Positions 1 to 64,000 of a stretch of 64,000 nt of DNA are shown piece after piece. The stretch spans positions 1,116,001 to 1,180,000 of the forward strand of contig NZ_CP007790.1 of assembly GCF_000835165.1 (NCBI RefSeq), written 5' to 3'. The stretch comes from Corynebacterium marinum DSM 44953. GTDB taxonomy: Bacteria; Actinomycetota; Actinomycetes; Mycobacteriales; Mycobacteriaceae. The position numbers and the translations under genes were made by a program. Positions within the stretch are counted from its first letter, which is position 1. Each line of letters starts with the position of its first letter. The notes beneath the pieces were generated by a model. It worked only from the letters and a program-made list of their open reading frames with translations, ran no database searches and was not told the DNA's origin.

Positions 1-2
1 AA

Positions 3-371
3 CGGGGGCGTGAGCTGGCGGCACGGCGCGGCGTCGATAAGCAGATCACCTTCGAGGCCGCCACCCTGTCGGAGTTCCTGGCGGGCGCGGGCGGGCAGAG
101 TTTCGACCTGATCTGCGCCTTCTATTTCCCCGCGCCCGTCCCGGACGGGGAGGTGCGCGCGCTGGCGGAGCTGCTCGCCCCGGGCGGCACGCTGCTGTGG
201 GTCGACCACGACTGGGAGGGTCAGCGCCCCGGGCGGATGAACCCCGCCGCCATGGAGTCCCTCCTCGAGGGACTCACCGCCAGGTCCGAGCTGCGGCGCA
301 GCATCCGCGACGTCTCGCACGGCGCCGGGGCGCACCACCACGAGGACCTCATCCTGCGCGCGGAGCGTTAG
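3..371 (+). CDS. Class I SAM-dependent methyltransferase, C-terminal part
   Basis: The frame is open from the window edge to the TAG at 369-371, so the 5' end lies outside. The visible 122 residues end a Rossmann-type methyltransferase: 'FDLICAFYFPAP' resembles the strand-4 region, and 'LAELLAPGGTLLWVDHD' is the typical post-motif of small-molecule methyltransferases. The SAM-binding glycine motif is not in view, so the substrate cannot be inferred. The stop overlaps the stop of the converging isochorismate synthase gene by 4 nt. A copy of the repeated 11-mer CGTCGATAAGC lies in this gene at 32-42. Confidence 0.75.
   Translation, partial: RGRELAARRGVDKQITFEAATLSEFLAGAGGQSFDLICAFYFPAPVPDGEVRALAELLAPGGTLLWVDHDWEGQRPGRMNPAAMESLLEGLTARSELRRSIRDVSHGAGAHHHEDLILRAER
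32..42 (+). repeat. Over-represented 11-mer CGTCGATAAGC (first of seven exact copies)
   Basis: Exact copies are at 32-42 (+), 32526-32536 (-), 37156-37166 (+), 39825-39835 (-), 40222-40232 (+), 49273-49283 (-) and 53922-53932 (-). Near copies with GAC in place of GAT are at about 45962 and 60511. They lie in different reading frames of unrelated genes and on both strands, so a shared protein motif does not explain them. The function is unknown. Confidence 0.6.
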
Positions 372-1480
372 AGCCCGAGCGAACGCAGGATCGTGCGCAG
401 CTTCGCGGTGGTCTCGGTGAGTTCCTCCGCAGGGTCCGAGTCGGCGACGATGCCGCCCCCGGCCCACGCCCGGGCGAAGCGGCCGTCGCCGGTCACCTCC
501 GCGCAGCGGATCGCCACCATGTACTCCCCGTCGCCGGAATCATCGCACCAGCCGACGACACCGGCGTAGAAACCACGGTCGGCCTCGGCCGTCTCGATGA
601 GTGCTTCCGCCGCGTCCGTGGGAGTGCCGCAGATCGCCGGGGTGGGGTGCGTGTGCACCGCCAGCTCCAGGGCGGTGACCGCCGGATCCTTCAGCGTGCC
701 CACGATCGGCGTGGCGAGGTGCCACATTTCGTTGGTGCGGGTCACTTCGGGACGTTCGGGGATGGACAGATGGGCGCAGAAGGGGCCGAGCTTCTCCCGC
801 AGGTGCTCGACGACGTAACGGTGCTCGTCGAGGTCCTTGGCGGAGTCGGCGAGCCGCCTCCCGACGTCCAGGTCGGCGTCCGGGTCCGCCTGCCGTGGCG
901 CTGAACCCGCCAACGGATACGCCGTGACGGTCGAGCCCTGACGCTTGACCAGTACCTCGGGGGAGGAGCCGACGATCATGTCGCCCGGCCGGCCGGCGGG
1001 GCTGAGGTCCGCGATGAAACCGTCGCAGTTGTAGGAGTTGTCGATGAGCCGGGCGGCCACCAGCAGCGGATCCACCGCCGGGCTGAAAGCAATGTCCACC
1101 GCCCGGGCGAGGACGACTTTCTCCAGCTTCGAGGCACGGATCGTGCTCACGGCCGCTTCCACCCGGCGCAGGTGCTCCTCCGGTTCAGGATCCACTCCGA
1201 CGATCCTCGCATGCAGCACCGAGCCCGGGCCCTGCCGGTAATAGGAGTGGGGTTCGAGGGGCCCGTCCTCCCGGATGACGTGCTCCGGGACGGTCAGGGC
1301 GGCCGGAGCCGACCGGTCGAAGGGCAGGGCGCCGACAACGATGGGCACACGCCCGGAGCGGAGCGCCTCAATTGCCGCCCAGGGGTCGGTGAAAGTTTCC
1401 AGAGACCCCTGGGTGCGCACCGAGCCGTGCGCCCTGGACAGAAGAAAGTCCGGCGCGGTGACAGGTCGGTGGGCACACAT
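368..1480 (-). CDS. menF: Isochorismate synthase (MenF/EntC/DhbC family)
   Basis: The 370-residue protein belongs to the chorismate-binding family and should convert chorismate to isochorismate for menaquinone (or a salicylate/catechol siderophore). Family signatures are visible: 'GSSPEVLVKRQGSTVTAYPLAG', shortened here to 'SPEVLV' and 'AYPLAGSAPR', then 'EMWHLATPIVGTL', 'HPTPAICGTP', 'FYAGVVGWCDD', 'EYMVAIRC' and the C-terminal 'AWAGGGIVADSDP'. Glu and Asp residues in these blocks bind the active-site magnesium. The ATG follows a TAGACT box by 8 nt, so the mRNA is probably leaderless. No other men or siderophore gene is adjacent, so the MenF versus EntC role is left open. Confidence 0.88.
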   Translation of the reverse strand: MCAHRPVTAPDFLLSRAHGSVRTQGSLETFTDPWAAIEALRSGRVPIVVGALPFDRSAPAALTVPEHVIREDGPLEPHSYYRQGPGSVLHARIVGVDPEPEEHLRRVEAAVSTIRASKLEKVVLARAVDIAFSPAVDPLLVAARLIDNSYNCDGFIADLSPAGRPGDMIVGSSPEVLVKRQGSTVTAYPLAGSAPRQADPDADLDVGRRLADSAKDLDEHRYVVEHLREKLGPFCAHLSIPERPEVTRTNEMWHLATPIVGTLKDPAVTALELAVHTHPTPAICGTPTDAAEALIETAEADRGFYAGVVGWCDDSGDGEYMVAIRCAEVTGDGRFARAWAGGGIVADSDPAEELTETTAKLRTILRSLGL

Positions 1481-1573
1481 GTCGAGACAGTCTAGTTCGT
1501 CGCGCAGGTGCCGTCATGCACCGCCCTGGGTTGAGTTTCAAACGGTGAAAAGCCGTGCTGGAGGGGGTCCGCG

Positions 1574-2479
1574 TTGTTATTGTTTCCTATCGTGAACCAA
1601 ACGAAGAGCCTCCGCCGCGTCCTGCCGGCCCTCGTGGTGATGTTCACCCTGATTCTGTCTCAGGGGACCCTGCAGCCGCCCCCGGCCGCCGCCCAGCCGT
1701 TCTCGTCCAGCTCCCTCCTGCCGGGCAGCAGCCGGGGCGTGGGCGGGCAGACCTTTCCGCTGGCGGTGGGGCAGCGGGACGTCCTGGTCTCCCTGCCGGA
1801 GAACTACGACCCGGCGCTGGCACGCCCGGTGCTGCTCGCCTTCGGCGGTTGGGGCGTCGCCCCCGAGGAGATGGCGGCAAGCACCGGCCTGCGCCCCGGC
1901 TCCGACGCGATCATCGCGTATGCGCGCGGCGTCGACAACGCCTGGGCCGGCGCGCCCTACGCGCGCACGAGCCTGGAACAGGACACCGCCTACGCCCGCG
2001 CCATCGTCGACGCGATCGCCGAGCACCACCCGGTCGACCGCGCGCGGGTCTACGCCATCGGCCACTCCAACGGCGGAGCCTTCGCCACAGCCCTGGCCTG
2101 CCGGGCTCCGGACCTGGTGGCAGGGGTGGTGAGCGTCGCCGGGATGTTCTACAACCAGGTCGACGAGGGCTGCCCAGGCGGCGGAGTGCCCGTGATGCTC
2201 ATCCACGCCACCAACGACGACGTCGCGCTCATCGACGGCGGAGTGCGCCACGGCGCACCCTTCCTCTCCACCCGGGAGGTCTTCCAGCGTTGGGGAGCCC
2301 GCAACGGTTGCCAGCCGGTGACCACCGGACAGATGCTGCCCGCCATCGGCGCCACCCACCAGGCCTGGTCGGGCTGCCGCGCAGACACGGAGCTGGTGGT
2401 CTCGGAGTCCGCCGGCCACCAGTGGCCGGCCCACGCCCCGGCCCTGGCGCGGGACTTCCTCTCGCGGCAGTTCGGCTGA
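1574..2479 (+). CDS. Secreted alpha/beta-hydrolase esterase (PHB depolymerase/feruloyl esterase-like)
   Basis: The 301-residue protein starts at TTG, placed 6-7 nt after a GGAGGGGG ribosome-binding site; a GTG at 1592 lacks one. Residues about 10-40 form a Sec signal peptide (hydrophobic '[16 protein letters not shown]', then 'PAAAQP'). The mature part is an alpha/beta hydrolase of the LpqC/poly(3-hydroxybutyrate) depolymerase type: nucleophile Ser in 'GHSNGG', candidate Asp in 'HATNDD', and His in 'SAGHQWP'. It probably hydrolyses an ester outside the membrane; the substrate is unknown. It lies 17 nt upstream of gltX, which has its own promoter. Confidence 0.8.
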
Positions 2480-2496
2480 CCAGTACCATGACGGAC

Positions 2497-3984
2497 ATGA
2501 CTGACGTTCGTGTTCGATTCTGCCCTTCGCCCACCGGCACCCCGCACGTGGGCCTGGTGCGCACCGCACTGTTCAACTGGGCCTACGCCCGCCACAACCA
2601 GGGCGCCATGGTGTTCCGTATCGAGGACACCGATGCCGCCCGCGATTCCGAGGAGTCCTACGAAGCGCTTCTCGACGCCATGAACTGGCTCGGCCTGGAC
2701 TGGGACGAGGGCGTGGAGAAGGGCGGCCCGCACGAGCCCTACCGGCAGTCCCAGCGCATGGACATCTACGCGGACGTCCTGGAGAAGCTCAAGGCCGCCG
2801 GCGAGGTCTACCCGGCCTACTCCACCGCCGAAGAGGTCGAGGCGCGTCACAAGGCCGCCGGCCGGGATCCGAAGCTGGGCTACGACAACTTCGACCGCAC
2901 CCTGAGCGAGGAGCAGATCGCCGCCCACGAGGCCGAGGGACGTCAGCCGGTGTGGCGCCTGCGTATGCCCGACCAGGACTGGAAGTGGAACGATCTGGTC
3001 CGCGGCGAGGTCGAGTTCAAGTCCTCCACCCAGCCCGACTTCGTGGTCGCCCGCTCCAACGGTGCCCCGCTGTACACCCTGGTCAACCCGGTCGACGACG
3101 CGCTGATGCGCATCACCCACGTCCTGCGCGGCGAGGACCTGCTGGCCTCCACCCCCCGGCAGCTGGCACTCTACGAGGCCCTCAAGCGCATCGGCGTCAC
3201 CGATTTCACCCCGGAGTTCGGCCATCTTCCCTTCGTCATGGGGGAGGGCAACAAGAAGCTGTCCAAGCGCGACCCCCAGTCCAACCTCTTCCAGCACCGC
3301 GAGAACGGCATCATCCCCGAGGGCATGCTCAACTACCTCGCGCTGCTGGGATGGTCCCTGTCCGGCGACCGCGACATCTTCAGCGTGGAGGAGCTCGTGG
3401 CCAACTTCGACGTCGCCGACGTGCTGGGCAACCCCGCCCGCTTCGACCAGAAGAAGCTCGAGGCGATCAACGCCGACCACATCCGTCTGCTTCCGGCCGA
3501 CGAGTTCGAGGAGCGGTTGCGCGCGTACCTCACGGAGTTCACCGACTTCCCCGCGGACTACCCGGCGGACAAGTTCAAGCTCGCCGCCGAGCTGACGCAG
3601 ACGCGCATCAAGACGCTCTCCGAGGCCTACGGGCTGCTGAAGTTCCTCGTCACCGCCGACGAGGACCTCAAGCTCAACGAGAAGGCCGCCAAGAAGAACC
3701 TCAAGGAGGCGGCGATCCAGCCGCTCGACGCCGGCATCGCCGCGCTGGAGGGGCTGGAGACCTGGACGACCCCGGGCATCGAGGCCGCCCTGAACACGGC
3801 GCTCATCGAGGACCTCGGCCTCAAGCCGCGCGTCGCCTTCGGCGCGCTGCGCGTGGGTGTGTCCGGCGAGGCCGTCTCCCCGCCGCTGTTCGAGTCCATG
3901 GAGCTGCTCGGCCGCGAATCGACGCTCGCCCGTCTCCGCGCCGCCCGCGCCGCCACGCCCTTCGAGGCCGCGCCGGCGTCCTAG
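2497..3984 (+). CDS. gltX: Glutamate--tRNA ligase
   Basis: This class I aminoacyl-tRNA synthetase charges tRNA-Glu in the cytoplasm. The protein has 495 residues, normal for the family. The HIGH-type motif is '[10 protein letters not shown]' near the N-terminus and the KMSKS-type motif is 'KKLSKRD'. 'FRIEDTD' and 'LRGEDLL' are further family blocks. ATG 2497 is preferred to ATG 2488 because a TACCAT -10 box at 2484-2489 ends 7 nt before it, which fits a leaderless transcript. Two tRNA-Glu genes and one tRNA-Gln gene lie about 1-2 kb downstream. The stop overlaps the stop of the convergent regulator gene by 3 nt. Confidence 0.97.
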
Positions 3985-4202
3985 TCCTGGACGGGAAGGT
4001 CGGGGGAGTAGCGCAGCAGCTCCCCGGGCTGGCAGTCCAGCGCCTCGCACAAGGCGGCCAGGGTGGTGAACCTAACTGCCTTGGCCCGCCCGTTCTTGAG
4101 CACCGAGAGGTTGGCCGGGGTGATGCCGACCTTCTCGGCCAGCTCGCCCACACCCATCTTCCGGCGCGCGAGCATGACGTCGATATCCACCACGATGGCC
4201 AT
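3981..4202 (-). CDS. XRE-family (Cro/CI) small transcriptional regulator
   Basis: The 73-residue protein is a single helix-turn-helix domain: '[20 protein letters not shown]' is the HTH core, followed by '[20 protein letters not shown]' and the family ending 'CQPGELL'. It resembles YozG-type regulators, which are usually paired with a DUF2975 membrane protein, and that is the arrangement here. Its ATG overlaps the TGA of the upstream DUF2975 gene (TGATG), so the two are translationally coupled. It probably controls its own operon through the inverted repeats at 4688-4716. Confidence 0.85.
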
Positions 4203-4666
4203 CAGATGACCGCCTCGAGCTCGGCGGAAAAACCCGCGGCCTGCGCGAGGAGCATCCGCTGCACGTAGACGATCAGTGCGACGCCGGCGATGAGCAGCGA
4301 GAAGACCGTTGACAGCAGGATGAGGCCGGGAGCATCGTCGACCTCGGCGACGACGTAGCCCGCCAGCAGCACGAAGAACGCCACGCCGCCGATCGCGGCG
4401 ATGATCGCGTCGACCCAGCGGAAAGCGACAGGGGAGAAGACCGTCTTCTGCCGCACCAGCGACACGAGGCGCCACACCGAGACGATTGCCACCTGGACGC
4501 AGGCGAATCCGAGCACCGCGGCGGCCGACAGCACCACCTTGGCGGGCAGGGGGGCTGTCCCGTCGCCGAAGAGCAGGCCTCCGCCGACCACAATCTGGGC
4601 GGCGAGACTGACGAGGAACCCGACGACGAGGATGCCCCGCAGCAGGGTAGTGACTGGTAACGGCAT
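4202..4666 (-). CDS. DUF2975 integral membrane protein
   Basis: The 154-residue protein has four predicted transmembrane segments at roughly residues 8-30, 42-66, 86-108 and 115-135. This spacing and the pairing with a small XRE regulator are typical of DUF2975. No catalytic residues are recognisable and the family's role is not established. The ATG follows an AAAGG ribosome-binding site. It is the first gene of a two-gene operon with the downstream xre gene. Confidence 0.8.
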   Translation of the reverse strand: MPLPVTTLLRGILVVGFLVSLAAQIVVGGGLLFGDGTAPLPAKVVLSAAAVLGFACVQVAIVSVWRLVSLVRQKTVFSPVAFRWVDAIIAAIGGVAFFVLLAGYVVAEVDDAPGLILLSTVFSLLIAGVALIVYVQRMLLAQAAGFSAELEAVI

Positions 4667-4687
4667 GGGAGAGCCTTTCTTGACGGG

Positions 4688-4716
4688 TATCGATAAGAAT
4701 ATATCGTAATTCGATA
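4688..4716. promoter_or_regulatory. Inverted repeats in the DUF2975-xre promoter
   Basis: Just upstream of the DUF2975 gene there are two AT-rich palindromes, TATCGATA at 4688-4695 and TATCG-N5-CGATA at 4702-4716. On the minus strand TATATT-like -10 sequence lies between them. This is a plausible operator for autoregulation by the XRE protein of the operon; that is inference from position and symmetry. Confidence 0.45.
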
Positions 4717-4799
4717 GATAGCTCCAGGGTGCCGTCAGGTGGCCCTTTCCTGGCCGGGGCGGGTCTCGTGCTGACGGAAATGATCTATGAGCTGGCGAT

Positions 4800-4829
4800 T
4801 TGTCAGTGTTGCAGCCTTGTGGTTATAGT
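4800..4829 (+). promoter_or_regulatory. Promoter of the tRNA-Gln/tRNA-Glu unit
   Basis: A TTGTCA -35 box (4800-4805) and a TATAGT -10 box (4824-4829) are separated by 18 nt, close to the vegetative sigma consensus. Transcription would start near 4836 and read through tRNA-Gln and tRNA-Glu to the terminator at 5105-5136. Confidence 0.6.
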
Positions 4830-4905
4830 TATCCACGTTGCACAGAGCGACAGCGGGAAAAAACATGAACGCAGTCAGGAAGTGTGACAGGAGACAACTC
4901 CACAA

Positions 4906-4977
4906 TGGCCTATGGTGTAATTGGCAACACAGCGGTTTCTGGTACCGTCGTTCTAGGTTCGAGTCCTGGTAGGCCAG
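4906..4977 (+). tRNA. tRNA-Gln(CTG)
   Basis: A full cloverleaf can be folded. The acceptor stem TGGCCTA/TAGGCCA has 7 pairs, the anticodon loop TTCTGGT carries CTG at positions 34-36, and the T-loop is TTCGAGT. The discriminator is G and no CCA is encoded. It shares a promoter with the tRNA-Glu 38 bases downstream. Confidence 0.95.
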
Positions 4978-5015
4978 CTGCAGAGCAATCTGCCAGCGAG
5001 AAGAAAAGTCGCTAA

Positions 5016-5088
5016 GCCCCGTTCGTCTAGAGGCCTAGGACGCCGGCCTCTCACGCCGGTAACACGGGTTCGAATCCCGTACGGGGTA
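5016..5088 (+). tRNA. tRNA-Glu(CTC), copy 1
   Basis: The acceptor stem is GCCCCGT/ACGGGGT with a G1-U72 pair. The anticodon loop is CTCTCAC with CTC as anticodon, and the T-arm is ACGGG-TTCGAAT-CCCGT. The discriminator is A and CCA is not encoded. A strong terminator follows at 5105. A second, nearly identical gene is at 5794-5866. Confidence 0.95.
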
Positions 5089-5104
5089 CACATTAGTGAA
5101 GATG

Positions 5105-5136
5105 ACTCCCGGACTCTTTTGAGTCCGGGAGTTTTT
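5105..5136 (+). terminator. Rho-independent terminator after tRNA-Gln/tRNA-Glu
   Basis: The arms at 5105-5116 and 5121-5132 pair perfectly over 12 bp around a TTTT loop. A run of T follows at 5132-5136. Confidence 0.9.
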
Positions 5137-5249
5137 CTGATTCACCCCCGCCCTTACTTTTGGTGTGTGGATTGCACCTCAGCAAACATTGCGGTGGGGG
5201 TAACAGCAAGTAACGGATTCGTTAAATCCCTTTTAACCCGGGAACGTGC

Positions 5250-5690
5250 TGACATATGCTTCAGGTAAGCGGAGAGGCTCCACCTCAGACCCGGTACCAG
5301 GTAGAAGGTAGCGAGACTCCCCGGAAGGATCAACCGGAAGGAGAGCATGTGGCAGCAGGTCGAACTATCCATATCTCCGGACGCGACGCAGGCGTCCTCT
5401 CATAAGCGGCACCGCCATAATCCAGAACTTCCAGAGCGCAACGGATGCGCGAAGTACAGGAGCTAACGGGAGCGATATGAAGCGTCAGCAGTCAACCGGA
5501 CCCCACGGAGCGGACAGGCCAACCCCCGACAACTAGTTCCTCAGAACTGCAGCGGACGCGACCACGACGGGATCATTACCCCGGGTCGACGAAACATTCG
5601 CAACGACGTCGGAAGTGGTGGAAGTACCACCGTCCACGGTTCGGAACCACCTCGAAACCCACCACCGAAAGTGGTGGGTTTCTTCCGTTG
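5250..5690 (+). ncRNA. Candidate structured non-coding RNA between the two tRNA-Glu genes
   Basis: The 650 bases between the tRNA units hold no convincing gene. There is a possible -10 box TATGCT at 5255-5260 and an exact inverted repeat GTTAAA-N5-TTTAAC at 5221-5237 over the -35 position. Several hairpins follow, for example around 5316-5343, GGACGC/GCGTCC near 5378-5395, and GTGGT/ACCAC near 5620. A terminator-like hairpin closes it at 5655-5681. Two tiny ORFs with good ribosome-binding sites (5347-5466, 39 codons; 5477-5536, 19 codons) lie inside. Their codon use is not that of neighbouring genes, so an RNA or a leader-peptide function are both possible. I do not recognise a known RNA family. 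Confidence 0.35.
5655..5686 (+). terminator. Terminator-like hairpin ending the candidate ncRNA
   Basis: Arms at 5655-5665 and 5671-5681 pair over 11 bp around a CGAAA loop. The T-tract after it is short (TTTCTT), so it is weaker than the two terminators that flank this region. Confidence 0.6.
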
Positions 5691-5793
5691 CCGGGGACGT
5701 GCTTTCAGGTCCTGAACTGGCGATTTGCAGTCCAAACCCTCCAGCGTTTACAGTAATGAAGTCCTCAACGGACGCCGCAATGAAAGCGAACGA

Positions 5794-5866
5794 GCCCCGT
5801 TCGTCTAGGGGCCTAGGACGCCGCCCTCTCACGGCGGTAACACGGGTTCAAATCCCGTACGGGGTA
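5794..5866 (+). tRNA. tRNA-Glu(CTC), copy 2
   Basis: It has the same cloverleaf as the gene at 5016-5088 and the same CTC anticodon. Four of 73 positions differ. Two of these are a compensatory pair swap in the anticodon stem (G-C to C-G), so both copies remain foldable. The discriminator is A and CCA is not encoded. Confidence 0.95.
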
Positions 5867-5875
5867 CAAGATAAA

Positions 5876-5914
5876 GAGGAAAGCCGGGTCCGAAGACCCG
5901 GCTTTCCTCTTTTT
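5876..5914 (+). terminator. Rho-independent terminator after tRNA-Glu copy 2
   Basis: The arms at 5876-5890 and 5895-5909 pair perfectly over 15 bp around a CGAA loop and are followed by a T-tract. Confidence 0.92.
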
Positions 5915-5950
5915 CTGCCCGCAGCCGTGATCCCGTGGATAATCGTCCCC

Positions 5951-6418
5951 ATGAACCCCGACTTCATGGCCCGCGCCATCGACCTGTCCCGGGAAGGGAT
6001 GCTCGCCGGCGACGGCGGGCCCTTCGGCGCGGTGGTCGTCCGCGACGGCCAGATCCTCGCGGAGGGCCATAACACGGTGGTGGGCACCAATGACCCGACC
6101 AACCACGCGGAGATGACGGCCATCCGGCGTGCGGCGCGGGAGCTGGGCCGCTTCGACCTCTCGGACTGCGAGCTCTACGCCAGCTGCGAGCCCTGCCCGA
6201 TGTGCCTGGGCGCGGTCTACTGGGCCAGGCTGGGGAAGGTCTACTTCGCCAACACCCGCGACGACGCCGCGGAGATCGGTTTCGACGACTCCCTCATCTA
6301 CGGGGAGCTGGCTAAGCCGGTCGATCAGCGGCGGATCGAGTTCGAGCGCGCGCCCGATCCGCGTGCGCGCGAGGTCTTCGACGAATGGCTGGACAAGGCG
6401 GACCGGGTCCAGTACTAG
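5951..6418 (+). CDS. guaD: Guanine deaminase-like nucleoside deaminase
   Basis: The 155-residue protein belongs to the cytidine/guanine/tRNA-adenosine deaminase family. The zinc-binding signature is complete: 'NHAEMTAIR' (His and catalytic Glu) and 'CEPCPMCLGAVYWAR' (two Cys). The later block 'EIGFDDSLIYGEL' and the C-terminal Tyr match Bacillus GuaD more closely than TadA, so deamination of guanine to xanthine is the best guess. A GATAAT box at 5938-5943 ends 7 nt before the ATG, indicating a leaderless mRNA and deciding against longer upstream starts. It may share transcription with the HD gene 15 nt downstream. Confidence 0.85.
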   Translation: MNPDFMARAIDLSREGMLAGDGGPFGAVVVRDGQILAEGHNTVVGTNDPTNHAEMTAIRRAARELGRFDLSDCELYASCEPCPMCLGAVYWARLGKVYFANTRDDAAEIGFDDSLIYGELAKPVDQRRIEFERAPDPRAREVFDEWLDKADRVQY

Positions 6419-6433
6419 AGGCAGGAGTCCACC

Positions 6434-7003
6434 ATGATGAGTCTGACCCCGCGCCTGATGAGGGCGATCGACACGGCGGCCGTCAGTCACCGCGACCACG
6501 TGCGCAAAGGTTCGGGCATCCCGTACGTCGCGCACCTGTACGCGGTGATGCACCTGGTGTCGCAGGCGACCGGGGACGAGGACGTGCTCATCGCCGCACT
6601 GCTGCACGACACTCTGGAGGATGTGCCCGAGGTCTACCCGGAAACCCGGATGCGCGCGGAGTTCGGCGACAGGGTCACCGAGATCGTGCTGGGCCTGACC
6701 AAGGACGACTCGCTACCGGGCTGGCAGTCGCGTGCCGACGCCTACCTGGATCACCTGGAGCACCGTGCCCCGGAAGAGTCCGTGCTCATCGCGTGCGCGG
6801 ACAAGCTGCACAACCTCATGTCCATCCTGGAGGACCATGCCGCGTTGGGGGACCGGCTGTGGGAGCGTTTCAACTCCACCAGGGAGCAGCAGCAGTGGTG
6901 GTACGCGCAGATCAGCAGGGTGGTGGAGAAGAGAATACCCGGCCTGCCCCTGAACAGGGAGCTGGCCGGGCTGGCGGAGCAGTTTAACCGAGCTGGCGGT
7001 TGA
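6434..7003 (+). CDS. HD-domain phosphohydrolase, SpoT/MESH1-like
   Basis: The 189-residue protein has the metal-binding HD signature: 'HRDHVRKGSGIPYVAHLYAV', 'ALLHDTLED' and 'CADKLHNL'. These match the hydrolase half of RelA/SpoT and the stand-alone small alarmone hydrolases. Hydrolysis of (p)ppGpp or a related nucleotide is therefore likely; no synthetase domain is present. An AGGAG site precedes the ATGATG start. The 3' end overlaps the converging DUF2202 gene by 20 nt. Confidence 0.75.
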   Translation: MMSLTPRLMRAIDTAAVSHRDHVRKGSGIPYVAHLYAVMHLVSQATGDEDVLIAALLHDTLEDVPEVYPETRMRAEFGDRVTEIVLGLTKDDSLPGWQSRADAYLDHLEHRAPEESVLIACADKLHNLMSILEDHAALGDRLWERFNSTREQQQWWYAQISRVVEKRIPGLPLNRELAGLAEQFNRAGG

Positions 7004-7553
7004 ACGCGTTGAGGTGGTTGCGGGATCCCTTGAGCAGGTTTTCCATGACGTTCCTCACGTCGGCGTCCTCGGGGCCGAGGCCGGCGATGACCTGCTCCAG
7101 GTCGGCGATATCCATCTCCTCGATCGCCTTGCCCACCTCCAGGGCGTCGCGCGGGCTCTGCACGCCCTTGGCCACGAGCTGGTCGTGGAGGGTCTGCAGT
7201 TCGGGGTCGCTGAACTCGCCGGCGCCGAGGCGGGGGTCGGCGAGGCCGCGGGACTCCAGGAGCGGGAGGACGGCGGACTGGTGAGTGAGTTCGCTGTTGC
7301 TGATGTTGTCGAAGATGCGGGTGCCGTGCGCGTCGAACATCGCCCGGTAGACGTCGTAGGCGAGCTTCTCCTCCTCGATGAGGTAGCGCAGTTCCGCGTT
7401 GACGTCCACGGTGGTGGAGGCGGCGGCGGGGATGCCCGTCACCTGCTGTGCGGACTGTCCGTGGCGGGGTCCGGCGGCCTCCGCGGCCTGTGCGGTGGTT
7501 AGTGCCAGTGAGCCGGCGAGAACTGCTGCGCCGAATGTGCGGGTGAGTTTCAT
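6984..7553 (-). CDS. Secreted DUF2202 (ferritin-like) protein 1
   Basis: The 189-residue protein has a Sec signal peptide (KLTR, hydrophobic 'FGAAVLAGSLALTTAQA', cleavage after about residue 25). The rest is a DUF2202 domain, a predicted four-helix ferritin-like fold. Candidate metal ligands are the Glu cluster in 'YLIEEEKLAYDVY', the ExxH in 'SELTHQ', and the Glu and His residues in 'AIEEMDIADLE' and 'GSRNHLNAF'. ATG 7553 is preferred to TTG 7559 because GAGGAG lies 9 nt before it. A paralogue lies at 11300-11863, on the far side of the PLP/FAD operon. The biochemical role of the family is not known. Confidence 0.8.
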   Translation of the reverse strand: MKLTRTFGAAVLAGSLALTTAQAAEAAGPRHGQSAQQVTGIPAAASTTVDVNAELRYLIEEEKLAYDVYRAMFDAHGTRIFDNISNSELTHQSAVLPLLESRGLADPRLGAGEFSDPELQTLHDQLVAKGVQSPRDALEVGKAIEEMDIADLEQVIAGLGPEDADVRNVMENLLKGSRNHLNAFNRQLG

Positions 7554-7710
7554 GGTCAACGTCTCCTCGGGGAGGTCTGCGGCTGTTGATCTGAATATAA
7601 CTCCGCAGACCCCGGAAATTTACCCCCCAGGGTATGGGAATGATCACCTCCAGCTGCGGGAACTATTTCTCTCCTGCCTAAACGCTTCAGTCCCGCGTAA
7701 GATTTCCCGC

Positions 7711-8655
7711 ATGATTTCCAACTCTGGTCCCACGATTGCCGACACCATCGGCGGCACGCCGCTCGTGCGGCTCGACCGGCTCACCGCCGGACATGACGTC
7801 ACCGTGTGGGCGAAGCTCGAGTTCTTCAACCCCGGCGGCAGTGCCAAGGACCGCACCGCCCACGCCATGGTCGCCGCCAGCGACCTGAGGCCCGGGGACA
7901 CCGTGGTCGAATCCAGCTCAGGCAACCTCGGTGTGGCACTCGCCCGGGAGGCCGTGCTGGGGGGATGGTCCTTCCACTGCGTCGTGGACCCGCGCACCAA
8001 CCGGGCCACCATCGCCCACATGAAGGCGCTGGGCGCGACCGTCCACGAGGTGACCGAGCCCGACCCGGCGACGGGGGACTGGCTCACCGCCCGGCGCGCC
8101 CGCGTCGCGGAGCTGCTCACCGAGATCGACGGCGCCACCTGCCTCGACCAGTACTCCAACCCCGCGGCCTTCCGGGCGCACGACGAGGGCACCATGACCG
8201 AGATCGTCCGGCAGCTCGGCCACGCGCCCGACCATCTCGTCGTCGCGGTGAGCACCACCGGCACCGTCGGCGGCTGCCTGCGCCACATCGCCGCGCACGA
8301 CCTGCCCACCCGGGTCACCGCGGTCGACGCCGAGGGCTCCGTGCTTTTCGACGGCCGCGCCGGCGAACGCCACCTCCCCGGCTTCGGCGCGGGCATGGTG
8401 CCCAAATTGGCGGAGTCGGTGCGCCCGCACCGGGTCCTGCGGATCAACGACCGCGAATCGGTGGCCGCCGCACGTAGGCTGGTCCGTCTGGAGGCGATCC
8501 TGCCCGGGGCATCGGGCGGGGCGGTGGTCGCGGGCGTCGAGAAGCTCCTTCCGGAGCTGGCGCCGGGCAGCGAGGTCGTGATCATTCTGCACGACAGCGG
8601 TACCGGATACCTCGACACGATCTACAACGACGACTGGGTGGAGGAGAACCTGTGA
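7711..8655 (+). CDS. PLP-dependent cysteine-synthase-family enzyme, SbnA-like
   Basis: The 314-residue protein is a fold-type II PLP enzyme. The Schiff-base Lys is in 'NPGGSAKDRTA', the substrate loop is 'SSSGNLG' and the phosphate-binding turn is 'STTGTVGG'. It resembles SbnA, which joins O-phosphoserine and glutamate on the way to 2,3-diaminopropionate, as well as O-acetylserine sulfhydrylases. A TAAGAT box ends 7 nt before the ATG, so the operon mRNA is probably leaderless. Its TGA overlaps the GTG start of the fused FAD/PLP gene (GTGA), a strong sign that the products act together. It is divergent from DUF2202 protein 1. The exact substrates are unknown. Confidence 0.82.
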   Translation: MISNSGPTIADTIGGTPLVRLDRLTAGHDVTVWAKLEFFNPGGSAKDRTAHAMVAASDLRPGDTVVESSSGNLGVALAREAVLGGWSFHCVVDPRTNRATIAHMKALGATVHEVTEPDPATGDWLTARRARVAELLTEIDGATCLDQYSNPAAFRAHDEGTMTEIVRQLGHAPDHLVVAVSTTGTVGGCLRHIAAHDLPTRVTAVDAEGSVLFDGRAGERHLPGFGAGMVPKLAESVRPHRVLRINDRESVAAARRLVRLEAILPGASGGAVVAGVEKLLPELAPGSEVVIILHDSGTGYLDTIYNDDWVEENL

Positions 8656-11303
8656 CGAAGGTGGCTGTCATCGGCGGCGGGCCGCGGGGCCTGTGGGCGG
8701 CCGAGGAACTGCTGGAGCTCGCGCGCGAACGGGGTGCGGCGGTGGAGTTGCACGTGTTCGACGACGGCGGGCCGGCCGCGTACGACCCGCGGCAACCGGA
8801 GGAGTGGCTGATCAACGTGCGCTCCTCGGCCATCACGACGCAGCTGGGCAGCTTCGACGACTGGCGCGCCGTCCACGACGACCCCTTTCCGCCGCGGCGC
8901 CTGGTGGGCCGGTTCCTCGCGGAATCTTGGGCCGCGCTCGCCGCGCACGTGCCCCCGCGCTGCAGCCTCAGCCGGCACGAGGCGCGCGTGGAGAAGATCG
9001 ATCCCGCGGGCGGGCAATGGCGGGTGGAGGGCGGGCTCTTTGACGAGGTCCTGCTGGCCACCGGCCACGCCGACGACTGGCCGGGCTCGCTCGCCCACGC
9101 AGACCTTCCCGAGGGTGTGCGCCTCATCGCCTCGCCCTACCCGGCCGAGAACCTCGCCGGGATCGGCCCCGAGGACCGGGTGCTCGTCCGCGGGGCGGCC
9201 CTGACCTTCCACGACATCACCCGCGCCTGCTCGCCGGCGGTGTTCATCCCCGTCACCCGCACCGGCCGGTTCATGGTGGTCAAGCCCGACCTCGGGGAAG
9301 TCGACGCCGCCGACATTATCGCCGCCGGCCAGGAATGCATCCGCCGGGTCGCCGATCTGCCGGAGCTGACCGGCGTGCTTGAGACGGTGGCGCGGCAGCT
9401 GCTGGCACGTGCCGGGCGGGACGGGGACCCGGCGGCGGTGCTCGCCGGGACAGACGACGGCGAGCCGCACGCGAACTGGGCCGTCGGCATCGCCTGGCGC
9501 GACCTCTACCCGGCGATCGTCGAGCGGGCCTCCTACGACGGCCGCGACAGCCTCGTCGGCTTCGGCGAGCTCGCCCGGCGCCTCGAGCGAGTCGCCTTCG
9601 GGCCGCCCCCGGAGACGATGGCGCACCTGCAGGAACTCATCGACTCCGGGCGCGTCGACCCCTCCCACCTGCACCGCGGCAACGAACCCCTGGCTGACCT
9701 CGTCCGGGAGCTCGACATCACGGTGGTCGTCGACGCCGTCATCCCGCCGCCCGGTGTGGTGCCCGGCACCCTGTGCCAGGCGCTCGTCGACGCCGGCCAC
9801 GCGCGCATCCGGCCCGGCACCCGGGGCCTGGACGTCGAGCCGGACGGCACCGTCGTCGGGCAGAAACACCTCGCCGCCGTGGGGCGCATGACCGAGGACG
9901 TGGTCCTGGGCAACGACACCCTCTCGCGCACCCTCCACGACGTCCTCCCGCGCTGGGCCCGCCGCGTCGTGCCCGGGCCGCAGGCCGCCCACGGCATCCC
10001 GCCGCTGACCGCCCGCCTAAAGCCCTGGGCCGCGGAGTTGAGCGCCGACCCGGCGGCCTGCCGTGACCTGATCGCCGAGTTCGGCAGCCCCGTCAACGTG
10101 CTCGACCCGTCGCCCATGCTCGACAACGTCACCGAGCTGGTCGACGCCGGCGCGCAGATGGGCGTGGACACCCGCATCTTCTTCGCCCGCAAGGCCAACA
10201 AGGCGCTCACCTTCGTCGACACCGTCCGCGACGCGGGGCACGGTGTCGACGTGGCCAGCGAACGCGAGCTCGCCCAGGTGCTCGGCCGCGGCGTGCCGGG
10301 GGAGCGGATCATCCTCTCCGCCGCCATCAAGCCCGACCGGCTCCTGGAGCTGGCCATCGACAACGGGGTGACCGTCTCCGCGGATTCGCGCGCCGAGCTC
10401 GACCGGATCTCCGCCCTGGCCGGGAGCCGGCGCGCGAGGGTCGCCCCCCGCGTCGCCCCCGATCCCGCGTCGCTTCCTCCCACCCGCTTCGGCGAGCGTT
10501 CCGGCGACTGGGCGGAACATCTCTCCGGCCCGGTCGACGGCGTCGACATCGTCGGCCTGCACGTCCACCTGCACGGCTACGCGGCGGCCGACCGTGCCAC
10601 CGCGCTGCGGGAGTGCATCTCGCTTGTCGACGCCCTCCTCGACGCCGGCCACGCCCCCGACTTCATCGACCTCGGCGGCGGCGTACCCATGAGCTACCTC
10701 GACGACGCGGACCAGTGGCGCGGCTACCACTCCGCCCGCCAGGCGGTGCTCGACGGCTACGCCCGGCCCTTCACCTGGAAGTCCGACCCGCTGAACACCA
10801 CCTACCCCTACCACCAGTCGCCGGTGCGCGGCGGGTGGCTGAAGCAGGTCCTCGGCGACGGCATCGCCGAAGAGATGCTGGCACGGAACCTGCGCCTGCA
10901 CCTGGAGCCGGGGCGCAGCCTGCTCGACGGCTGCGGGCTGATCCTGGCGGAGGTGGCCTTCGTCAAGACCCGCAGCGACGGGCTGCCCCTGGTCGGTCTG
11001 GCGATGAACCGCACCCAGTGCCGCACCACCTCCGACGACTACCTCGTCGACCCGATCCACGTCACCGACGCCGCGGACGGGGAGGAGGTCGAGGCCTTCC
11101 TGGTGGGCGCCTACTGCATCGAGGACGAACTCATCCTGCGCCGGCGCATCCGCTTCCCGAAGGGGGTGCGGGCCGGCGACATCATCGCCATCCCGAACAC
11201 CGCCGGCTACTTCATGCACATCCTCGAGAGTGCCTCGCACCAGATCCCGCTGGCGAAGAACGTGGTCTGGCCGGCCGGGGTGCTCGACGACATCGATATC
11301 TAA
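8652..11303 (+). CDS. Fusion of FAD/NAD(P)-binding protein and fold-III PLP decarboxylase (Y4yA-like)
   Basis: The 883-residue protein has two halves. Residues 1 to about 455 form an NAD(P)/FAD-binding module: 'VAVIGGGPRGLWAAEELL' is the dinucleotide fold and 'LLATGHADDWPG' the second motif. Residues about 465-883 form an alanine-racemase-fold decarboxylase like LysA or SbnH. The PLP Lys is in 'FFARKANKALTF', with 'GLHVHLHGY', 'IDLGGGVP', the phosphate-binding 'EPGRSLLDG' and a C-terminal 'PNTAGYFMH'. All key blocks are intact, so both halves are probably active. It is co-translated with the SbnA-like synthase. The join of an oxidoreductase to an amino-acid decarboxylase suggests channelling of a diamino-acid intermediate. 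The product is not known. Confidence 0.8.
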   Translation: MTKVAVIGGGPRGLWAAEELLELARERGAAVELHVFDDGGPAAYDPRQPEEWLINVRSSAITTQLGSFDDWRAVHDDPFPPRRLVGRFLAESWAALAAHVPPRCSLSRHEARVEKIDPAGGQWRVEGGLFDEVLLATGHADDWPGSLAHADLPEGVRLIASPYPAENLAGIGPEDRVLVRGAALTFHDITRACSPAVFIPVTRTGRFMVVKPDLGEVDAADIIAAGQECIRRVADLPELTGVLETVARQLLARAGRDGDPAAVLAGTDDGEPHANWAVGIAWRDLYPAIVERASYDGRDSLVGFGELARRLERVAFGPPPETMAHLQELIDSGRVDPSHLHRGNEPLADLVRELDITVVVDAVIPPPGVVPGTLCQALVDAGHARIRPGTRGLDVEPDGTVVGQKHLAAVGRMTEDVVLGNDTLSRTLHDVLPRWARRVVPGPQAAHGIPPLTARLKPWAAELSADPAACRDLIAEFGSPVNVLDPSPMLDNVTELVDAGAQMGVDTRIFFARKANKALTFVDTVRDAGHGVDVASERELAQVLGRGVPGERIILSAAIKPDRLLELAIDNGVTVSADSRAELDRISALAGSRRARVAPRVAPDPASLPPTRFGERSGDWAEHLSGPVDGVDIVGLHVHLHGYAAADRATALRECISLVDALLDAGHAPDFIDLGGGVPMSYLDDADQWRGYHSARQAVLDGYARPFTWKSDPLNTTYPYHQSPVRGGWLKQVLGDGIAEEMLARNLRLHLEPGRSLLDGCGLILAEVAFVKTRSDGLPLVGLAMNRTQCRTTSDDYLVDPIHVTDAADGEEVEAFLVGAYCIEDELILRRRIRFPKGVRAGDIIAIPNTAGYFMHILESASHQIPLAKNVVWPAGVLDDIDI

Positions 11304-11863
11304 CGGTCCAGCTGCCGCTGGAATGCCTCCAGGTGGTTCTTCGATCCCTTGATGAGGTACTCCAGCAGGCCGGTCAGGTCCGTGTCGGATTCGGGTGCCT
11401 GCGCCAGCTCTTCCTCCAGCCCGGCGATGTCCATCACCTCGAAGTCCACGCCGACCTGGTAGGCGGCGGGGAGATTGGCGCTGCCCTGCTCGAGGAAGTC
11501 GTCGTAGAGGGTCTGCAGCTCGGGGTCGACGAACTGCCCGGGTTCGGCGAGCCGGGGATCCTCGACCCCCTTGTCCTCCATGACGGCGAGGACCTGGTCC
11601 TGGTGGCTGACCTCGGCCCCGGTGATGTTTCCGAAGACCCGGGCGCCGTACATCTCGTCGAAGGCGAGGTAGAGGTCGTGCGCGACCTTCTCCTCCTCGA
11701 TGAGGCGGCGTAGGAGGTCCGCGGACTCGTATTCGCCGGCGGGGGCGGCGGACTCAGTCACGGTCACGGGTGCGGCCGACTCCTCCGGGGTGGTGCAGGC
11801 GCTCACGCCGAGGGCGGCGGTGAGGGCGAGGGCCGTGAGTGCGCTCAGGCGGCGGGTGTTCAT
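11300..11863 (-). CDS. DUF2202 (ferritin-like) lipoprotein 2
   Basis: The 187-residue protein starts at an ATG behind AAGGAG. Its signal peptide ends in the lipobox 'GVSAC', so it should be lipid-anchored outside the membrane. The domain aligns with the protein at 6984-7553: 'LIEEEKVAHDLYLAF', 'AEVSHQDQVLAVMEDKG', 'DPELQTLYDDFLEQG' and 'LIKGSKNHLEAFQRQL'. The conserved acidic and His residues suggest a metal site. Its stop overlaps that of the fusion gene by 3 nt. One paralogue is soluble and one is anchored, and they bracket the PLP/FAD operon. Confidence 0.8.
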   Translation of the reverse strand: MNTRRLSALTALALTAALGVSACTTPEESAAPVTVTESAAPAGEYESADLLRRLIEEEKVAHDLYLAFDEMYGARVFGNITGAEVSHQDQVLAVMEDKGVEDPRLAEPGQFVDPELQTLYDDFLEQGSANLPAAYQVGVDFEVMDIAGLEEELAQAPESDTDLTGLLEYLIKGSKNHLEAFQRQLDR

Positions 11864-11953
11864 GGCGGGCTCCTTGGGGGAGGGCGAACTTGCTCTGTCT
11901 CTTCTTTCAACCCCGCGTGAGGCCGATCTGTGCCGCCGGCGACGTCTACTGCG

Positions 11954-12664
11954 TCACAGCGAATCGGAGAGGTCCCGCGCGGCGTCCACCAGGTCCGCCC
12001 CCCATTTCTGCCCGGGGTGGGGGCGCAGGCGCTCGGCGGGCCCGGAGACGGAGATCACGGCGACGAGCTGCCCGGCCGGCGTGAACACCGGGGCGGACAG
12101 CGAGGCGAGGCCGACCTCGCGCTCGGCGACGGATTCGCTCCACCCGCGGTCCCGGACGTCGTCGAGGTCGGCGGGGGAGAAGCGGGCGTCGGCAAGCAGG
12201 GAGTCGCGCAGCCCCGACGGGCCGTAGGCGAGGAACACCTTGGCGGCGGAGCCGGAGGTGAGCGGCAGCTGGGAGCCGACGGGGACGGTGTTCTGCAGGC
12301 CGACGGGCGGTTCCTGGGCGGCGACGCAGGTCCGCGACGTGCCGGTGAGCTGGTAGAGCTGCACGGATTCGCCGGTGGTGTCCACCAGGCGGGCCATGAC
12401 GGGTGTGGCGGCGGCGATGAGGTGGTCCTTGCCGCCGTTGCCCAGGGAAGCCAGAGCGGGGCCGGTCATCCAGCGGCCGTCCCCGCCGCGGGCGAGGATG
12501 CGGTGGGTCTCCAGGGCGGTGGACAGGCGGTGGGCGGTGGCGCGCGGGAGCCCGGTGGTCTCGCACAGCTCGGTGAGGGAGAGGGGGCGGGGTGCCACGG
12601 CCGTCATGATGGCCACTGCCCGGTCGAGCACCTTGATGCCGGAAACTGCGCTATACTGTCCCAT
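11954..12664 (-). CDS. ltbR: IclR-family regulator of leucine/tryptophan biosynthesis
   Basis: The 236-residue protein has an N-terminal winged HTH ('[20 protein letters not shown]') and a C-terminal IclR effector domain. It is divergent from leuC, the position of LtbR in C. glutamicum, where it represses leuB, leuCD and trp genes. The start ATG lies 6 nt after a TAGTAT box, so the mRNA is probably leaderless. The symmetrical site at 12679-12695 sits between the two genes and overlaps this promoter, which fits autoregulation together with control of leuCD. Confidence 0.9.
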
Positions 12665-12678
12665 ACAGCGATACTAAC

Positions 12679-12695
12679 ATCTCACAAGGTGAGAT
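12679..12695. promoter_or_regulatory. Palindromic operator candidate between ltbR and leuC
   Basis: ATCTCAC (12679-12685) and GTGAGAT (12689-12695) are exact inverted arms separated by 3 nt. The site lies beside the ltbR -10 box and 26 nt before the leuC start. It is the natural candidate for LtbR binding; the assignment is positional inference. Confidence 0.5.
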
Positions 12696-12720
12696 TTCAC
12701 AGATGGAAAGGTGGACATCC

Positions 12721-14139
12721 ATGGCCGAGAAGCTCACGCTGGCCGAGAAGGTGTGGAACGACCACATCGTGGCCAAGGGCGAGAACGGGGAGCCCGACCT
12801 GCTCTACATCGACCTGCAGCTCCTCCACGAGGTGACCTCCCCGCAGGCCTTCGACGGACTGCGCCTGGCCGGCCGCAAGCTCCGCCGCCCCGACCTCCAC
12901 CTGGCCACCGAGGACCACAACGTGCCCACCGAGGGCATCGTCTCCGGCTCCCTGCTGGAGATCAAGGAGGCGACCTCCCGCACCCAGGTGGAGACCCTGC
13001 GCAAGAACTGCGCCGAGTTCGGCATCCGCCTGCACCCGATGGGCGACGTCAAGCAGGGCATCGTCCACACCGTCGGCCCGCAGCTGGGAGCCACCCAGCC
13101 CGGAATGACCATCGTCTGCGGCGACTCCCACACCTCCACCCACGGCGCGTTCGGCTCCATCGCCATGGGCATCGGCACCTCCGAGGTCGAGCACGTCATG
13201 GCCACCCAGACGCTGCCCCTCAAGCCTTTCAAGACCATGGCCATCGAGGTCTCCGGCCAGCTGCAGGAGGGAGTCACCGCCAAGGACCTGATCCTGGCCA
13301 TCATCGCCCAGATCGGCACCGGCGGCGGCCAGGGCCACATCATCGAGTACCGCGGCGAGGCCATCCAGGCGCTGTCCATGGAAGCCCGCATGACCATCTG
13401 CAACATGTCCATCGAGGCCGGCGCCCGCGCCGGCATGGTAGCCCCCGACCAGAAGACCTTCGACTACGTCGAGGGCCGCGAGTTCGCCCCCAAGGGCGCG
13501 GACTGGGACGCTGCGGTCGAGTACTGGAAGACGCTGCCCACCGACGAGGGTGCGGAGTTCGACACCGTCGTCGAGATCGACGGCTCCGCCCTGACCCCCT
13601 TCGTCACCTGGGGCACCAACCCCGGCCAGGGCCTGCCCCTGAGCGCCACCGTGCCTGACCCGGAGGACTTCACCAACGAGGGTGACAAGGCCGCCGCCGA
13701 GAAGGCGCTGACCTACATGGACCTCACGCCGGGCACCCCGCTGCGCGACATCGCCATCGACACCGTCTTCCTCGGCTCCTGCACCAACGCCCGCATCGAG
13801 GACCTGCGCGCCGCCGCCGAGGTGCTCGAGGGCCGCACCATCGCCGAGGGCACCCGCATGCTCGTCGTTCCGTCCTCCACGCTGGTCAAGCAGCAGGCCG
13901 AGGAAGAGGGCCTGGACAAGATCTTCACCGAATTCGGCGCCGAGTGGCGCACCGCCGGCTGTTCCATGTGCCTGGGCATGAACCCGGACCAGCTCAAGCC
14001 GGGCGAGCGCTCCGCCTCCACCTCCAACCGCAACTTCGAGGGCCGCCAGGGCCCGGGCGGGCGCACCCACCTCGTGTCCCCGCCGGTGGCCGCCGCCACC
14101 GCCGTCCTCGGCCACCTCGCCAGCCCCGCCGACCTGTAA
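12721..14139 (+). CDS. leuC: 3-isopropylmalate dehydratase large subunit
   Basis: The 472-residue protein is the [4Fe-4S] large subunit that, with LeuD, isomerises 2- to 3-isopropylmalate. Family blocks include '[18 protein letters not shown]', '[13 protein letters not shown]' and '[11 protein letters not shown]'. Cluster cysteines are in 'GSCTNAR' and 'GCSMCLGMN'. ATG 12721 follows AGGTGG by about 8 nt, whereas the upstream ATG 12703 has no site and would start inside the regulatory region. leuD follows after 10 nt. Confidence 0.97.
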
Positions 14140-14149
14140 GGAGCCCACC

Positions 14150-14746
14150 ATGGACAAGTTCACCACCCACACCGGCGTCGGCGTCCCGCTGACCCGCTCC
14201 AACGTCGACACCGACCAGATCATCCCCGCGGTCTACCTCAAGCGCGTCACCCGCACGGGCTTCGAGGACGGATTGTTCGCCGGCTGGCGCAAGGACGAGA
14301 ACTTCGTCCTCAACCAGGAGCCCTACCGCAACGGCTCCGTGCTCGTCGCCGGCCCGGACTTCGGCACCGGCTCCTCCCGAGAGCACGCCGTCTGGGCGCT
14401 CATGGACTACGGCTTCCGCGTCGTGCTGTCCCCTCGCTTCGCCGACATCTTCCGCGGCAACTCCGGCAAGGCCGGCCTGCTGGCCGCGCAGATGGAGGAA
14501 TCCGACATCGAGCTGCTGTGGAAGCAGCTCGAGGCGGAACCCGGCCTGGAGATCACCGTCGACCTGGAGTCCCGCACCGTCACCGCGGGGGAGAACACCT
14601 ACCAGTTCACCGTCGACGACTACACCCGCTGGCGCCTCCTGGAGGGCCTCGACGACATCGGCCTGACCCTGCGCGACGAGCCGGCCATCACCGCCTTCGA
14701 GGCGAAGCGTCCGGCCTTCAAGCCGACGATCACCGCCGACGCGTAG
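14150..14746 (+). CDS. leuD: 3-isopropylmalate dehydratase small subunit
   Basis: The 198-residue protein is the swivel-domain partner of LeuC. It carries '[20 protein letters not shown]' near the N-terminus and the loop '[17 protein letters not shown]', which contacts substrate. The ATG follows AAGGAG directly after the leuC stop, so the two are co-translated. A long hairpin follows immediately. Confidence 0.97.
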
Positions 14747-14749
14747 ACC

Positions 14750-14793
14750 GCACAGAGCCCCAGGCCCCACCCGGGCCTGGGGCTCTGTGCTTT
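14750..14793 (+). terminator. Terminator after leuCD
   Basis: Arms at 14750-14767 and 14773-14790 pair over 18 bp around CACCC. Only TTT follows, so the T-tract is short. The hairpin may also stop transcripts from the converging DUF4395 gene. Confidence 0.75.
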
Positions 14794-14818
14794 GCGGACC
14801 ACTCCGTCGAACTCGGCC

Positions 14819-15382
14819 CTAGGACCCCGGGCGGGGAGTGACCAGCCCGACGTCGGCGCGCTCGATCTTCAGCGCCGCCGGCGCCACCTTCGCGTAGCGG
14901 CGGCCGACCGACGCGCATTCCTCGCAGATGTCCTCCGGGATGACGCCCAACCGCATGAGCACGCTGAAGATCCGGCAGCCCAGGCAGAAACCGAACACGG
15001 ACTCCAGGGTCGCGGCCGCCACGAGGACGGCCAGTGTCGCGGTCGCGGCGGCCGTCCATCCGGCGAGCGTGAATCCCAGCGCCGTTGCGCTCACCGCCAG
15101 GCCGATGGCCTGGGCGAAACGCTTCGGCGGGCCGGCGGTGAGCCGTGGCGTGCGCCCCAGCAGCGGCACCAGCACGTGGACGGAGAGGCGGCCGAGGAGG
15201 GAGTAGCGGGGGCCTCCCGCGACGCGCAGGGCGAAGCCGAGCGTGAGGGCCACGAGCAGCGCCAGCCGCAGGGAACCTCCGGAAAGGGCCGTCGCCACGG
15301 CGAGCGCGACCACCAGGCCGGCGGTGCACCGGGCGGCATACTCGTTGACCGGGTTGGGGAAGGCGAACAGGGACCGGTTCAA
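14819..15382 (-). CDS. DUF4395 membrane protein
   Basis: The 187-residue protein shows the DUF4395 signatures: 'FPNPVNEYAARCTAG' at the N-terminus, 'GPRYSLLGRLSVHVLVPLLG', 'PKRFAQAIG' and 'FGFCLGCRIF'. About four transmembrane segments are predicted, and the CxxC-like 'FCLGC' and 'DICEEC' pairs could be redox-active or metal-binding. The start is TTG with GAGGAG 7 nt upstream. Its function is not established; in actinobacteria it often accompanies sulfurtransferases or thioredoxins, but none is adjacent here. Confidence 0.8.
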   Translation of the reverse strand: MNRSLFAFPNPVNEYAARCTAGLVVALAVATALSGGSLRLALLVALTLGFALRVAGGPRYSLLGRLSVHVLVPLLGRTPRLTAGPPKRFAQAIGLAVSATALGFTLAGWTAAATATLAVLVAAATLESVFGFCLGCRIFSVLMRLGVIPEDICEECASVGRRYAKVAPAALKIERADVGLVTPRPGS

Positions 15383-15466
15383 GACAATCTCCTCACAGGC
15401 GGGCGGATCAGCCGAGTATACCGATTGGTCTGCTAGTTGTATACAGTCCGGTCCCGTCCGGGCCTG

Positions 15467-16471
15467 CTATTTCGCCGGCAGCGGGCTGGCCAGGTAATCC
15501 GCCCCCGTCAACTGCCCGCCGTTGAAGGACAGCACCCACACGGAGGCCTTTTTCGCCTCCACCTCGTCGAGCGGGAGGCGGCCGTTCGCGCTGAGCCACG
15601 CGATCATCTCGGGGATCGCGATGCCCTGACCGACCACGACGGAAGTCCCGTCGGAGTCGATGAGTCCGGTGAAACGCCGCTTGCACTCGACCTCGTTGCG
15701 CTGCCACGCCTCGTCGCCGAACAGCGGGTCGACCACGACGTCGACGTTGAGTTCGTCGGCCAGCGGGGCAGCCGTCGCCTGACACCGCTCCGGCTCAGCG
15801 GAGTACACAGCCACGGGCTTGTACGGCAGGAGCATCGGCACGAGCATCTCCGCCTGCCGCCGGCCCTTCTTGTCCAGGGGGCGCAGGTTGTCGTCACCCT
15901 CCCAGTTCCGGCGCTGGTGCGCGCGCCCGTGGCGCACGTAGAGGATCCGGGAGGTCGCCGGCAGGCGGAACCGCTTCTCGGCCTTGTCCAGCACGTGCCG
16001 GTCCACCTCGTAGCTCAGCAGCGCCCGGGCCTCCGGCAGCGGCAGCCAGCGCAGCTCATCGACCTCCTCGTTGGGGGTGAACCCGCCGCCCAGGACCTCG
16101 CCCGTCCAGTAGTAGACGATCTTCGTGCGGTCGAGCACCGGGTAGGTCACCTTGCCGAGCAGCTTGCCCAGGCGGATCTCGTAACCGGTCTCCTCCAGGA
16201 TCTCCCGGGCCGCGGTCGTGGGCAGGGACTCGCCCGGATCCACCTTTCCCTTCGCCAGCGACCAGTCGTCGTAGGAGGGGCGGTGGATGACGGCCACCTC
16301 GACGGTGTCCAGATCGTGGATGTCACCGCGCCACAGCACCGCGCCGGCCGCCAGCATCGAACGCTTGAACTCCTTCGCCGGGTCAACCGGGATCACCTGA
16401 TGACGGCCGTTGACCAGCAGTTCCGGCCCCTGATCCTTGTCCACCTCGTGAGGTTGCGGATTCTTCGCCAT
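15467..16471 (-). CDS. mutT1: NUDIX hydrolase with C-terminal histidine phosphatase domain (MutT1-like)
   Basis: The 334-residue protein joins two domains. Residues about 30-165 are NUDIX, with the box 'GKVDPGESLPTTAAREILEE'. Residues about 185-334 are a histidine phosphatase, starting with 'LYVRHGRAHQRR'. This is the architecture of mycobacterial MutT1, which degrades 8-oxo-(d)GTP and diadenosine polyphosphates. The location between leuCD and gpsA matches the mycobacterial locus. ATG 16471 has AAGGAG 4 nt upstream, so the upstream ATG at 16519 is not used. No operon partner is visible. Confidence 0.88.
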   Translation of the reverse strand: MAKNPQPHEVDKDQGPELLVNGRHQVIPVDPAKEFKRSMLAAGAVLWRGDIHDLDTVEVAVIHRPSYDDWSLAKGKVDPGESLPTTAAREILEETGYEIRLGKLLGKVTYPVLDRTKIVYYWTGEVLGGGFTPNEEVDELRWLPLPEARALLSYEVDRHVLDKAEKRFRLPATSRILYVRHGRAHQRRNWEGDDNLRPLDKKGRRQAEMLVPMLLPYKPVAVYSAEPERCQATAAPLADELNVDVVVDPLFGDEAWQRNEVECKRRFTGLIDSDGTSVVVGQGIAIPEMIAWLSANGRLPLDEVEAKKASVWVLSFNGGQLTGADYLASPLPAK

Positions 16472-16605
16472 GTTTCTCCTTCGGCGGTGTCGGTTACGAT
16501 TCCCCCCATTTTCACCCACCGCCGCGCGGTTCGCACGGCCAACCCGCCCTTTGCTTCCTTTAAGCTGGCTTGCGGACAGTGGTCGAACGAGTGAGGGAGC
16601 AACGC

Positions 16606-17619
16606 GTGGTCAAGGTCGCGATCATGGGCGCAGGTTCGTGGGGCACCACCCTGGGCAAGGTGTTCGCCGACGGCGGCAACACCGTCACCCTGTGGGCGCG
16701 CCGCCCCGAGCTGGCGCGGCAGATCCAGAAGACCCGCGCGAACCCGGACTACCTCCCGGACATCAAGCTCCCGGACTCGGTGACCGCCACCGACGACCCC
16801 GCCCTGGCCCTGGCCGGTGCCGACATCGTGGTGTTCGCCGTCCCCAGCCAGACGATGCGCGACAACCTCAAGGTGTGGACCCCGTTGCTGCCCCCGGACT
16901 CCACCCTGGTGAGCATCTCCAAGGGCGTGGAGACGGGCACGCACCTGCGCATGAGCGAGGTCATCGCCGAGATCACCGGCGCCGGCACCAACCGCATCGC
17001 GGTGCTCTCCGGCCCGAACCTGGCCCGGGAGATCGCCCAGGAGCAGCCTGCCGCCACCGTCATCGCGTGCGCGGACGAGAACCGCGCCAAACTGGTCCAG
17101 GCCGCCGCCGGAACCCCTTACCTGCGCCCGTACACGAACACCGACGTCGTCGGCGTGGAACTCGGCGGCGCCTGCAAGAACGTCATCGCCCTGGCCTGCG
17201 GCATGTCCGCGGGCCTGGGCTTCGGCGAGAATTCCATGGCGACCCTGGTCACCCGCGGCCTGGCGGAGATCTCGCGGCTGGGCGAGGCACTCGGCGCCGA
17301 CCCCCGCACCTTCGCCGGGTTGGCCGGCCTGGGCGACCTGGTGGCCACCTGCACCTCGCCGCTCTCGCGCAACCGTTCCTTCGGCGTCCGCCTCGGCGAG
17401 GGCGGCACGCTGGCGGAGGCCAAGAAGGCCACCCACGGGCAGGTGGCGGAGGGCGTGATCTCCTCCAACTCGATCTTCCAGCTGGCGGAGGCGCACAAGG
17501 TGGAGATGCCCATCACCGAGGCCGTGTACGCCGTGTGCCACCGCGGGCTGGACGTGCGCGACATGATCGCCGCACTGATGGGTCGTTCCAGGAAAGCGGA
17601 ATACAACCCGGTAGGCTGA
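16606..17619 (+). CDS. gpsA: Glycerol-3-phosphate dehydrogenase [NAD(P)+]
   Basis: The 337-residue enzyme reduces dihydroxyacetone phosphate to sn-glycerol 3-phosphate for phospholipids. The nucleotide fold is '[16 protein letters not shown]' and the catalytic Lys lies in '[14 protein letters not shown]'. '[11 protein letters not shown]' and '[16 protein letters not shown]' are further family motifs. GTG 16606 has GAGGGAG about 6 nt upstream, while the TTG at 16570 does not. ddl follows after 6 nt. Confidence 0.95.
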
Positions 17620-17625
17620 CCCCTC

Positions 17626-18711
17626 ATGGAACAGCCACAGCGCATCACGGTCGGGGTCATCTACGGGGGACGCAGCAGCGAACATTCAGTGTCCTGCGTG
17701 TCTGCGGGTGCGGTGATGTCGCACCTCGACACGGGCAGGTACGCGGTGGTGCCCATCGGCATCACCCCCGAGGGGATGTGGACTGCGGGGGAGTCCGACC
17801 CCAACGCACTGATGATCCGGGACGGGCGGCTGCCGTCGGTGGAACCCGGCGCGGAGCTCGCCCTCTCGCTCAACCCGGCCGACCGCGGCCTGGTGCGCAA
17901 CCTCGCCACCGGCGCCGAGCACGCGCGTCTTGACGTCGTCTTCCCCGTCCTCCACGGCCCCTTCGGCGAGGACGGCACCATCCAGGGCCTGTTAGAGCTC
18001 GCCGGGATCCCCTACGTGGGCACCGGGGTGCTGTCCTCGGCGTGCGGGATGGACAAGGAGTTCACCAAGAAGCTCGCCGCGGCGGAGGGCCTGCCCATCA
18101 CCGCCGAGGTGATCCTGCGCGGGACGGGGACCGACCTCGACGAGGCCCAGCGCGACCTGCTGGGCCTGCCCGTCTTCGTCAAGCCCGCCCGCGGCGGCTC
18201 CTCGATCGGGGTGTCCAGGGTGAGCGACTGGGCGGACCTGCCCGCAGCCGTGGAACTGGCCCGGGAATCGGACCACAAGGTCGTCGTCGAGGCCGAGATC
18301 ATCGGCGCCGAGGTGGAGGTCGGTGTGCTCGAGCACCCGGACGGCTCCCTCGTGGCCTCCGTGCCGGCGAAGCTCAATAACACCGGCGACTCGGACGAGG
18401 GCTTCTACGGTTTCGAGACCAAGTACCTCGACAACGTGGTCACCCCCACCATCCCGGCGCCCTTCGGCGAGGAGACCAACGACCTCATCCGGGCGATGGC
18501 GGTCGACACCTTCCGCGCCCTGAACTGCCAGGGCCTGGCTCGCGTCGACTTCTTCCTCACCGACGCCGGCCCCGTGCTCAACGAGATCAACACCATGCCC
18601 GGCTTCACCCCGATCTCGATGTACCCCCAGATGTTCGCCGCCTCCGGGGTGCCCTACGAAGAGCTTCTCGACATCCTCGTCGCTACTGCTCTGCAGTCCG
18701 AGCGGAGATAA
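17626..18711 (+). CDS. ddl: D-alanine--D-alanine ligase
   Basis: The 361-residue ATP-grasp enzyme makes the D-Ala-D-Ala dipeptide of peptidoglycan. Motifs include 'GGRSSEHSVS' at the N-terminus, 'LHGPFGEDGTIQGLLEL', 'PYVGTGVLSSACGMDKEFTK', 'VKPARGGSSIGVSRV' and 'LNEINTMPGFTPISMYP'. A TAGGCT box ends 8 nt before the ATG, so an internal leaderless transcript is possible as well as read-through from gpsA. The 3' end overlaps the DUF3515 gene by 29 nt. Confidence 0.96.
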   Translation: MEQPQRITVGVIYGGRSSEHSVSCVSAGAVMSHLDTGRYAVVPIGITPEGMWTAGESDPNALMIRDGRLPSVEPGAELALSLNPADRGLVRNLATGAEHARLDVVFPVLHGPFGEDGTIQGLLELAGIPYVGTGVLSSACGMDKEFTKKLAAAEGLPITAEVILRGTGTDLDEAQRDLLGLPVFVKPARGGSSIGVSRVSDWADLPAAVELARESDHKVVVEAEIIGAEVEVGVLEHPDGSLVASVPAKLNNTGDSDEGFYGFETKYLDNVVTPTIPAPFGEETNDLIRAMAVDTFRALNCQGLARVDFFLTDAGPVLNEINTMPGFTPISMYPQMFAASGVPYEELLDILVATALQSERR

Positions 18712-19609
18712 CCTCGCCCAGCGCGACGACGGCGGCGTTGCCGGTCTCCTGCGGGACGCTGACGGCGATGTCGACGTCGCGGCCCAGGGCGAACCACGTC
18801 GATGACGTGGTGCCGTTGGCCAGGGTGGTGTCCTCGAACCAGACGATGTCGTTGACCTGGTTGAGCTGGATGCCCGGCTGGTAGTTCTCCGGCGGGGCGA
18901 CGCCGCAGCGCAGGACGACCGGCTCGAGGCCGTTGGCGGCCCACGCGGCGGTGAGGGGCTCGGCGACGTCGATACGCGAATACTCCTCGGCGAGGGTGTC
19001 CGGCAGGTTGTCCAGCAGATCCCCGCACCGGGCGCCGTCCCCGGCGGCGAGCTGCGACAACGGCGCGGGGAAGGGCTCGTGGCCGGCCGCCGGCAGCGCG
19101 GAGGCTCCGAGGTCCTCGACCGGGTTGTCCGCGCGGCCCAGGGACTCCTCGTCCGCGGTGACGGCGACGACCGGGGTGCGGTCCACGGTGAACCAGGACG
19201 CGAGGGTGGAACCGGGGGTGGCGTCGGTGATCAGCAGCCACTCGACGCCGTCGATCGTCTCGGTCGGGGCGTAGTCGGTGTACTGCAGCGGCAGGTCGAC
19301 GCCGCAGCGCAGCGTCACCCTCTCGACCGAGCTGGAGGCCCAGGCGGCGACACCGTCGGGGGCGGGCTCAGCGATCTCGGCGCGGTCGTGGCCGATGAGT
19401 TCGTCGGGGAGTCCGGCGATGAAGTCGGCGCATTCCGGTGAGTCAGCCAGCGGCGCAGGAAGGTCGCTCATGGCCACGGGCTGTTTGGCGGCGCGGTCGA
19501 ACACCAGCTTCGCGCCGACGACGACACCGAGGACCAGCGCCACCGCCAGCACCAGGGAGAGGTAGATGGCGGTTCGTCCGGAGCGGCTAGGTTGATAAGT
19601 GGAGCTCAT
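18683..19609 (-). CDS. Membrane-anchored DUF3515 protein with duplicated domain
   Basis: The 308-residue protein begins with one transmembrane segment ('[20 protein letters not shown]'). Two copies of a Cys-containing domain follow, at about residues 50-165 and 190-305. Both copies show a first block of type 'C..F/L...LPD.L', then 'AW......V.LRCGV' and a final 'WF' region. The first copy has '[13 protein letters not shown]' and '[13 protein letters not shown]'; the second has '[13 protein letters not shown]' and '[13 protein letters not shown]'. DUF3515 proteins are usually single-domain and sit by ddl/thiL in actinobacteria. The cysteines suggest extracytoplasmic disulfides. The ATG lies 28 nt from the divergent thiL start. 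Confidence 0.8.
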
Positions 19610-19637
19610 GAACTGGAAGTCTATCGAAAGGGATGGC

Positions 19638-20606
19638 GTGACCATCTTCCCCGCCCACTATTCCGGCCCGACCCTCGGGGAGGTCGGCGAACACCGGGCG
19701 ATCGAGGCGATCATCACCGCCGCGCCCTCGTCCCGCAACGGCGACGACGCCGCCGTCCTCAACCACGCCTCGCCGAACTCCCGGGCGGTGGCGACGACGG
19801 ACATGCTCATCGAAGGCCGCCACTTCCGGGCGGACTGGTCCACGCCGGAGGAGATCGGACAGAAGGCGATCGTGCAGAACTTCGCCGACATCGAGGCCAT
19901 GGGGGCCCGGCCCATCGCCGCCCTCCTGGCCATCGCCGCCCCGCCGCACACCCCGGTGTCCTACATCCGCGGCATCGCGGCGGGCATCAACGAGCGGGTG
20001 GGGGAGTACTCCGCGGAGCTCGTCGGCGGGGACCTCACCTCCGGGGACCACCTTGTCCTCTCGGTCACCGCCATCGGCTCCCTCGGCGGCTCGCGCCCCG
20101 AGCTCACCCTCGACCGCGCACGGCCGGGGCAGCGGGTCGTCGCCCACGGCAGCATCGGCTGGTCCGCGGCCGGCCTGGCCCTGCTGGAACGATTCGGGCG
20201 GGACGCCGTGCCGGAACAGTTCACCCCGCTCGTCGAGGCCCACTGCGCCCCCCGCCTCAACCCCGGCCGCGGCGTCATCGCGCGCGCGACCGGCGCGACC
20301 GCCATGACCGACAACTCCGACGGCCTCATCGCCGACCTGGGCACCATCGCCCGCCGCTCCGGGGTGGGCATCGATCTCCACTCCGCCGACGTCGCCCCGG
20401 CACCGCTGGTGGCCGAGGCCGCCGAGCTGCTGGGCGCCGACCCCTGGGAGTGGGTCATGTCCGGCGGGGAGGACCACACCCTGCTGGCCACCACCGCCGG
20501 GGATCCGCCCTCGGGTTTCCGCTCCATCGGCCGGGTGGTGCGCGGCGACGGCGTGACCATCAACGGCGAGGACCCGAAATACACCCACGGATGGGTGAGT
20601 TTCTGA
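19638..20606 (+). CDS. thiL: Thiamine-monophosphate kinase
   Basis: The enzyme phosphorylates thiamine monophosphate to the diphosphate. From the chosen start it has 322 residues. Motifs are 'NGDDAAVL' (Mg-ATP), '[11 protein letters not shown]', '[12 protein letters not shown]', '[18 protein letters not shown]' and '[11 protein letters not shown]'. GTG 19638 has AAAGGG 7 nt upstream and gives the usual N-terminus '[15 protein letters not shown]'. ATG 19608 is an in-frame alternative that would overlap the divergent DUF3515 start by 2 nt. ung follows after 2 nt. Confidence 0.93.
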
Positions 20607-20608
20607 CC

Positions 20609-21253
20609 ATGCTTCCCGTGCACTCCACCTGGCGGCCGGCCCTCGCCCCCGTCGAAGACCAGATCCACGAGCTCGGCGATTTCCTGCGCACCGAACCGGA
20701 CTACCTTCCCGCGGGCGGCGACATCCTGCGCGCCTTCCAGGATCCCTTCGACGAGGTCAAGGTGCTCATCGTCGGCCAGGACCCGTACCCCACCCCCGGC
20801 CACGCCATGGGGCTGAGCTTCTCCACCCGCCCCGGGGTGCGCCCCCTGCCGCGCAGCCTGGCCAACATCTACCGCGAACTCAATTCCGACCTGGGCCTGC
20901 CGATCCCGGAGGACGGCGACCTCAGCGCCTGGTCCCGGCAGGGGGTGCTGCTGCTCAACCGGGTGCTCACCGTCCGGCCCGGCGAACCCGCCTCCCACCG
21001 GGGAAAGGGCTGGGAGCAGGTGACGGAGGCGGCGATCCGGGCGCTCGTCGACAGGCGACGGCCGCTGGTGGCCATCCTCTGGGGACGCGACGCCCAGACC
21101 GCCGGCCGTTTCCTCGGCGACACGCCACGCATCGAGTCAGCACACCCCTCCCCGTTGTCGGCTTCCCGGGGCTTCTTCGGGTCCCGGCCCTTTTCCCGGG
21201 CGAATGAGCTGCTCGTGTCCGCCGGGTCAGAAGAGGTGGACTGGCGGCTGTAG
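20609..21253 (+). CDS. ung: Uracil-DNA glycosylase, family 1
   Basis: The 214-residue enzyme removes uracil from DNA. The water-activating loop is '[17 protein letters not shown]', with Pro where many family members have His, and the minor-groove loop is '[13 protein letters not shown]'. '[19 protein letters not shown]' is the third signature. The ATG lies 2 nt after the thiL stop, indicating co-translation; an ATG 18 nt upstream inside thiL is an alternative start. Confidence 0.95.
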
Positions 21254-21264
21254 ACTACGGCGTT

Positions 21265-22707
21265 ATGTCCCATCCGCGAGAGCTCAACGGCAGCCGACTC
21301 CACGACTGGGCGGCCCGGGCCGTGGCCGAGCTGTCCGCCCGCCGCGCGGAGATCAACGCCCTCAACGTCTTCCCCGTCCCGGACGCGGACACCGGCTCCA
21401 ACATGGCGCACACCATGGAGGCCGCCCTCGCGGAATCCGGCCGGCTGGCGGGGGAGCCCAGCGTCGGGGAGGTCGCCCGCGCACTGGCCGTCGGCAGCGT
21501 CCGGGGGGCGCGGGGCAACTCCGGGCTCGTGCTCAGCCAGGTCCTGCGGGCCATCGCGAATTCCACCAACCACGGCAACGTCGACGGCACCTGCATCGCC
21601 GAGTCGCTCACCCTGGCGGTGCAGCTGGTCGACCGCGCTATCGCGGAGCCCGTCGAAGGAACCGTGATCACCGTCCTGCGGGCCGCCGCGATCGCCGCCG
21701 AAGCCGCTGAAGCCGCGGGCAGCGACCTGCACGAGGTCGTGTCCTCCGCGGTCGACGCCGCCCGCACGGCGCTGGCCAACACCCCCTCCCAGCTCGACGT
21801 CCTCCGGGAGGCCGGGGTCGTCGACGCCGGGGGAGCGGGCTTCGTCGTTCTGCTGGAGGCCCTGCTCGCCGAGATCGAGGGGGCCGCAGCCGCCGCATCC
21901 ACCGCCCCCGAACCGGGCTCCGTCGGCCCGCAGCTGGAGGTCATGTTCTTCTTCGACGGCGACCTCGGCACCCTCGAGTCCGCCCTCGCAGGACTGGGCG
22001 ACAGTCTCGTCATCGCGCGCGCCGAGGAGACCAGCGGCCGAGTGCACATCCACTCGCACACCGCCGGCCGGGTCATCGAGAAGGCCTTCGCCCAGGGCGG
22101 GGTCTCCGACCTGCGGATCGAGGTGCTTCCCGACGCCCCCCAGGTCGCCACCCCGCGCCGCGTCGTCGTGGCGGTCACCCCGCCCGGCTCAGTCGCCGAC
22201 CTGTACCGCGAGGCGGGCGCGGTCGTCGTCGCGCCGGGCGAGGACGTCGTCTCCGACATCCTCTCCGGGGTGCGGAACTCCAGCGCGCAGGAACTGATCC
22301 TGCTGCCCAACGGGCTGCTCGACCACCGCCAGCTTGTCTCCGTGGAACGGGCCACCCACGCCTTCGAGCAGTCCATCACCATCGTGCCCACCGGGCGGTT
22401 GGTCTCCGGCATCGCGGCCCTGAGCGTCCACGACGCGCAGGCTCCCGTCGGGGTGGCGGCCTACACCATGTCCGAGGCCGCCGCCTCGATGCGCACCGCC
22501 ACGCTCAGCGCCGAAGACATCACCACCACCGTCGAGGACGCCGTGGAAGCCGCCTGCCGGACCCTGCTCGCCGAGGGGGGCGAGCACGTGATCCTGCTGA
22601 CGGGGACGCAGGTGGACGTCGAGAAGCTCGACGAGGCCCTGCGTGTCGACGTCATGGCGTACCCGGCCGACGGGCTGGGCCATCTGGTGGAGATCGGGGT
22701 CGAGTAG
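21265..22707 (+). CDS. DAK2-domain protein (YloV/FakA-like)
   Basis: The 480-residue protein has an N-terminal DhaL/DAK2 nucleotide-binding domain with 'NALNVFPVPDADTGSNM' and 'GSVRGARGNSGLVLSQ', where Asp residues bind Mg-ATP. Its C-terminal half resembles the DegV/YloV-associated region. In Firmicutes such proteins are the kinase FakA that phosphorylates fatty acids held by FakB; whether the actinobacterial form does so is not established. A TAGACT box ends 8 nt before the ATG. recG starts 2 nt downstream, a pairing seen across many Gram-positive bacteria. Confidence 0.85.
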   Translation: MSHPRELNGSRLHDWAARAVAELSARRAEINALNVFPVPDADTGSNMAHTMEAALAESGRLAGEPSVGEVARALAVGSVRGARGNSGLVLSQVLRAIANSTNHGNVDGTCIAESLTLAVQLVDRAIAEPVEGTVITVLRAAAIAAEAAEAAGSDLHEVVSSAVDAARTALANTPSQLDVLREAGVVDAGGAGFVVLLEALLAEIEGAAAAASTAPEPGSVGPQLEVMFFFDGDLGTLESALAGLGDSLVIARAEETSGRVHIHSHTAGRVIEKAFAQGGVSDLRIEVLPDAPQVATPRRVVVAVTPPGSVADLYREAGAVVVAPGEDVVSDILSGVRNSSAQELILLPNGLLDHRQLVSVERATHAFEQSITIVPTGRLVSGIAALSVHDAQAPVGVAAYTMSEAAASMRTATLSAEDITTTVEDAVEAACRTLLAEGGEHVILLTGTQVDVEKLDEALRVDVMAYPADGLGHLVEIGVE

Positions 22708-22709
22708 CG

Positions 22710-24800
22710 GTGCTCGGCTGGACCGACGACCGGAAGCTCGCCGACGTCCTCCCCGACAAGGAGGCCAAGGCGCTGACCAAGGCCCTCGGCTACGTCACCT
22801 GCCACGACCTGCTCGAGCACACCCCGCGGGCCTGGTCGCGCCACGGCTCCGGCGTGCTCGCCGAGGACGCCCTCGAGGGCGACATGATCACGTGCGTCGG
22901 CGAGGTAATCGCGGTCCGCGAGTTCCACACCCGCGACGGCAAGACCGTCACCCGCCTGACCATCAACGACGGGCGCACCGTCTTCACCGCCTCCTTCTTC
23001 AACTCCGCCTACGTCACCCGGCTCCTGCGCCAGGGCTCGAAGGCGATGTTCTCCGGCAAGCTGAAGTTCTACCGGGGCGAACCGCAGCTCCAGCACCCGG
23101 ACTTCCTCATCCTGCCCGGCCCCGGAGAGAAGGCCGCCGGGTCGCTGAAGGCCTTCACCCTCTACGGCGACCCCGACGAACAGCTCCGCGACCTCGATTT
23201 CGTGCCCATCTACCCGGCGACCGCGAAGATGGCCTCGTGGCGCATCATGGCCGCCATCCGGCACATCCTGCGCACCCTCGACCCGGTGCCCGAGCCCCTG
23301 GGGGAGGTCCCCGCGGGGCACGTCAGCTTCGACGAGGCCATCCGCGGCGTCCACTTCCCCGGCCCCGAGGGCCCCGAACCGCACCTGGAGCGGCTCAAGT
23401 ACAACGAGGCGCTCACCCTCGGGCTGGTCATGGCTCTGCGCCGACTGGAGACCCTGCGCCGCACCGCCCCCGCCCTGCCCCCGGTCGAGGACGGGCACCG
23501 CACGCGCCTGCTTTCCGGACTCCCCTTCGAGCTGACCGACGGCCAGCGCACCGTCATCGCCGAACTCGAGCAGGACCTGAGCCAGGGCGAACCCATGAGC
23601 CGCCTCCTGCAGGGCGAGGTCGGCTCCGGAAAAACGGTCGTCTCGCTGGTGGCCATGCTCCAGGCAGTCGACGCTGGCCGGCAGTGCGCCCTGCTCGCCC
23701 CCACCGAGGTGCTCGTCGCCCAGCACGCCCGCACCCTCACCGGCCTGTACACCGGCGTGAAGATCGTCGCCCTCACCGGCTCCATGCCCGTGGCCGCGAA
23801 ACGTCAGGCCCTGCTGGACATCGTCTCCGGCGAGGCGGACATCGTGGTGGGCACGCACGCGCTCATCCAGGACACGGTCGAGTTCTTCGACCTGGGGCTG
23901 GTCGTCGTCGATGAGCAGCACCGCTTCGGCGTCGAGCAGCGCGCCCGCCTGCGCGCCAAGGGCCGCGACGGCAAGACCCCGCACCTCCTGGTCATGACGG
24001 CCACCCCCATCCCGCGCACCATCGCCATGACCGTGTTCGGCGACCTCGAGGTCTCCACGCTGCGCGAGCTGCCCGACGGCCGGCGCCCCATCGAATCCGT
24101 CGTCGTCCCGGAGTACAAACCCGCCTGGGTCCGCCGCGCCATCACCCGCATCGGGGAGGAGGTCGAGGCCGGCCGGCAGGCCTACGTCGTGTGCCCGCGC
24201 ATCGACGGCGAGGGCGGAGTCCTCGAGGTCTTCGACATCCTCGGCCGCGGCCCCTTCCGCAATTTCGTCGTCGGCTACCTCCACGGCCGGATGTCGGGCG
24301 AAGAGAAGGACTCCGTCATGAGCCGTTTCGCAGCCGGGGAGATCCATATCCTCGTGGCCACCACCGTCATCGAGGTCGGCGTCGACGTACCCAACGCCAC
24401 CGTCATGCTCATCCGCGAGGCAGAGAACTTCGGCGTCTCCCAGCTCCACCAGCTGCGCGGCCGCGTCGGCCGTGGCGGCCACGCCTCGCTCTGCATCTTC
24501 CACACCCTCGCCGAGGAGAACTCCGAGGCCGACCGCCGCATCCGCGACGTCGCCGCCACCTCCGATGGTTTCCAGCTCGCAGAACTCGACCTCATCCACC
24601 GTCAGGAGGGAGACGTCCTGGGTACCAGCCAGTCCGGCACCACCCGCACCGTCCGGCTGCTCAACCTGCTCGAGGACTACGCCATCATCGAACGCGCCAC
24701 CAGCGACGCCGCCGTCCTCGTCGGCAGGCATCCGCTGCTCGCCCAACGGTTGGTCCTGGAGATCGACCGCACCGACCGTGAGTTCCTGGAGAAGAGTTAG
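22710..24800 (+). CDS. recG: ATP-dependent DNA helicase RecG
   Basis: The 696-residue helicase regresses stalled replication forks and processes branched recombination intermediates. An N-terminal wedge OB domain precedes the motor. Walker A is 'LLQGEVGSGKTVVSLVAM', the DExH box is 'VVDEQHRFGVEQRARL', and motif III is 'LVMTATPIPRTIAMT'. The C-terminal helicase part has 'VATTVIEVGVDVPNATVM' and 'QLRGRVGRGGHASLC'. The start is GTG directly after the DAK2 gene, so it is co-translated with it. Confidence 0.96.
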   Translation: MLGWTDDRKLADVLPDKEAKALTKALGYVTCHDLLEHTPRAWSRHGSGVLAEDALEGDMITCVGEVIAVREFHTRDGKTVTRLTINDGRTVFTASFFNSAYVTRLLRQGSKAMFSGKLKFYRGEPQLQHPDFLILPGPGEKAAGSLKAFTLYGDPDEQLRDLDFVPIYPATAKMASWRIMAAIRHILRTLDPVPEPLGEVPAGHVSFDEAIRGVHFPGPEGPEPHLERLKYNEALTLGLVMALRRLETLRRTAPALPPVEDGHRTRLLSGLPFELTDGQRTVIAELEQDLSQGEPMSRLLQGEVGSGKTVVSLVAMLQAVDAGRQCALLAPTEVLVAQHARTLTGLYTGVKIVALTGSMPVAAKRQALLDIVSGEADIVVGTHALIQDTVEFFDLGLVVVDEQHRFGVEQRARLRAKGRDGKTPHLLVMTATPIPRTIAMTVFGDLEVSTLRELPDGRRPIESVVVPEYKPAWVRRAITRIGEEVEAGRQAYVVCPRIDGEGGVLEVFDILGRGPFRNFVVGYLHGRMSGEEKDSVMSRFAAGEIHILVATTVIEVGVDVPNATVMLIREAENFGVSQLHQLRGRVGRGGHASLCIFHTLAEENSEADRRIRDVAATSDGFQLAELDLIHRQEGDVLGTSQSGTTRTVRLLNLLEDYAIIERATSDAAVLVGRHPLLAQRLVLEIDRTDREFLEKS

Positions 24801-24810
24801 GGTGTAGGGC

Positions 24811-25020
24811 ATGGATATCTGCGCCCCCTTCGCCGGCATCGTGCGCTACCACGTAGCCACCGGCGACACCGTCGCCACCGGCGACGCCCTGGCCACCGTG
24901 GAGGCAGTCAAACTCGAGGCACCGGTCCTCGCGCCGGGCCCCGGCACCGTCGGTTCCCTCGCCCGCGGGGATTACTCGGACGTCGTCGGCGGCGAGTTGC
25001 TCATGGAGGTCTCCGAATGA
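24811..25020 (+). CDS. Small biotin/lipoyl-attachment-domain protein (BCCP-like)
   Basis: The 69-residue protein is a lone biotinyl domain. The attachment loop reads 'VEAVKLEAPV', with Lys in the place of the usual AMKM or SMKM lysine. Actinobacteria carry such free-standing carrier domains of uncertain partner. A TAGGGT box ends 7 nt before the ATG. The TGA overlaps the rsmD start by 4 nt, so it is expressed with rsmD and coaD. Whether it is biotinylated cannot be told from sequence. Confidence 0.82.
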   Translation: MDICAPFAGIVRYHVATGDTVATGDALATVEAVKLEAPVLAPGPGTVGSLARGDYSDVVGGELLMEVSE

Positions 25021-25589
25021 CCCGCATCATCTCCGGGGAGGCCCGAGGCCGCAGGCTCAAGGTCCCGCCCGCCGGCACCCGCCCCACCTCCGACCGTGCT
25101 CGGGAAGGCCTCTTCTCCTCCCTGCAGGTGCGCTTCGGCTTCGGGGACGCACGCGTGCTGGACCTCTTCGCCGGCTCCGGCGCCCTCGGCCTCGAGGCCG
25201 CTTCGCGGGGCGCGGCCGAGGTCGTCCTCGTGGAGAGTGACCACGCTGCGGTGGAGGTCATCCGGCACAACGCGGGCGTCGTGAAGCATCCGGCGGTGCG
25301 GATCGAGGAGATGAAGGCGTCGACCTACCTCGCCAACGCGCCGCGCGACTACTTCGACATGGTGCTGGCGGACCCGCCCTACGAGCTCGCCGACGAATCC
25401 GTCCGCGAGATGCTCGAGGCGCTGGAACCCGCGCTTGTCGACGGCGCGGCTGTCGTCGTCGAGCGCCACGTCTCCTCGCCGGAGACCGACTGGCCCGCCG
25501 GATTCGAGCCCACCACCCAGAAACTGAAGAAGCGCACCTACGGCATCGCACGCATGGACATGGCCGTCTACCGAAAGGACACCCAGTGA
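25017..25589 (+). CDS. rsmD: 16S rRNA (guanine(966)-N2)-methyltransferase
   Basis: The 190-residue enzyme methylates G966 of 16S rRNA. The SAM-binding motif is 'VLDLFAGSGALGLEAASRGA' and the catalytic motif is 'ADPPYE'. The N-terminus 'RIISGEARGRRLKVP' is characteristic of RsmD. It overlaps the BCCP-like gene and coaD by 4 nt each (ATGA), forming a tight translational unit; rsmD-coaD is a widely conserved pair. Confidence 0.95.
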   Translation: MTRIISGEARGRRLKVPPAGTRPTSDRAREGLFSSLQVRFGFGDARVLDLFAGSGALGLEAASRGAAEVVLVESDHAAVEVIRHNAGVVKHPAVRIEEMKASTYLANAPRDYFDMVLADPPYELADESVREMLEALEPALVDGAAVVVERHVSSPETDWPAGFEPTTQKLKKRTYGIARMDMAVYRKDTQ

Positions 25590-26071
25590 AAGCCGTCTGC
25601 CCCGGTTCCTTCGACCCGGTGACCATGGGCCACCTGGACATCTACCGCCGCGCCGCCGCCCACTTCGACGAGGTCGTCGTGCTGGTGACCGGTAACCCCA
25701 GCAAGAAGTCCGGCCTGTTCACCATCGACGAGCGGATGGAGCTCATCCGCGAAGTGACCAGCGACGTGCCCAACCTCCGCGTCGACTGGTGGGGCGGCCT
25801 GCTCGTCGACTACACCACCGAGCACGGCATCCATGCGCTGGTCAAGGGGCTGCGCACCGCGCTCGACTACGAGTACGAGCTACCGATGGCGCAGATGAAC
25901 CGGCGACTGACCGGCATCGACACCTTCTTCCTGCTCACCGACGAGAAATACGGCTACATCTCCTCCTCACTGCTCAAGGAAGTGGCCAAGTACGGCGGGG
26001 ACGTGCACGGCCTGCTGCCCGATGCGGTCGTCGACGCGGTCAAGGAGAAGTACCGCACGATAGACGGGTAG
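25586..26071 (+). CDS. coaD: Phosphopantetheine adenylyltransferase
   Basis: The 161-residue enzyme transfers AMP to 4'-phosphopantetheine in CoA synthesis. The nucleotidyltransferase motif is 'CPGSFDPVTMGHLDIYRRAA' and the second signature is 'YGYISSSLLKEVAKYGGD'. The start GTG overlaps the rsmD stop. The last enzyme of the pathway, coaE, lies at 44680-45276 in the same window. Confidence 0.97.
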   Translation: MKAVCPGSFDPVTMGHLDIYRRAAAHFDEVVVLVTGNPSKKSGLFTIDERMELIREVTSDVPNLRVDWWGGLLVDYTTEHGIHALVKGLRTALDYEYELPMAQMNRRLTGIDTFFLLTDEKYGYISSSLLKEVAKYGGDVHGLLPDAVVDAVKEKYRTIDG

Positions 26072-26080
26072 TCTGTTCGG

Positions 26081-26827
26081 GTGCCAGCCGAACTTCTCCT
26101 CATTTTCCTCATCGTCGCCGTCGGTTCCGCCATGCAGCGGATCTCCGGCATGGGCCTGGGCCTGATCGCCGGCCCGGTGCTCGCCGTGACGATGGGTCCG
26201 GTCGAGGGCATCCTCGTGGTCAACGTGCTGGCGTTCTTCAACGCAGCTGCCACGACCGCCACCGTCCGCGAGTACGTCGACTGGCGCAAGTTCGCCGTCA
26301 TCGCCTCGGTCCTCGTCGTCGGCGCCGTGCCGGCCGCCCTCCTGGTGCGCGAGGTCTCCGGCTCCCTCCTCCAGGCCTTGGTGGGCAGCCTGCTCCTCAT
26401 CGCCCTGGCGGTGACCACCTTCGGCAAGAAGTACATCCCCCGCGCCGAGGGCACCGTCCCGGCGGTCGTCGCCGGCATCGCGGGCGGCTTCATGAACACC
26501 CTCGCCGGCATCGCCGGACCGGCGATCACCGTGTACGCGCAGGCGTCCCGCTGGCCGCAGCAGTCCTTCGCCGCCACACTCCAGCCGATCTTCATGGTGG
26601 CCGGCGCGCTCTCCTTCATCACCAAGATCCTTTCGGGCGCCGGGTCACTCACCGACACCGACTGGCTCATCTGGCCCGTCGGCCTCCTGGGCATGGCCCT
26701 CGGCCTGTGGGTCGGTGTCCGGCTCAGTGAGAAGGTCAGCCGACCACGGGCACGCAACATCGCCCTCGTCCTCGCCTCCGCCGGCGGCGTCACCGCCCTC
26801 GTCCGCGGTGTCTCGGGTCTGCTCTAA
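26081..26827 (+). CDS. TauE/SafE-family membrane transporter
   Basis: The 248-residue protein has about seven to eight hydrophobic segments and the TauE/SafE arrangement of two similar halves ('GMGLGLIAGPVLAVTMGP' in the first, 'AGGFMNTLAGIAGPAITVYA' in the second). Members export sulfite, sulfoacetate or other organic anions; the substrate here is unknown. The start is GTG, 6 nt after a TAGTCT box, suggesting leaderless expression. The last 183 bases are overlapped by the open frame of the opposing DUF222 gene. Confidence 0.8.
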   Translation: MPAELLLIFLIVAVGSAMQRISGMGLGLIAGPVLAVTMGPVEGILVVNVLAFFNAAATTATVREYVDWRKFAVIASVLVVGAVPAALLVREVSGSLLQALVGSLLLIALAVTTFGKKYIPRAEGTVPAVVAGIAGGFMNTLAGIAGPAITVYAQASRWPQQSFAATLQPIFMVAGALSFITKILSGAGSLTDTDWLIWPVGLLGMALGLWVGVRLSEKVSRPRARNIALVLASAGGVTALVRGVSGLL

Positions 26828-27976
26828 CAGCTCATCCCTGGCCCGCTTCCGGGCCTGTGCCGCCTGCCGGGCGCGCTGGTTGCGGGCGTCGCGGCGCTGC
26901 ACGAAGGTCTGCACCCACCGCCTGGAATCCGCGGCGAGCGGCCCCTCCGGGAGGTCCTCGACCCAGATGCCGTTGGGCAGCAGCCAGATGACGTGGCCGG
27001 TGACCGCGTCGAGGACGTAGCGGATGTGGCCGGCGGTCTTGAGGTTGTGGTGGTGCCGGCACAGGTTGACCAGGTTGCCGGCCGAGGTCGTGCCGCCGTC
27101 GGCGTGGTTGAGCATGTGGTCGTTGTCGCAGAACTGCGCCGCCACGGAGCAGCCCGGGTAGCGGCAGACGCCGTCCCGGCCCTCGATGAGCGCCTCCAGG
27201 AGCGCCGGGGTCTGGTACGCGCCGGTGCTGGTCTCCGCAGCGGCGTCCAGGTCGCGGACGGTTGAGACCTTCGCCAGCCACTCCGCGGCCCGCTCGGGGT
27301 TGAGCCATCCGGCGCGGGGCAGATGCACGGGGGCCTCCGCCACGTCGTGCGCCCGGTAGAGGTTCAGGTGGACTTTTACACCCGCGTCCTCACCGGTGAG
27401 CAGGAGCGCATGCGCCGCCGCGTGGCCGATCTTGCGTTCCTTGGCCAGGGCCCGCACGCGGGCGTCGATGGCGGCTGCGGTGGGGACGTCGAAACGCGCG
27501 AAGAGGTCGGCGGTGCCGTTGTCGTGAATCTTCATGGAGTAGGTCGTGCTGGGCAGTTCCGGGTCCTCCTCGTCGGTGGCGAGGGAGGCGTCGAGCTCGT
27601 CGAGCAGAGCCTTGATCCTCTGGCGGATGGCCTTCGGCGACGGCAGCGGCTGGTTGGGGCGGGTGGCGGTGAGGTAGCGGGTCAGGCGGGCGTCGAGCTC
27701 CGGGAAATACGCCCGGTCGGCCATGGCGAGGGCTGATTCGATGGCGCGCAGCCGGGACATGTCCAGGTGGTGGAGCTGCTCCTGGTGGGCCCGCAGCGCG
27801 GGCAGTTCGTCGAGGGTGGACATGGCCATCAGGGCGAGTTCCACCGTGTGCCGGCCGAGGCCTGTGCTGCGGCTGATGGTGGCGTAGGTGACATCGCAGT
27901 CGACGGTCTCGTCGACCGTATCGGCGAGCATGCGCCAGAGACGGTAGGTGGCGCGGGTGACCTCGTGGGAGGCCAC
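26645..27976 (-). CDS. DUF222/HNH-endonuclease-domain protein, 5' end uncertain
   Basis: From the GTG at 27976 the frame encodes 443 residues. The DUF222 domain fills the N-terminal two thirds, and an HNH motif follows ('CRYPGCSVAAQFCDNDHMLN', then 'GNLVNLCRHHHNLKTAGH'). Such 13E12-type proteins are common repeats in actinobacterial genomes; their function is unproven. The same frame stays open upstream ('IRNYYSVNNPDDPHAVASHEV') but has no normal start codon before a stop. The well-placed ATG at 28031, behind GTGAGG, is in another frame. A 5' frameshift is therefore possible. The acidic C-terminal 60 residues run antisense into the TauE/SafE gene. Confidence 0.72.
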   Translation of the reverse strand: MASHEVTRATYRLWRMLADTVDETVDCDVTYATISRSTGLGRHTVELALMAMSTLDELPALRAHQEQLHHLDMSRLRAIESALAMADRAYFPELDARLTRYLTATRPNQPLPSPKAIRQRIKALLDELDASLATDEEDPELPSTTYSMKIHDNGTADLFARFDVPTAAAIDARVRALAKERKIGHAAAHALLLTGEDAGVKVHLNLYRAHDVAEAPVHLPRAGWLNPERAAEWLAKVSTVRDLDAAAETSTGAYQTPALLEALIEGRDGVCRYPGCSVAAQFCDNDHMLNHADGGTTSAGNLVNLCRHHHNLKTAGHIRYVLDAVTGHVIWLLPNGIWVEDLPEGPLAADSRRWVQTFVQRRDARNQRARQAAQARKRARDELLEQTRDTADEGGDAAGGGEDEGDVACPWSADLLTEPDTDPQAEGHAQEADGPDEPVGVGE

Positions 27977-28114
27977 GGCGTGGGGGTCGTCGGGATTGTT
28001 GACGGAGTAGTAGTTCCTGATCGGAGCTCATGTCCTCACGTGGCATCGGCGGTTCGATCGGCTGTTCGACACGCACGCTAGACCACGACCCCGACACGCC
28101 ACCCCCTTCCGGGG

Positions 28115-28807
28115 TTAACCCCGGCCCAGGTAGGGCATCCCGGCGGCGGTCACGGTCACCTGGTCCACGCTGACGTCGGCGGGCATGGAGGCCACCGCCA
28201 CCAGCAGACGTGCGGCCTCGGCGGCATCGAACATGGGCTCGGAGCCGGTGAAGGAACCCAGCAGGGCGGTGCGGGCATTGCCGATGTCCAGTTCCGTCGC
28301 GGTGATCCCGTAGGGGCGGCCGTCCAGGGACGTGGACACCGTCAGGCTGGCCACCGCCGCCTTCGACGCCGCGTACGCCGCGACGCCCGCACGCGGGGAG
28401 TGGCCCGCGATGGAGCCGTTGTTGATGATCCGCCCGCCGCCGTTGGCGGCCATCCACTCGAAGGCCTGCTGCGTGCACAGGAAGGTGCCGGTGATGTTCG
28501 TGTCGAAGGTGGCCCGCCACTCGGCCGGGGGGACCGTGTGCAGCTCGCCGGTGGGGCCCGGCACCCCGGCGTTGTTGACCAGCAGGTCCAGTCGCCCGTA
28601 GTGCCCGGTGACCTCCCGGAAGGCGGCGGCCACGCTGGCCTCGTCGGAGATGTCGCAGGGCACGGCCAGCCCGCACCCCGTCTCCTCCAACGTCTTCCGG
28701 GTGCGGCCCAGGAGGGCGAGGTCCCAGCCGTCGGCGGCCAACGCCCGGGCGAACATGCGGCCGAGGCCGGCACCGGCCCCGGTGACTACTGCAACCTTCT
28801 TGTCCAT
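28115..28807 (-). CDS. Short-chain dehydrogenase/reductase
   Basis: The 230-residue protein is a classical SDR. The cofactor motif is 'VVTGAGAGLGRMFARAL', the structural motif is 'LLVNNAGVPG', and the catalytic set is Ser in 'NNGSIAGHSP' with Tyr and Lys in 'AAYAASKAAV'. The substrate cannot be named. A TACGAT box ends 6 nt before the ATG, so the mRNA is likely leaderless. Its -10 box overlaps that of the divergent TIM-barrel gene. Confidence 0.88.
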   Translation of the reverse strand: MDKKVAVVTGAGAGLGRMFARALAADGWDLALLGRTRKTLEETGCGLAVPCDISDEASVAAAFREVTGHYGRLDLLVNNAGVPGPTGELHTVPPAEWRATFDTNITGTFLCTQQAFEWMAANGGGRIINNGSIAGHSPRAGVAAYAASKAAVASLTVSTSLDGRPYGITATELDIGNARTALLGSFTGSEPMFDAAEAARLLVAVASMPADVSVDQVTVTAAGMPYLGRG

Positions 28808-28830
28808 GCGCCCATCGTAGAGTGGGCGGT

Positions 28831-29499
28831 GTGATCACTGCGATGAACTGCTCCATCGGCCGCGCGAGCCTCACAGAAGGCCTCGACGCCGCCACTACGC
28901 CCGCCGTCGAACTCTGGTGGCCCTTCGCCGTCCCCGATCCCTCCCGCGCGGAGATCGACGCCGTCGTCGCCGAGCTGAGGAAACGGGACCTCACCCTGGT
29001 GGCGCTGAACATGTTCGGCGGGGACCTGGCGAAAGGCGACCGCGGAATCCTCCACGAACGCGACATGCCGGCCGCGCATATCGACGCCGTCGAACGCTTC
29101 CACGACCTCACCGGCGTCCCGCGCTTCAACCTGCTCGTCGGCCGCGGCGGGCCGCAGCTCACGGCCGCGCAGGTGGACAGGTTCGGGGCGGTGGCCGGCG
29201 ACGTCGAAAAGCGGTTCGGGGGAGTGGCGATGATCGAGCCGCTCTCCGGCGCCGCGGACTACCCCGTGAAGTCGCTTGCCGACGCCGCGCTGCTCCCCGG
29301 CGCCCTACTGCTCGACCTGTACCACCTCGCCGTCAACGGCCCGGTGGACCTCACGGGTGTCATGCCCGAGCACGTGCAGGTCGCGGACAGCCCGGGGCGA
29401 GGTGCCCCGGGCACGGGCACCCTTCCGCTGGCGGAATGGGTGCGGCAGCTCCGCGGCGCCGGCTACGAGGGGCACGTCGCGGGGGAGTGGCTGCCCTGA
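28831..29499 (+). CDS. TIM-barrel sugar isomerase/epimerase family protein (hydroxypyruvate-isomerase-like)
   Basis: The 222-residue protein resembles the xylose-isomerase-like TIM-barrel family, including hydroxypyruvate isomerase Hyi. Signs are 'AVELWWPF' near the first strands, 'LTLVALNMFGGDLAKGDRGI', 'MIEPLSG' and 'LLDLYHLAVNG', with 'HVQVADSPGRGAPGTG' carrying the metal-site residues. GTG 28831 is chosen because TAGAGT at 28818-28823 ends 7 nt before it. The NUDIX gene starts at its stop codon (TGATG). Confidence 0.78.
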   Translation: MITAMNCSIGRASLTEGLDAATTPAVELWWPFAVPDPSRAEIDAVVAELRKRDLTLVALNMFGGDLAKGDRGILHERDMPAAHIDAVERFHDLTGVPRFNLLVGRGGPQLTAAQVDRFGAVAGDVEKRFGGVAMIEPLSGAADYPVKSLADAALLPGALLLDLYHLAVNGPVDLTGVMPEHVQVADSPGRGAPGTGTLPLAEWVRQLRGAGYEGHVAGEWLP

Positions 29500-30023
29500 T
29501 GGAGATGTGGGACCTCTACGACGTCGACCGCATACCCACCGGGGGAACCGTCCGGCGGCAGAACGGCCTGCCGGAGGGGCAGCTGCACGTCGTGGTGCAC
29601 GTGTGCCTGTTCGACGAGGCGGGAAGGCTGCTCATCCAGCGCAGGGACGAGGGCAAGCAGAACTGGCCGGGGCTGTGGGACTTCAGCGTCGGCGGCAGCG
29701 TCCACGCGGGGGAGACCAGCCGCGCGGGCGCCGTCCGCGAGGTGAGGGAGGAGCTGGGCCTTGAGCTGGATCTCGCCCGCCCCAGCTTCACCTTCAACTT
29801 CCAATACGGCTTCGACGACTTCTATCTCCTGCGCACCAACGCCGCCCTGTCCGACCTCGCCGTCCCCAACGACGAGGTCGCCGAGGTCCGCTGGGCGGAT
29901 CTCGGCGAGGTGCTGCAGCTGCTGCGCTCCGGCCGGTTCATCAACTACCGGGAGCCGGTGGTGCGCTTCGTCTTCGACTTCCTCGACCAGCGCAACATCT
30001 TCGACCTCCGGCAGGGCATCTAG
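29499..30023 (+). CDS. NUDIX hydrolase
   Basis: The 174-residue protein has a complete NUDIX box, '[20 protein letters not shown]' followed by LG. The N-terminus ('[20 protein letters not shown]', then '[18 protein letters not shown]') is like that of YfcD/isopentenyl-diphosphate-isomerase-type NUDIX enzymes. The substrate is unknown. Its ATG shares the A of the preceding TGA, so it is coupled to the TIM-barrel gene. The stop overlaps the stop of the convergent ABC ATPase gene. Confidence 0.87.
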
Positions 30024-30784
30024 AACAGGGAGGACAGGAACGCGCGGGTGCGGCCCTCCCGCGGGTTGTCCAGCACCTCGGCGGGCGGCCCCGCCTCGAC
30101 CACCCGGCCGCCGTCCATGAACACCACTGTGTCGGCGACCTCGCGGGCGAAACCCATCTCGTGGGTGACCACGAGCATGGTCATGCCGTCGTCGGCCAGC
30201 TTGCGCATGACGCGCAGCACCTCACCGACCAGCTCGGGGTCGAGGGCGGAGGTGGGTTCGTCGAAGAGCATGAGCTTCGGTTCCATGGCGACGGCGCGGG
30301 CGATGGCCACCCGCTGCTGCTGGCCGCCGGAGAGCTGCACGGGGTAGGCGTTGGCCTTGTGAGCCAGGCCGACGTCGTCGAGAAGCTCCATGGCGCGCTC
30401 TCGGGCCTGTGCGGACGGGACGCCCTTGACGTGCACCGGCGCCTCCATGATGTTCTCCAGGGCGGTGCGGTGCGGGAAGAGGTTGAACTGCTGGAAGACC
30501 ATGCCGATGTCGGCGCGCTGCCTGGCGGCGTCCTTCTCGGAGATTTCGTGGAGCACGCCGTCGCGCTCGCGATAGCCGATGAGGCCACCGTCGACGTAGA
30601 GGCGCCCGGCGGTGACTTTCTCCAGGTGGTTGACGCAGCGCAGGAACGTGGACTTGCCGGAACCGGAGGGGCCGATGAGACAGGTGACCTCGCCCTTGCG
30701 CACCTGCAGGTCGATGCCCTTGAGCACCTCGAGCTGGCCGAAGGACTTGCACACCTGCTGGGCGTCGATCATCAGGTCGGTCAT
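30020..30784 (-). CDS. Amino-acid ABC transporter ATPase
   Basis: The 254-residue protein is a GlnQ/ArtP-type ATPase. Walker A is '[15 protein letters not shown]', the Q-loop '[11 protein letters not shown]', the signature '[15 protein letters not shown]', Walker B '[14 protein letters not shown]' and the switch His is in 'VVTHEMGFA'. It energises uptake with the permease and binding protein encoded just upstream. Its ATG overlaps the permease stop by 4 nt. Confidence 0.95.
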
Positions 30785-31686
30785 GGGGTCTCCTTCACGG
30801 TGACGTTGCCGGGGATGGTGCCCTCGGCGTCGGCGAGCGAGGCGAGCTGTCGGGCGGTGAGTTCGCGGCGCGCACCCTTCTCGAAGTGCTTCTCCAGGTA
30901 GTGCTGGCCCACCATCAGCAGCGAGGTGACGGCCAGGTACCAGGTGGCGGCGACCAGGAGCATCGGCACCGGCTCGAAGAGCGCGGCGGCGATGTCCATG
31001 GATCGGCCGTAGAGCTCCAGCGTGTACGGGATGGCGACCACCAGCGAGGTGGTCTTGAGCATGGAGATCAACTCGTTGCCCGTCGGCGGGATGATGATGC
31101 GCATCGCCTGCGGCAGGACCGTGCGGCGCATCGTCATCCCCCAGCTCATGCCCAGGGCCTTCGACGCCTCCATCTGGCCCTCCGGCACGGACGAGATGCC
31201 GGAGCGGACGATCTCGGCCATGTACGCGGCCTCGTTGAGGCCCAGGCCCAGGACGGCCAGCAGGAAGGCGTTCCTCAGCAGCGGTTCCAGCTCCACCTCG
31301 GCGAAGCCGACGTTGATGGTCTGGTATAGGGATCCGAGCAGGCCCCAGAACACCAGCTGCACGTAGACCGGGGTGCCGCGGAAGATCCACAGGTACACCC
31401 ATGCCACGCCGCGCAGCACGGGGTTGGGCGACATCCGCATGACGGCCAGGGTGGCGCCGAGGGCGACGCCGATCAGCATCGCCAGGACGGTCAACGCCAG
31501 GGTGTGCAGGGCGGCGGTGGCGACCCGGGTGTCGAAGAGGTAGGCGCGGTAGGTGTCCCAGCCGTAGGCCTCGTTGGTCAGCGCGCCGATCACGAACCAG
31601 GCCGACAGGCCCAGCACGATCGCCGCGAGGACCCAGCGTCCCGGGTGGCGCAGCGGTTTCGCCTGGATGGGGGCGGGGGTGGTCAT
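30781..31686 (-). CDS. Amino-acid ABC transporter permease
   Basis: The 301-residue membrane protein belongs to the HisM/GlnP permease family. The first 60 residues hold one hydrophobic segment, then comes the conserved core with the EAA loop '[20 protein letters not shown]'. The blocks '[20 protein letters not shown]' and '[20 protein letters not shown]' are typical. A single permease gene suggests a homodimeric transmembrane part. ATG 31686 overlaps the binding-protein stop by 4 nt. Confidence 0.93.
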
Positions 31687-32576
31687 GCGTCGGGCTCCTT
31701 CTCGTTGATCATGGCCTGCTCGACCAGCCCGGTCTCCACGCCCCACTGGGCGAGGATGCGCTGATAGTCGCCGGTGTCGATGAGGTGCTGCAGGGCGGCT
31801 GCCATGGCCGGGCCGAGCGGGGAATCCTTCGGCACGGCCCAGCCGTAGGGGGCGGCGGCGAACATGTCGCCGGTCAGTTCCAGTTCCCCGTCGGAACGGG
31901 CGACGGCCCACGCGGTGACGGGGGAGTCGGCGGACAGGGCGTCGGCGCGCCCGATGAGTGCGGAGAGCGCGGCGTTGTCGGAGGTGTCGTAGGAGAGGAT
32001 GGTGACGGGCTCTTCGCCGGCGGCCTCGCAGGCCTCCGACTTCGGCCGGACGTCGTCGGTCTCGGAGACGGTGGTGCGCTGCACGGCCACGGTCAGCCCG
32101 CAGGGGTGCTCCGGGTCGACGTTTCCGCCCGCCGGCTGCGCCCACTGGATACCGGCGTAGAGGAAGTTGACGAAGTCGACGGTCCGGCGGCGTTCCTCGT
32201 TGTCCGTGAACCCCGAGACCCCCACGTCGACGGTGCCGGCCTGCACCGCCGGGATGATCATGGCGAAGTCCTGCTCAACGGGCTCGAACTCCAGGCCCAT
32301 CACCGCCGCGACGGCGCGGGCGAGGTCGATCTCCATGCCGACGATCGATCCGCCGGAATCCTTCACCTCGAAGGGCGCGAAGGGCGGGTTGGTGCCGCCC
32401 GAGAGAACACCGTCGGCGGCCACGGATTCCGGCACCATGGCGGAGATCTCCGGCACGGCGTCCGGGGTGATCCGGGTCCATCCCTCGGGATGGACCTCCT
32501 CCACGTTGGTCACGCAGGCGCTCATGCTTATCGACGCCGCCGCGATCGCCGCCAGCGCGCTCAAGCGGCGGCGCAT
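31683..32576 (-). CDS. Solute-binding lipoprotein of the amino-acid ABC transporter
   Basis: The 297-residue protein starts with a signal peptide ending in the lipobox 'SMSAC', so it is membrane-anchored. The rest is an SBP family 3 domain: '[20 protein letters not shown]', '[19 protein letters not shown]' and '[12 protein letters not shown]'. A polar amino acid is the probable ligand; its identity is unknown. A copy of the 11-mer repeat lies in the signal-peptide region (32526-32536). The ATG overlaps the TGA of the DUF368 gene (TGATG). Confidence 0.9.
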
Positions 32577-33493
32577 CACGCCGGCAGGATTTCTGCGATG
32601 ATTTCGGACTCGCGGCGGGTGGTGGCCACGCGGTCCGCGACGATGAAGACCGCCACGATCACGGCGCCCAGCACGACCAGTCCGACGATGGCCAGGACGT
32701 TGCCGCCCGGGGACAGCAGGTCGGCGGTGTCGGACTGCCACGGCCACAGGGAACGCAGCGACCCGAGCATGAGGCCCGCCATCAGCGTCAGAGAGATGGT
32801 GCGGTGCTTCTCCAGGGCCCAGGTGAGCACGCGGATGAACAGCGCGATGCCGACCAGAGCGCCGGCCATGAAGGTGAAGATCACCGGCCACTCACGGTCG
32901 GAGATGGCTCCCATGACCGGCGCGTACAGGCCGACGGCCAGCAGGAAGAAGGACCCCGAGACACCCGGGAGCACCAGAGCGCAGATAGCAATGGCGGCGG
33001 CGAGGAAGATTACGATCAACGGGGGGTTGTCCTGCGGCGCCGATGTCAGGCCGGTGCCGAAGAAGCTGATCAGCGCCGCCCCGAGGAACAGCGGAATGAC
33101 CAGCTTCCACTTCCGGCTGACGTCCTTCGGGTCCATCATCGCCACCGGAACCCAGATGGATACCGCCACCATGCCCATGAACAGGGCGCGGGCGTACTCG
33201 GGGGAGTTCTCCACGAAATCGTGCAGCACCGTCGACATGGTGAAGACCGCGGCGACCATGCCCACACCCACGGCGATGAGGAAGGGCCAGTCCACCGCCT
33301 TGAACTGCCGGCGGAACAGCTGGTTGCCGGTGTTCAGCGCACGTTCGTAGATGCCCACGACGAGTGCGACCGTGCCGCCGGAGATGCCCGGCACCAGTTC
33401 GGCCATGCCGATCAGCGCGCCGCGGACGATATTGGCCACGACGGACAGCGGGGTACGCGGCGTCTTGGCGGGGTAATGATGAGGGGTGGTCAT
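32576..33493 (-). CDS. DUF368 membrane protein (PopT-type polyprenyl-phosphate flippase)
   Basis: The 305-residue protein has the DUF368 signatures 'GALIGMAELVPGISGGTVAL' and 'LVLPGVSGSFFLLAVGLYAP', an internally duplicated re-entrant motif, with about eight hydrophobic segments. DUF368 proteins (PopT) are established as translocases returning undecaprenyl phosphate across the membrane for wall synthesis. In a corynebacterium decaprenyl phosphate would be the equivalent carrier (inference). It is the first gene of the operon with the ABC transporter. ATG 33493 is chosen over 33517 since the sequence GAGAAG lies just before it. Confidence 0.85.
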   Translation of the reverse strand: MTTPHHYPAKTPRTPLSVVANIVRGALIGMAELVPGISGGTVALVVGIYERALNTGNQLFRRQFKAVDWPFLIAVGVGMVAAVFTMSTVLHDFVENSPEYARALFMGMVAVSIWVPVAMMDPKDVSRKWKLVIPLFLGAALISFFGTGLTSAPQDNPPLIVIFLAAAIAICALVLPGVSGSFFLLAVGLYAPVMGAISDREWPVIFTFMAGALVGIALFIRVLTWALEKHRTISLTLMAGLMLGSLRSLWPWQSDTADLLSPGGNVLAIVGLVVLGAVIVAVFIVADRVATTRRESEIIAEILPA

Positions 33494-33557
33494 GGCTTCT
33501 CGGCGCACGCCTTCCATGATGAGTCGGCTCGAATTGTCAGCCCCTTACCTTACGGCA

Positions 33558-33827
33558 CTAACGCAGCGCCGCCGAGACGGCCTGAATGACGCTGCCCAGC
33601 ACCGCGACCCCGATGAAGCCGACCAGCCAGTCGCGGCCGATCAGCGCAGCGCCCTCCTTCATCTGTTCCTCCGACGGGTTGGAGGAGAGCAGCTGGGCTC
33701 CGGAGGAACCCAGGCGCATGTCGGCCGGAAGCTCGTTGAGCTGCGAGGAGGGGGTGGCCTGCACGGCAGGGACGACGCCCAGCGTGAGGGTGGCGGCAGT
33801 GCTCAGGGCAATGAAAGTACGGCGCAT
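33558..33827 (-). CDS. Small secreted/membrane protein of unknown function
   Basis: The 89-residue protein has a signal peptide ('RRTFIALSTAATLTLGVVPA', cleavage near 'VQA-TP'). A short polar middle follows, then a C-terminal hydrophobic segment ('WLVGFIGVAVLGSVIQAVSA'). Similar short proteins are common in corynebacteria and some insert into the cell envelope. I do not recognise the family. It is 64 nt upstream of the DUF368 operon on the same strand, with an AAGGA-like site before the ATG. Confidence 0.6.
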   Translation of the reverse strand: MRRTFIALSTAATLTLGVVPAVQATPSSQLNELPADMRLGSSGAQLLSSNPSEEQMKEGAALIGRDWLVGFIGVAVLGSVIQAVSAALR

Positions 33828-33938
33828 GTGGCGGAATCCTTGGTAGGTGGGAAACGGGACCCGTCCACTTTAACTGTCGATGCGCGGAAACTTCCGGCAA
33901 CGTCGGCGTTATGACGCGGGCGTCGATACGGTGGGATC

Positions 33939-35963
33939 ATGACTGCCTCCACACCGATTCAGCCGACCCTGGGCACCCGGACCGGGCGCCTCATCACGCA
34001 GGACGGACTGCAGTTCCGCGACCTCAACGGCGACGGCGAGCTCAACCCCTACGAGGACTGGCGCCGGAGCCCCGAGGAACGGGCGGTCGACCTCGTCCGC
34101 CGTATGACCCCGGAGGAGAAGGCGGGCCTGATGATCATCGGCTCGCACCACCCCGGATACTCCTCATTTCTGCCGCACGCGGAGGAGGGGCAGCTGCTCA
34201 ACCCGCAAGACGTCTGGCGCGACGCCAACCCCATCACCTCCCAGCCCTACCCCGAGCCGGTCCTGGTGACCTCCTCGACGGACAACGCCATCCACCTCCG
34301 CCACCAGCGTTTCCTCATCTGCCGCGACAACCTCGAGCCGAAGGACCTGGCGACCTGGACCAACGCCGTCCAGGAACTCGCCGAGAACTCCCGCCTGGGC
34401 ATCCCCGCGGTCTTCGCCTCCAACCCCCGCAACCACGTGGCTCTGGTCGCCCAGTTCGGCGTCAACGAATCCGCGGGTGTGTTCTCCGAGTGGCCCAACG
34501 AACTCGGCCTCGCGGCGCTGGAAGATCCGGGGCTGATGGAGACCTTCGGCGAGGAGATCGCCAAGGAGTGGCGCGCCGGGGGGCTGCACAAGCTCTACGG
34601 CTACATGGCCGACGTCGCATCGGAGCCGCGCTGGTCCCGGTTCAACGGCACCTTCGGCGAGGACGTCAAGCTGGTCACCTCCTACATCGGCAACCTCGTG
34701 CGCGGCATGCAGGGCGAGGAGCTCTCCGAATCCTCCGTCGCCTGCACCATCAAGCACTTCCCCGGCGGCGGCGTCCGCCTGGACGGCCACGACCCCCATT
34801 TCGAGTGGGGCCAGACCAACGAGTACCCGACCGAGGGTGCCCTGGAACGCTACCACCTGCCGCCCTTCCAGGCCGCCTGCGTCTCCGGCGCGAGCTCGAT
34901 CATGCCGTACTACGCCAAGCCGGTGAACACCTCGGCCGCGCAGCTCGACGAACAGTTCTGGCAGGGCCCGACCACCCAGTTCGCCGAGGTGGCCTTCGCC
35001 TACAACGAGGTTTTCCTGGAGGAGCTCCTGCGCCGCCGCCTGGGCCACCGCGGCTACGTCAACTCCGACTCCGGCGTCATCGACGCCATGGTCTGGGGTG
35101 TGGAATCCCTGACCAAACCCGAGCGCTTCGCCGCGGCGGTCAAGGCCGGCACCGACGTCTTCTCCGACATGGCGGACCCCGCCGAGCTCATCCGCGCCAT
35201 CGAACAGGGCCTGCTTTCCGACGCCGACCTCAACCAGGCCTGCATCCGCCTGCTCAGCGAGATCTTCGCGCTGGGCCTGTTCGAGAATCCCTACGTCGAC
35301 CCCGAGGCCGCCGAGACGGTCATCGGCGGCGGGGAGGTCGCGGCGCTGGGGGAGAAGGCGCAGCGCCAGTCGGTCACCCTGCTGCGCTCCTCGGAACTGC
35401 TGCCGCTGAAGCTGGCGCGCGAGGTGAAGGTGTACCCCTTCGTCACCGGCCGCACGCTCATCGGCGACGTGCAGGCCAAGCTGGAGGAGTCCATCACCCG
35501 CGTCTGGTCCGGCGCCCACATCGTCGGGACGCCGGAGGAGGCGGACATCGCCCTGGTATGGGCCCGCCCCGAGATCGCCCTGTTCGAAGACGACCGGGAG
35601 GGCGTCCCGCTGTCCGTCGACCCCCGCGCCGACGGCGTGGACGTGGACCGGGTCCGCGCGATCGAGCAGACCGTGCCCACCCTCCTCGTGGTCAACTTCA
35701 CCAACCCGTGGCTGCTCGGCGAGATCGAACCCGACGCCGCGGCGGTGGTCGGCTCCTTCGAGATCCACCCCGACCACCTGATCCGCTCCCTGGCGGGGGA
35801 GGACGGCGGCCCCGCCGGGCGGCTGCCCATGAGCCTGCCAGCCTCGGTCGAAGCGATCGAGAACTCCCCGCGGGACGTCCCCGGCAAGTACTGCGGGGAG
35901 GACTACCCCTACCGCGACCGCGACGGCAATGTCTACGCGCAGGGCCACGGCCTGCGCTTCTGA
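33939..35963 (+). CDS. Glycoside hydrolase family 3 protein
   Basis: The 674-residue protein has the GH3 layout of a TIM-barrel followed by an alpha/beta sandwich. The substrate motif is 'TIKHFPGGGVRLDGHDPH' and the nucleophile Asp is in 'YVNSDSGVIDAM'. No signal peptide is visible, so it should act in the cytoplasm on an imported beta-glycoside (inference). The N-terminal 'DLNGDGELNPYEDW' looks like an EF-hand calcium loop. A TACGGT box ends 6 nt before the ATG. The stop codon directly abuts the encoded CCA end of the converging tRNA-Leu gene. Confidence 0.88.
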   Translation: MTASTPIQPTLGTRTGRLITQDGLQFRDLNGDGELNPYEDWRRSPEERAVDLVRRMTPEEKAGLMIIGSHHPGYSSFLPHAEEGQLLNPQDVWRDANPITSQPYPEPVLVTSSTDNAIHLRHQRFLICRDNLEPKDLATWTNAVQELAENSRLGIPAVFASNPRNHVALVAQFGVNESAGVFSEWPNELGLAALEDPGLMETFGEEIAKEWRAGGLHKLYGYMADVASEPRWSRFNGTFGEDVKLVTSYIGNLVRGMQGEELSESSVACTIKHFPGGGVRLDGHDPHFEWGQTNEYPTEGALERYHLPPFQAACVSGASSIMPYYAKPVNTSAAQLDEQFWQGPTTQFAEVAFAYNEVFLEELLRRRLGHRGYVNSDSGVIDAMVWGVESLTKPERFAAAVKAGTDVFSDMADPAELIRAIEQGLLSDADLNQACIRLLSEIFALGLFENPYVDPEAAETVIGGGEVAALGEKAQRQSVTLLRSSELLPLKLAREVKVYPFVTGRTLIGDVQAKLEESITRVWSGAHIVGTPEEADIALVWARPEIALFEDDREGVPLSVDPRADGVDVDRVRAIEQTVPTLLVVNFTNPWLLGEIEPDAAAVVGSFEIHPDHLIRSLAGEDGGPAGRLPMSLPASVEAIENSPRDVPGKYCGEDYPYRDRDGNVYAQGHGLRF

Positions 35964-36040
35964 TGGTGCCCCCGGTGGGACTCGAACCCACACTGAACGG
36001 GTTTTGAATCCGTTGCCTCTGCCAATTGGGCTACGGGGGC
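35964..36040 (-). tRNA. tRNA-Leu(CAA), class-I-sized
   Basis: Read on the minus strand, the acceptor stem GCCCCCG/CGGGGGC, D-arm, anticodon loop TTCAAAA, a 5-nt variable loop and T-arm GTGGG/CCCAC are all present. The discriminator is A and CCA is encoded. The anticodon by position is CAA (Leu). The long variable arm normal for tRNA-Leu is missing, and pair 31-39 of the anticodon stem is an A-C mismatch. The gene touches the GH3 stop codon with no gap. Confidence 0.8.
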
Positions 36041-36106
36041 GGCAAGTGGTCAGTTTAGTGCACGGCCCGCCCGTCGTGGGAATCGGGCTGGCTACACTTG
36101 GCTCTT

Positions 36107-38758
36107 GTGACTGAGACGACCGAGAACAACCGCCTTCTGCTCATCGACGGGCACTCGATGGCCTTCCGCGCCTTCTATGCCCTGCCCGCCGAGAACTTCT
36201 CCACCACGGGTGGCCAGCACACCAACGCGGTGTACGGGTTCCTCTCCATGCTGGCGAACATCCTGGCCGAGGAGAAGCCGGCGCACGTGGCGGTCGCCTT
36301 CGACGTCGGGCGCAAGACCTTCCGCACGGAGATGTTCCCCGAGTACAAGGCCCAGCGCGAGGCCTCGCCGCCGGAGTTCAAGGGCCAGGTGGACATCCTG
36401 CAGGAGGTCCTGGGCACGCTCGGCATAACCACGCTGAGCATGGAGAACTACGAGGCCGACGACATCCTCGCCACCCTGACCACGGCCGCCAAGCCGTTGG
36501 GGTACGAGACGCTCATCATCACCGGTGACCGCGATTACCTGCAGCTGGTCGACGAGATGACCACGGTGCTCTACCCGATGCGCGGCGTGTCCAACCTCCA
36601 CCGCTTCACCCCGGCGGCCGTGGAGGAGAAGTACGGCCTGACCCCGGAGCAGTACCCGGATTTCGCGGCTCTGCGCGGCGACCCGTCCGACAACCTGCCC
36701 AACATCCCCGGTGTCGGCGAGAAGACCGCCACCAAGTGGATCCAGCAGTACGGCACCCTGGACAACCTCCTCGACCACGCCGCGGAGATTAAGGGCAAGG
36801 CCGGCGAGAACTTCCGCGAGCGCATCGACCAGGTCCGTCTCAACCGCCGCCTGACCCACATGCTCACGGACATGGAGTTGCCCGTGGGCCCGGACCAGCT
36901 GGTGCTCCGGCCGGCGGACGTCGCGGCCGTGGCCCGGCGTTTCGACGATCTCGAGTTCGGCGCCAACCTCCGCGAACGCGTCCTGGCCGCCGTGCCCACC
37001 GAGGGGGCCGTCGAGGCCTCCGAGGAGCTTGCCGACGTCGTCGTCGACCACACCCCGCTCGCCGACTGGCTAGCGGCCCGTCAAGGCCAGGGACTTGCCC
37101 TGTACGTGACGGGCACGGCGACGCCGAACCAGGGGGATACGGGGGCGATCGCGGTCGTCGATAAGCAGCGGCACGCGGTGAGCGCCGAACTCGCCGACCT
37201 CAACCCCGCCGACGAGAAGGCCCTGGCCACCTGGCTGGCCTCCGGGGACCCGAAGTACCTCCACGAGTCGAAGGCCGCGTTCCACATGCTCGCCGGACGC
37301 GGGATGGAGCTGCACGGCGTGGCGCACGACACCGCCATCGCCGCCTACCTCCTGCGCCCTGGGCAGCGCACCTACGACCTCAAGGATGTCTACCAGCGGC
37401 ACCTGCAGCGCCAGCTCGCCGAACCCGAGGAGCAGCTCTCCCTGCTCGGGGACTCCACGCTCGTCGACTCCGCCGCTGCCGTCCTCGAACTCACCGAAGA
37501 ACTGACCCGGCAGCTGCAGGAGATCGACTCCTTCGAGCTCTACCACGACCTGGAGATCCCGCTGGCCGGCATCCTCGCCCGGATGGAGGCCACCGGCATC
37601 GCCGTGGACGTGGACACCCTCGAGGAGCAGCTGGCCACCTTCGTCGGGCAGGTCGCGGAGGAGGAGGCCGCCGCGCGCGAACTCGCCGGCGACGACACCC
37701 TCAACCTCTCCAGCCCCAAGCAGCTGCAGACGGTGCTCTTCGAGACCTTCGGCATGCCCAAGACCAAGAAGACCAAGACCGGCTGGTCCACCGCCGCCAA
37801 GGAGATCGAGCAGCTGGCGGTCAAACACCCGCACCCCTTCCTCGACCACCTGCTGGCGCACCGCGAGTACCAGAAGATGAAGACCACGCTCGAGGGACTG
37901 ATCAAGACCGTCCAGTCCGACGGCCGGATCCACACCACCTTCAACCAGACCGTCGCCTCCACCGGGCGGCTGTCCTCCACCGAGCCCAACCTGCAGAACA
38001 TCCCCGTGCGCACACCGGCCGGCCGGAAGATCCGCTCCGCCTTCGTGGTGGGCTCGGGTTACCAGACGCTGCTCACCGCCGACTACTCGCAGATCGAGAT
38101 GCGCGTCATGGCGCACCTCTCCCAGGACCCCGGCCTGACCGAGGCGTACAAGGAGGGCGAGGACCTGCACAACTACGTCGGTTCCAAGGTCTTCGACGTG
38201 CCCATCGACCAGGTCACCCCCGAGCTGCGCCGCCGGGTCAAGGCCATGTCCTACGGCCTGGTCTACGGACTCTCCGCCTTCGGCCTGTCCCAGCAGCTCA
38301 ACATCCCCGCCGGCGAGGCCAAGACCATCATGGACAACTACTTCGAGCGCTTCGGCGGCGTCAAGCGCTACCTGGCGGAAGTGGTCGAGCAGGCACGCAA
38401 GGACGGCTACACCTCCACTCTCTTCGGTCGCCGCCGCTACCTGCCCGAACTCAACTCCGACAACCGCGTGGCCCGCGACAACGCCGAGCGGGCCGCCCTC
38501 AACGCGCCGATCCAGGGGACTGCGGCGGACATCATCAAGGTGGCCATGATCCGGGTCGACCGTTCGTTCCGTTCGGCCGGGGTGAAGTCGCGGGTGCTGC
38601 TCCAGGTCCACGATGAGCTGGTCGTCGAGATCGCCCCCGGTGAGCTGGAGCAGGTCCGGGAGATCCTCGAACGCGAGATGGGCTCGGCCATCACCCTCCG
38701 CGTACCGCTGGAGGTCTCCGCGGGCTCCGGGGTGAACTGGGACGCGGCGGCGCACTAG
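36107..38758 (+). CDS. polA: DNA polymerase I
   Basis: The 883-residue enzyme has an N-terminal 5'-3' exonuclease ('LLLIDGHSMAFRAFYALPAE', and helix-hairpin-helix 'NIPGVGEKTATKWI'). A degenerate 3'-5' exonuclease-like domain follows, and a C-terminal family A polymerase ('LTADYSQIEMRVMAHLSQ', 'QVHDELVVE'). It replaces RNA primers and fills repair gaps. GTG 36107 is chosen because a TACACT box at 36093-36098 ends 8 nt before it. A copy of the 11-mer repeat lies at 37156-37166. Confidence 0.97.
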   Translation: MTETTENNRLLLIDGHSMAFRAFYALPAENFSTTGGQHTNAVYGFLSMLANILAEEKPAHVAVAFDVGRKTFRTEMFPEYKAQREASPPEFKGQVDILQEVLGTLGITTLSMENYEADDILATLTTAAKPLGYETLIITGDRDYLQLVDEMTTVLYPMRGVSNLHRFTPAAVEEKYGLTPEQYPDFAALRGDPSDNLPNIPGVGEKTATKWIQQYGTLDNLLDHAAEIKGKAGENFRERIDQVRLNRRLTHMLTDMELPVGPDQLVLRPADVAAVARRFDDLEFGANLRERVLAAVPTEGAVEASEELADVVVDHTPLADWLAARQGQGLALYVTGTATPNQGDTGAIAVVDKQRHAVSAELADLNPADEKALATWLASGDPKYLHESKAAFHMLAGRGMELHGVAHDTAIAAYLLRPGQRTYDLKDVYQRHLQRQLAEPEEQLSLLGDSTLVDSAAAVLELTEELTRQLQEIDSFELYHDLEIPLAGILARMEATGIAVDVDTLEEQLATFVGQVAEEEAAARELAGDDTLNLSSPKQLQTVLFETFGMPKTKKTKTGWSTAAKEIEQLAVKHPHPFLDHLLAHREYQKMKTTLEGLIKTVQSDGRIHTTFNQTVASTGRLSSTEPNLQNIPVRTPAGRKIRSAFVVGSGYQTLLTADYSQIEMRVMAHLSQDPGLTEAYKEGEDLHNYVGSKVFDVPIDQVTPELRRRVKAMSYGLVYGLSAFGLSQQLNIPAGEAKTIMDNYFERFGGVKRYLAEVVEQARKDGYTSTLFGRRRYLPELNSDNRVARDNAERAALNAPIQGTAADIIKVAMIRVDRSFRSAGVKSRVLLQVHDELVVEIAPGELEQVREILEREMGSAITLRVPLEVSAGSGVNWDAAAH

Positions 38759-38764
38759 GTACGT

Positions 38765-38783
38765 GGCCGGCCTCACGCCGGCC
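38765..38783 (+). terminator. Hairpin after polA
   Basis: GGCCGGC (38765-38771) pairs with GCCGGCC (38777-38783) across a 5-nt loop, 7 bases after the polA stop. There is no T-tract, so termination efficiency is uncertain. Confidence 0.45.
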
Positions 38784-38846
38784 CTGCGGCAAACGGCGCG
38801 ATCTCAACGGCGCAAGGGGACCCTCAAAGTACGCAAGGGCGGGGCA

Positions 38847-38880
38847 AAGGGCGCGATCGCGTAGTCGGGATCGCGCCCTT
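38847..38880 (-). terminator. Hairpin after the DUF559-like gene
   Basis: Arms at 38847-38858 and 38869-38880 pair over 12 bp (AAGGGCGCGATC). On the minus strand TTTG follows. It lies at the 3' end of the gene at 38880-39812 and could also stop polA transcripts. Confidence 0.6.
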
Positions 38881-39812
38881 CAGCCGAGGGCCTGCCGGTG
38901 CATCTCCTCGCGGCCGCGCAACGCGTCGAGCACGATGCCGAACATCGGGCACCAGCCGGCCTCGTCCAGATGCAGATCCTCCGCCCGGACCCGCCGGATC
39001 TGCAGTCCGAGGTTGAGCAGGAGAACTTCCCGCTCCCGCTCCCTGAGCAGGGTTTCCCGGGTCGTGCGTCCGAAGGCCCCCTCCTCATATTTGAGTTCGC
39101 CGTCGAACTCCAGCGCCAGCCAGCCGTTGAGGAGCAGGTCCACGGGGAAGCTGCGCCCGCCGGCCTCGAAACGGACCTGAGTCCGGATGCTCTCCACTCC
39201 GGGTAGCCGGGCGACGATCAGCCGGACGCGGGCGAGGGACTCCTGGGGGCTGCCGGAGTCGGGGACGGACAGTTCGAGCATCTTCCGCACGGTCGCCATC
39301 CCCTTGAAACGCGGACCCCGGAACATGCCTGCCTCCCATTGTCCGAGGCTCCACTTCGGCCATTTCCGGCGGGCCGAGTCGAGGGCGACCACCCCGTCCG
39401 CGAGGCTGTGCAGCACGGCGATGTCGCGGACCGTGCGGTGCGAGTCGGTCACCCGGATCCCGTGGTGCTCCCGGATGCTGCCCGCGTCGAGATTCCGGTA
39501 CCGGAAGCGGACGCCCTCCGGCCAGTACCGCCGCCCACCGGGCTTCCGGTTCCCGGGGTAGGTGACCTCGACGGTGTCCTCCCAGCCCGGCATCTCGATC
39601 CCGATCAGCCGCGCGGCGGATTTCCCGCAGATCACGGCGCTGTCCATGGTCAGGCCGACGGCGAACGCCCGCGCCGCGGATTTCTCCCACGGCGCCAGCG
39701 GACCCCACATGCTGTCGGCCACCGCGATCTCCGCGGTGAGCAGCGTGTGCCCCGCGCGGCCGCCCAGCGTGCGCACGTCGGCGAAGCCGAGTTCTCCCCC
39801 CCAGTTCCTCAT
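38880..39812 (-). CDS. Protein with C-terminal DUF559/Vsr-like nuclease-fold domain
   Basis: The 310-residue protein belongs to an actinobacterial family often labelled AbiEi-like or DUF559. Residues about 30-200 are uncharacterised. The last 100 contain a PD-(D/E)XK-like core: 'GRSFPVDLLLNGWLALEFDG' followed by a basic helix 'LLREREREVLLLNLGLQIRR'. The Asp, Glu and Lys placement fits a very-short-patch-repair-type nuclease fold; activity is unproven. ATG 39812 lacks a clear ribosome-binding site; a GTG about 36 nt upstream is an alternative, and the 11-mer repeat at 39825-39835 would then be coding. Confidence 0.6.
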   Translation of the reverse strand: MRNWGGELGFADVRTLGGRAGHTLLTAEIAVADSMWGPLAPWEKSAARAFAVGLTMDSAVICGKSAARLIGIEMPGWEDTVEVTYPGNRKPGGRRYWPEGVRFRYRNLDAGSIREHHGIRVTDSHRTVRDIAVLHSLADGVVALDSARRKWPKWSLGQWEAGMFRGPRFKGMATVRKMLELSVPDSGSPQESLARVRLIVARLPGVESIRTQVRFEAGGRSFPVDLLLNGWLALEFDGELKYEEGAFGRTTRETLLREREREVLLLNLGLQIRRVRAEDLHLDEAGWCPMFGIVLDALRGREEMHRQALG

Positions 39813-39883
39813 ACCCGGATCGTCGCTTATCGACGCCCCCTCGTCCACCGTCCGGCGCCGCGTCCCCGGGATCTGTGGACAAC

Positions 39884-40633
39884 TCAGCCGGCGGCCTGTG
39901 CGATGAAGATCGCGGTGCCGGGGAAGATCGCCCCGCGCTCGGGGGACCACTGCCCCCAGGTCTGCGTGAGATCGCCGGGCCACTCCGGCTCGAGGATGTC
40001 CTGCAGGGTGAAGCCGGCGGCGGTGAGGGCGCGGACCCAGTCGCCGAAGGTGCGGTGGAACTCCGCGTAGGTGACCCGGCCGTCCTCGCCGGTCTCCACG
40101 TACTCGCGCTCGAAGTAGCTGATCTGCGCCTCAAACTCGGCGGGGTCGTCGGGGAAGATCCAGCGCACGGGGTGGGTGACGGAGAAGACCAGGCGGCCGC
40201 CGGGGCGGAGGACGCGGGCGACGTCGATAAGCACGGGTGCGACGTCGGGGACGAAAGGCAGGGCGCCGAAGACGGAGAACGCGACGTCGAAGGAATCGTC
40301 GAGGTAGGGCAGGGCCTGGGCGTCGGCCTGGACGAGGGGGACGGTGCCGTCGGCGTGGCGGAGCATGCCGAGGGAGATGTCGAAGGCGGTGACGAAGCGC
40401 GCGCCGTCGCGGGCCAGCCAGGAGGAGCAGGGGGCGGAGCCGCAGCCGATCTCCAGGACGTCGGAGTCGCGGACGTCGCCGAGCAGGCGGGCGTCGGCCT
40501 CTGCCAGCATCTCGGGGCACCAGTGGAAGCCCTCGAGGTAGCCGGGGTGGCGGGCGTGGTAATCGGCGGCGTCGCTGTCCCACCAGGAGCGGTTGGCTGA
40601 GGCGGCTGCGTCGGGTGAGGTGGGTGAGTTCAA
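39884..40633 (-). CDS. Class I SAM-dependent methyltransferase
   Basis: The 249-residue protein has 'VLEIGCGSAPCSSWLARDGA' as SAM-binding motif I, acidic 'VTAFDIS' as motif II, 'FDVAFSVFGALPFV' and 'VLRPGGRLVFSV'. The N-terminal 'SWWDSDAADYHARHPGYLEG' is shared by a corynebacterial/mycobacterial group of small-molecule methyltransferases. The substrate is unknown. It is divergent from rpsA. A plus-strand copy of the 11-mer repeat lies in it at 40222-40232. Confidence 0.87.
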   Translation of the reverse strand: MNSPTSPDAAASANRSWWDSDAADYHARHPGYLEGFHWCPEMLAEADARLLGDVRDSDVLEIGCGSAPCSSWLARDGARFVTAFDISLGMLRHADGTVPLVQADAQALPYLDDSFDVAFSVFGALPFVPDVAPVLIDVARVLRPGGRLVFSVTHPVRWIFPDDPAEFEAQISYFEREYVETGEDGRVTYAEFHRTFGDWVRALTAAGFTLQDILEPEWPGDLTQTWGQWSPERGAIFPGTAIFIAQAAG

Positions 40634-40845
40634 GGTCGTGAATTCCTTCTCCGTGGTGTTTGCCCCTGCGTCGGTCAGGCGGTAGGGTTCTAGGCGCGTG
40701 TCTGTGCTTTGCGGTGCTACGGGCTGTAATAGGAGGGTCCGGGCAGTCGCGGGGTGAGATCGACCTGCCGGGTGAGCCGGCGGACAACGAGAGACATGTT
40801 CCTGTCCACTTACTATCTCCTATCCAATTCGGAGCAACTCAACAC

Positions 40846-42306
40846 ATGTCCAACACCACTACCCCTCAGGTTGCCATCAACGACATTGGCTCCGCTGAGG
40901 ACTTCCTCGCAGCAGTCGACGCGACCATCAAGTACTTCAACGACGGCGACATCGTTGAAGGCACCGTCGTCAAGGTCGACCGCGATGAGGTTCTGCTCGA
41001 TATCGGCTACAAGACCGAGGGCGTCATCCCGTCCCGGGAGCTGTCCATCAAGCACGATGTCAACCCGGACGAGGTCGTCGAGGTCGGCGACCAGATCGAC
41101 GCACTGGTCCTCACCAAGGAGGACAAGGAGGGTCGCCTGATCCTCTCCAAGAAGCGCGCACAGTACGAGCGTGCATGGGGTGCGATCGAGGCTCTGCAGG
41201 AGAAGGACGAGCCGGTCACCGGTACCGTCATCGAGGTCGTCAAGGGCGGCCTCATCCTGGACATCGGCCTGCGCGGCTTCCTGCCGGCCTCCCTCGTCGA
41301 GATGCGCCGCGTCCGCGACCTGGACCCGTACATCGGCCAGGAGCTCGAGGCGAAGATCATCGAGCTGGACAAGCACCGCAACAACGTGGTCCTGTCCCGC
41401 CGTGCATGGCTCGAGCAGACCCAGTCCGAGGTCCGCTCCGAGTTCCTGCACCAGCTGCAGAAGGGTCAGGTCCGCAAGGGCGTTGTCTCCTCCATCGTCA
41501 ACTTCGGCGCCTTCGTCGATCTCGGCGGTGTCGACGGCCTGGTTCACGTTTCCGAGCTGTCCTGGAAGCACATCGACCACCCGTCCGAGGTTGTCACCGT
41601 CGGCGACGAGGTCACCGTCCAGGTGCTCGACGTCGATCTCGACCGCGAGCGTGTCTCCCTGTCGCTGAAGGCGACCCAGGAGGATCCGTGGCGCGTCTTC
41701 GCCCGCACCCACGCTGTGGGCCAGATCGTCCCGGGCAAGGTCACCAAGCTCGTCCCGTTCGGCGCCTTCGTCCGCGTCGAGGAGGGAATCGAGGGCCTGG
41801 TCCACATCTCCGAGCTGGCTCAGCGCCACGTCGAGGTCCCGGACCAGGTTGTCACCGTCGGCCAGGAGGCCATGGTCAAGGTCATCGACATCGACCTCGA
41901 GCGTCGCCGTATCTCCCTGTCCCTCAAGCAGGCTGACGAGGATTACACCGAGGAGTTCGACCCGTCCAAGTACGGCATGGCCGACTCCTACGACGAGCAG
42001 GGCAACTACATCTTCCCGGAGGGCTTCGACTCCGAGACGAACGAGTGGCTCGAAGGCTTCGACGAGCAGCGCGAGGCCTGGGAGGGTCGTTACGCGGAGG
42101 CGGATCGCCGCCACCAGCTGCACACCGCTCAGATCGAGCGTCACCGTGTCGCTGCTGCCGAGGCAGCCGAGCAGGCGGCCACCAACTACTCCTCCGAGTC
42201 CGAGGATGCTGCTCCGGCATCCGAGGACGCACCGGAGACCACCGGTGGTTCCCTCGCTTCCGACGAGCAGCTCGCTGCTCTGCGCGAGAAGCTGGCCGGC
42301 AACTAA
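40846..42306 (+). CDS. rpsA: 30S ribosomal protein S1
   Basis: The 486-residue protein has four S1 RNA-binding domains: 'GDIVEGTVVKVDRDEVLLDI', 'EPVTGTVIEVVKGGLILDIG', 'GQVRKGVVSSIVNFGAFVDL' and 'GQIVPGKVTKLVPFGAFVRV'. An acidic C-terminal tail follows. It binds mRNA leaders on the 30S subunit. ATG 40846 lies 11 nt after GGAG. Codon use is strongly biased (GTC/CTG/AAG), as expected for a highly expressed gene. About 210 bases separate it from the divergent methyltransferase; a TGTAAT sequence at 40725-40730 may be the -10 box, giving a leader of about 110 nt. Confidence 0.97.
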   Translation: MSNTTTPQVAINDIGSAEDFLAAVDATIKYFNDGDIVEGTVVKVDRDEVLLDIGYKTEGVIPSRELSIKHDVNPDEVVEVGDQIDALVLTKEDKEGRLILSKKRAQYERAWGAIEALQEKDEPVTGTVIEVVKGGLILDIGLRGFLPASLVEMRRVRDLDPYIGQELEAKIIELDKHRNNVVLSRRAWLEQTQSEVRSEFLHQLQKGQVRKGVVSSIVNFGAFVDLGGVDGLVHVSELSWKHIDHPSEVVTVGDEVTVQVLDVDLDRERVSLSLKATQEDPWRVFARTHAVGQIVPGKVTKLVPFGAFVRVEEGIEGLVHISELAQRHVEVPDQVVTVGQEAMVKVIDIDLERRRISLSLKQADEDYTEEFDPSKYGMADSYDEQGNYIFPEGFDSETNEWLEGFDEQREAWEGRYAEADRRHQLHTAQIERHRVAAAEAAEQAATNYSSESEDAAPASEDAPETTGGSLASDEQLAALREKLAGN

Positions 42307-42322
42307 CTGCTGACCGAGAACT

Positions 42323-42362
42323 AACCGCGGTGTGAGGATCATCCTCACACCGCGGTTTTTCT
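42323..42362 (+). terminator. Rho-independent terminator after rpsA
   Basis: A nearly perfect inverted repeat of about 17 bp per arm (AACCGCGGTGTGAGGAT and its complement, centred on 42340) is followed by TTTTT. Confidence 0.93.
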
Positions 42363-42673
42363 GTTCCCTGGTGCCGCTGGTTATGTCCACCAGCTGCCCG
42401 TCCGGGCGGACAGCACTCCACATAAACAGAAAACCCGTTCAGACTTTGTCTTCCATACGGGCACGGTAAGGCATAAGATCAAGTGGAGTCGATCACTTTC
42501 GGCCGCGGTGCCACGAGCACGTCTCACTGAATCGCTTACACGATGAGACCGGGTTCGCAGCACCGGTTATCACCGGGCCCCAACCATGCCGGCCCGGACG
42601 AGACAGACCCGTGGTGCGGCGGAACGGACAATCACCTGGAACGCCACCCGGGCCCGATGAAAGGTCCCTGAAG
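42363..42673 (+). promoter_or_regulatory. Gene-free leader and promoter region of ptsG
   Basis: These 311 bases hold no supported ORF. A TAAGAT sequence at about 42475 with TTGTCT further upstream is a possible promoter, which would leave a leader of close to 190 nt before the ptsG ATG. In C. glutamicum ptsG is repressed by SugR and controlled by GlxR; I cannot identify either site with confidence. The rest shows several GC-rich short hairpins. Confidence 0.4.
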
Positions 42674-44659
42674 ATGGCCTCCACGACAACGTCCACCTCG
42701 CAACACATCCTGCGTGAGGTCGGCGGCGCAGAGAACGTCGCCAACCTCACCTACTGCGCCACCCGCCTTCGTTTCCAGCTCCGCGACCAGAGCAAGGTCG
42801 ACGTGGAGAAGCTGGAGTCCGACCCGGCCGTGCTCGGCGTGGTCAAGCAGGGAACCACCGGCGTCCAGGTGGTGATGGGCGGCGGCGTGGCGGACTTCTA
42901 CAACGACATCGTCAAGGAACCCGGGATGGGCGATTCGGCGGCCGATTCCGCCCCCGCCTCGGGGAAGAAAGAGTACGACGGCGTCCGCGGCAAGTACTCC
43001 TACGTGGACTTCGCCTTCGAGTTCCTCTCCGACACCTTCCGCCCGATCCTGTGGGCGCTGCTCGGTGCCTCGCTGATCATCACCCTGCTGGTGCTGGCGG
43101 ACACCTTCGGCTGGCAGGAGTTCCGTGCCCCGATGGATGAACAGCCGGACACCTACGTGTTCATGCACGCGATGTGGCGCTCGGTGTTCTACTTCCTGCC
43201 CATCATGGTCGGCGCGACCGCCGCGAGGAAGCTGGGTGCGAACGAGTGGGTCGGCGCGGCCATCCCGGCCGCGCTGCTCACTCCGGAGTTCCTGGCGTTG
43301 GGCTCGGCGGGCGACACCGTCACCGTGTTCGGCCTGCCGATGGTCCTCAACGACTACTCCGGCCAGGTCTTCCCGCCGCTGATCGCGGCCATCGGGCTGT
43401 TCTGGGTGGAGAAGCTGCTGAAGAAGATCATCCCCTCGGCGGTGCAGATGGTGTTCGTGCCGTTCTTCTCCCTGCTCATCATGATCCCGGCCACGGCCTT
43501 CCTGCTCGGCCCCTTCGGCATCGGCGTGGGCAACGGCATCGCCAGCCTGCTCGAGGCGGTCAACGGGTTCTCGCCGTTCATCCTGGCGATCATCATCCCG
43601 ATGCTCTACCCGTTCCTCGTGCCGCTGGGCCTGCACTGGCCGCTCAACGCCATCATGATCCAGAACATCGCCACCCTGGGCTACGACTTCATCCAGGGCC
43701 CCATGGGCGCGTGGAACTTCGCCTGCTTCGGCGTGGTCACCGGCGTCATGATCATCTCCATCCGCGAGAAGAACGTGCCGATGCGCCAGGTCTCCCTCGG
43801 CGGCATGCTCGCCGGTCTGCTGGGCGGCATTTCCGAACCCTCGCTCTACGGCGTGCTGCTGCGCTTCAAGAAGACCTACGCGCGCCTGCTGCCGGGTTGC
43901 TTCATCGGCGGCGTGGTCATGGGCATCTTCGATGTCAAGGCCTACGCCTTCGTGTTCACCTCCCTGCTGACCATTCCGGCGATGGACCCGATCCCGGGTT
44001 ACGCCCTCGGCCTGGCCGCCGCGTTCTTCACCTCGATGCTGCTGGTCGTCTTCTTCGACTACCGCGGCAAGGACGAGAAGGCCGAGGCCCTGGCCCGCAT
44101 CGAGGCTGAGCAGGCCGCCGCCAGCGAGGCCGAAGAGGAGCGTATCGACGCCGCCTCCGGCCCCGCAGCGGGCCCCGTCGCCGACACCATCGCGATCTCC
44201 ACCCCGCTCGCCGGCCGCGTCGTCCCGCTGGCGGAGGTGCCCGACGAGGCTTTCGCCGCCGGTGCGGTGGGCAAGGGCATCGCCATCGACCCCTCCGGCG
44301 ACACCGTCTTCGCCCCGGCCGAGGGGTCCGTGATGGTGGCTTTCCCGACCGGCCACGCCATCGGGCTGAAGCTGGACAGCGGCGTGCAGCTGCTGGTGCA
44401 CATCGGCATCGACACCGTGAACATGCAGGGCGAGGGCTTCGAGCTGCTCGTGGCCAAGGGCGACCGCGTCACCGCCGGCCAGCCCCTGGTTCGCTTCGAC
44501 CGCGCCGCCATCGAGGCCGCCGGCTACAGTGCCATCACCCCGGTGGTGGTGACCAACCACCGCAAGCTCGCCGACGTCGTCGCGCTCACCGCGACCGGCG
44601 ACGTCGCCATCGGCGACCAGATCATCGACGCCACCCCGAAGGTCACCGAGAAGGTGTGA
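42674..44659 (+). CDS. ptsG: Glucose-type PTS permease EIIBCA
   Basis: The 661-residue protein carries EIIB at residues 1-90 (phosphorylated Cys in 'LTYCATRLRF'), EIIC at about 110-480 with ten or so membrane segments ('WGLPMVLNDYSGQV'-like loop, 'GGISEPSLYGVLLRF'), and EIIA at about 520-655 (His in 'LLVHIGIDTV'). It imports and phosphorylates glucose or a related sugar. Position directly upstream of coaE is the ptsG locus of C. glutamicum. The ATG has AAAGG 11 nt upstream. An Ala/Glu-rich linker joins EIIC and EIIA. Confidence 0.93.
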   Translation: MASTTTSTSQHILREVGGAENVANLTYCATRLRFQLRDQSKVDVEKLESDPAVLGVVKQGTTGVQVVMGGGVADFYNDIVKEPGMGDSAADSAPASGKKEYDGVRGKYSYVDFAFEFLSDTFRPILWALLGASLIITLLVLADTFGWQEFRAPMDEQPDTYVFMHAMWRSVFYFLPIMVGATAARKLGANEWVGAAIPAALLTPEFLALGSAGDTVTVFGLPMVLNDYSGQVFPPLIAAIGLFWVEKLLKKIIPSAVQMVFVPFFSLLIMIPATAFLLGPFGIGVGNGIASLLEAVNGFSPFILAIIIPMLYPFLVPLGLHWPLNAIMIQNIATLGYDFIQGPMGAWNFACFGVVTGVMIISIREKNVPMRQVSLGGMLAGLLGGISEPSLYGVLLRFKKTYARLLPGCFIGGVVMGIFDVKAYAFVFTSLLTIPAMDPIPGYALGLAAAFFTSMLLVVFFDYRGKDEKAEALARIEAEQAAASEAEEERIDAASGPAAGPVADTIAISTPLAGRVVPLAEVPDEAFAAGAVGKGIAIDPSGDTVFAPAEGSVMVAFPTGHAIGLKLDSGVQLLVHIGIDTVNMQGEGFELLVAKGDRVTAGQPLVRFDRAAIEAAGYSAITPVVVTNHRKLADVVALTATGDVAIGDQIIDATPKVTEKV

Positions 44660-44679
44660 GCCTGGCTACCATGGGTCCC

Positions 44680-45276
44680 ATGATCAAAGTGGGACTCACA
44701 GGTGGCATCGGAAGCGGAAAATCGACGGTGACGGGCCTGCTCCTCGAACGCGGCCTGCCCGTGGTGGACGCCGACCAGATCGCCCGCGACATCGTTCAAC
44801 CCGGCCAGCCCGCGCTCGCGGAGCTGGCCGAGGTGTTCGGGGAGGACATCATCCGGGGGGACGGGAGTCTCGACCGGGCGGGGCTGGCGGCTAAGGCGTT
44901 CGTCGACGCCGAGCACACGGCCCTGCTCAACTCCATCACCCACCCGCGTATCGCGGCGGAGACCGCCCGGCGTTTCGACGCCGCCGAGAAGGCCGGCGAA
45001 CAGGCCGTCGTCTACGACATGCCGTTGCTGGTGGACAAGGGCCTGGACCGGGGGATGGACCTGGTCGTGGTGGTCGACGTCGACGTGGAGGAGCGGGTGC
45101 GCCGCCTCGTCGGGAGCAGGGGACTGGGGGAAGAGGACGTGCGCCGCCGCATCGCTGCCCAGGTCCCGGATGACGTACGCCGCGCCGCGGCGGATGTGGT
45201 CATCGACAACAACGGATCGCTCGAGGACCTGCCAGCACAGGTGGATGCCCTGGTGGAGCGCATCCGGGCCGTTTAG
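44680..45276 (+). CDS. coaE: Dephospho-CoA kinase
   Basis: The 198-residue P-loop kinase completes CoA by phosphorylating the 3'-OH of dephospho-CoA. Walker A is 'VGLTGGIGSGKSTVT', the substrate motif is 'VVDADQIARDIV' and the lid/helix region contains 'YDMPLLVDKGL'. ATG 44680 is chosen because TACCAT ends 7 nt before it, giving a leaderless start; a GTG at 44656 overlapping the ptsG stop is less likely. The stop overlaps that of the convergent YdcF gene by 4 nt. Confidence 0.95.
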   Translation: MIKVGLTGGIGSGKSTVTGLLLERGLPVVDADQIARDIVQPGQPALAELAEVFGEDIIRGDGSLDRAGLAAKAFVDAEHTALLNSITHPRIAAETARRFDAAEKAGEQAVVYDMPLLVDKGLDRGMDLVVVVDVDVEERVRRLVGSRGLGEEDVRRRIAAQVPDDVRRAAADVVIDNNGSLEDLPAQVDALVERIRAV

Positions 45277-46103
45277 GCCAGGAACCAGTTCACCACGTCG
45301 CGGTAGGTCCAGATGAGGCCGGGCATCTCCGTCGGGGGATCGTTCGGGGCGCCCACACCCGCGACCTCGGTGCCGAAGGCGAGGGTGAAGTCGACCACCG
45401 CGCGGTGGATGTGATTCTCGGAGGTGACCACGATGACGGCGCCGGTGTCCGGCAGCAGCTCGCGGGAGTAGCGGGCGTTGGTGACCGTGGAATTGGCGCG
45501 GTCCTCCACGAGGATCCGCCCGGCCGACACCCCGTTGTCGACCAGCCAGGTGCGCATGACCTGCGCTTCGACGAAGCCGTCCGGGGTGGCGCCGCCGGAG
45601 ACGACGACGGTGGCGGTGGGGCGGGCGAGGGCGAGATCGCGGGCGGCGACGAGCCGGTTGAGCAGGTTCGGGTGGACGGTGCCGTCGGTACCCAGCCCGT
45701 TGCCCAGCACCACGATGGGGGCGTCGGCGGTGACAGTGGAGGGCTGGCGGACGGGGGAGTGCAGCGCGCTCAGCGCAGCCTGGACCTGCGCACGCCGCTC
45801 GGACCCAAGCGCGCCCAGGGCGGCGTCACGGGCTGCACTGTTGCCTTCGAAGTCGGCGGAGAAGACCGCCGCGCTGAGCAGATCTTCCCCGGTGGCCGCA
45901 GCCGGGTTGAGGCCGCCGCCCTGGACCTCCGGGGAGATGAAGTAGGGGCCGTAGCCGGGGACGTCGACAAGCACGATCTGCTCGGTGCCGGGGATCGAGG
46001 AGGACACCGGGAAGGAGGAGAGCGAGGACGTGAACGCCTGGGCGGGTGCCGTCGGCAGGAGAGCTACCGCTGCCACAGCGGCGAGGAGGGGGCGCAATCG
46101 CAT
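45273..46103 (-). CDS. Secreted YdcF/ElyC-family (DUF218) protein
   Basis: The 276-residue protein has a Sec signal peptide (LRPL, hydrophobic 'LAAVAAVALLPTAPAQA'). After an unassigned middle part comes the DUF218 fold: 'APIVVLGNGLGTDG', 'TVVVSGGATPDGFVEAQVM', 'ILVEDRANSTVTNARYSREL' and 'VIVVTSENHIHRAV'. Related ElyC and SanA proteins affect envelope integrity in enterobacteria; the role here is unknown. A near copy of the 11-mer repeat (one mismatch) lies at about 45962. Confidence 0.8.
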   Translation of the reverse strand: MRLRPLLAAVAAVALLPTAPAQAFTSSLSSFPVSSSIPGTEQIVLVDVPGYGPYFISPEVQGGGLNPAAATGEDLLSAAVFSADFEGNSAARDAALGALGSERRAQVQAALSALHSPVRQPSTVTADAPIVVLGNGLGTDGTVHPNLLNRLVAARDLALARPTATVVVSGGATPDGFVEAQVMRTWLVDNGVSAGRILVEDRANSTVTNARYSRELLPDTGAVIVVTSENHIHRAVVDFTLAFGTEVAGVGAPNDPPTEMPGLIWTYRDVVNWFLA

Positions 46104-46156
46104 GCCCGAATCCTATCGCGCGGATCGCCGGCGCGGGCCGGAGTAAGGTATCGGTC

Positions 46157-46519
46157 ATGGAAATCTGGAACACCGGCCCCTTCGACAACCACGAAGCCGC
46201 GGAGCTGCTCAACGACGTCCGCAGCGGCGACCTCTACCTCGAGGAGCTGTTGCCCGATTCGGGCACCCGCTTCATCGACGCCGACCAGGGCGCGCTGATC
46301 GTCGCCCTGGCGCACCTGGCCGCCGGCGACCTCCCCGAGGGCATCGAACCCGCCCACGTTACGCAGCTGCAGACCCCGGAGATGAAGGAGCGGCTGCGCC
46401 AGAGCCTCGAGGCCGTGCTCGCCGACGGCACCGTCTCCGAACTCGCCGGCCACTGGGCCGAGCAGGGCACCGACCAGCTCTATGAGTGGAAGGCGAAGGC
46501 ACACGTCAGCCTGTCATGA
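46157..46519 (+). CDS. DUF4259 protein
   Basis: The 120-residue soluble protein begins 'MEIWNTGPFDNHEAAELLND', the DUF4259 hallmark. The C-terminal part is helical. The family has no known function. A TAAGGT sequence ends 7 nt before the ATG, giving a leaderless start. The TGA overlaps the next gene's ATG, so the two are co-translated. Confidence 0.75.
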   Translation: MEIWNTGPFDNHEAAELLNDVRSGDLYLEELLPDSGTRFIDADQGALIVALAHLAAGDLPEGIEPAHVTQLQTPEMKERLRQSLEAVLADGTVSELAGHWAEQGTDQLYEWKAKAHVSLS

Positions 46520-47136
46520 GTGACATCGTCGAACGCGGCCAGCTGCGCCGCATCGTCCTGATCGTGGCGCTGCTCAACTTCGCGTACTTCTTCGTGGAGT
46601 TCGGCGTCGCGGTGACCATCAGCTCCGTCTCGCTCATGGCAGACTCGGTGGACTTCCTCGAGGACACCGCCGTCAACCTGCTCATCTTCATGGCGCTCGG
46701 CTGGGCGGCCAGGTCGCGGGCGATCGCCGGCAAGGTCGCCGCCGTGATCATCCTCGTGCCCGCGCTGGTGGCGGGCTGGCAGGCCATCGACAAGGCCTTC
46801 GACCCCGTCGCCCCGGAACCGGCCAGCCTGATCCTGGCCGCCAGCGGTGCCGCGGTGGTCAACGTCGTCTGCGCCTGGCTGCTCGTGCGGGTGCGCCGGC
46901 ACGCCGGTTCGCTCGGGGCGGCGGCCTTCCTGGCGGCGCGCAATGATGTCCTGATCAACCTCGCCATCATCGCCATGGGCCTGCTCACCTGGGCGACCAT
47001 GAGCGGCTGGCCCGACATCATCCTCGGCGTGATCATCATCGCGCTCAACCTCACCGCGGCCAAGGAGGTCTGGGAGGTGGCGGAAGAGGAGGAGCTGGCG
47101 GCCAAGGCGCTCGCGGGCGAGGACATCGACGACTGA
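46516..47136 (+). CDS. Cation-efflux-family membrane protein
   Basis: The 206-residue protein has six hydrophobic segments and resembles the transmembrane half of CDF transporters. Segment 2 carries 'SLMADSVDFLEDTAVN', with the acidic residues expected for metal binding, and segment 5 has 'RNDVLINLAIIAMG'. It lacks the usual C-terminal cytoplasmic metal domain, having only a short acidic tail. The ATGA overlap with the DUF4259 gene couples the two. Confidence 0.78.
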   Translation: MSDIVERGQLRRIVLIVALLNFAYFFVEFGVAVTISSVSLMADSVDFLEDTAVNLLIFMALGWAARSRAIAGKVAAVIILVPALVAGWQAIDKAFDPVAPEPASLILAASGAAVVNVVCAWLLVRVRRHAGSLGAAAFLAARNDVLINLAIIAMGLLTWATMSGWPDIILGVIIIALNLTAAKEVWEVAEEEELAAKALAGEDIDD

Positions 47137-47140
47137 GAAG

Positions 47141-48222
47141 CTATTCAAGGTCCGAGGTTTCGGAGGCGTTCATCAACGCAGCGGTGGAAAAGTATCGGCG
47201 GCCGCCCTTGGCGAATGCCGTTCCACGCCCCCGCTTATCGTGGGCGATCGGGCGTTCGGAGCTGGTTCTCAGCGTCCGGGGATCATCCGGCGGACTCAAC
47301 AGGTAGACCTCGAAGCTTTCCTCACTCCGAAAACCCGCCTGGATCGCGTAGCTCATGACTTTGCCGAGTTGCTTTTCCTCCGGGTCCCCCGACTTCTTGA
47401 GCCGGTTGGCTTCCGTGGTGCTCCACACGGTCGGAACGGTCACCTGGAGAATCCGGGCGAAATGGGGTTCGATGCGCTGACCGTGGTAGAAGCCCAGATA
47501 GCTGACGGGGGCGATTTTCCTGGCCGTGGGGTTGATGAGGGCATTCACCCGCCGGTAGAGCTCATAGTTGCAGTTGCTGGCGTCGCCGATGATGACCGCG
47601 TTCATCTTCGGTGGAATCGGACGGGCATCGACGACCCCTGTGACCTGCTCGATACTCCCAATCCATCGGCCTGCGTCAGGGTCGACCCAGCGGGCGAGTT
47701 TGATGATCTTCTTCAGCTCGACTGAGGGGTCGAATCCCAGAAGAGAGTCCTGGTGCGCGCACCGGTTGCGCAGCTCGAAGAGATCTTCCATGGCGTTGAG
47801 GACAGTCTTCCGGTCGCCGCGGGAGTGGGGAAGGCTCTTCGCAGGGTGGTTCGCCAGAGGTCCTCGTTGTCGGCAGGCTTGTCCTGGAGGAACTGTTGCC
47901 AGTACCCGAGATTCAGATTGGCGATGATGTCGTCAGGATCGGCCGATACACCTGCGCTTCGTCGCTTCTTCTGGGCTATCTGATGGATCGTCGAGTTGTC
48001 GGAGTGCCACGGGTACTGCAACGGGTGCAGTGTCTCAAGCTCCGCGATCATCGCATTACGCAGCAGAACCTTTACATGATGGATGCATTCGGAAAGCGCG
48101 GATGACACTCGCGCGTTCCACTCGTAAGGCCTCCAGGCATCGTCTTCACTTCCCCCGCATTCTTCGAAATAAGGCTTGAATCGTGCTTCGGACACCCATG
48201 AACGTTGTCGTTTGACCCCCAT
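47141..48222 (-). pseudogene. Abi-like (Abi_2-type) gene interrupted by a frameshift
   Basis: Two minus-strand frames make one recognisable protein. The N-terminal part runs from ATG 48222 ('MGVKRQRSWVSEARFKPYFE', later 'NLGYWQQFLQDKPADNEDLW' and 'RRAFPTPA') and leaves frame near 47820. The other frame continues with 'DRKTVLNAMEDLFELRNRCA' and 'HQDSLLGF' down to 47141. The second part has the RNxxAH motif typical of Abi-like/HEPN proteins, with phage-exclusion relatives. One missing base around 47813-47825 would explain the break. A TACCAT box ends 7 nt before ATG 48222. A sequencing error is the main alternative. Confidence 0.7.
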
Positions 48223-48361
48223 GGTCCTGATGGTATCGTCAACGGCATGCCGCCTCTTGCGCCAGGAGCGCAACGCGGTGAGGGTCCGGATGTAGCCTCT
48301 GACGCCAGGAGCGTTAACGCTTGCCGGGCCCTCGTCTTTTTCTCGCCTACGATCTGCAGGT

Positions 48362-48844
48362 ATGGAACTCCACCCGAACCTGCAGCCCTACGCCTTCCTC
48401 CTCGGCACCTGGAAAGGGGAGGGGCGCGGCTACTATCCCACGATCAGCGACTTCGCCTACTCCGAGACCCTGACCTTCGCCCCGGCCCCCGGCAAGCCCT
48501 TCTTCCGTTACGAGCAGAAGACCATGGGCCCCAATGGCCCGATGCACACCGAGGTCGGTTTCTTCCGGCCCGTCGGCGACGGCAACCTCGAGTTCATCAT
48601 CGCCCAGCCGATGGGGCAGACCGAGCTGCTGGCCGGCCGCGCCGTCGAGGACGAGTACTTCCTCGTCTTCGAGTTCGAGCCCTCCACCGTGGTCAACTCG
48701 CCCACGGCCAAGCAGGTCGACGCCACGGCCCGCAGCTACTCCTTCAACGGCGATCGCACCTCGGTCACCCACCGCTTCCACATGGGCGCGGTCGGCCAGC
48801 CGATGCAGCAGCACCTGGAGAGCGAGCTGACGAAGGAGGCTTAG
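48362..48844 (+). CDS. FABP-like/nitrobindin-family beta-barrel protein
   Basis: The 160-residue protein starts with 'LHPNLQPYAFLLGTWKGEGR' and continues as alternating beta-strands, the pattern of the actinobacterial FABP/nitrobindin family. The 'GTW.G.G' turn is the family signature and 'THRFHMG' near the C-terminus holds the likely heme-ligand region. Nitrobindins bind heme and react with nitric oxide or peroxynitrite; a similar role is inferred. A TACGAT box ends 8 nt before the ATG. The 3' end overlaps the convergent lipoprotein gene by 4 nt. Confidence 0.85.
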   Translation: MELHPNLQPYAFLLGTWKGEGRGYYPTISDFAYSETLTFAPAPGKPFFRYEQKTMGPNGPMHTEVGFFRPVGDGNLEFIIAQPMGQTELLAGRAVEDEYFLVFEFEPSTVVNSPTAKQVDATARSYSFNGDRTSVTHRFHMGAVGQPMQQHLESELTKEA

Positions 48845-49374
48845 CTCAGCTCCACGCCGTCCCGGCTGACCGCGAAGCTGTAGAAGCCGACCGCGCACAT
48901 CACCGTGACCCCGTGTGCCGGGACGGCGCAGCTGACGGGGCCCTCGACAAGCTTCGAGCCCGGTTCCAGGACCCTGGTCCGGTTGTGTGCGGTGAAGATC
49001 CGGTTGACGTTGTGCGTGGTCGCCGGCTCGCCCTCGCGCACCGAAACGGCGTTGTCGTCGCCCTCGCCCTGGTGGGTGCACATCGCCGTCGCCGGATCGT
49101 CCGCGTACATCTCGCAGTAGGTGCCGTCCGGCCCCTGGAACTGCAGACCCGGTTGCGCCGGGTAGATCAGCGACGAGGAGTACGGGGCGGAATCGGTCTC
49201 GGGGAGCTCGGCGATCTCGCCGACGAAACGGCTGCCGGGGATGCCGATGTAGTCGCTGGATGCTGTGGTGGTGCTTATCGACGCCGTCGTTTCCTCGACG
49301 ATGTCTTCGCTCCCGCAGGCGGCCAGGGTGGCTCCTCCGAGCAGCGCTGCGAGTAATTTCTTCGGGTGGCTCAC
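48841..49374 (-). CDS. Lipoprotein of unknown function
   Basis: The 177-residue protein has a short signal peptide ending in the lipobox 'TLAAC', then a Ser/Thr-rich linker ('ETTASISTTTASS') and a Cys-containing globular domain ('GTYCEMYADDPATAMCTHQG', 'SCAVPAHGVTVMCAVGFYSF'). Four or more cysteines may form disulfides. GTG 49374 is chosen because AAGGAG lies 10 nt upstream. A copy of the 11-mer repeat is at 49273-49283, in the linker. It resembles corynebacterial envelope lipoproteins but I assign no family. Confidence 0.75.
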   Translation of the reverse strand: MSHPKKLLAALLGGATLAACGSEDIVEETTASISTTTASSDYIGIPGSRFVGEIAELPETDSAPYSSSLIYPAQPGLQFQGPDGTYCEMYADDPATAMCTHQGEGDDNAVSVREGEPATTHNVNRIFTAHNRTRVLEPGSKLVEGPVSCAVPAHGVTVMCAVGFYSFAVSRDGVELS

Positions 49375-49534
49375 TTGGATCACGCTCCTTGAGACGGAGC
49401 CTACTTCTCCTCGATCACCGACCAACGGCAGTGCGGTCACATCTGGGCAACGTCTGACCTACCCCGCTTATAGATCCCCTGTGCCCCGCGATATGTGAAG
49501 TAAGCGCACGTCACGCCTGGTGCAAGGAGGCCCG

Positions 49535-50701
49535 ATGAAACTACGCAGATTCTTCCCCCTGGGCTTCGTCTTGGCTCTGGCGCTCGCCGGATGCACCCCC
49601 GACGTGCTTGACGCCCCATCCCCGGTGAGCGAAACCCCCGAGGTCACCCTCGGTAGGGCTCCGTCATCCGCGTTGCCTGCCACCACCGAAATTTCGACCA
49701 CCCCCGTCAGCACCCGGCGACCACCGCCGCAGCAGCCCTCTCAGCCGCCGGCGGAGTGTGGGAGCCCGCACCTGGACCTGATGTCGACCCCCCTGGGGGC
49801 CTGGCTTGGCTCCCAAATCATCCCTACCGATCAGCCTGGAACGTCCTATTATTTCAGCGTCGCGGACAACCAGTTCGACCCGTGCGTCGAGCTGAGCTGG
49901 GTGACGTTGTCGGGGACGAACGGCAACGCAGGGCAGGACGACGGCAACGGCAGCAGATTCGTCCACGCAGTGGTGTTTTTCGCCGGCGAAGAACTGATCA
50001 CTGAGCCCGCGCCGCGCCAGTTCAACGGCACCGCCGCAGTGGAGCGCATCGACGCCCGCTCCATCACCGTGACCCATCGCGACACCGACGAGCGCGGCAC
50101 CGAGACAGCGCCAATCACCTACACGCTGGCGGAGGGACAGCTCCTGGGCGAGGGACAACTGCCTCCCGATCGGCGCGACAACGTGCGCCTGGATCTCACC
50201 CGGGCGGGGCCGCCGGCAGAAGGAGCGCCACGACCCTACGGCAACGCCAATTACCGTCCGTGGGATGAGGAACGTCCGATGGGCCGCCAGTACTCCCTGA
50301 TGATGGGCGAGGAGAAGATCACCTGCGACTTCGCGCTGTTCAACGGTGTGCAGCTGGTCTGCTACTCAGAGACTTCCACGCCCTGGCCCCGGACACGGGA
50401 GATTCCCGAGGAAAAAGGCACCTCGGCGAACATCGCCCGGCTGAACTTCCAGGACCCCTGGGAGATCCGGACGTCCACCGGCACATTCCCCGCGCCAGGT
50501 TCAGACTTCGAGATGCTCCCCGGTGGCTCCGTCACCAGGATCGGCGACATCTTCATCGACACCCGCAGCGAGGTGGTGAAGATCCACGACGTGAACCGGG
50601 CCTACCTCCTCGGGGAAGGTGTCGCCGAGCCCGTCGAGGTGCCGACCTTCCAGCTCGACACGTCACGGCATCCGCAGGATCTGTTGCGGTGGGAGGGATG
50701 A
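49535..50701 (+). CDS. LppP/LprE-like lipoprotein
   Basis: The 388-residue protein has a perfect ribosome-binding site (AAGGAGG) and a signal peptide with lipobox 'LALAGC'. A Pro/Ser/Thr-rich linker follows. The next domain starts 'ECGSPHLDLMSTPLGAWLGS' and resembles the LppP/LprE family of actinobacterial lipoproteins. The last 180 residues form a second unassigned domain with paired cysteines ('ITCDFALFNGVQLVCYS'). It is divergent from the lipoprotein at 48841-49374. Function unknown. Confidence 0.75.
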   Translation: MKLRRFFPLGFVLALALAGCTPDVLDAPSPVSETPEVTLGRAPSSALPATTEISTTPVSTRRPPPQQPSQPPAECGSPHLDLMSTPLGAWLGSQIIPTDQPGTSYYFSVADNQFDPCVELSWVTLSGTNGNAGQDDGNGSRFVHAVVFFAGEELITEPAPRQFNGTAAVERIDARSITVTHRDTDERGTETAPITYTLAEGQLLGEGQLPPDRRDNVRLDLTRAGPPAEGAPRPYGNANYRPWDEERPMGRQYSLMMGEEKITCDFALFNGVQLVCYSETSTPWPRTREIPEEKGTSANIARLNFQDPWEIRTSTGTFPAPGSDFEMLPGGSVTRIGDIFIDTRSEVVKIHDVNRAYLLGEGVAEPVEVPTFQLDTSRHPQDLLRWEG

Positions 50702-50937
50702 GGGAGGAGCTTTATACAGATCCTGGAGATCGGCGAAAGCGAGGTAACGCCGGGGCTACTGGAGGAATCACATTGGTGGACCGTCTCGGTGTAAAGAACT
50801 CCTAAATCCCGGCACCGAGGAAAACTGGATTCCTCGGCGGTTGTAAGACACCGTGGCATCCCGTTGGTACCCTGACGGATGCGTGTTGAACCACACTCCA
50901 AAGTGTTGGCTCTAAGAAGGATGTTGAGGCTATTTGT

Positions 50938-51783
50938 CTAGCGGAACTGTTTTCCGACTTCGTGCCATAGTCTCCTCTTGCGTTCATTCTCAATGGCAGG
51001 ATCCACTTCTTGAATAAACTCGAGCGCTTTGAAACCGTCCCCTTGGCGACGGTTTTGTGGAGGTTCAAGTCCTTCGATCATCAAGGCTTCCATCGTGGCA
51101 ATCAGCGCTTCGATGGACATTCCAGGAGGTGGGACTTCACCCAGTTTTCCATCATCACCCACGCTGCGGACCCCGAACCACGAGAATTTATCCCATCGAG
51201 CCTTCAGCCGATCCCTGGTGTGTTGCGACAATCGCGCCCCCAAACGGGACTCGGTTACTCGGCCAACATAAATGACCCTGTTCCCCTCATGTAAGAGGTA
51301 TATACCCGCCTGCTCGGAAAAATCGATTGGATCGCCACCTGTCAACTGGACACCTAGGAGTCGAACCTTGGGAGTGCGCCAGTCCACTTCATTCCTGTGC
51401 CAAAACATGCCGAACGATCCAATTAATCCTGCTTCACTTTCCAGAGGATCGGTAGCAGTTTTTACTGCTGATGGTTCGTTCAACGCGGAAACCCGGGTTG
51501 CTTCTTTAACAATTTCATCAGACTCAGAATCCGACGTCATGGACTTCTTTAGTAACGATCGCAGTTTAGAGGGGAGGATGTAATAACCTCGCTCGGTCTT
51601 GACGATCTGATCTTTCAGAGCATCGCTGCCGAGGAACGAAGCGACCGTGCTGCTTGGAGTGGCACCGACATCTCGCCGCAGCCCCTGATCGATAACAGCT
51701 TGAGCAATTTCCGTGTAGTGCATCGGTTCGTCTACTTGACCTAGGACCCGGAGAATTGCATCTCGCCATTGCATATTGGACAT
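50938..51783 (-). CDS. HARE-HTH plus GIY-YIG nuclease-domain protein
   Basis: The 281-residue protein has an N-terminal HARE-HTH winged helix ('DAILRVLGQVDEPMHYTEIA', residues about 5-75). A linker and a GIY-YIG domain follow at about 140-260: 'AGIYLLHEGNRVIYVGRVTE', Arg in 'RLGARLSQHT' and the catalytic-type Glu in 'MEALMIEGLEPPQNRR'. HARE-HTH domains are found fused to restriction endonucleases and are thought to read DNA modification. ATG 51783 has GAGGAG 5 nt upstream. The gene is visibly richer in A+T than uvrB beside it, suggesting acquisition. A lone restriction-like nuclease is the best guess. Confidence 0.72.
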   Translation of the reverse strand: MSNMQWRDAILRVLGQVDEPMHYTEIAQAVIDQGLRRDVGATPSSTVASFLGSDALKDQIVKTERGYYILPSKLRSLLKKSMTSDSESDEIVKEATRVSALNEPSAVKTATDPLESEAGLIGSFGMFWHRNEVDWRTPKVRLLGVQLTGGDPIDFSEQAGIYLLHEGNRVIYVGRVTESRLGARLSQHTRDRLKARWDKFSWFGVRSVGDDGKLGEVPPPGMSIEALIATMEALMIEGLEPPQNRRQGDGFKALEFIQEVDPAIENERKRRLWHEVGKQFR

Positions 51784-51963
51784 TGCTGCTCCTCTGGTAG
51801 ATGAAACTTTCCTTAGAAACAACGATAGCTGGAGCGGTGGCTTACCAGTTGAACTTGAGCGAGCGAACTTTCACGTGCTGGGCTTGTGGCCCAACATGCT
51901 TGGCACAAACCGCCCCAATCACGCCCGTCGACCCCCACCCCTAACCCGCGTACCCTGTAGAGC

Positions 51964-54054
51964 ATGGCTTTTGCTGCTGAACACCCTGTGCTGTCCCATT
52001 CCGAGCACCGCCCGGTGGGCGAGATCGAGCGCTCGGACGCCAAGTTCGAGGTCATCTCCGAGTTCGAACCTGCCGGTGACCAGCCGGCGGCGATCAAGGA
52101 GCTTGATGAGCGGCTCAACCGCGGCGAACGTGACATCGTGCTGCTGGGCGCCACGGGTACGGGTAAGTCGGCGACGGCGGCGTGGCTGATCGAGAAGCAG
52201 CAGCGCCCCACGCTGGTGATGGCTCCGAACAAGACGCTGGCGGCGCAGCTGGCCAACGAGCTGCGTGAGCTGCTGCCGAACAACGCGGTCGAGTACTTCG
52301 TCAGCTACTACGACTACTACCAGCCGGAGGCGTACATCGCGCAGACGGACACCTACATCGAGAAGGACTCGTCGATCAACGAGGACGTGGAGCGACTGCG
52401 TCACTCCGCAACGTCGAGCCTGCTCTCGCGTCGCGACGTCGTCGTGGTCTCCTCCGTCTCCTGCATCTACGGCCTGGGCACGCCGCAGTCCTACCTGGAC
52501 CGCTCGGTGGTGCTCAAGGTCGGCGACGAGGTGGAGCGCGACCGTTTCCTGCGCCTGCTGGTGGACATCCAGTACGAGCGCAACGACATCGCCTTCCAGC
52601 GCGGCACCTTCCGCGCGAAGGGCGACACCGTGGACATCATCCCGGCCTACGAGGAGCTGGCGGTGCGGGTGGAGTTCTTCGGCGACGAGGTCGACGCGCT
52701 CTACTACATTCACCCGCTGACCGGCGACGCCGTACGCCAGGTGGAGGAGATCCGCATCTTCCCGGCCACCCACTACGTCGCCGGCCCCGAGCGGATGGAG
52801 AAGGCCGTCGCGGCGATCAAGGCGGAGCTGGCGGAGCGGCTCGCGGACCTGGAGAACCGCGGCAAGCTGCTCGAGGCCCAGCGTCTGCGCATGCGCACTG
52901 AGTACGACCTGGAGATGATCGAGCAGGTCGGTTTCTGCTCCGGCATCGAGAACTACTCCCGGCACATCGACGGCCGCGGCGCAGGCACCTCCCCGGCCAC
53001 GCTCATCGACTATTTCCCGGAGGACTTCCTCACCATCATCGACGAGTCGCATGTCACCGTGCCGCAGATCGGCGGCATGTTCGAGGGCGACATGTCGCGC
53101 AAGCGCAACCTGGTGGAGTTCGGCTTCCGCCTGCCCTCCGCCATGGACAACCGCCCGCTGACGTGGGAGGAGTTCGAGGACCGCGTCGGCCAGACCGTCT
53201 ACCTCTCCGCGACCCCGGGCAAATACGAGATGGCGGCCGCCGGCGGCGAGTTCGTCGAGCAGGTCATCCGCCCGACCGGTCTGGTGGACCCGAAGGTCAC
53301 CGTCAAGCCCACCCAGGGCCAGATCGACGACCTCATCCACGAGATCCGCGGGCGCACCGAGCAGAACGAGCGCGTCCTGGTGACCACCCTGACCAAGAAG
53401 ATGGCCGAGGACCTCACCGACTACCTCCTGGAGAACGGAATCCGGGTCCGCTACCTGCACTCGGACATCGACACCCTCCAGCGCGTCGAGCTGTTGCGCC
53501 AGCTGCGCCTGGGGGAGTACGACGTCCTGGTGGGCATCAACCTTCTGCGGGAGGGCCTCGACCTCCCCGAGGTTTCGCTCGTCGCCATCCTCGACGCCGA
53601 CAAAGAGGGCTTCCTACGCTCCGCCACCTCGCTCATCCAGACCATCGGCCGCGCCGCCCGAAACGTCTCCGGCGAGGTGATCATGTACGCCGACAAGATC
53701 ACCGACTCCATGGCCCAGGCCATCGAGGAGACCGACCGCAGGCGCGAGAAGCAGGTCGCCTACAACACCGAACACGGCGTGGACCCCCAGCCGCTGCGCA
53801 AGAAGATCGCCGACATCCTTGACCAGGTCTACGAGTCGGGCGATGGAGAACGCAGCGGGGGAGAGGCGGCCGTGGTCAAGCGGCCGGACACCTCCGCCAT
53901 GCCCGCCGGGCAGCTGCAGAAGCTTATCGACGACCTCACGGCTCAGATGGGAGCCGCCGCCCGGGAGCTCAAGTTCGAGCTGGCCGGACGCCTGCGCGAC
54001 GAGATCGCCGAGCTGAAGAAGGAGTTGCGGGGCGTCAAGGACGCGGGGATGTAA
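51964..54054 (+). CDS. uvrB: Excinuclease ABC subunit B
   Basis: The 696-residue protein is the damage-verifying helicase-like subunit of nucleotide excision repair. Walker A is '[17 protein letters not shown]' and the beta-hairpin region is '[15 protein letters not shown]'. '[17 protein letters not shown]' follows, then '[11 protein letters not shown]', and the C-terminal UVR domain ('[20 protein letters not shown]') contacts UvrC. A TACCCT box at 51951-51956 ends 7 nt before the ATG, giving a leaderless mRNA. A minus-strand 11-mer repeat lies at 53922-53932. uvrA begins 9 kb downstream. Confidence 0.98.
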
Positions 54055-54063
54055 AATAGCACC

Positions 54064-54519
54064 ATGATCAAATACTCGAAGATTGCAGTCGGCACCGACG
54101 GTTCCGAGACATCCATGGCCGCGGTCCGCGCCGCCGCCAGCCTGGCCCGCCTCTACGAAGCGAAGCTGGTGATCATGTCCGCATGGCACGCGGCTTCCGG
54201 CCCTCTGCTCAACTCCTCCCATCCGGATCTCGCCTCCGTCGCCGTCAGTGAGGAGGAGGCGGCCGAGCAGCAGCTCCTCAAGGCGAAAGCCGCGGCGGAA
54301 GAGGAGGGCGTGTCCGAAATCGAGCTGCGCAAGGTCGCGGGTGTCCCCGCAGAAGCGATGACCAAGGAGGTCCAGGAAACCGGCATTGACCTGCTCGTGG
54401 TGGGAAACAAGGGCATAAACACCCTGACAGGGAGGGTCTTCGGCAACATCCCCACCGAGGTCGTGCGCAGCTCTTCGGTGAACGTGATGATCGTCAATAC
54501 CGCGGAGCACGGGTCTTAG
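54064..54519 (+). CDS. Universal stress protein 1
   Basis: The 151-residue protein is a single UspA domain: 'KIAVGTDGSETSMAAVRAAA' at the N-terminus, and the ATP-binding motif 'LLVVGNKGINTLTGRVFGNI' near the C-terminus. A TAAAAT box ends 6 nt before the ATG, so this gene has its own leaderless start just after uvrB. A paralogue follows 63 nt downstream, suggesting a tandem duplication. Confidence 0.92.
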   Translation: MIKYSKIAVGTDGSETSMAAVRAAASLARLYEAKLVIMSAWHAASGPLLNSSHPDLASVAVSEEEAAEQQLLKAKAAAEEEGVSEIELRKVAGVPAEAMTKEVQETGIDLLVVGNKGINTLTGRVFGNIPTEVVRSSSVNVMIVNTAEHGS

Positions 54520-54582
54520 TCCTTAAAGGTTGTTAAACTAGGGCGCAACCAACATTCCTGAGGAAAGGTCCCAACAGATCCC

Positions 54583-55023
54583 ATGAGCGACTACCAGAAG
54601 ATCGTCGTCGGCACGGACGGCTCGAAGTCTTCCCTGCTGGCTGTTGAGCGCGCTGCCAAGATTGCCGCTGCCTTTGACGCGACCCTCATCATCGGCTGCG
54701 CCTACTACGAGAACAAGGACGAGGCCTCCCAGACCCTCCGTCAGGATTCCGTTACCATTCTCGGCGATGACACCGCCCAGAAGAACCTCGCCGCAGGTGA
54801 AGAGGCCGCCCGCAAGGCTGGCGCCACCAAGGTCGAGCAGGCCGTCCGCCCGGGCACCCCGGTCGAGGCCCTTATGGCCATCGTCAACGAGTCCAACGCC
54901 GACCTGCTGGTCGTGGGCAACCGTGGCATCAACTCCCTGACCGGCCGCCTGCTGGGCTCCGTCCCGGCTGACGTCGCGCGTCAGTCGGACTGCGACGTGA
55001 TGATTGTTCACACGGTCTCTTAA
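54583..55023 (+). CDS. Universal stress protein 2
   Basis: The 146-residue UspA-domain protein has 'KIVVGTDGSKSSLLAVERAA' and 'LLVVGNRGINSLTGRLLGSV', close to its neighbour. TAAACT at about 54533 is a likely -10 box, leaving a leader of around 40 nt, and AGGAAAGG lies before the ATG. Its codon use is more strongly biased than that of the first copy, suggesting higher expression. Confidence 0.92.
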   Translation: MSDYQKIVVGTDGSKSSLLAVERAAKIAAAFDATLIIGCAYYENKDEASQTLRQDSVTILGDDTAQKNLAAGEEAARKAGATKVEQAVRPGTPVEALMAIVNESNADLLVVGNRGINSLTGRLLGSVPADVARQSDCDVMIVHTVS

Positions 55024-55049
55024 GCGGCTTGTGCCTCAGAAGCACTGAC

Positions 55050-55086
55050 GCGGCCCCCGGGAGGAGATCCTGGGGGCCGCGTTGTC
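55050..55086 (+). terminator. Terminator after the usp pair
   Basis: GCGGCCCCC (55050-55058) pairs with GGGGGCCGC (55072-55080), and inner bases GGGA/TCCT extend the stem. The tail GTTGTCGTT is only moderately T-rich. Confidence 0.65.
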
Positions 55087-55108
55087 GTTAATGGTGGGGT
55101 GAGACCAT

Positions 55109-56953
55109 CTATTCCTCCTCCGGGTTCCCCTCCACGAAGGCTTCCTCTTCAAAGTGGGAAGAATCCTCGGCGGCGGTCCCCTGACTGATGTCCCGCTGGA
55201 CCTTCTTGTCCAGCACAGATTCGATCAAGAGGCAGAGCTGCTCCCGGCGGGTGCTGAAGAAGTTCCGGAAGTTATCTGTACGCAGATTTTCCGGCTCAAT
55301 CAGGTGGCCCCTGAGCAGAGCATCGAGCATCTCGTCGTCGATGCCGGCCTGTTCCTTGATCTTGTCCAGGTAGGACGACGGGGCCACACCTCCGATGACG
55401 CGGTTGGTGCGGGCACCGAGCATGGTCTTGTTCACGATGCTCTCCCGGTGTTCATCATCGATGCCGTTTTCATTGCACCAGCGCTGCGGGAAAATATGGT
55501 GAATGTCCACCGCCATGTCCTTGTGCTGGACCGCCCCAAAAGCCTTGTCCTCCATCCAGTCACGGGCACCGCCCGCCATGACCAAGGCGGCGACTCCCTT
55601 ATAAGCGGCAGAGTTGCGGGTCCGCATGGAATGCAGTCGGGACTCTGTGAAGTTGGCGTCCGCCACGGTCCGGGGAGTCGGGCTCTCCCCATCGACCGCC
55701 CAGGCAGGCACACCCTCGATGTCCCGAACGAAGCGTGTCTCAGTCGCAGAACCGTACAGCTCACCCAACACACCGGACCAGAACCAGGTGGACAACCGGG
55801 CACTGACCGAATGCATGTCCGCCTTCTGGCCCAGCACTACCCGGATGGCTGCCAGAGGAACCAACTGCTTCGGGTACGGAACATCACGGTGGCTGAAAAT
55901 ATGGCGATCTGCCAAAAACCCGGAGGCCCAGATGAAGGCGTCTCGCAGCGGGTCTCGCCATTCGAGGTAGTCGGTCAGCTCGAGCTTGAGGACATCTTCA
56001 CGTTTCGCCGAGATCGCGGGTGGGCGGGTGGAGGTACTGGCGAGATTTCGCTTGCGGGTGGCCAGCATCGTGACCGCCTGGAGGAAATCCGTGTTCTCCA
56101 CGCCCGCCAGGACAGGAAAATCCACCCATTTCTTCTTTGTCTCCTGCCAGTCATCATTGAGCCGGAAATCGGAACCGGTCTCGTTGTAGAAATCGGCGTC
56201 GCCAGCGAACACCGCGGTGAGGAGCTCAAAGACGTTCAGCGGCAGGCCGCCGATGTTGACTTTCTCGAAGACCGTGGCCACAGCAGCCTTGTCCGTCTGT
56301 GCGTCCAGCTCAATGGCGGGGATGTTGTACTTCCCGGCCTGGGAGACGAATTTGTCCTGGAAGCTGAACGCGAGACTCTTATCTTCGTGGCCGAAAAGCC
56401 ATTCCATTGACCCGGTAGCGTCGAAAAGTAGGTTCAGTGGGTAGTAACCTTCTGCACGCTGCTTTTCCGGCGTGCTGAGATCCAGGACGATATCGCGATC
56501 GAAGTTCTTCCTGATCACTCCGTCTCCGGGTACTGATATCACCGCTTCGTCCATACGGTTCACGTCTTCGAGGGCTCGCGCCATGTGGGCGAAGTACCGG
56601 CGCTCAAGGAGCTTGCCGCGAACATCCTTGGTGTGGACCACCCCGCCACCGGTCAGCGCCTGTGTGAGCGAGGTCAGACGCTGCTGTCCGTCAAGGAGGA
56701 GCTTCTCAGGCTCGGTACCGGGCTCCAGGTCGACGCCGGTGATCGGGCGAGGCTTGAAGCGCACCAGTGCGTTGTTGGTCTCCAGCAACATCACCACGCC
56801 CATGGGATGGCCTCGCAGCACCGTGATCAACAACTGGCGGATCCGTTCGTCGTCCCACTTGTAACCGCGCTGGAAATCAGGCAGTTGGATCTTCCCCGAA
56901 CGGGTTTCCTCCAGGTACTGGGACAACGTATACATCGGGGTCTGGAAACCCAT
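55109..56953 (-). CDS. DUF262/DUF1524 protein (GmrSD-like)
   Basis: The 614-residue protein begins with a DUF262 ParB/Srx-like domain: 'GKIQLPDFQRGYKWDDERIR' and the nucleotide-binding 'KLLLDGQQRLTSLTQAL'. The C-terminal DUF1524 part contains an HNH-type core 'VDIHHIFPQRWCNENG' and 'NKTMLGARTNRVIGG'. This pairing occurs in type IV restriction enzymes (GmrSD, SspE, BrxU), which cut modified phage DNA in an NTP-dependent way. ATG 56953 has AAGGAG 5 nt upstream. It is the third gene of the mazG-helicase-DUF262 run, 87 nt after the helicase. Confidence 0.82.
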   Translation of the reverse strand: MGFQTPMYTLSQYLEETRSGKIQLPDFQRGYKWDDERIRQLLITVLRGHPMGVVMLLETNNALVRFKPRPITGVDLEPGTEPEKLLLDGQQRLTSLTQALTGGGVVHTKDVRGKLLERRYFAHMARALEDVNRMDEAVISVPGDGVIRKNFDRDIVLDLSTPEKQRAEGYYPLNLLFDATGSMEWLFGHEDKSLAFSFQDKFVSQAGKYNIPAIELDAQTDKAAVATVFEKVNIGGLPLNVFELLTAVFAGDADFYNETGSDFRLNDDWQETKKKWVDFPVLAGVENTDFLQAVTMLATRKRNLASTSTRPPAISAKREDVLKLELTDYLEWRDPLRDAFIWASGFLADRHIFSHRDVPYPKQLVPLAAIRVVLGQKADMHSVSARLSTWFWSGVLGELYGSATETRFVRDIEGVPAWAVDGESPTPRTVADANFTESRLHSMRTRNSAAYKGVAALVMAGGARDWMEDKAFGAVQHKDMAVDIHHIFPQRWCNENGIDDEHRESIVNKTMLGARTNRVIGGVAPSSYLDKIKEQAGIDDEMLDALLRGHLIEPENLRTDNFRNFFSTRREQLCLLIESVLDKKVQRDISQGTAAEDSSHFEEEAFVEGNPEEE

Positions 56954-57040
56954 GGCGACTCCTTGAATTGAGAGCAGTTTTTTAAAGGCTTCTAAATCCA
57001 AGGTAGGTGAAAATTAAGAATGCCGTCTCTTCAATCGCAT

Positions 57041-58795
57041 TCAAGCAACCACCGGGAAGTACCTGCCGAGATATTTCCGCAACCCCGGGTCGACAACGTG
57101 GATGAAGGTGCCGCGGATACCGCGCGTCATCAGGACAGCGTAGATGTTGGTGATCAACGACTGGAGAAATTCATTCGTCGTGGGGCGATTACGCACCGTG
57201 ATGTTCTGCTTGCCGAAGGAATCGTGGTAGCTGTCGCGGTCGATGAACAACTCGTTCCTCCACGGGTCGTAGCGCAGGTCGGGCCCGATGATCACACCCG
57301 CGTAGTTGAGGTCGTAGCCCTGGATGGTGTGGATGGAGCCGGCCTCCTCGAGGGCCGTGGGTGAATTCACCCAGTCGACGACAACTCTGTTCCATTGGAA
57401 CTCAACACCCTCACCGAGGTCGATGTCCATGGCCGTCTTGTCCTTCTTCGACTTCCACGGCCAGGCGTAGCCCGCGACGATGCGGGACAGGCCGTGCTCG
57501 GCCTCCCGCGCTTTGATCAGTTCGACGAGCCTGCGGGGAGAGTCGACCAGCCCGACTTCGTAGTTGCCGAAGGTCAGGCGCTCTGAAGGGGGAGCGGGGG
57601 AGAAGACGTTGTAGACGTAACTGATGTAGTCGTTGCCGCCCATGCTCCGCATCTGGGTGTGGAGTTTGTAGCGTCGGTCGCGCGGCACGTCGGATAGCAG
57701 CTCAAGGTACTCCTCCTCCGGCAGGTCCTGGGGCCGGACGGACTGCTTGAGGTCGAGCATCAGAATCAGATTCTTCGCCTTGGCCCGCAGCCAGTCGAGC
57801 TGGGAAGCCTGGGGGCGGTCACCGCCGAAGAGGTCGGCGTTGATGCTCTGGAATCTCTTGTTGGCGGGCCCCGAGGACTGGGAGGAGAACTGGTTGAGCC
57901 GGTGTGCCTCGTCCACGATGAGAATGTCGAATTCGCCCCGATCCTCCGCCACCTCGTGCGGCGTCATCACCATCTCTTCCTTCAACCCGGGGGTTTTGGT
58001 GAAGACGTTTTTCAGCGATTTACGCAGGGATTGCTGCGGGATGACCATCCCGATCCGAAGCCCCTCGAAAAGCCGCACTGTGTCCTCGACGAAAAACTCG
58101 GAGAACATTGTGTCGGTGTCTGCCTCATGACGGTCGCGGTGGACGGAAATATCGGAGATCAGTTTCATCAGGTAGACGGCCACGACGGTCTTTCCCGTGC
58201 CGGGATCACCTTCGATGACGACGAGGTTGTTCTGTTCCTTCTTCTTCGACAGATCCTCGACCAGACCCTCCATGATGTCCACCGCCGCGATGGCCTGGTC
58301 TTCGTTGAGCGCCTTGAAAGGGGAGAGCTTGAACAGCTCGGAGTTGACGATCTCCGGGATGCCCCGGTTGAAGACCCCGGCCGTGAGCAGCTCGTTGAAG
58401 ATCTCGTCGAAGACCCGGGTGTACTTCTCCCGCTCGTAGTAGTCGGCGTCGACCACGCCGGTGTTGCGGTTGAGGACGTCATTCGTCCCGTCGCCGGCGG
58501 CGTACTTGATCAGGTACGACTCAAGATCCAGGCACACCGATTTGTTGAAGGTGTCGTCCAGCACCACCCGGATCGTCTTGAGCTTCTCCTGCTTCTCCTT
58601 GTTGTCCAGGTGCTGACGCATGCGCGAGCTGAAGTTTCGCGTTTCTCCCAGGTAGATGGACCCCCTGGCGCCTCTACCCTCGGGTGGGCTGTTGAGGACG
58701 TAGACGACGGGCCAGTTGCTCAATTTCGACGCCCTCGGCAACTCTCTCACCGAGCCGGAAGTAAATTCAAACTCTTCTATCTTAAAGCCGGTCAT
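57041..58795 (-). CDS. GIY-YIG/DUF2075 (Schlafen-like) helicase
   Basis: The 584-residue protein opens with a GIY-YIG domain at about residues 25-115 ('VVYVLNSPPEGRGARGSIYL', 'GETRNFSSRMRQHL', Glu in 'DLESYLIKY'). The DUF2075 P-loop motor follows: Walker A 'VIEGDPGTGKTVVAVYLMKL', DEAH box 'ILIVDEAHRLNQ', and 'TIQGYDLNYAGVIIGPDLRY' near the end. It looks like an NTP-driven nuclease or remodeller acting on nucleic acid. ATG 58795 overlaps the mazG 3' end by 14 nt, so expression depends on mazG. This architecture is known in genomes as a predicted protein; its activity is not established. Confidence 0.83.
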   Translation of the reverse strand: MTGFKIEEFEFTSGSVRELPRASKLSNWPVVYVLNSPPEGRGARGSIYLGETRNFSSRMRQHLDNKEKQEKLKTIRVVLDDTFNKSVCLDLESYLIKYAAGDGTNDVLNRNTGVVDADYYEREKYTRVFDEIFNELLTAGVFNRGIPEIVNSELFKLSPFKALNEDQAIAAVDIMEGLVEDLSKKKEQNNLVVIEGDPGTGKTVVAVYLMKLISDISVHRDRHEADTDTMFSEFFVEDTVRLFEGLRIGMVIPQQSLRKSLKNVFTKTPGLKEEMVMTPHEVAEDRGEFDILIVDEAHRLNQFSSQSSGPANKRFQSINADLFGGDRPQASQLDWLRAKAKNLILMLDLKQSVRPQDLPEEEYLELLSDVPRDRRYKLHTQMRSMGGNDYISYVYNVFSPAPPSERLTFGNYEVGLVDSPRRLVELIKAREAEHGLSRIVAGYAWPWKSKKDKTAMDIDLGEGVEFQWNRVVVDWVNSPTALEEAGSIHTIQGYDLNYAGVIIGPDLRYDPWRNELFIDRDSYHDSFGKQNITVRNRPTTNEFLQSLITNIYAVLMTRGIRGTFIHVVDPGLRKYLGRYFPVVA

Positions 58796-59102
58796 ATTTA
58801 TCCGATCGTCCGCGGGACTTCTCCACCGGGTACTTCTCATTGGTGATCGCCAGTTTCGCCCTCACGAGCTCGTCGGGATTTTCGCCGAGGAGATCCGCCA
58901 GCAGATAGGCGTAGGTGAGGACGTCCGCCAACTCGCTCCTGAGCTCCTCGGGCTCCGCGGAATCGTTCCACTGGAAACACTCGAGAAGTTCGGCGGCTTC
59001 GATGCTGATGCTTTTGGCGAGGGTCTCAGGAGTATGGAATTGGGCCCAGTCCCGTTCGCGAACGAAGTCGCGGAGCCGCGCGAGAATTTCTTCACTGGCC
59101 AT
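58782..59102 (-). CDS. MazG-like nucleotide pyrophosphohydrolase
   Basis: The 106-residue all-alpha protein shows the MazG metal-binding helices: 'SIEAAELLECFQW' and 'ELADVLTYAYLLADLLG', with 'EKYPVEKSRGRSDKYDRL' at the end. It should hydrolyse a non-canonical or canonical NTP to NMP and pyrophosphate. A TACACT box ends 6 nt before the ATG, so this is the leaderless first gene of the operon with the GIY-YIG/DUF2075 helicase. Nucleotide depletion or alarmone removal during phage infection is a conceivable role (inference). Confidence 0.88.
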   Translation of the reverse strand: MASEEILARLRDFVRERDWAQFHTPETLAKSISIEAAELLECFQWNDSAEPEELRSELADVLTYAYLLADLLGENPDELVRAKLAITNEKYPVEKSRGRSDKYDRL

Positions 59103-59321
59103 TGCACCAGTGTATCCGTGCCCCGTAGGCGGAGGTCACTACGTTCGGCGAGGAGCCGGGCGTTCCTGGGGTGGGTACCACCGGAGTCGAAACCAGGAAG
59201 TCGAGATCAGGGAGAGGAGTTCGCCCCTGCTCTCGACCTCGAGGGTAGCCCTCTCGACTCTCTGATCTCCTCCAGGCGGGGAGCCTCACCGACCCGCCGC
59301 CACCCCGGACAGTCACAACCC

Positions 59322-61490
59322 CTACTCCGGCAGCTCGCCCACCACCGTCAACGTCTGCGTCGCCCGCGTGACCGCCACATAGAGGTCCTGCCAGCCCTGC
59401 GGGGAGGCCTCGACAATCTGCTTCGGGTCAACGACCACCACGTGGTCGAACTCCAGGCCCTTGATCTCGGTGACGTTCGAGACGTCGATAACCTTGGTCA
59501 AGCCCTCCGCAGGCGTCTCCCAGGAAGAACCCGCCGGCAGGAAACGAACCGGTACGCCGGACTCGCGGATGGCCACGGCCGGGGTGGCGTCCGGGTCGAT
59601 GCGCGCGAGAACGGCGTTGGCCACCTCCATGATCTCCACCGGGGTGCGGTAGTTCACGGTCAGCTCGTGGTGGCGGAAACGGGTTCCCACATAGGGCTCC
59701 ATCGTCGCGGCCCAGGTGTCCACGCCGGCGGGGGAGCCGGTCTGGGCGGTGTCGCCGACCAGGGTCATCCAGCGGGCCGGGCTGCGGCGGAAGACCATGC
59801 GCCATTCCATGGGGGAGAGCTCCTGGGCTTCGTCGACGATGACGTGGCCGTAGGCCCACTGCAGGTCCGCGCGGGCGCGTTCGGCGGTGGAGCGGGAGTC
59901 GCGCACCAGCTGGCGGGTGGCGAGTTCCTTGGCGGAGATGACGTCGGTGGCGGCGAGGTGCTCGGCGTCGAAGATGTCGCCGAGGTCGTCGTCGTCCACC
60001 GATGCGGAGGATTCGAGGATGTCCAGTGCGTCCTGGGCGTCCTCGATCTGCTCGTCCCAGCTCTGGGCCTCGGCCTTCTCCTCGTCCGGCAGGCCGACCA
60101 GCACGGCGAGCTCGTCGAGCAGCGCCGCGTCGGAGGCCGCCCAGGCCGAGCCCTCGGGCCGCCAGAGCGCTTCACGGGTCTCGTCGTCGTAGCCGGCGGC
60201 GGCGACGTCGATGGCGGCGGCGTCCTCCAGCAGCCCGCGCAGGACACCCTCGGGGCTGAGCTCCGGCCAGAACTCCTCGATGAGCTTCTCCACGCCCGGT
60301 TCCTCCGCCAGGTCGTCGTGCAGCTGGTCGATGTCTGCCCGAGAGAGCAGGTTGGCCCCGCCCAGGGGATCCTCGCCGATGCGCTTGGCCAGCTGCGCGG
60401 CCAGCAGTTCGATGAGGTGCTCCGCGAAGACTGCTCGGGCCTCGTTGTGCGGCCGGCGCGAGCGGCGGGCGCGGGTGCGGGCGGCCTTGACCATGGCGGC
60501 GTCGACAAGCAGGCGCAGCGAGCCGTGGGGGAGTTCGACGGGGGCGTCGGGAAGCGTCTGGTGGGCGCGCACGGCCTCGCGGAGGATGGTCACCATCTCC
60601 TCCGAGCCCTTGATCTCCCGGGTGAGCAGGGACTCGGGAGCGGCGCCGTGGACGCCGGGGTAGAGGTCACCGACGGTGCTCAGGACCACGCCGGTTTCGC
60701 CGAGTTCCGGCAGGACGCGGGAGATGTAGTCCAGGAAGGTGCGGTTGGGCCCGACGATGAGCACGCCGGACTTCGTCAGCTGCTCGCGTGCGGTGTAGAG
60801 CAGGTAGGCCACCCGGTGCAGCGCCACTGCGGTCTTGCCGGTGCCGGGGCCGCCCTCGACGACCATGACGCCGCGGGTCTCGTCGCGGATGATGAGGTCC
60901 TGCTCGCGCTGGATCGTCTCCACGATGGACTTCATGTGGCCGGTACGCGCGGCCTTCATCGCCGCCACCAGCGCGGACTCGCCGCCGACGCCTTCCAGGC
61001 CCTCGCCGGCGTGCTCGCCGGAGAGCCACTCGTCGTCGACACCGGTGACCTCGCGGCCCTTCGTCCGGATGTGCCGGCGCAGGGTCACCCCCTCCGGCTG
61101 GGCGGTGGTGGCCAGGTAAAAGGGGCGGGCCATGGGCACGCGCCAGTCCAGCAGCAGGGTGCGGTAGCCCTCCTCGCGTACGTCCAGGCCCATGCGGCCG
61201 ATGTAGCGGCGGTCCAGCTCCGGGTGGCCGGGGACCGGGTTCTCGGGGTCGTCCGAATCGATGTCGATGCGCCCGAACACCAGACCCAGCTGCGCCAGGT
61301 TGAGACGGTCGAGCTTGGAGTTCAGGGCGTGGTACTCGGTCTCACGCCGGATCAGCGCATCCGCGTCCGGGTTTGCGGGGTCCACCTCCAGCTGCACCTG
61401 GCGCAGCCGCTCGTTGGCGGTCGAGACTTCCTCGTCGAGCCGGGCGAAGAGGTCGTCGACGTAAGCCTGTTCTTTCGCGATCTCACTCAC
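59322..61490 (-). CDS. HelD/HelR-type UvrD-like ATPase (RNA-polymerase recycling)
   Basis: The 722-residue protein begins with an N-terminal antiparallel coiled coil ('EQAYVDDLFARLDEEVSTAN'). Split motor domains follow: Walker A 'VVEGGPGTGKTAVALHRVAY', DEAQ-type 'VIVDEAQELSPMEW', and C-terminal 'IKGLEFDHVVVVDP' and 'YVAVTRATQTL'. This is the HelD layout, in which the protein enters RNA-polymerase channels and frees stalled complexes; the actinobacterial form can protect against rifampicin. GTG 61490 has AGGGAGG 10 nt upstream; TTG 61514 does not. Confidence 0.85.
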   Translation of the reverse strand: MSEIAKEQAYVDDLFARLDEEVSTANERLRQVQLEVDPANPDADALIRRETEYHALNSKLDRLNLAQLGLVFGRIDIDSDDPENPVPGHPELDRRYIGRMGLDVREEGYRTLLLDWRVPMARPFYLATTAQPEGVTLRRHIRTKGREVTGVDDEWLSGEHAGEGLEGVGGESALVAAMKAARTGHMKSIVETIQREQDLIIRDETRGVMVVEGGPGTGKTAVALHRVAYLLYTAREQLTKSGVLIVGPNRTFLDYISRVLPELGETGVVLSTVGDLYPGVHGAAPESLLTREIKGSEEMVTILREAVRAHQTLPDAPVELPHGSLRLLVDAAMVKAARTRARRSRRPHNEARAVFAEHLIELLAAQLAKRIGEDPLGGANLLSRADIDQLHDDLAEEPGVEKLIEEFWPELSPEGVLRGLLEDAAAIDVAAAGYDDETREALWRPEGSAWAASDAALLDELAVLVGLPDEEKAEAQSWDEQIEDAQDALDILESSASVDDDDLGDIFDAEHLAATDVISAKELATRQLVRDSRSTAERARADLQWAYGHVIVDEAQELSPMEWRMVFRRSPARWMTLVGDTAQTGSPAGVDTWAATMEPYVGTRFRHHELTVNYRTPVEIMEVANAVLARIDPDATPAVAIRESGVPVRFLPAGSSWETPAEGLTKVIDVSNVTEIKGLEFDHVVVVDPKQIVEASPQGWQDLYVAVTRATQTLTVVGELPE

Positions 61491-61610
61491 GTGTGCATTA
61501 CCTCCCTGAGACAAACGGATGATCCACCATACCCGAGGCCCTGGGCCCGGGAAACAGCGAAGCGGGCCCGGCCCCCGCGTGGGGAGCCGGACCCGCCGGA
61601 TCGGTGACGA

Positions 61611-62522
61611 CTAGAAGTTGCCGATCTTCTTCTGCGCCTTCGTGATCGCCTTGTCCGCGCGGCCCTGCAGCTTGTCCGCGTTCTTGCGGGCGGTCTTGGC
61701 TGCGCGGCCGGACTTCTTCTCGGCGGCGACGAGAGCCTCGTCGGCGCGGTCCTGGGCGACGGCGGCGGCCTTGACGATGCCCTGGCGGGCGGTCTTCGCG
61801 TTATCGCGCGCCGCGCCGAGCCAGTCGTCCTTGTTCTCGGCGACGTAATCGGAGACCTTGTGGGCCGCACCGGCGGCGGCGGTCGTGGCGGCCGCCGCGG
61901 TGGCGGTGGCGGTGTCCCGCCACTCGTCCTTGTGGTCCACGTAGAAGTCCTGCGCGCGGTGGGCGTACTCGGTGACCCGCTCGGAGGCGTCATCCAGCCA
62001 CTCACGGGTGGAGTCGCCGGCCTTCTCCGTCTCCGACTTGGTCGGCAGCGCGGCGTGGACCTTCTTGTTGGTCACCTCGGCGGCCTTGGAGGCGCGCCAC
62101 TTCAGGCCCGGCTTGCCGGCGGTGTCCGTGGAGGTGATCAGCAGGCCGCCAAGCAGCGCCAGGTTGGTGAGGAAACCGGAACGGCGGGCGTTGCGCTCCG
62201 CCTTGTCCTGGGTCTCCCAGAACGCGTGGCGGGCCAGCATCGTCGGGACCGCGGTGGCGGCGAGCACGGTGGCGGAGACCCGCGGCAGGAAACCGACGGC
62301 CAGGGTGGTGCCGGCGCCGACCTTCGCGGCGGCGACGGAACGGACCACCAGCTCCGGGTCGCGGGGGATGCGGCGGGCGTAATTGCGGGGGAGGATGGCC
62401 CGGGCGCGCTTGACCAGCAGCTCCGCGCTCTCCACATGTTCGGAGGTGTGGAGCAGGCTGTCGGCTCCGTCGGCGATGTAGACCGAGGCGATCATGGGGC
62501 GGGCGATCTTGCGGATGATCAT
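61611..62522 (-). CDS. DoxX-family membrane protein with long Ala/Lys-rich tail
   Basis: The 303-residue protein has a DoxX domain in residues 1-135 with about four membrane segments ('IARPMIASVYIADGADSLLH', 'TLAVGFLPRVSATVLAATAV', 'LTNLALLGGLLITS'). The C-terminal 160 residues are Ala-, Lys- and Asp-rich and predicted helical, with repeated 'A..A...K..A' spacing like LEA or histone-tail sequences. In actinobacteria DoxX may join a redox complex with SodA and SseA (established for M. tuberculosis). The tail's role is unknown. Confidence 0.82.
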   Translation of the reverse strand: MIIRKIARPMIASVYIADGADSLLHTSEHVESAELLVKRARAILPRNYARRIPRDPELVVRSVAAAKVGAGTTLAVGFLPRVSATVLAATAVPTMLARHAFWETQDKAERNARRSGFLTNLALLGGLLITSTDTAGKPGLKWRASKAAEVTNKKVHAALPTKSETEKAGDSTREWLDDASERVTEYAHRAQDFYVDHKDEWRDTATATAAAATTAAAGAAHKVSDYVAENKDDWLGAARDNAKTARQGIVKAAAVAQDRADEALVAAEKKSGRAAKTARKNADKLQGRADKAITKAQKKIGNF

Positions 62523-62594
62523 GGTGCTCCTTGAATGTTTGTCGACTGTATTTCCATGCGTCGGTTGTACTTCATCCAGTCTAGCGACGAATTT

Positions 62595-63197
62595 CTACCA
62601 GCGACGCTCCCACCAGACATCCAGCTGCGGTCGCTCGGCGCCGAGCGTGGTGTCGTCTCCGTGGCCGGGGTGGACTATCGCGTCGTCGCCGTGGACGTTG
62701 AAGAGCCGCTCGGTGACGTCCTTGAACAGGCGGACAAAATCGCTTTCCGACGTCGTCTTCCCCAACCCGCCGGGAAACAGGCTGTCGCCGACGAACAGGT
62801 GCGTCTGGCCGTCGATCTCCGCGGCGAGGGCGGCGCCGCCGGGGGTGTGGCCGCGGAGGACCACCACCGGAAGATCGTGGCCGGCGAAGTCGATGACGTC
62901 GCCCTGGTTGAGCTCCACGTCGACGTCGGCCGGCAGCGCCGGGGCGTCGAGGAAGGAGGCGTAGTGGGTTGCGCCGGTCTTCTCGAGCACCTCGACGAGT
63001 GCGCGGTGGTGGTCGGGGTGGCGGTGGGTGGTCAGCACGGCGGTGATCTTCGCGCCGGCCTGCTCCGCCAGGGCGAGGATTGCGGGGGCGTCGTCGGCGG
63101 CATCGATGAGCAGGGCCTCATCGCCGGCGACGAGGAGGAAGCAGTTGTTGTCCATCTCTGAGACGGAGATCCGGTGGAGTTCGAGGGTGTTTGTCAT
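62595..63197 (-). CDS. MBL-fold metallo-hydrolase (glyoxalase II-like)
   Basis: The 200-residue protein has the metal-binding motif 'TTHRHPDHHRAL', with 'VLRGHTPGGAAL', 'FVGDSLFPGGLG' and 'VHPGHGDDTTLG' providing the other ligands. The second zinc site looks complete. It probably cleaves a thioester or similar substrate. ATG 63197 is chosen because TACCCT ends 7 nt before it, giving a leaderless mRNA. It is divergent from uvrA. Confidence 0.88.
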   Translation of the reverse strand: MTNTLELHRISVSEMDNNCFLLVAGDEALLIDAADDAPAILALAEQAGAKITAVLTTHRHPDHHRALVEVLEKTGATHYASFLDAPALPADVDVELNQGDVIDFAGHDLPVVVLRGHTPGGAALAAEIDGQTHLFVGDSLFPGGLGKTTSESDFVRLFKDVTERLFNVHGDDAIVHPGHGDDTTLGAERPQLDVWWERRW

Positions 63198-63225
63198 GTC
63201 ACCAAGGGTAGCGCCGGAGGTGCAC

Positions 63226-63241
63226 TCGTTGGTATGTTCGA
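63226..63241. promoter_or_regulatory. Possible LexA (SOS) box upstream of uvrA
   Basis: The 16 bases read TCG-N6-T-GTTCGA. The right half is a perfect GTTCGA and the left half keeps only TCG, compared with the actinobacterial consensus TCGAAC-N4-GTTCGA. uvrA is a usual SOS gene. The call rests on one good half-site and position. Confidence 0.4.
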
Positions 63242-63298
63242 GGATGTTTGTGGGTCGGAGTAACCGGCTCAACCAACGTGACGGAGGGCTAGGGAACT

Positions 63299-64000
63299 GT
63301 GGCTGATCGCCTCGTCGTGCGCGGTGCGCGCGAACACAACCTCAAGGGTGTGGACATTGACCTGCCCCGCGATAAAATGGTCGTCTTCACCGGCCTGTCG
63401 GGCTCAGGCAAGTCCTCGCTGGCCTTCGACACGATCTTCGCGGAGGGGCAGCGCCGCTACGTCGAGTCGCTGAGCTCCTACGCCCGCATGTTCCTCGGCC
63501 AGATGGACAAGCCGGACGTCGACTTCATCGACGGCCTCTCGCCGGCGGTGTCCATCGACCAGAAGTCGACCAACCGCAACCCCCGGTCCACGGTGGGCAC
63601 CATCACGGAAATCTACGACTACCTGCGCCTGCTCTTCTCCCGCGCCGGCACCGCGCACTGCCCGGTGTGCGACGAGAAGATCGCGCGGCAGACCCCGCAG
63701 CAGATCGTCGACCAGGTCATGGCGATGGAGCCGGGCCTGAAGTTCCAGGTGCTGGCCCCCGTGGTGCGCACCCGCAAGGGCGAGTTCGTCGACCTGTTCA
63801 AGGACCTCGCCGCCCAGGGATACGCCCGCGTCCGCGTCGACGGTGAGGTGTACCCGCTCTCCGAGCCGCCGATCCTGAAGAAGCAGATCAAGCACGACAT
63901 CGACGTCGTGGTCGACCGCCTCCAGGTCAAGGAGTCCCAGCAGCAGCGGCTCACCGACTCGGTGGAGACCGCCCTCGGGCTCGCCGACGGCCTCGTGGCC
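63299..64000 (+). CDS. uvrA: Excinuclease ABC subunit A, N-terminal part
   Basis: The frame runs from GTG 63299 off the window edge, giving 234 residues. UvrA is the DNA-damage sensor ATPase. The visible part shows '[20 protein letters not shown]', Walker A '[17 protein letters not shown]', and the first zinc-hook pair in '[10 protein letters not shown]'. AGGGA and GGAGGG lie shortly before the start. A possible LexA site is at 63226-63241. Confidence 0.97.

Follow-up and report, generated by a model that had tools for sequence, protein, structure and literature searches.

A conserved mazG–helicase gene pair, rather than a three-gene operon, as a candidate defence module in Corynebacterium marinum and other actinobacteria

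Several described systems resemble parts of a locus of Corynebacterium marinum DSM 44953 that was analysed here. Nucleotide-depletion defences include dCTP deaminase and dGTPase, and animal versions of the Schlafen group 3 helicase act against viruses. The DUF262–DUF1524 proteins GmrSD, SspE and BrxU are type IV restriction enzymes. CMoRE (PD-T4-3) is a type IV enzyme consisting of a single GIY-YIG protein, and the word helicase is absent from its description (PMC12923530). DCTPP1-like enzymes are presented as cleaners of the dNTP pool in two reports (PMC10742078, PMC13139568). An uncharacterised MazG pyrophosphohydrolase was named as a predicted defence domain by DefensePredictor; its partner is left unnamed in the text, and it may or may not correspond to the pair reported below (PMC13092281). 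Among the matches listed by our literature search, we recognised no description of a mazG–helicase pair. An earlier mention is possible, and the pair looks like an undescribed defence module.

The window, i.e., the whole 64,000-nt stretch that was analysed, carries three genes in the same direction on the minus strand, in the order given by the initial annotation: a mazG-like gene (58782..59102; 106 aa), a gene for a GIY-YIG nuclease fused to a Schlafen group 3 helicase (57041..58795; 584 aa) and a DUF262/DUF1524 (GmrSD-like) gene (55109..56953; 614 aa). The 14-nt overlap between the end of mazG and the start of the helicase gene (58782..58795) was confirmed, as was the distance of 87 nt from the helicase stop codon to the ATG of the DUF262 gene, which has its own AAGGAG ribosome-binding site (56959..56964, minus strand, 5 nt 5' of the ATG). 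The domain names proposed earlier held: MazG-like, SLFN-g3_helicase (DUF2075) and GmrSD_N were recovered, and GIY-YIG and GmrSD_C fell below their cut-offs with the key motifs present.

The mazG product matched the Pfam family MazG-like (PF12643, E 3.5e-18) and, among PDB sequences, 4qgp (E 6.1e-18) and dCTP pyrophosphatase 1 (E 3.5e-13, residues 6–104). Its metal-ligand motifs, IE[AS]xELL, [FY]QW and ELxD[VI], were kept in 91/91 MazG relatives. Judged by these matches, the protein is a member of the dCTP-pyrophosphatase (DCTPP1/RS21-C6) branch of the all-alpha NTP pyrophosphatases, with dCTP as its putative substrate; it differs from DCTPP1 in being a bacterial protein of 106 aa whose gene is coupled to that of a helicase-nuclease. 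There was no second copy of the paired MazG in 33 of 36 genomes. In PADLOC-DB 2.0.0 the MazG protein had neither a match nor a model, and the helicase and DUF262 proteins matched proteins of named systems in part, none over the full length.

The larger protein of the pair matched SLFN-g3_helicase (PF09848, which we take to be the former DUF2075; E 1.1e-60, 206.2 bits vs. a cut-off of 24), and the profile was covered to within two of its 354 positions. This near-complete match is its likeness to the Schlafen group 3 family, from which it differs in its fusion to a GIY-YIG domain and its coupling to MazG; no Pfam match to the animal Schlafen nuclease domain was found in the protein. The Walker A motif GDPGTGKT (58187..58210, minus strand) occupies residues 196–203. 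The GIY-YIG match, at 21.8 bits (E 2.3e-4), fell short of the cut-off of 22.6, and the residues Y32, Y48, G50, R58, H62 and E92 of the catalytic region (58520..58711, minus strand) were invariant in 27/27 aligned relatives; the Tyr, Tyr, Gly, Arg and Glu residues presumably have the catalytic roles assigned to them in the GIY-YIG family. A GIY-YIG nuclease in defence is what the protein would have in common with CMoRE, which differs in being encoded by a single gene. Among relatives the N-terminal domain is exchanged: where some have GIY-YIG, others have a PD-(D/E)XK-like stretch, a label read by eye from E...RxD...ELKQW columns. Of ten proteins compared with Pfam, all but one of them helicases, none gave a named domain in this stretch.

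The element TACACT, which resembles a -10 box (59109..59114, minus strand), ends 6 nt 5' of the mazG ATG. A TANNNT motif ended 6–8 nt before the chosen start in 81/91 mazG genes; with two duplicates removed, the count was 79/89, cf. at most 4/89 in any other 3-nt offset window. The mazG mRNA is therefore probably leaderless, as the initial annotation had proposed; it is the conserved spacing that speaks for such a start, whereas a plain sigma-70 consensus scan of positions 54900–59400 found no promoter.

The conserved unit is the mazG–helicase pair and not the trio. In a total of 74 of 80 named loci mazG was found upstream of the helicase gene, and the overlap was exactly 14 nt in 61 of the 80. 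A stricter profile count gave 68/80 because of reading-frame edges, and six of the twelve loci that it missed (L116, L132, L136, L137, L174 and L175) had mazG by tblastn; 74/80 was the count used. The same order was seen in 20/20 Microbacterium loci, and mazG lay beside 7/7 GIY-YIG helicases in a phylum sample of 246 genomes. One single-ORF mazG–helicase fusion was found, in Phycicoccus. A fixed third gene downstream was not seen: of the first downstream genes, called in 78/80 loci, 24/78 shared the strand and lay no more than 300 nt away, and these were diverse. Presence was patchy (35/149 Microbacterium genomes, one copy each). Some plasmids of Bacillota and haloarchaea also carry the pair, as do phage records, and restriction-modification genes adjoin it there in places; a scan of viral contigs gave 2 relatives. 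Of 17 plasmid records, only 5 had MazG and, among the 40 Corynebacterium loci whose type was clear, 12 had a lone GIY-YIG helicase and 9 a tandem helicase pair, both without MazG; MazG is thus dispensable in relatives.

The copy in the window lies between uvrB and uvrA. Across genomes, the uvrB-usp-usp site holds the pair, the DUF262 gene or both: Corynebacterium lemuris has only helicase and mazG there, and C. pollutisoli and genome G169 have only the DUF262 gene. A uvr-linked repair operon is unsupported as a general reading, because the pair of C. pollutisoli lies on a contig other than that of its uvrB site and the neighbours of the 20 Microbacterium loci, whose flanks were checked for uvr by window queries only, mostly differ from one another. 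These differing sites, together with the patchy presence, suggest mobility. High mobility between genera is unsupported, and transfer between genera appears limited, because a FastTree phylogeny of 87 helicases kept 7/10 genera with at least three rows as single clades, one of them (Cellulomonas) with low support. As to enrichment near defence genes, the flanks of 28 loci contained, among the PADLOC matches listed, C5 methylases, GmrSD and ResIII proteins; few proteins underlie this enrichment, which is drawn from the first 25 families of each PADLOC listing.

We consider, with moderate confidence, that mazG and the helicase gene form a two-gene accessory module that most likely restricts phages or other invaders, with the DUF262 gene as a separate entity. 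The joint defence role suggested for all three genes thus survives in altered form: defence is still the likeliest reading, and the unit concerned is the pair. In the proposed mechanism, mazG would be read from the leaderless mRNA, and the 14-nt overlap would probably couple translation of the helicase to that of mazG. The helicase may engage foreign or stalled nucleic acid, which the GIY-YIG domain would then cut, while MazG would hydrolyse dCTP or 5-modified dCTP and leave the invader unable to copy or protect its DNA. As with dCTP deaminase and dGTPase, the dNTP pool would fall during infection; the pair differs from these enzymes in the fold of its MazG and in the joining of MazG to a nuclease-helicase. 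Points for such a module are the linkage to mazG, a patchy presence at sites that vary, the swapping of the N-terminal domain, plasmid and phage records and defence-type flanks, and points against it are limited transfer between genera, a MazG that relatives can lack and the want of a PADLOC model for MazG.

MazG proteins of this fold may be plain house-cleaning enzymes, which counts against a role in defence. The pair might serve chromosomal maintenance, with MazG cleaning up dCTP that is damaged or modified and the helicase-nuclease repairing stalled forks, and have no part in resisting invaders. The pool-cleaning role of DCTPP1-like enzymes, the mostly genus-wise inheritance of the helicase and the position between uvrB and uvrA are consistent with this proposal, which we regard as unlikely given that presence is patchy and sites vary, that copies occur on plasmids and in phage records, that the nuclease domain is exchanged and that the uvr neighbourhood is not kept, as in C. 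pollutisoli.

Still less probable is a guarded effector resembling a toxin-antitoxin system, in which MazG would restrain the nuclease-helicase, either directly or through removal of a nucleotide that activates it. A small upstream gene, a tight and conserved overlap and the fusion in Phycicoccus would fit such an arrangement, but related GIY-YIG helicases occur without MazG in 21/40 Corynebacterium loci, and the catalytic-type motifs retained by every MazG relative would be needless in a mere binding partner.

The DUF262/DUF1524 gene, which is GmrSD-like and of a defence type, is separate from the pair: it shares the insertion site but mostly occurs without the other two genes. Its product has in common with GmrSD, SspE and BrxU a GmrSD_N domain (E 3.2e-28, 99.7 bits vs. 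a cut-off of 33.2) and the motifs DGQQR and HHIFP; it differs from them in a GmrSD_C (DUF1524) match under the cut-off (15.8 bits vs. 23), and its gene merely adjoins the pair. In a survey across genomes, a DUF262 gene of the window type stood by the helicase in 1/40 Corynebacterium loci (the window itself), 0/80 named loci and 0/20 Microbacterium loci, and the helicase was absent from all 18 loci with an orthologue of the DUF262 gene and from the locus of its paralogue. These counts largely refute the three-gene system on the terms set by the initial annotation, under which rare adjacency elsewhere would speak against it. DUF262 proteins of any type were near 9/140 helicase loci (40 + 80 + 20), cf. 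0/20 control stretches, which were shorter; three of the nine had the gene directly downstream on the same strand, and the remaining DUF262 neighbours varied in position and strand. Since L161 and L176 each carry a diverged DUF262/DUF1524 gene immediately after the helicase gene and in its orientation, the two kinds of gene do meet now and then. In L066, a 207-aa protein after the helicase, to which no Pfam name was assigned, weakly resembles the DUF262 C-terminus. Despite these cases, the shared strand and the 87-nt gap, in which the minus strand shows no terminator-like site, the neighbour surveys and the occurrence of each module alone at uvrB-usp-usp (the DUF262 gene in L081 and L082) rule out a conserved trio and leave one three-component system across the three genes, as the initial annotation had envisaged, highly improbable.

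A broader and more tentative proposal, to which we give a limited chance, is that the pair represents a widespread, undescribed prokaryotic immune module in which a dCTP-pool enzyme and a Schlafen-type nuclease-helicase, whose nuclease can be exchanged, act jointly, through dCTP loss and nucleic-acid cleavage, as a counterpart of Schlafen-based antiviral immunity linked to replication stress. Besides bacteria, this proposal takes in an archaeal plasmid as well as phage records. Correcting the three-gene reading identifies the right two genes for cloning. If the pair is indeed a defence module, it would put a name to one carried by 35/149 Microbacterium genomes of the sample and by many other actinobacteria, one for whose MazG PADLOC has no model. 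A single, tightly coupled cassette would then link the depletion of a nucleotide pool to restriction by a nuclease-helicase, and the Schlafen group 3 helicase would gain a prokaryotic setting.

All three genes lie on the minus strand of the window, and the 14-nt overlap of mazG and the helicase gene, the 87-nt gap before the DUF262 gene and the AAGGAG described in the initial annotation were all borne out in the sequence. The mazG-like gene (59102..58782, 106 aa) matched Pfam MazG-like (E 3.5e-18), the helicase gene (58795..57041, 584 aa) matched SLFN-g3_helicase (formerly DUF2075; E 1.1e-60) and, slightly below cut-off, GIY-YIG (E 2.3e-4), and the DUF262 gene (56953..55109, 614 aa) matched GmrSD_N (E 3.2e-28) and GmrSD_C at 15.8 bits, below the cut-off of 23. 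PADLOC gave partial matches for the helicase and the DUF262 protein, and no PADLOC model was found for MazG. The MazG protein matched structure 4qgp (E 6.1e-18) and dCTP pyrophosphatase 1 (E 3.5e-13), and its motifs were present in 91/91 relatives. The GIY-YIG, Walker A and DEAH residues of the helicase were kept in 27/27 aligned relatives; other helicase relatives carried E...RxD...ELKQW in place of GIY-YIG, an N-terminus read from its motif as PD-(D/E)XK. Directly past uvrB, a 282-aa minus-strand protein (50938-51786) had a HARE-HTH domain (E 3.5e-8); a further GIY-YIG-like stretch was seen in it by eye.

Among the best 80 of 438 helicase relatives with organism names, a sample biased towards the window's clade, 74 loci had mazG on the same strand, upstream of the helicase gene, and the overlap was exactly 14 nt in 61. 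Six of these loci had no mazG: L102, L104, L106 (a second helicase in its place), L144, L157 and L164. In L170 mazG was ~1 kb from the helicase, and in L174 (Phycicoccus, about 6695-8710) both were in one ORF, which could be a genuine fusion or the result of a slight frame change within the overlap. In 36 genomes behind these loci, selected for having the pair, the best MazG match was always at the pair, with no second match in 33; Leucobacter massiliensis had two equal-scoring copies on opposite strands ~16 kb apart (G497:C17:93351 and 109122). The 40 Corynebacterium loci fetched from 46 helicase-matching genomes comprised 16 with MazG and a GIY-YIG helicase, 12 with a lone GIY-YIG helicase and no MazG, 9 with tandem GIY-YIG and PD-(D/E)XK-like helicases and no MazG, and 3 others also without MazG. 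The nine loci with tandem Schlafen-group-3 helicases were L040, L041, L042, L047, L053, L065, L068, L069 and L070. Across the phylum sample, the helicase was matched in 20/246 genomes and adjoined MazG in 13, including all seven with a GIY-YIG helicase (on the opposite strand in one, G374). MazG was also found in 5/17 plasmid records examined of 39 (2/9 of those with GIY-YIG), 2/2 phage records examined of 4 and 2/2 viral contigs, ~1 kb away in one of the phage or viral cases. No description of the pair was recognised among the papers listed in literature searches; the predicted systems of DefensePredictor (PMC13092281) include an uncharacterised MazG, no partner gene being named in section 8 of that paper.

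The proposed leaderless start of mazG gained comparative support. With start codons picked by script, TANNNT ended 6–8 nt upstream of 81/91 mazG genes (79/89 minus two duplicates) and fell in any other 3-nt offset window in at most 4/89; Shine-Dalgarno-like words showed no peak. These patterns support a leaderless mazG. The helicase would be translationally coupled to mazG through the overlap. The DUF262 gene is preceded by an ordinary ribosome-binding site.

The trio did not hold up as a conserved unit. In the 242-genome genus set, the helicase query matched 46 genomes, the MazG query 24 (21 at E < 1e-20) and the DUF262 query 189, the last mostly through a paralogue of ~40% identity, a distribution that suggests a near-core role for that paralogue. 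The window's own genome, G000, carries such a paralogue outside the window (G000:C1:1103126-1104868). Window-type DUF262 was confined to the window's own locus among the 40 Corynebacterium loci; it was absent from the 80 named loci by tblastn and profile (only 57 of which reach 6.5 kb or more in both directions) and from 20 Microbacterium loci, and gene calls placed no helicase near DUF262 at 19 loci (18 closer orthologues and the paralogue). The cleanest evidence against a conserved trio comes from a shared site, uvrB-usp-usp-[...]-UvrD-like gene, which in G000 holds DUF262-helicase-mazG. In C. lemuris (L032), whose contig stops just past mazG, the flanks of window 55084-57055 align on both sides and the DUF262 gene is absent; in C. 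pollutisoli (L082) and G169 (L081), the flanks of window 56953-59321 align on both sides and the pair is absent, the C. pollutisoli pair being on a different contig from its DUF262 site. Counter to this, a broader profile found DUF262-type proteins in 3/40 Corynebacterium loci (the window, L054 and a 207-aa partial protein in L066), 4/80 named loci (L148, L156, L161, L176), 2/20 Microbacterium loci (L254, L259), and 1/21 plasmid, phage and viral loci (L184), compared with 0/20 control stretches of 12 kb each.

The pair itself was patchily distributed. The helicase occurred as a single copy in 35/149 Microbacterium genomes; all 20 loci fetched from these had MazG, and their neighbours mostly differed, even for copies ~90% identical, with a few loci having common neighbours. 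Seven of ten genera formed single clades in the helicase tree. Around the pair, Pfam, which covered the flank set (108 proteins from 28 loci; 140 before 32 were dropped for size), identified three C5 methylases, GmrSD_N in two, GmrSD_C in three (without GmrSD_N in L107), ResIII in two and MTaX1 in two. At 1e-20, flank proteins matched 97 PADLOC families vs 36 for 108 control proteins (125 less 17), taken from 18 of 20 stretches at round positions on the same contigs, a suggestive enrichment; the control matches look like housekeeping genes (IscS, UvrD and PolA types) among the 25 families listed. The pair adjoins restriction-modification genes on plasmids of Ligilactobacillus salivarius and Priestia. 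Separately, Lactobacillus amylolyticus plasmid p1 (L184) carries one cluster with genes for a (deoxy)nucleoside triphosphate pyrophosphohydrolase, a DUF262 protein, a restriction endonuclease and a DUF2075 helicase, and on a Limosilactobacillus fermentum plasmid (L213) the type III CRISPR genes cas6 and cas10 come directly after a GIY-YIG Schlafen-group-3 helicase.

Among other readings, a maintenance role for the pair is unlikely, and a guarded effector more doubtful still. The three-gene defence system first proposed is the least probable, and it keeps a small place because in L161 and L176 the helicase is followed on its own strand by a gene with both GmrSD_N and GmrSD_C, at a distance of 19 and 449 nt by gene calls; the remaining DUF262-type cases have another position or strand. 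These co-occurrences are more in keeping with shared defence neighbourhoods than with a fixed trio, but some working link may exist. RS21-C6 and DCTPP1 are reported to act on 5-methyl-dCTP (PMC10742078), and DCTPP1 to hydrolyse modified and canonical dCTP (PMC13139568). We somewhat favour the pair as an anti-invader module, in which MazG would act against the dCTP pool or modified dCTP, with the nuclease-helicase directed at nucleic acid.
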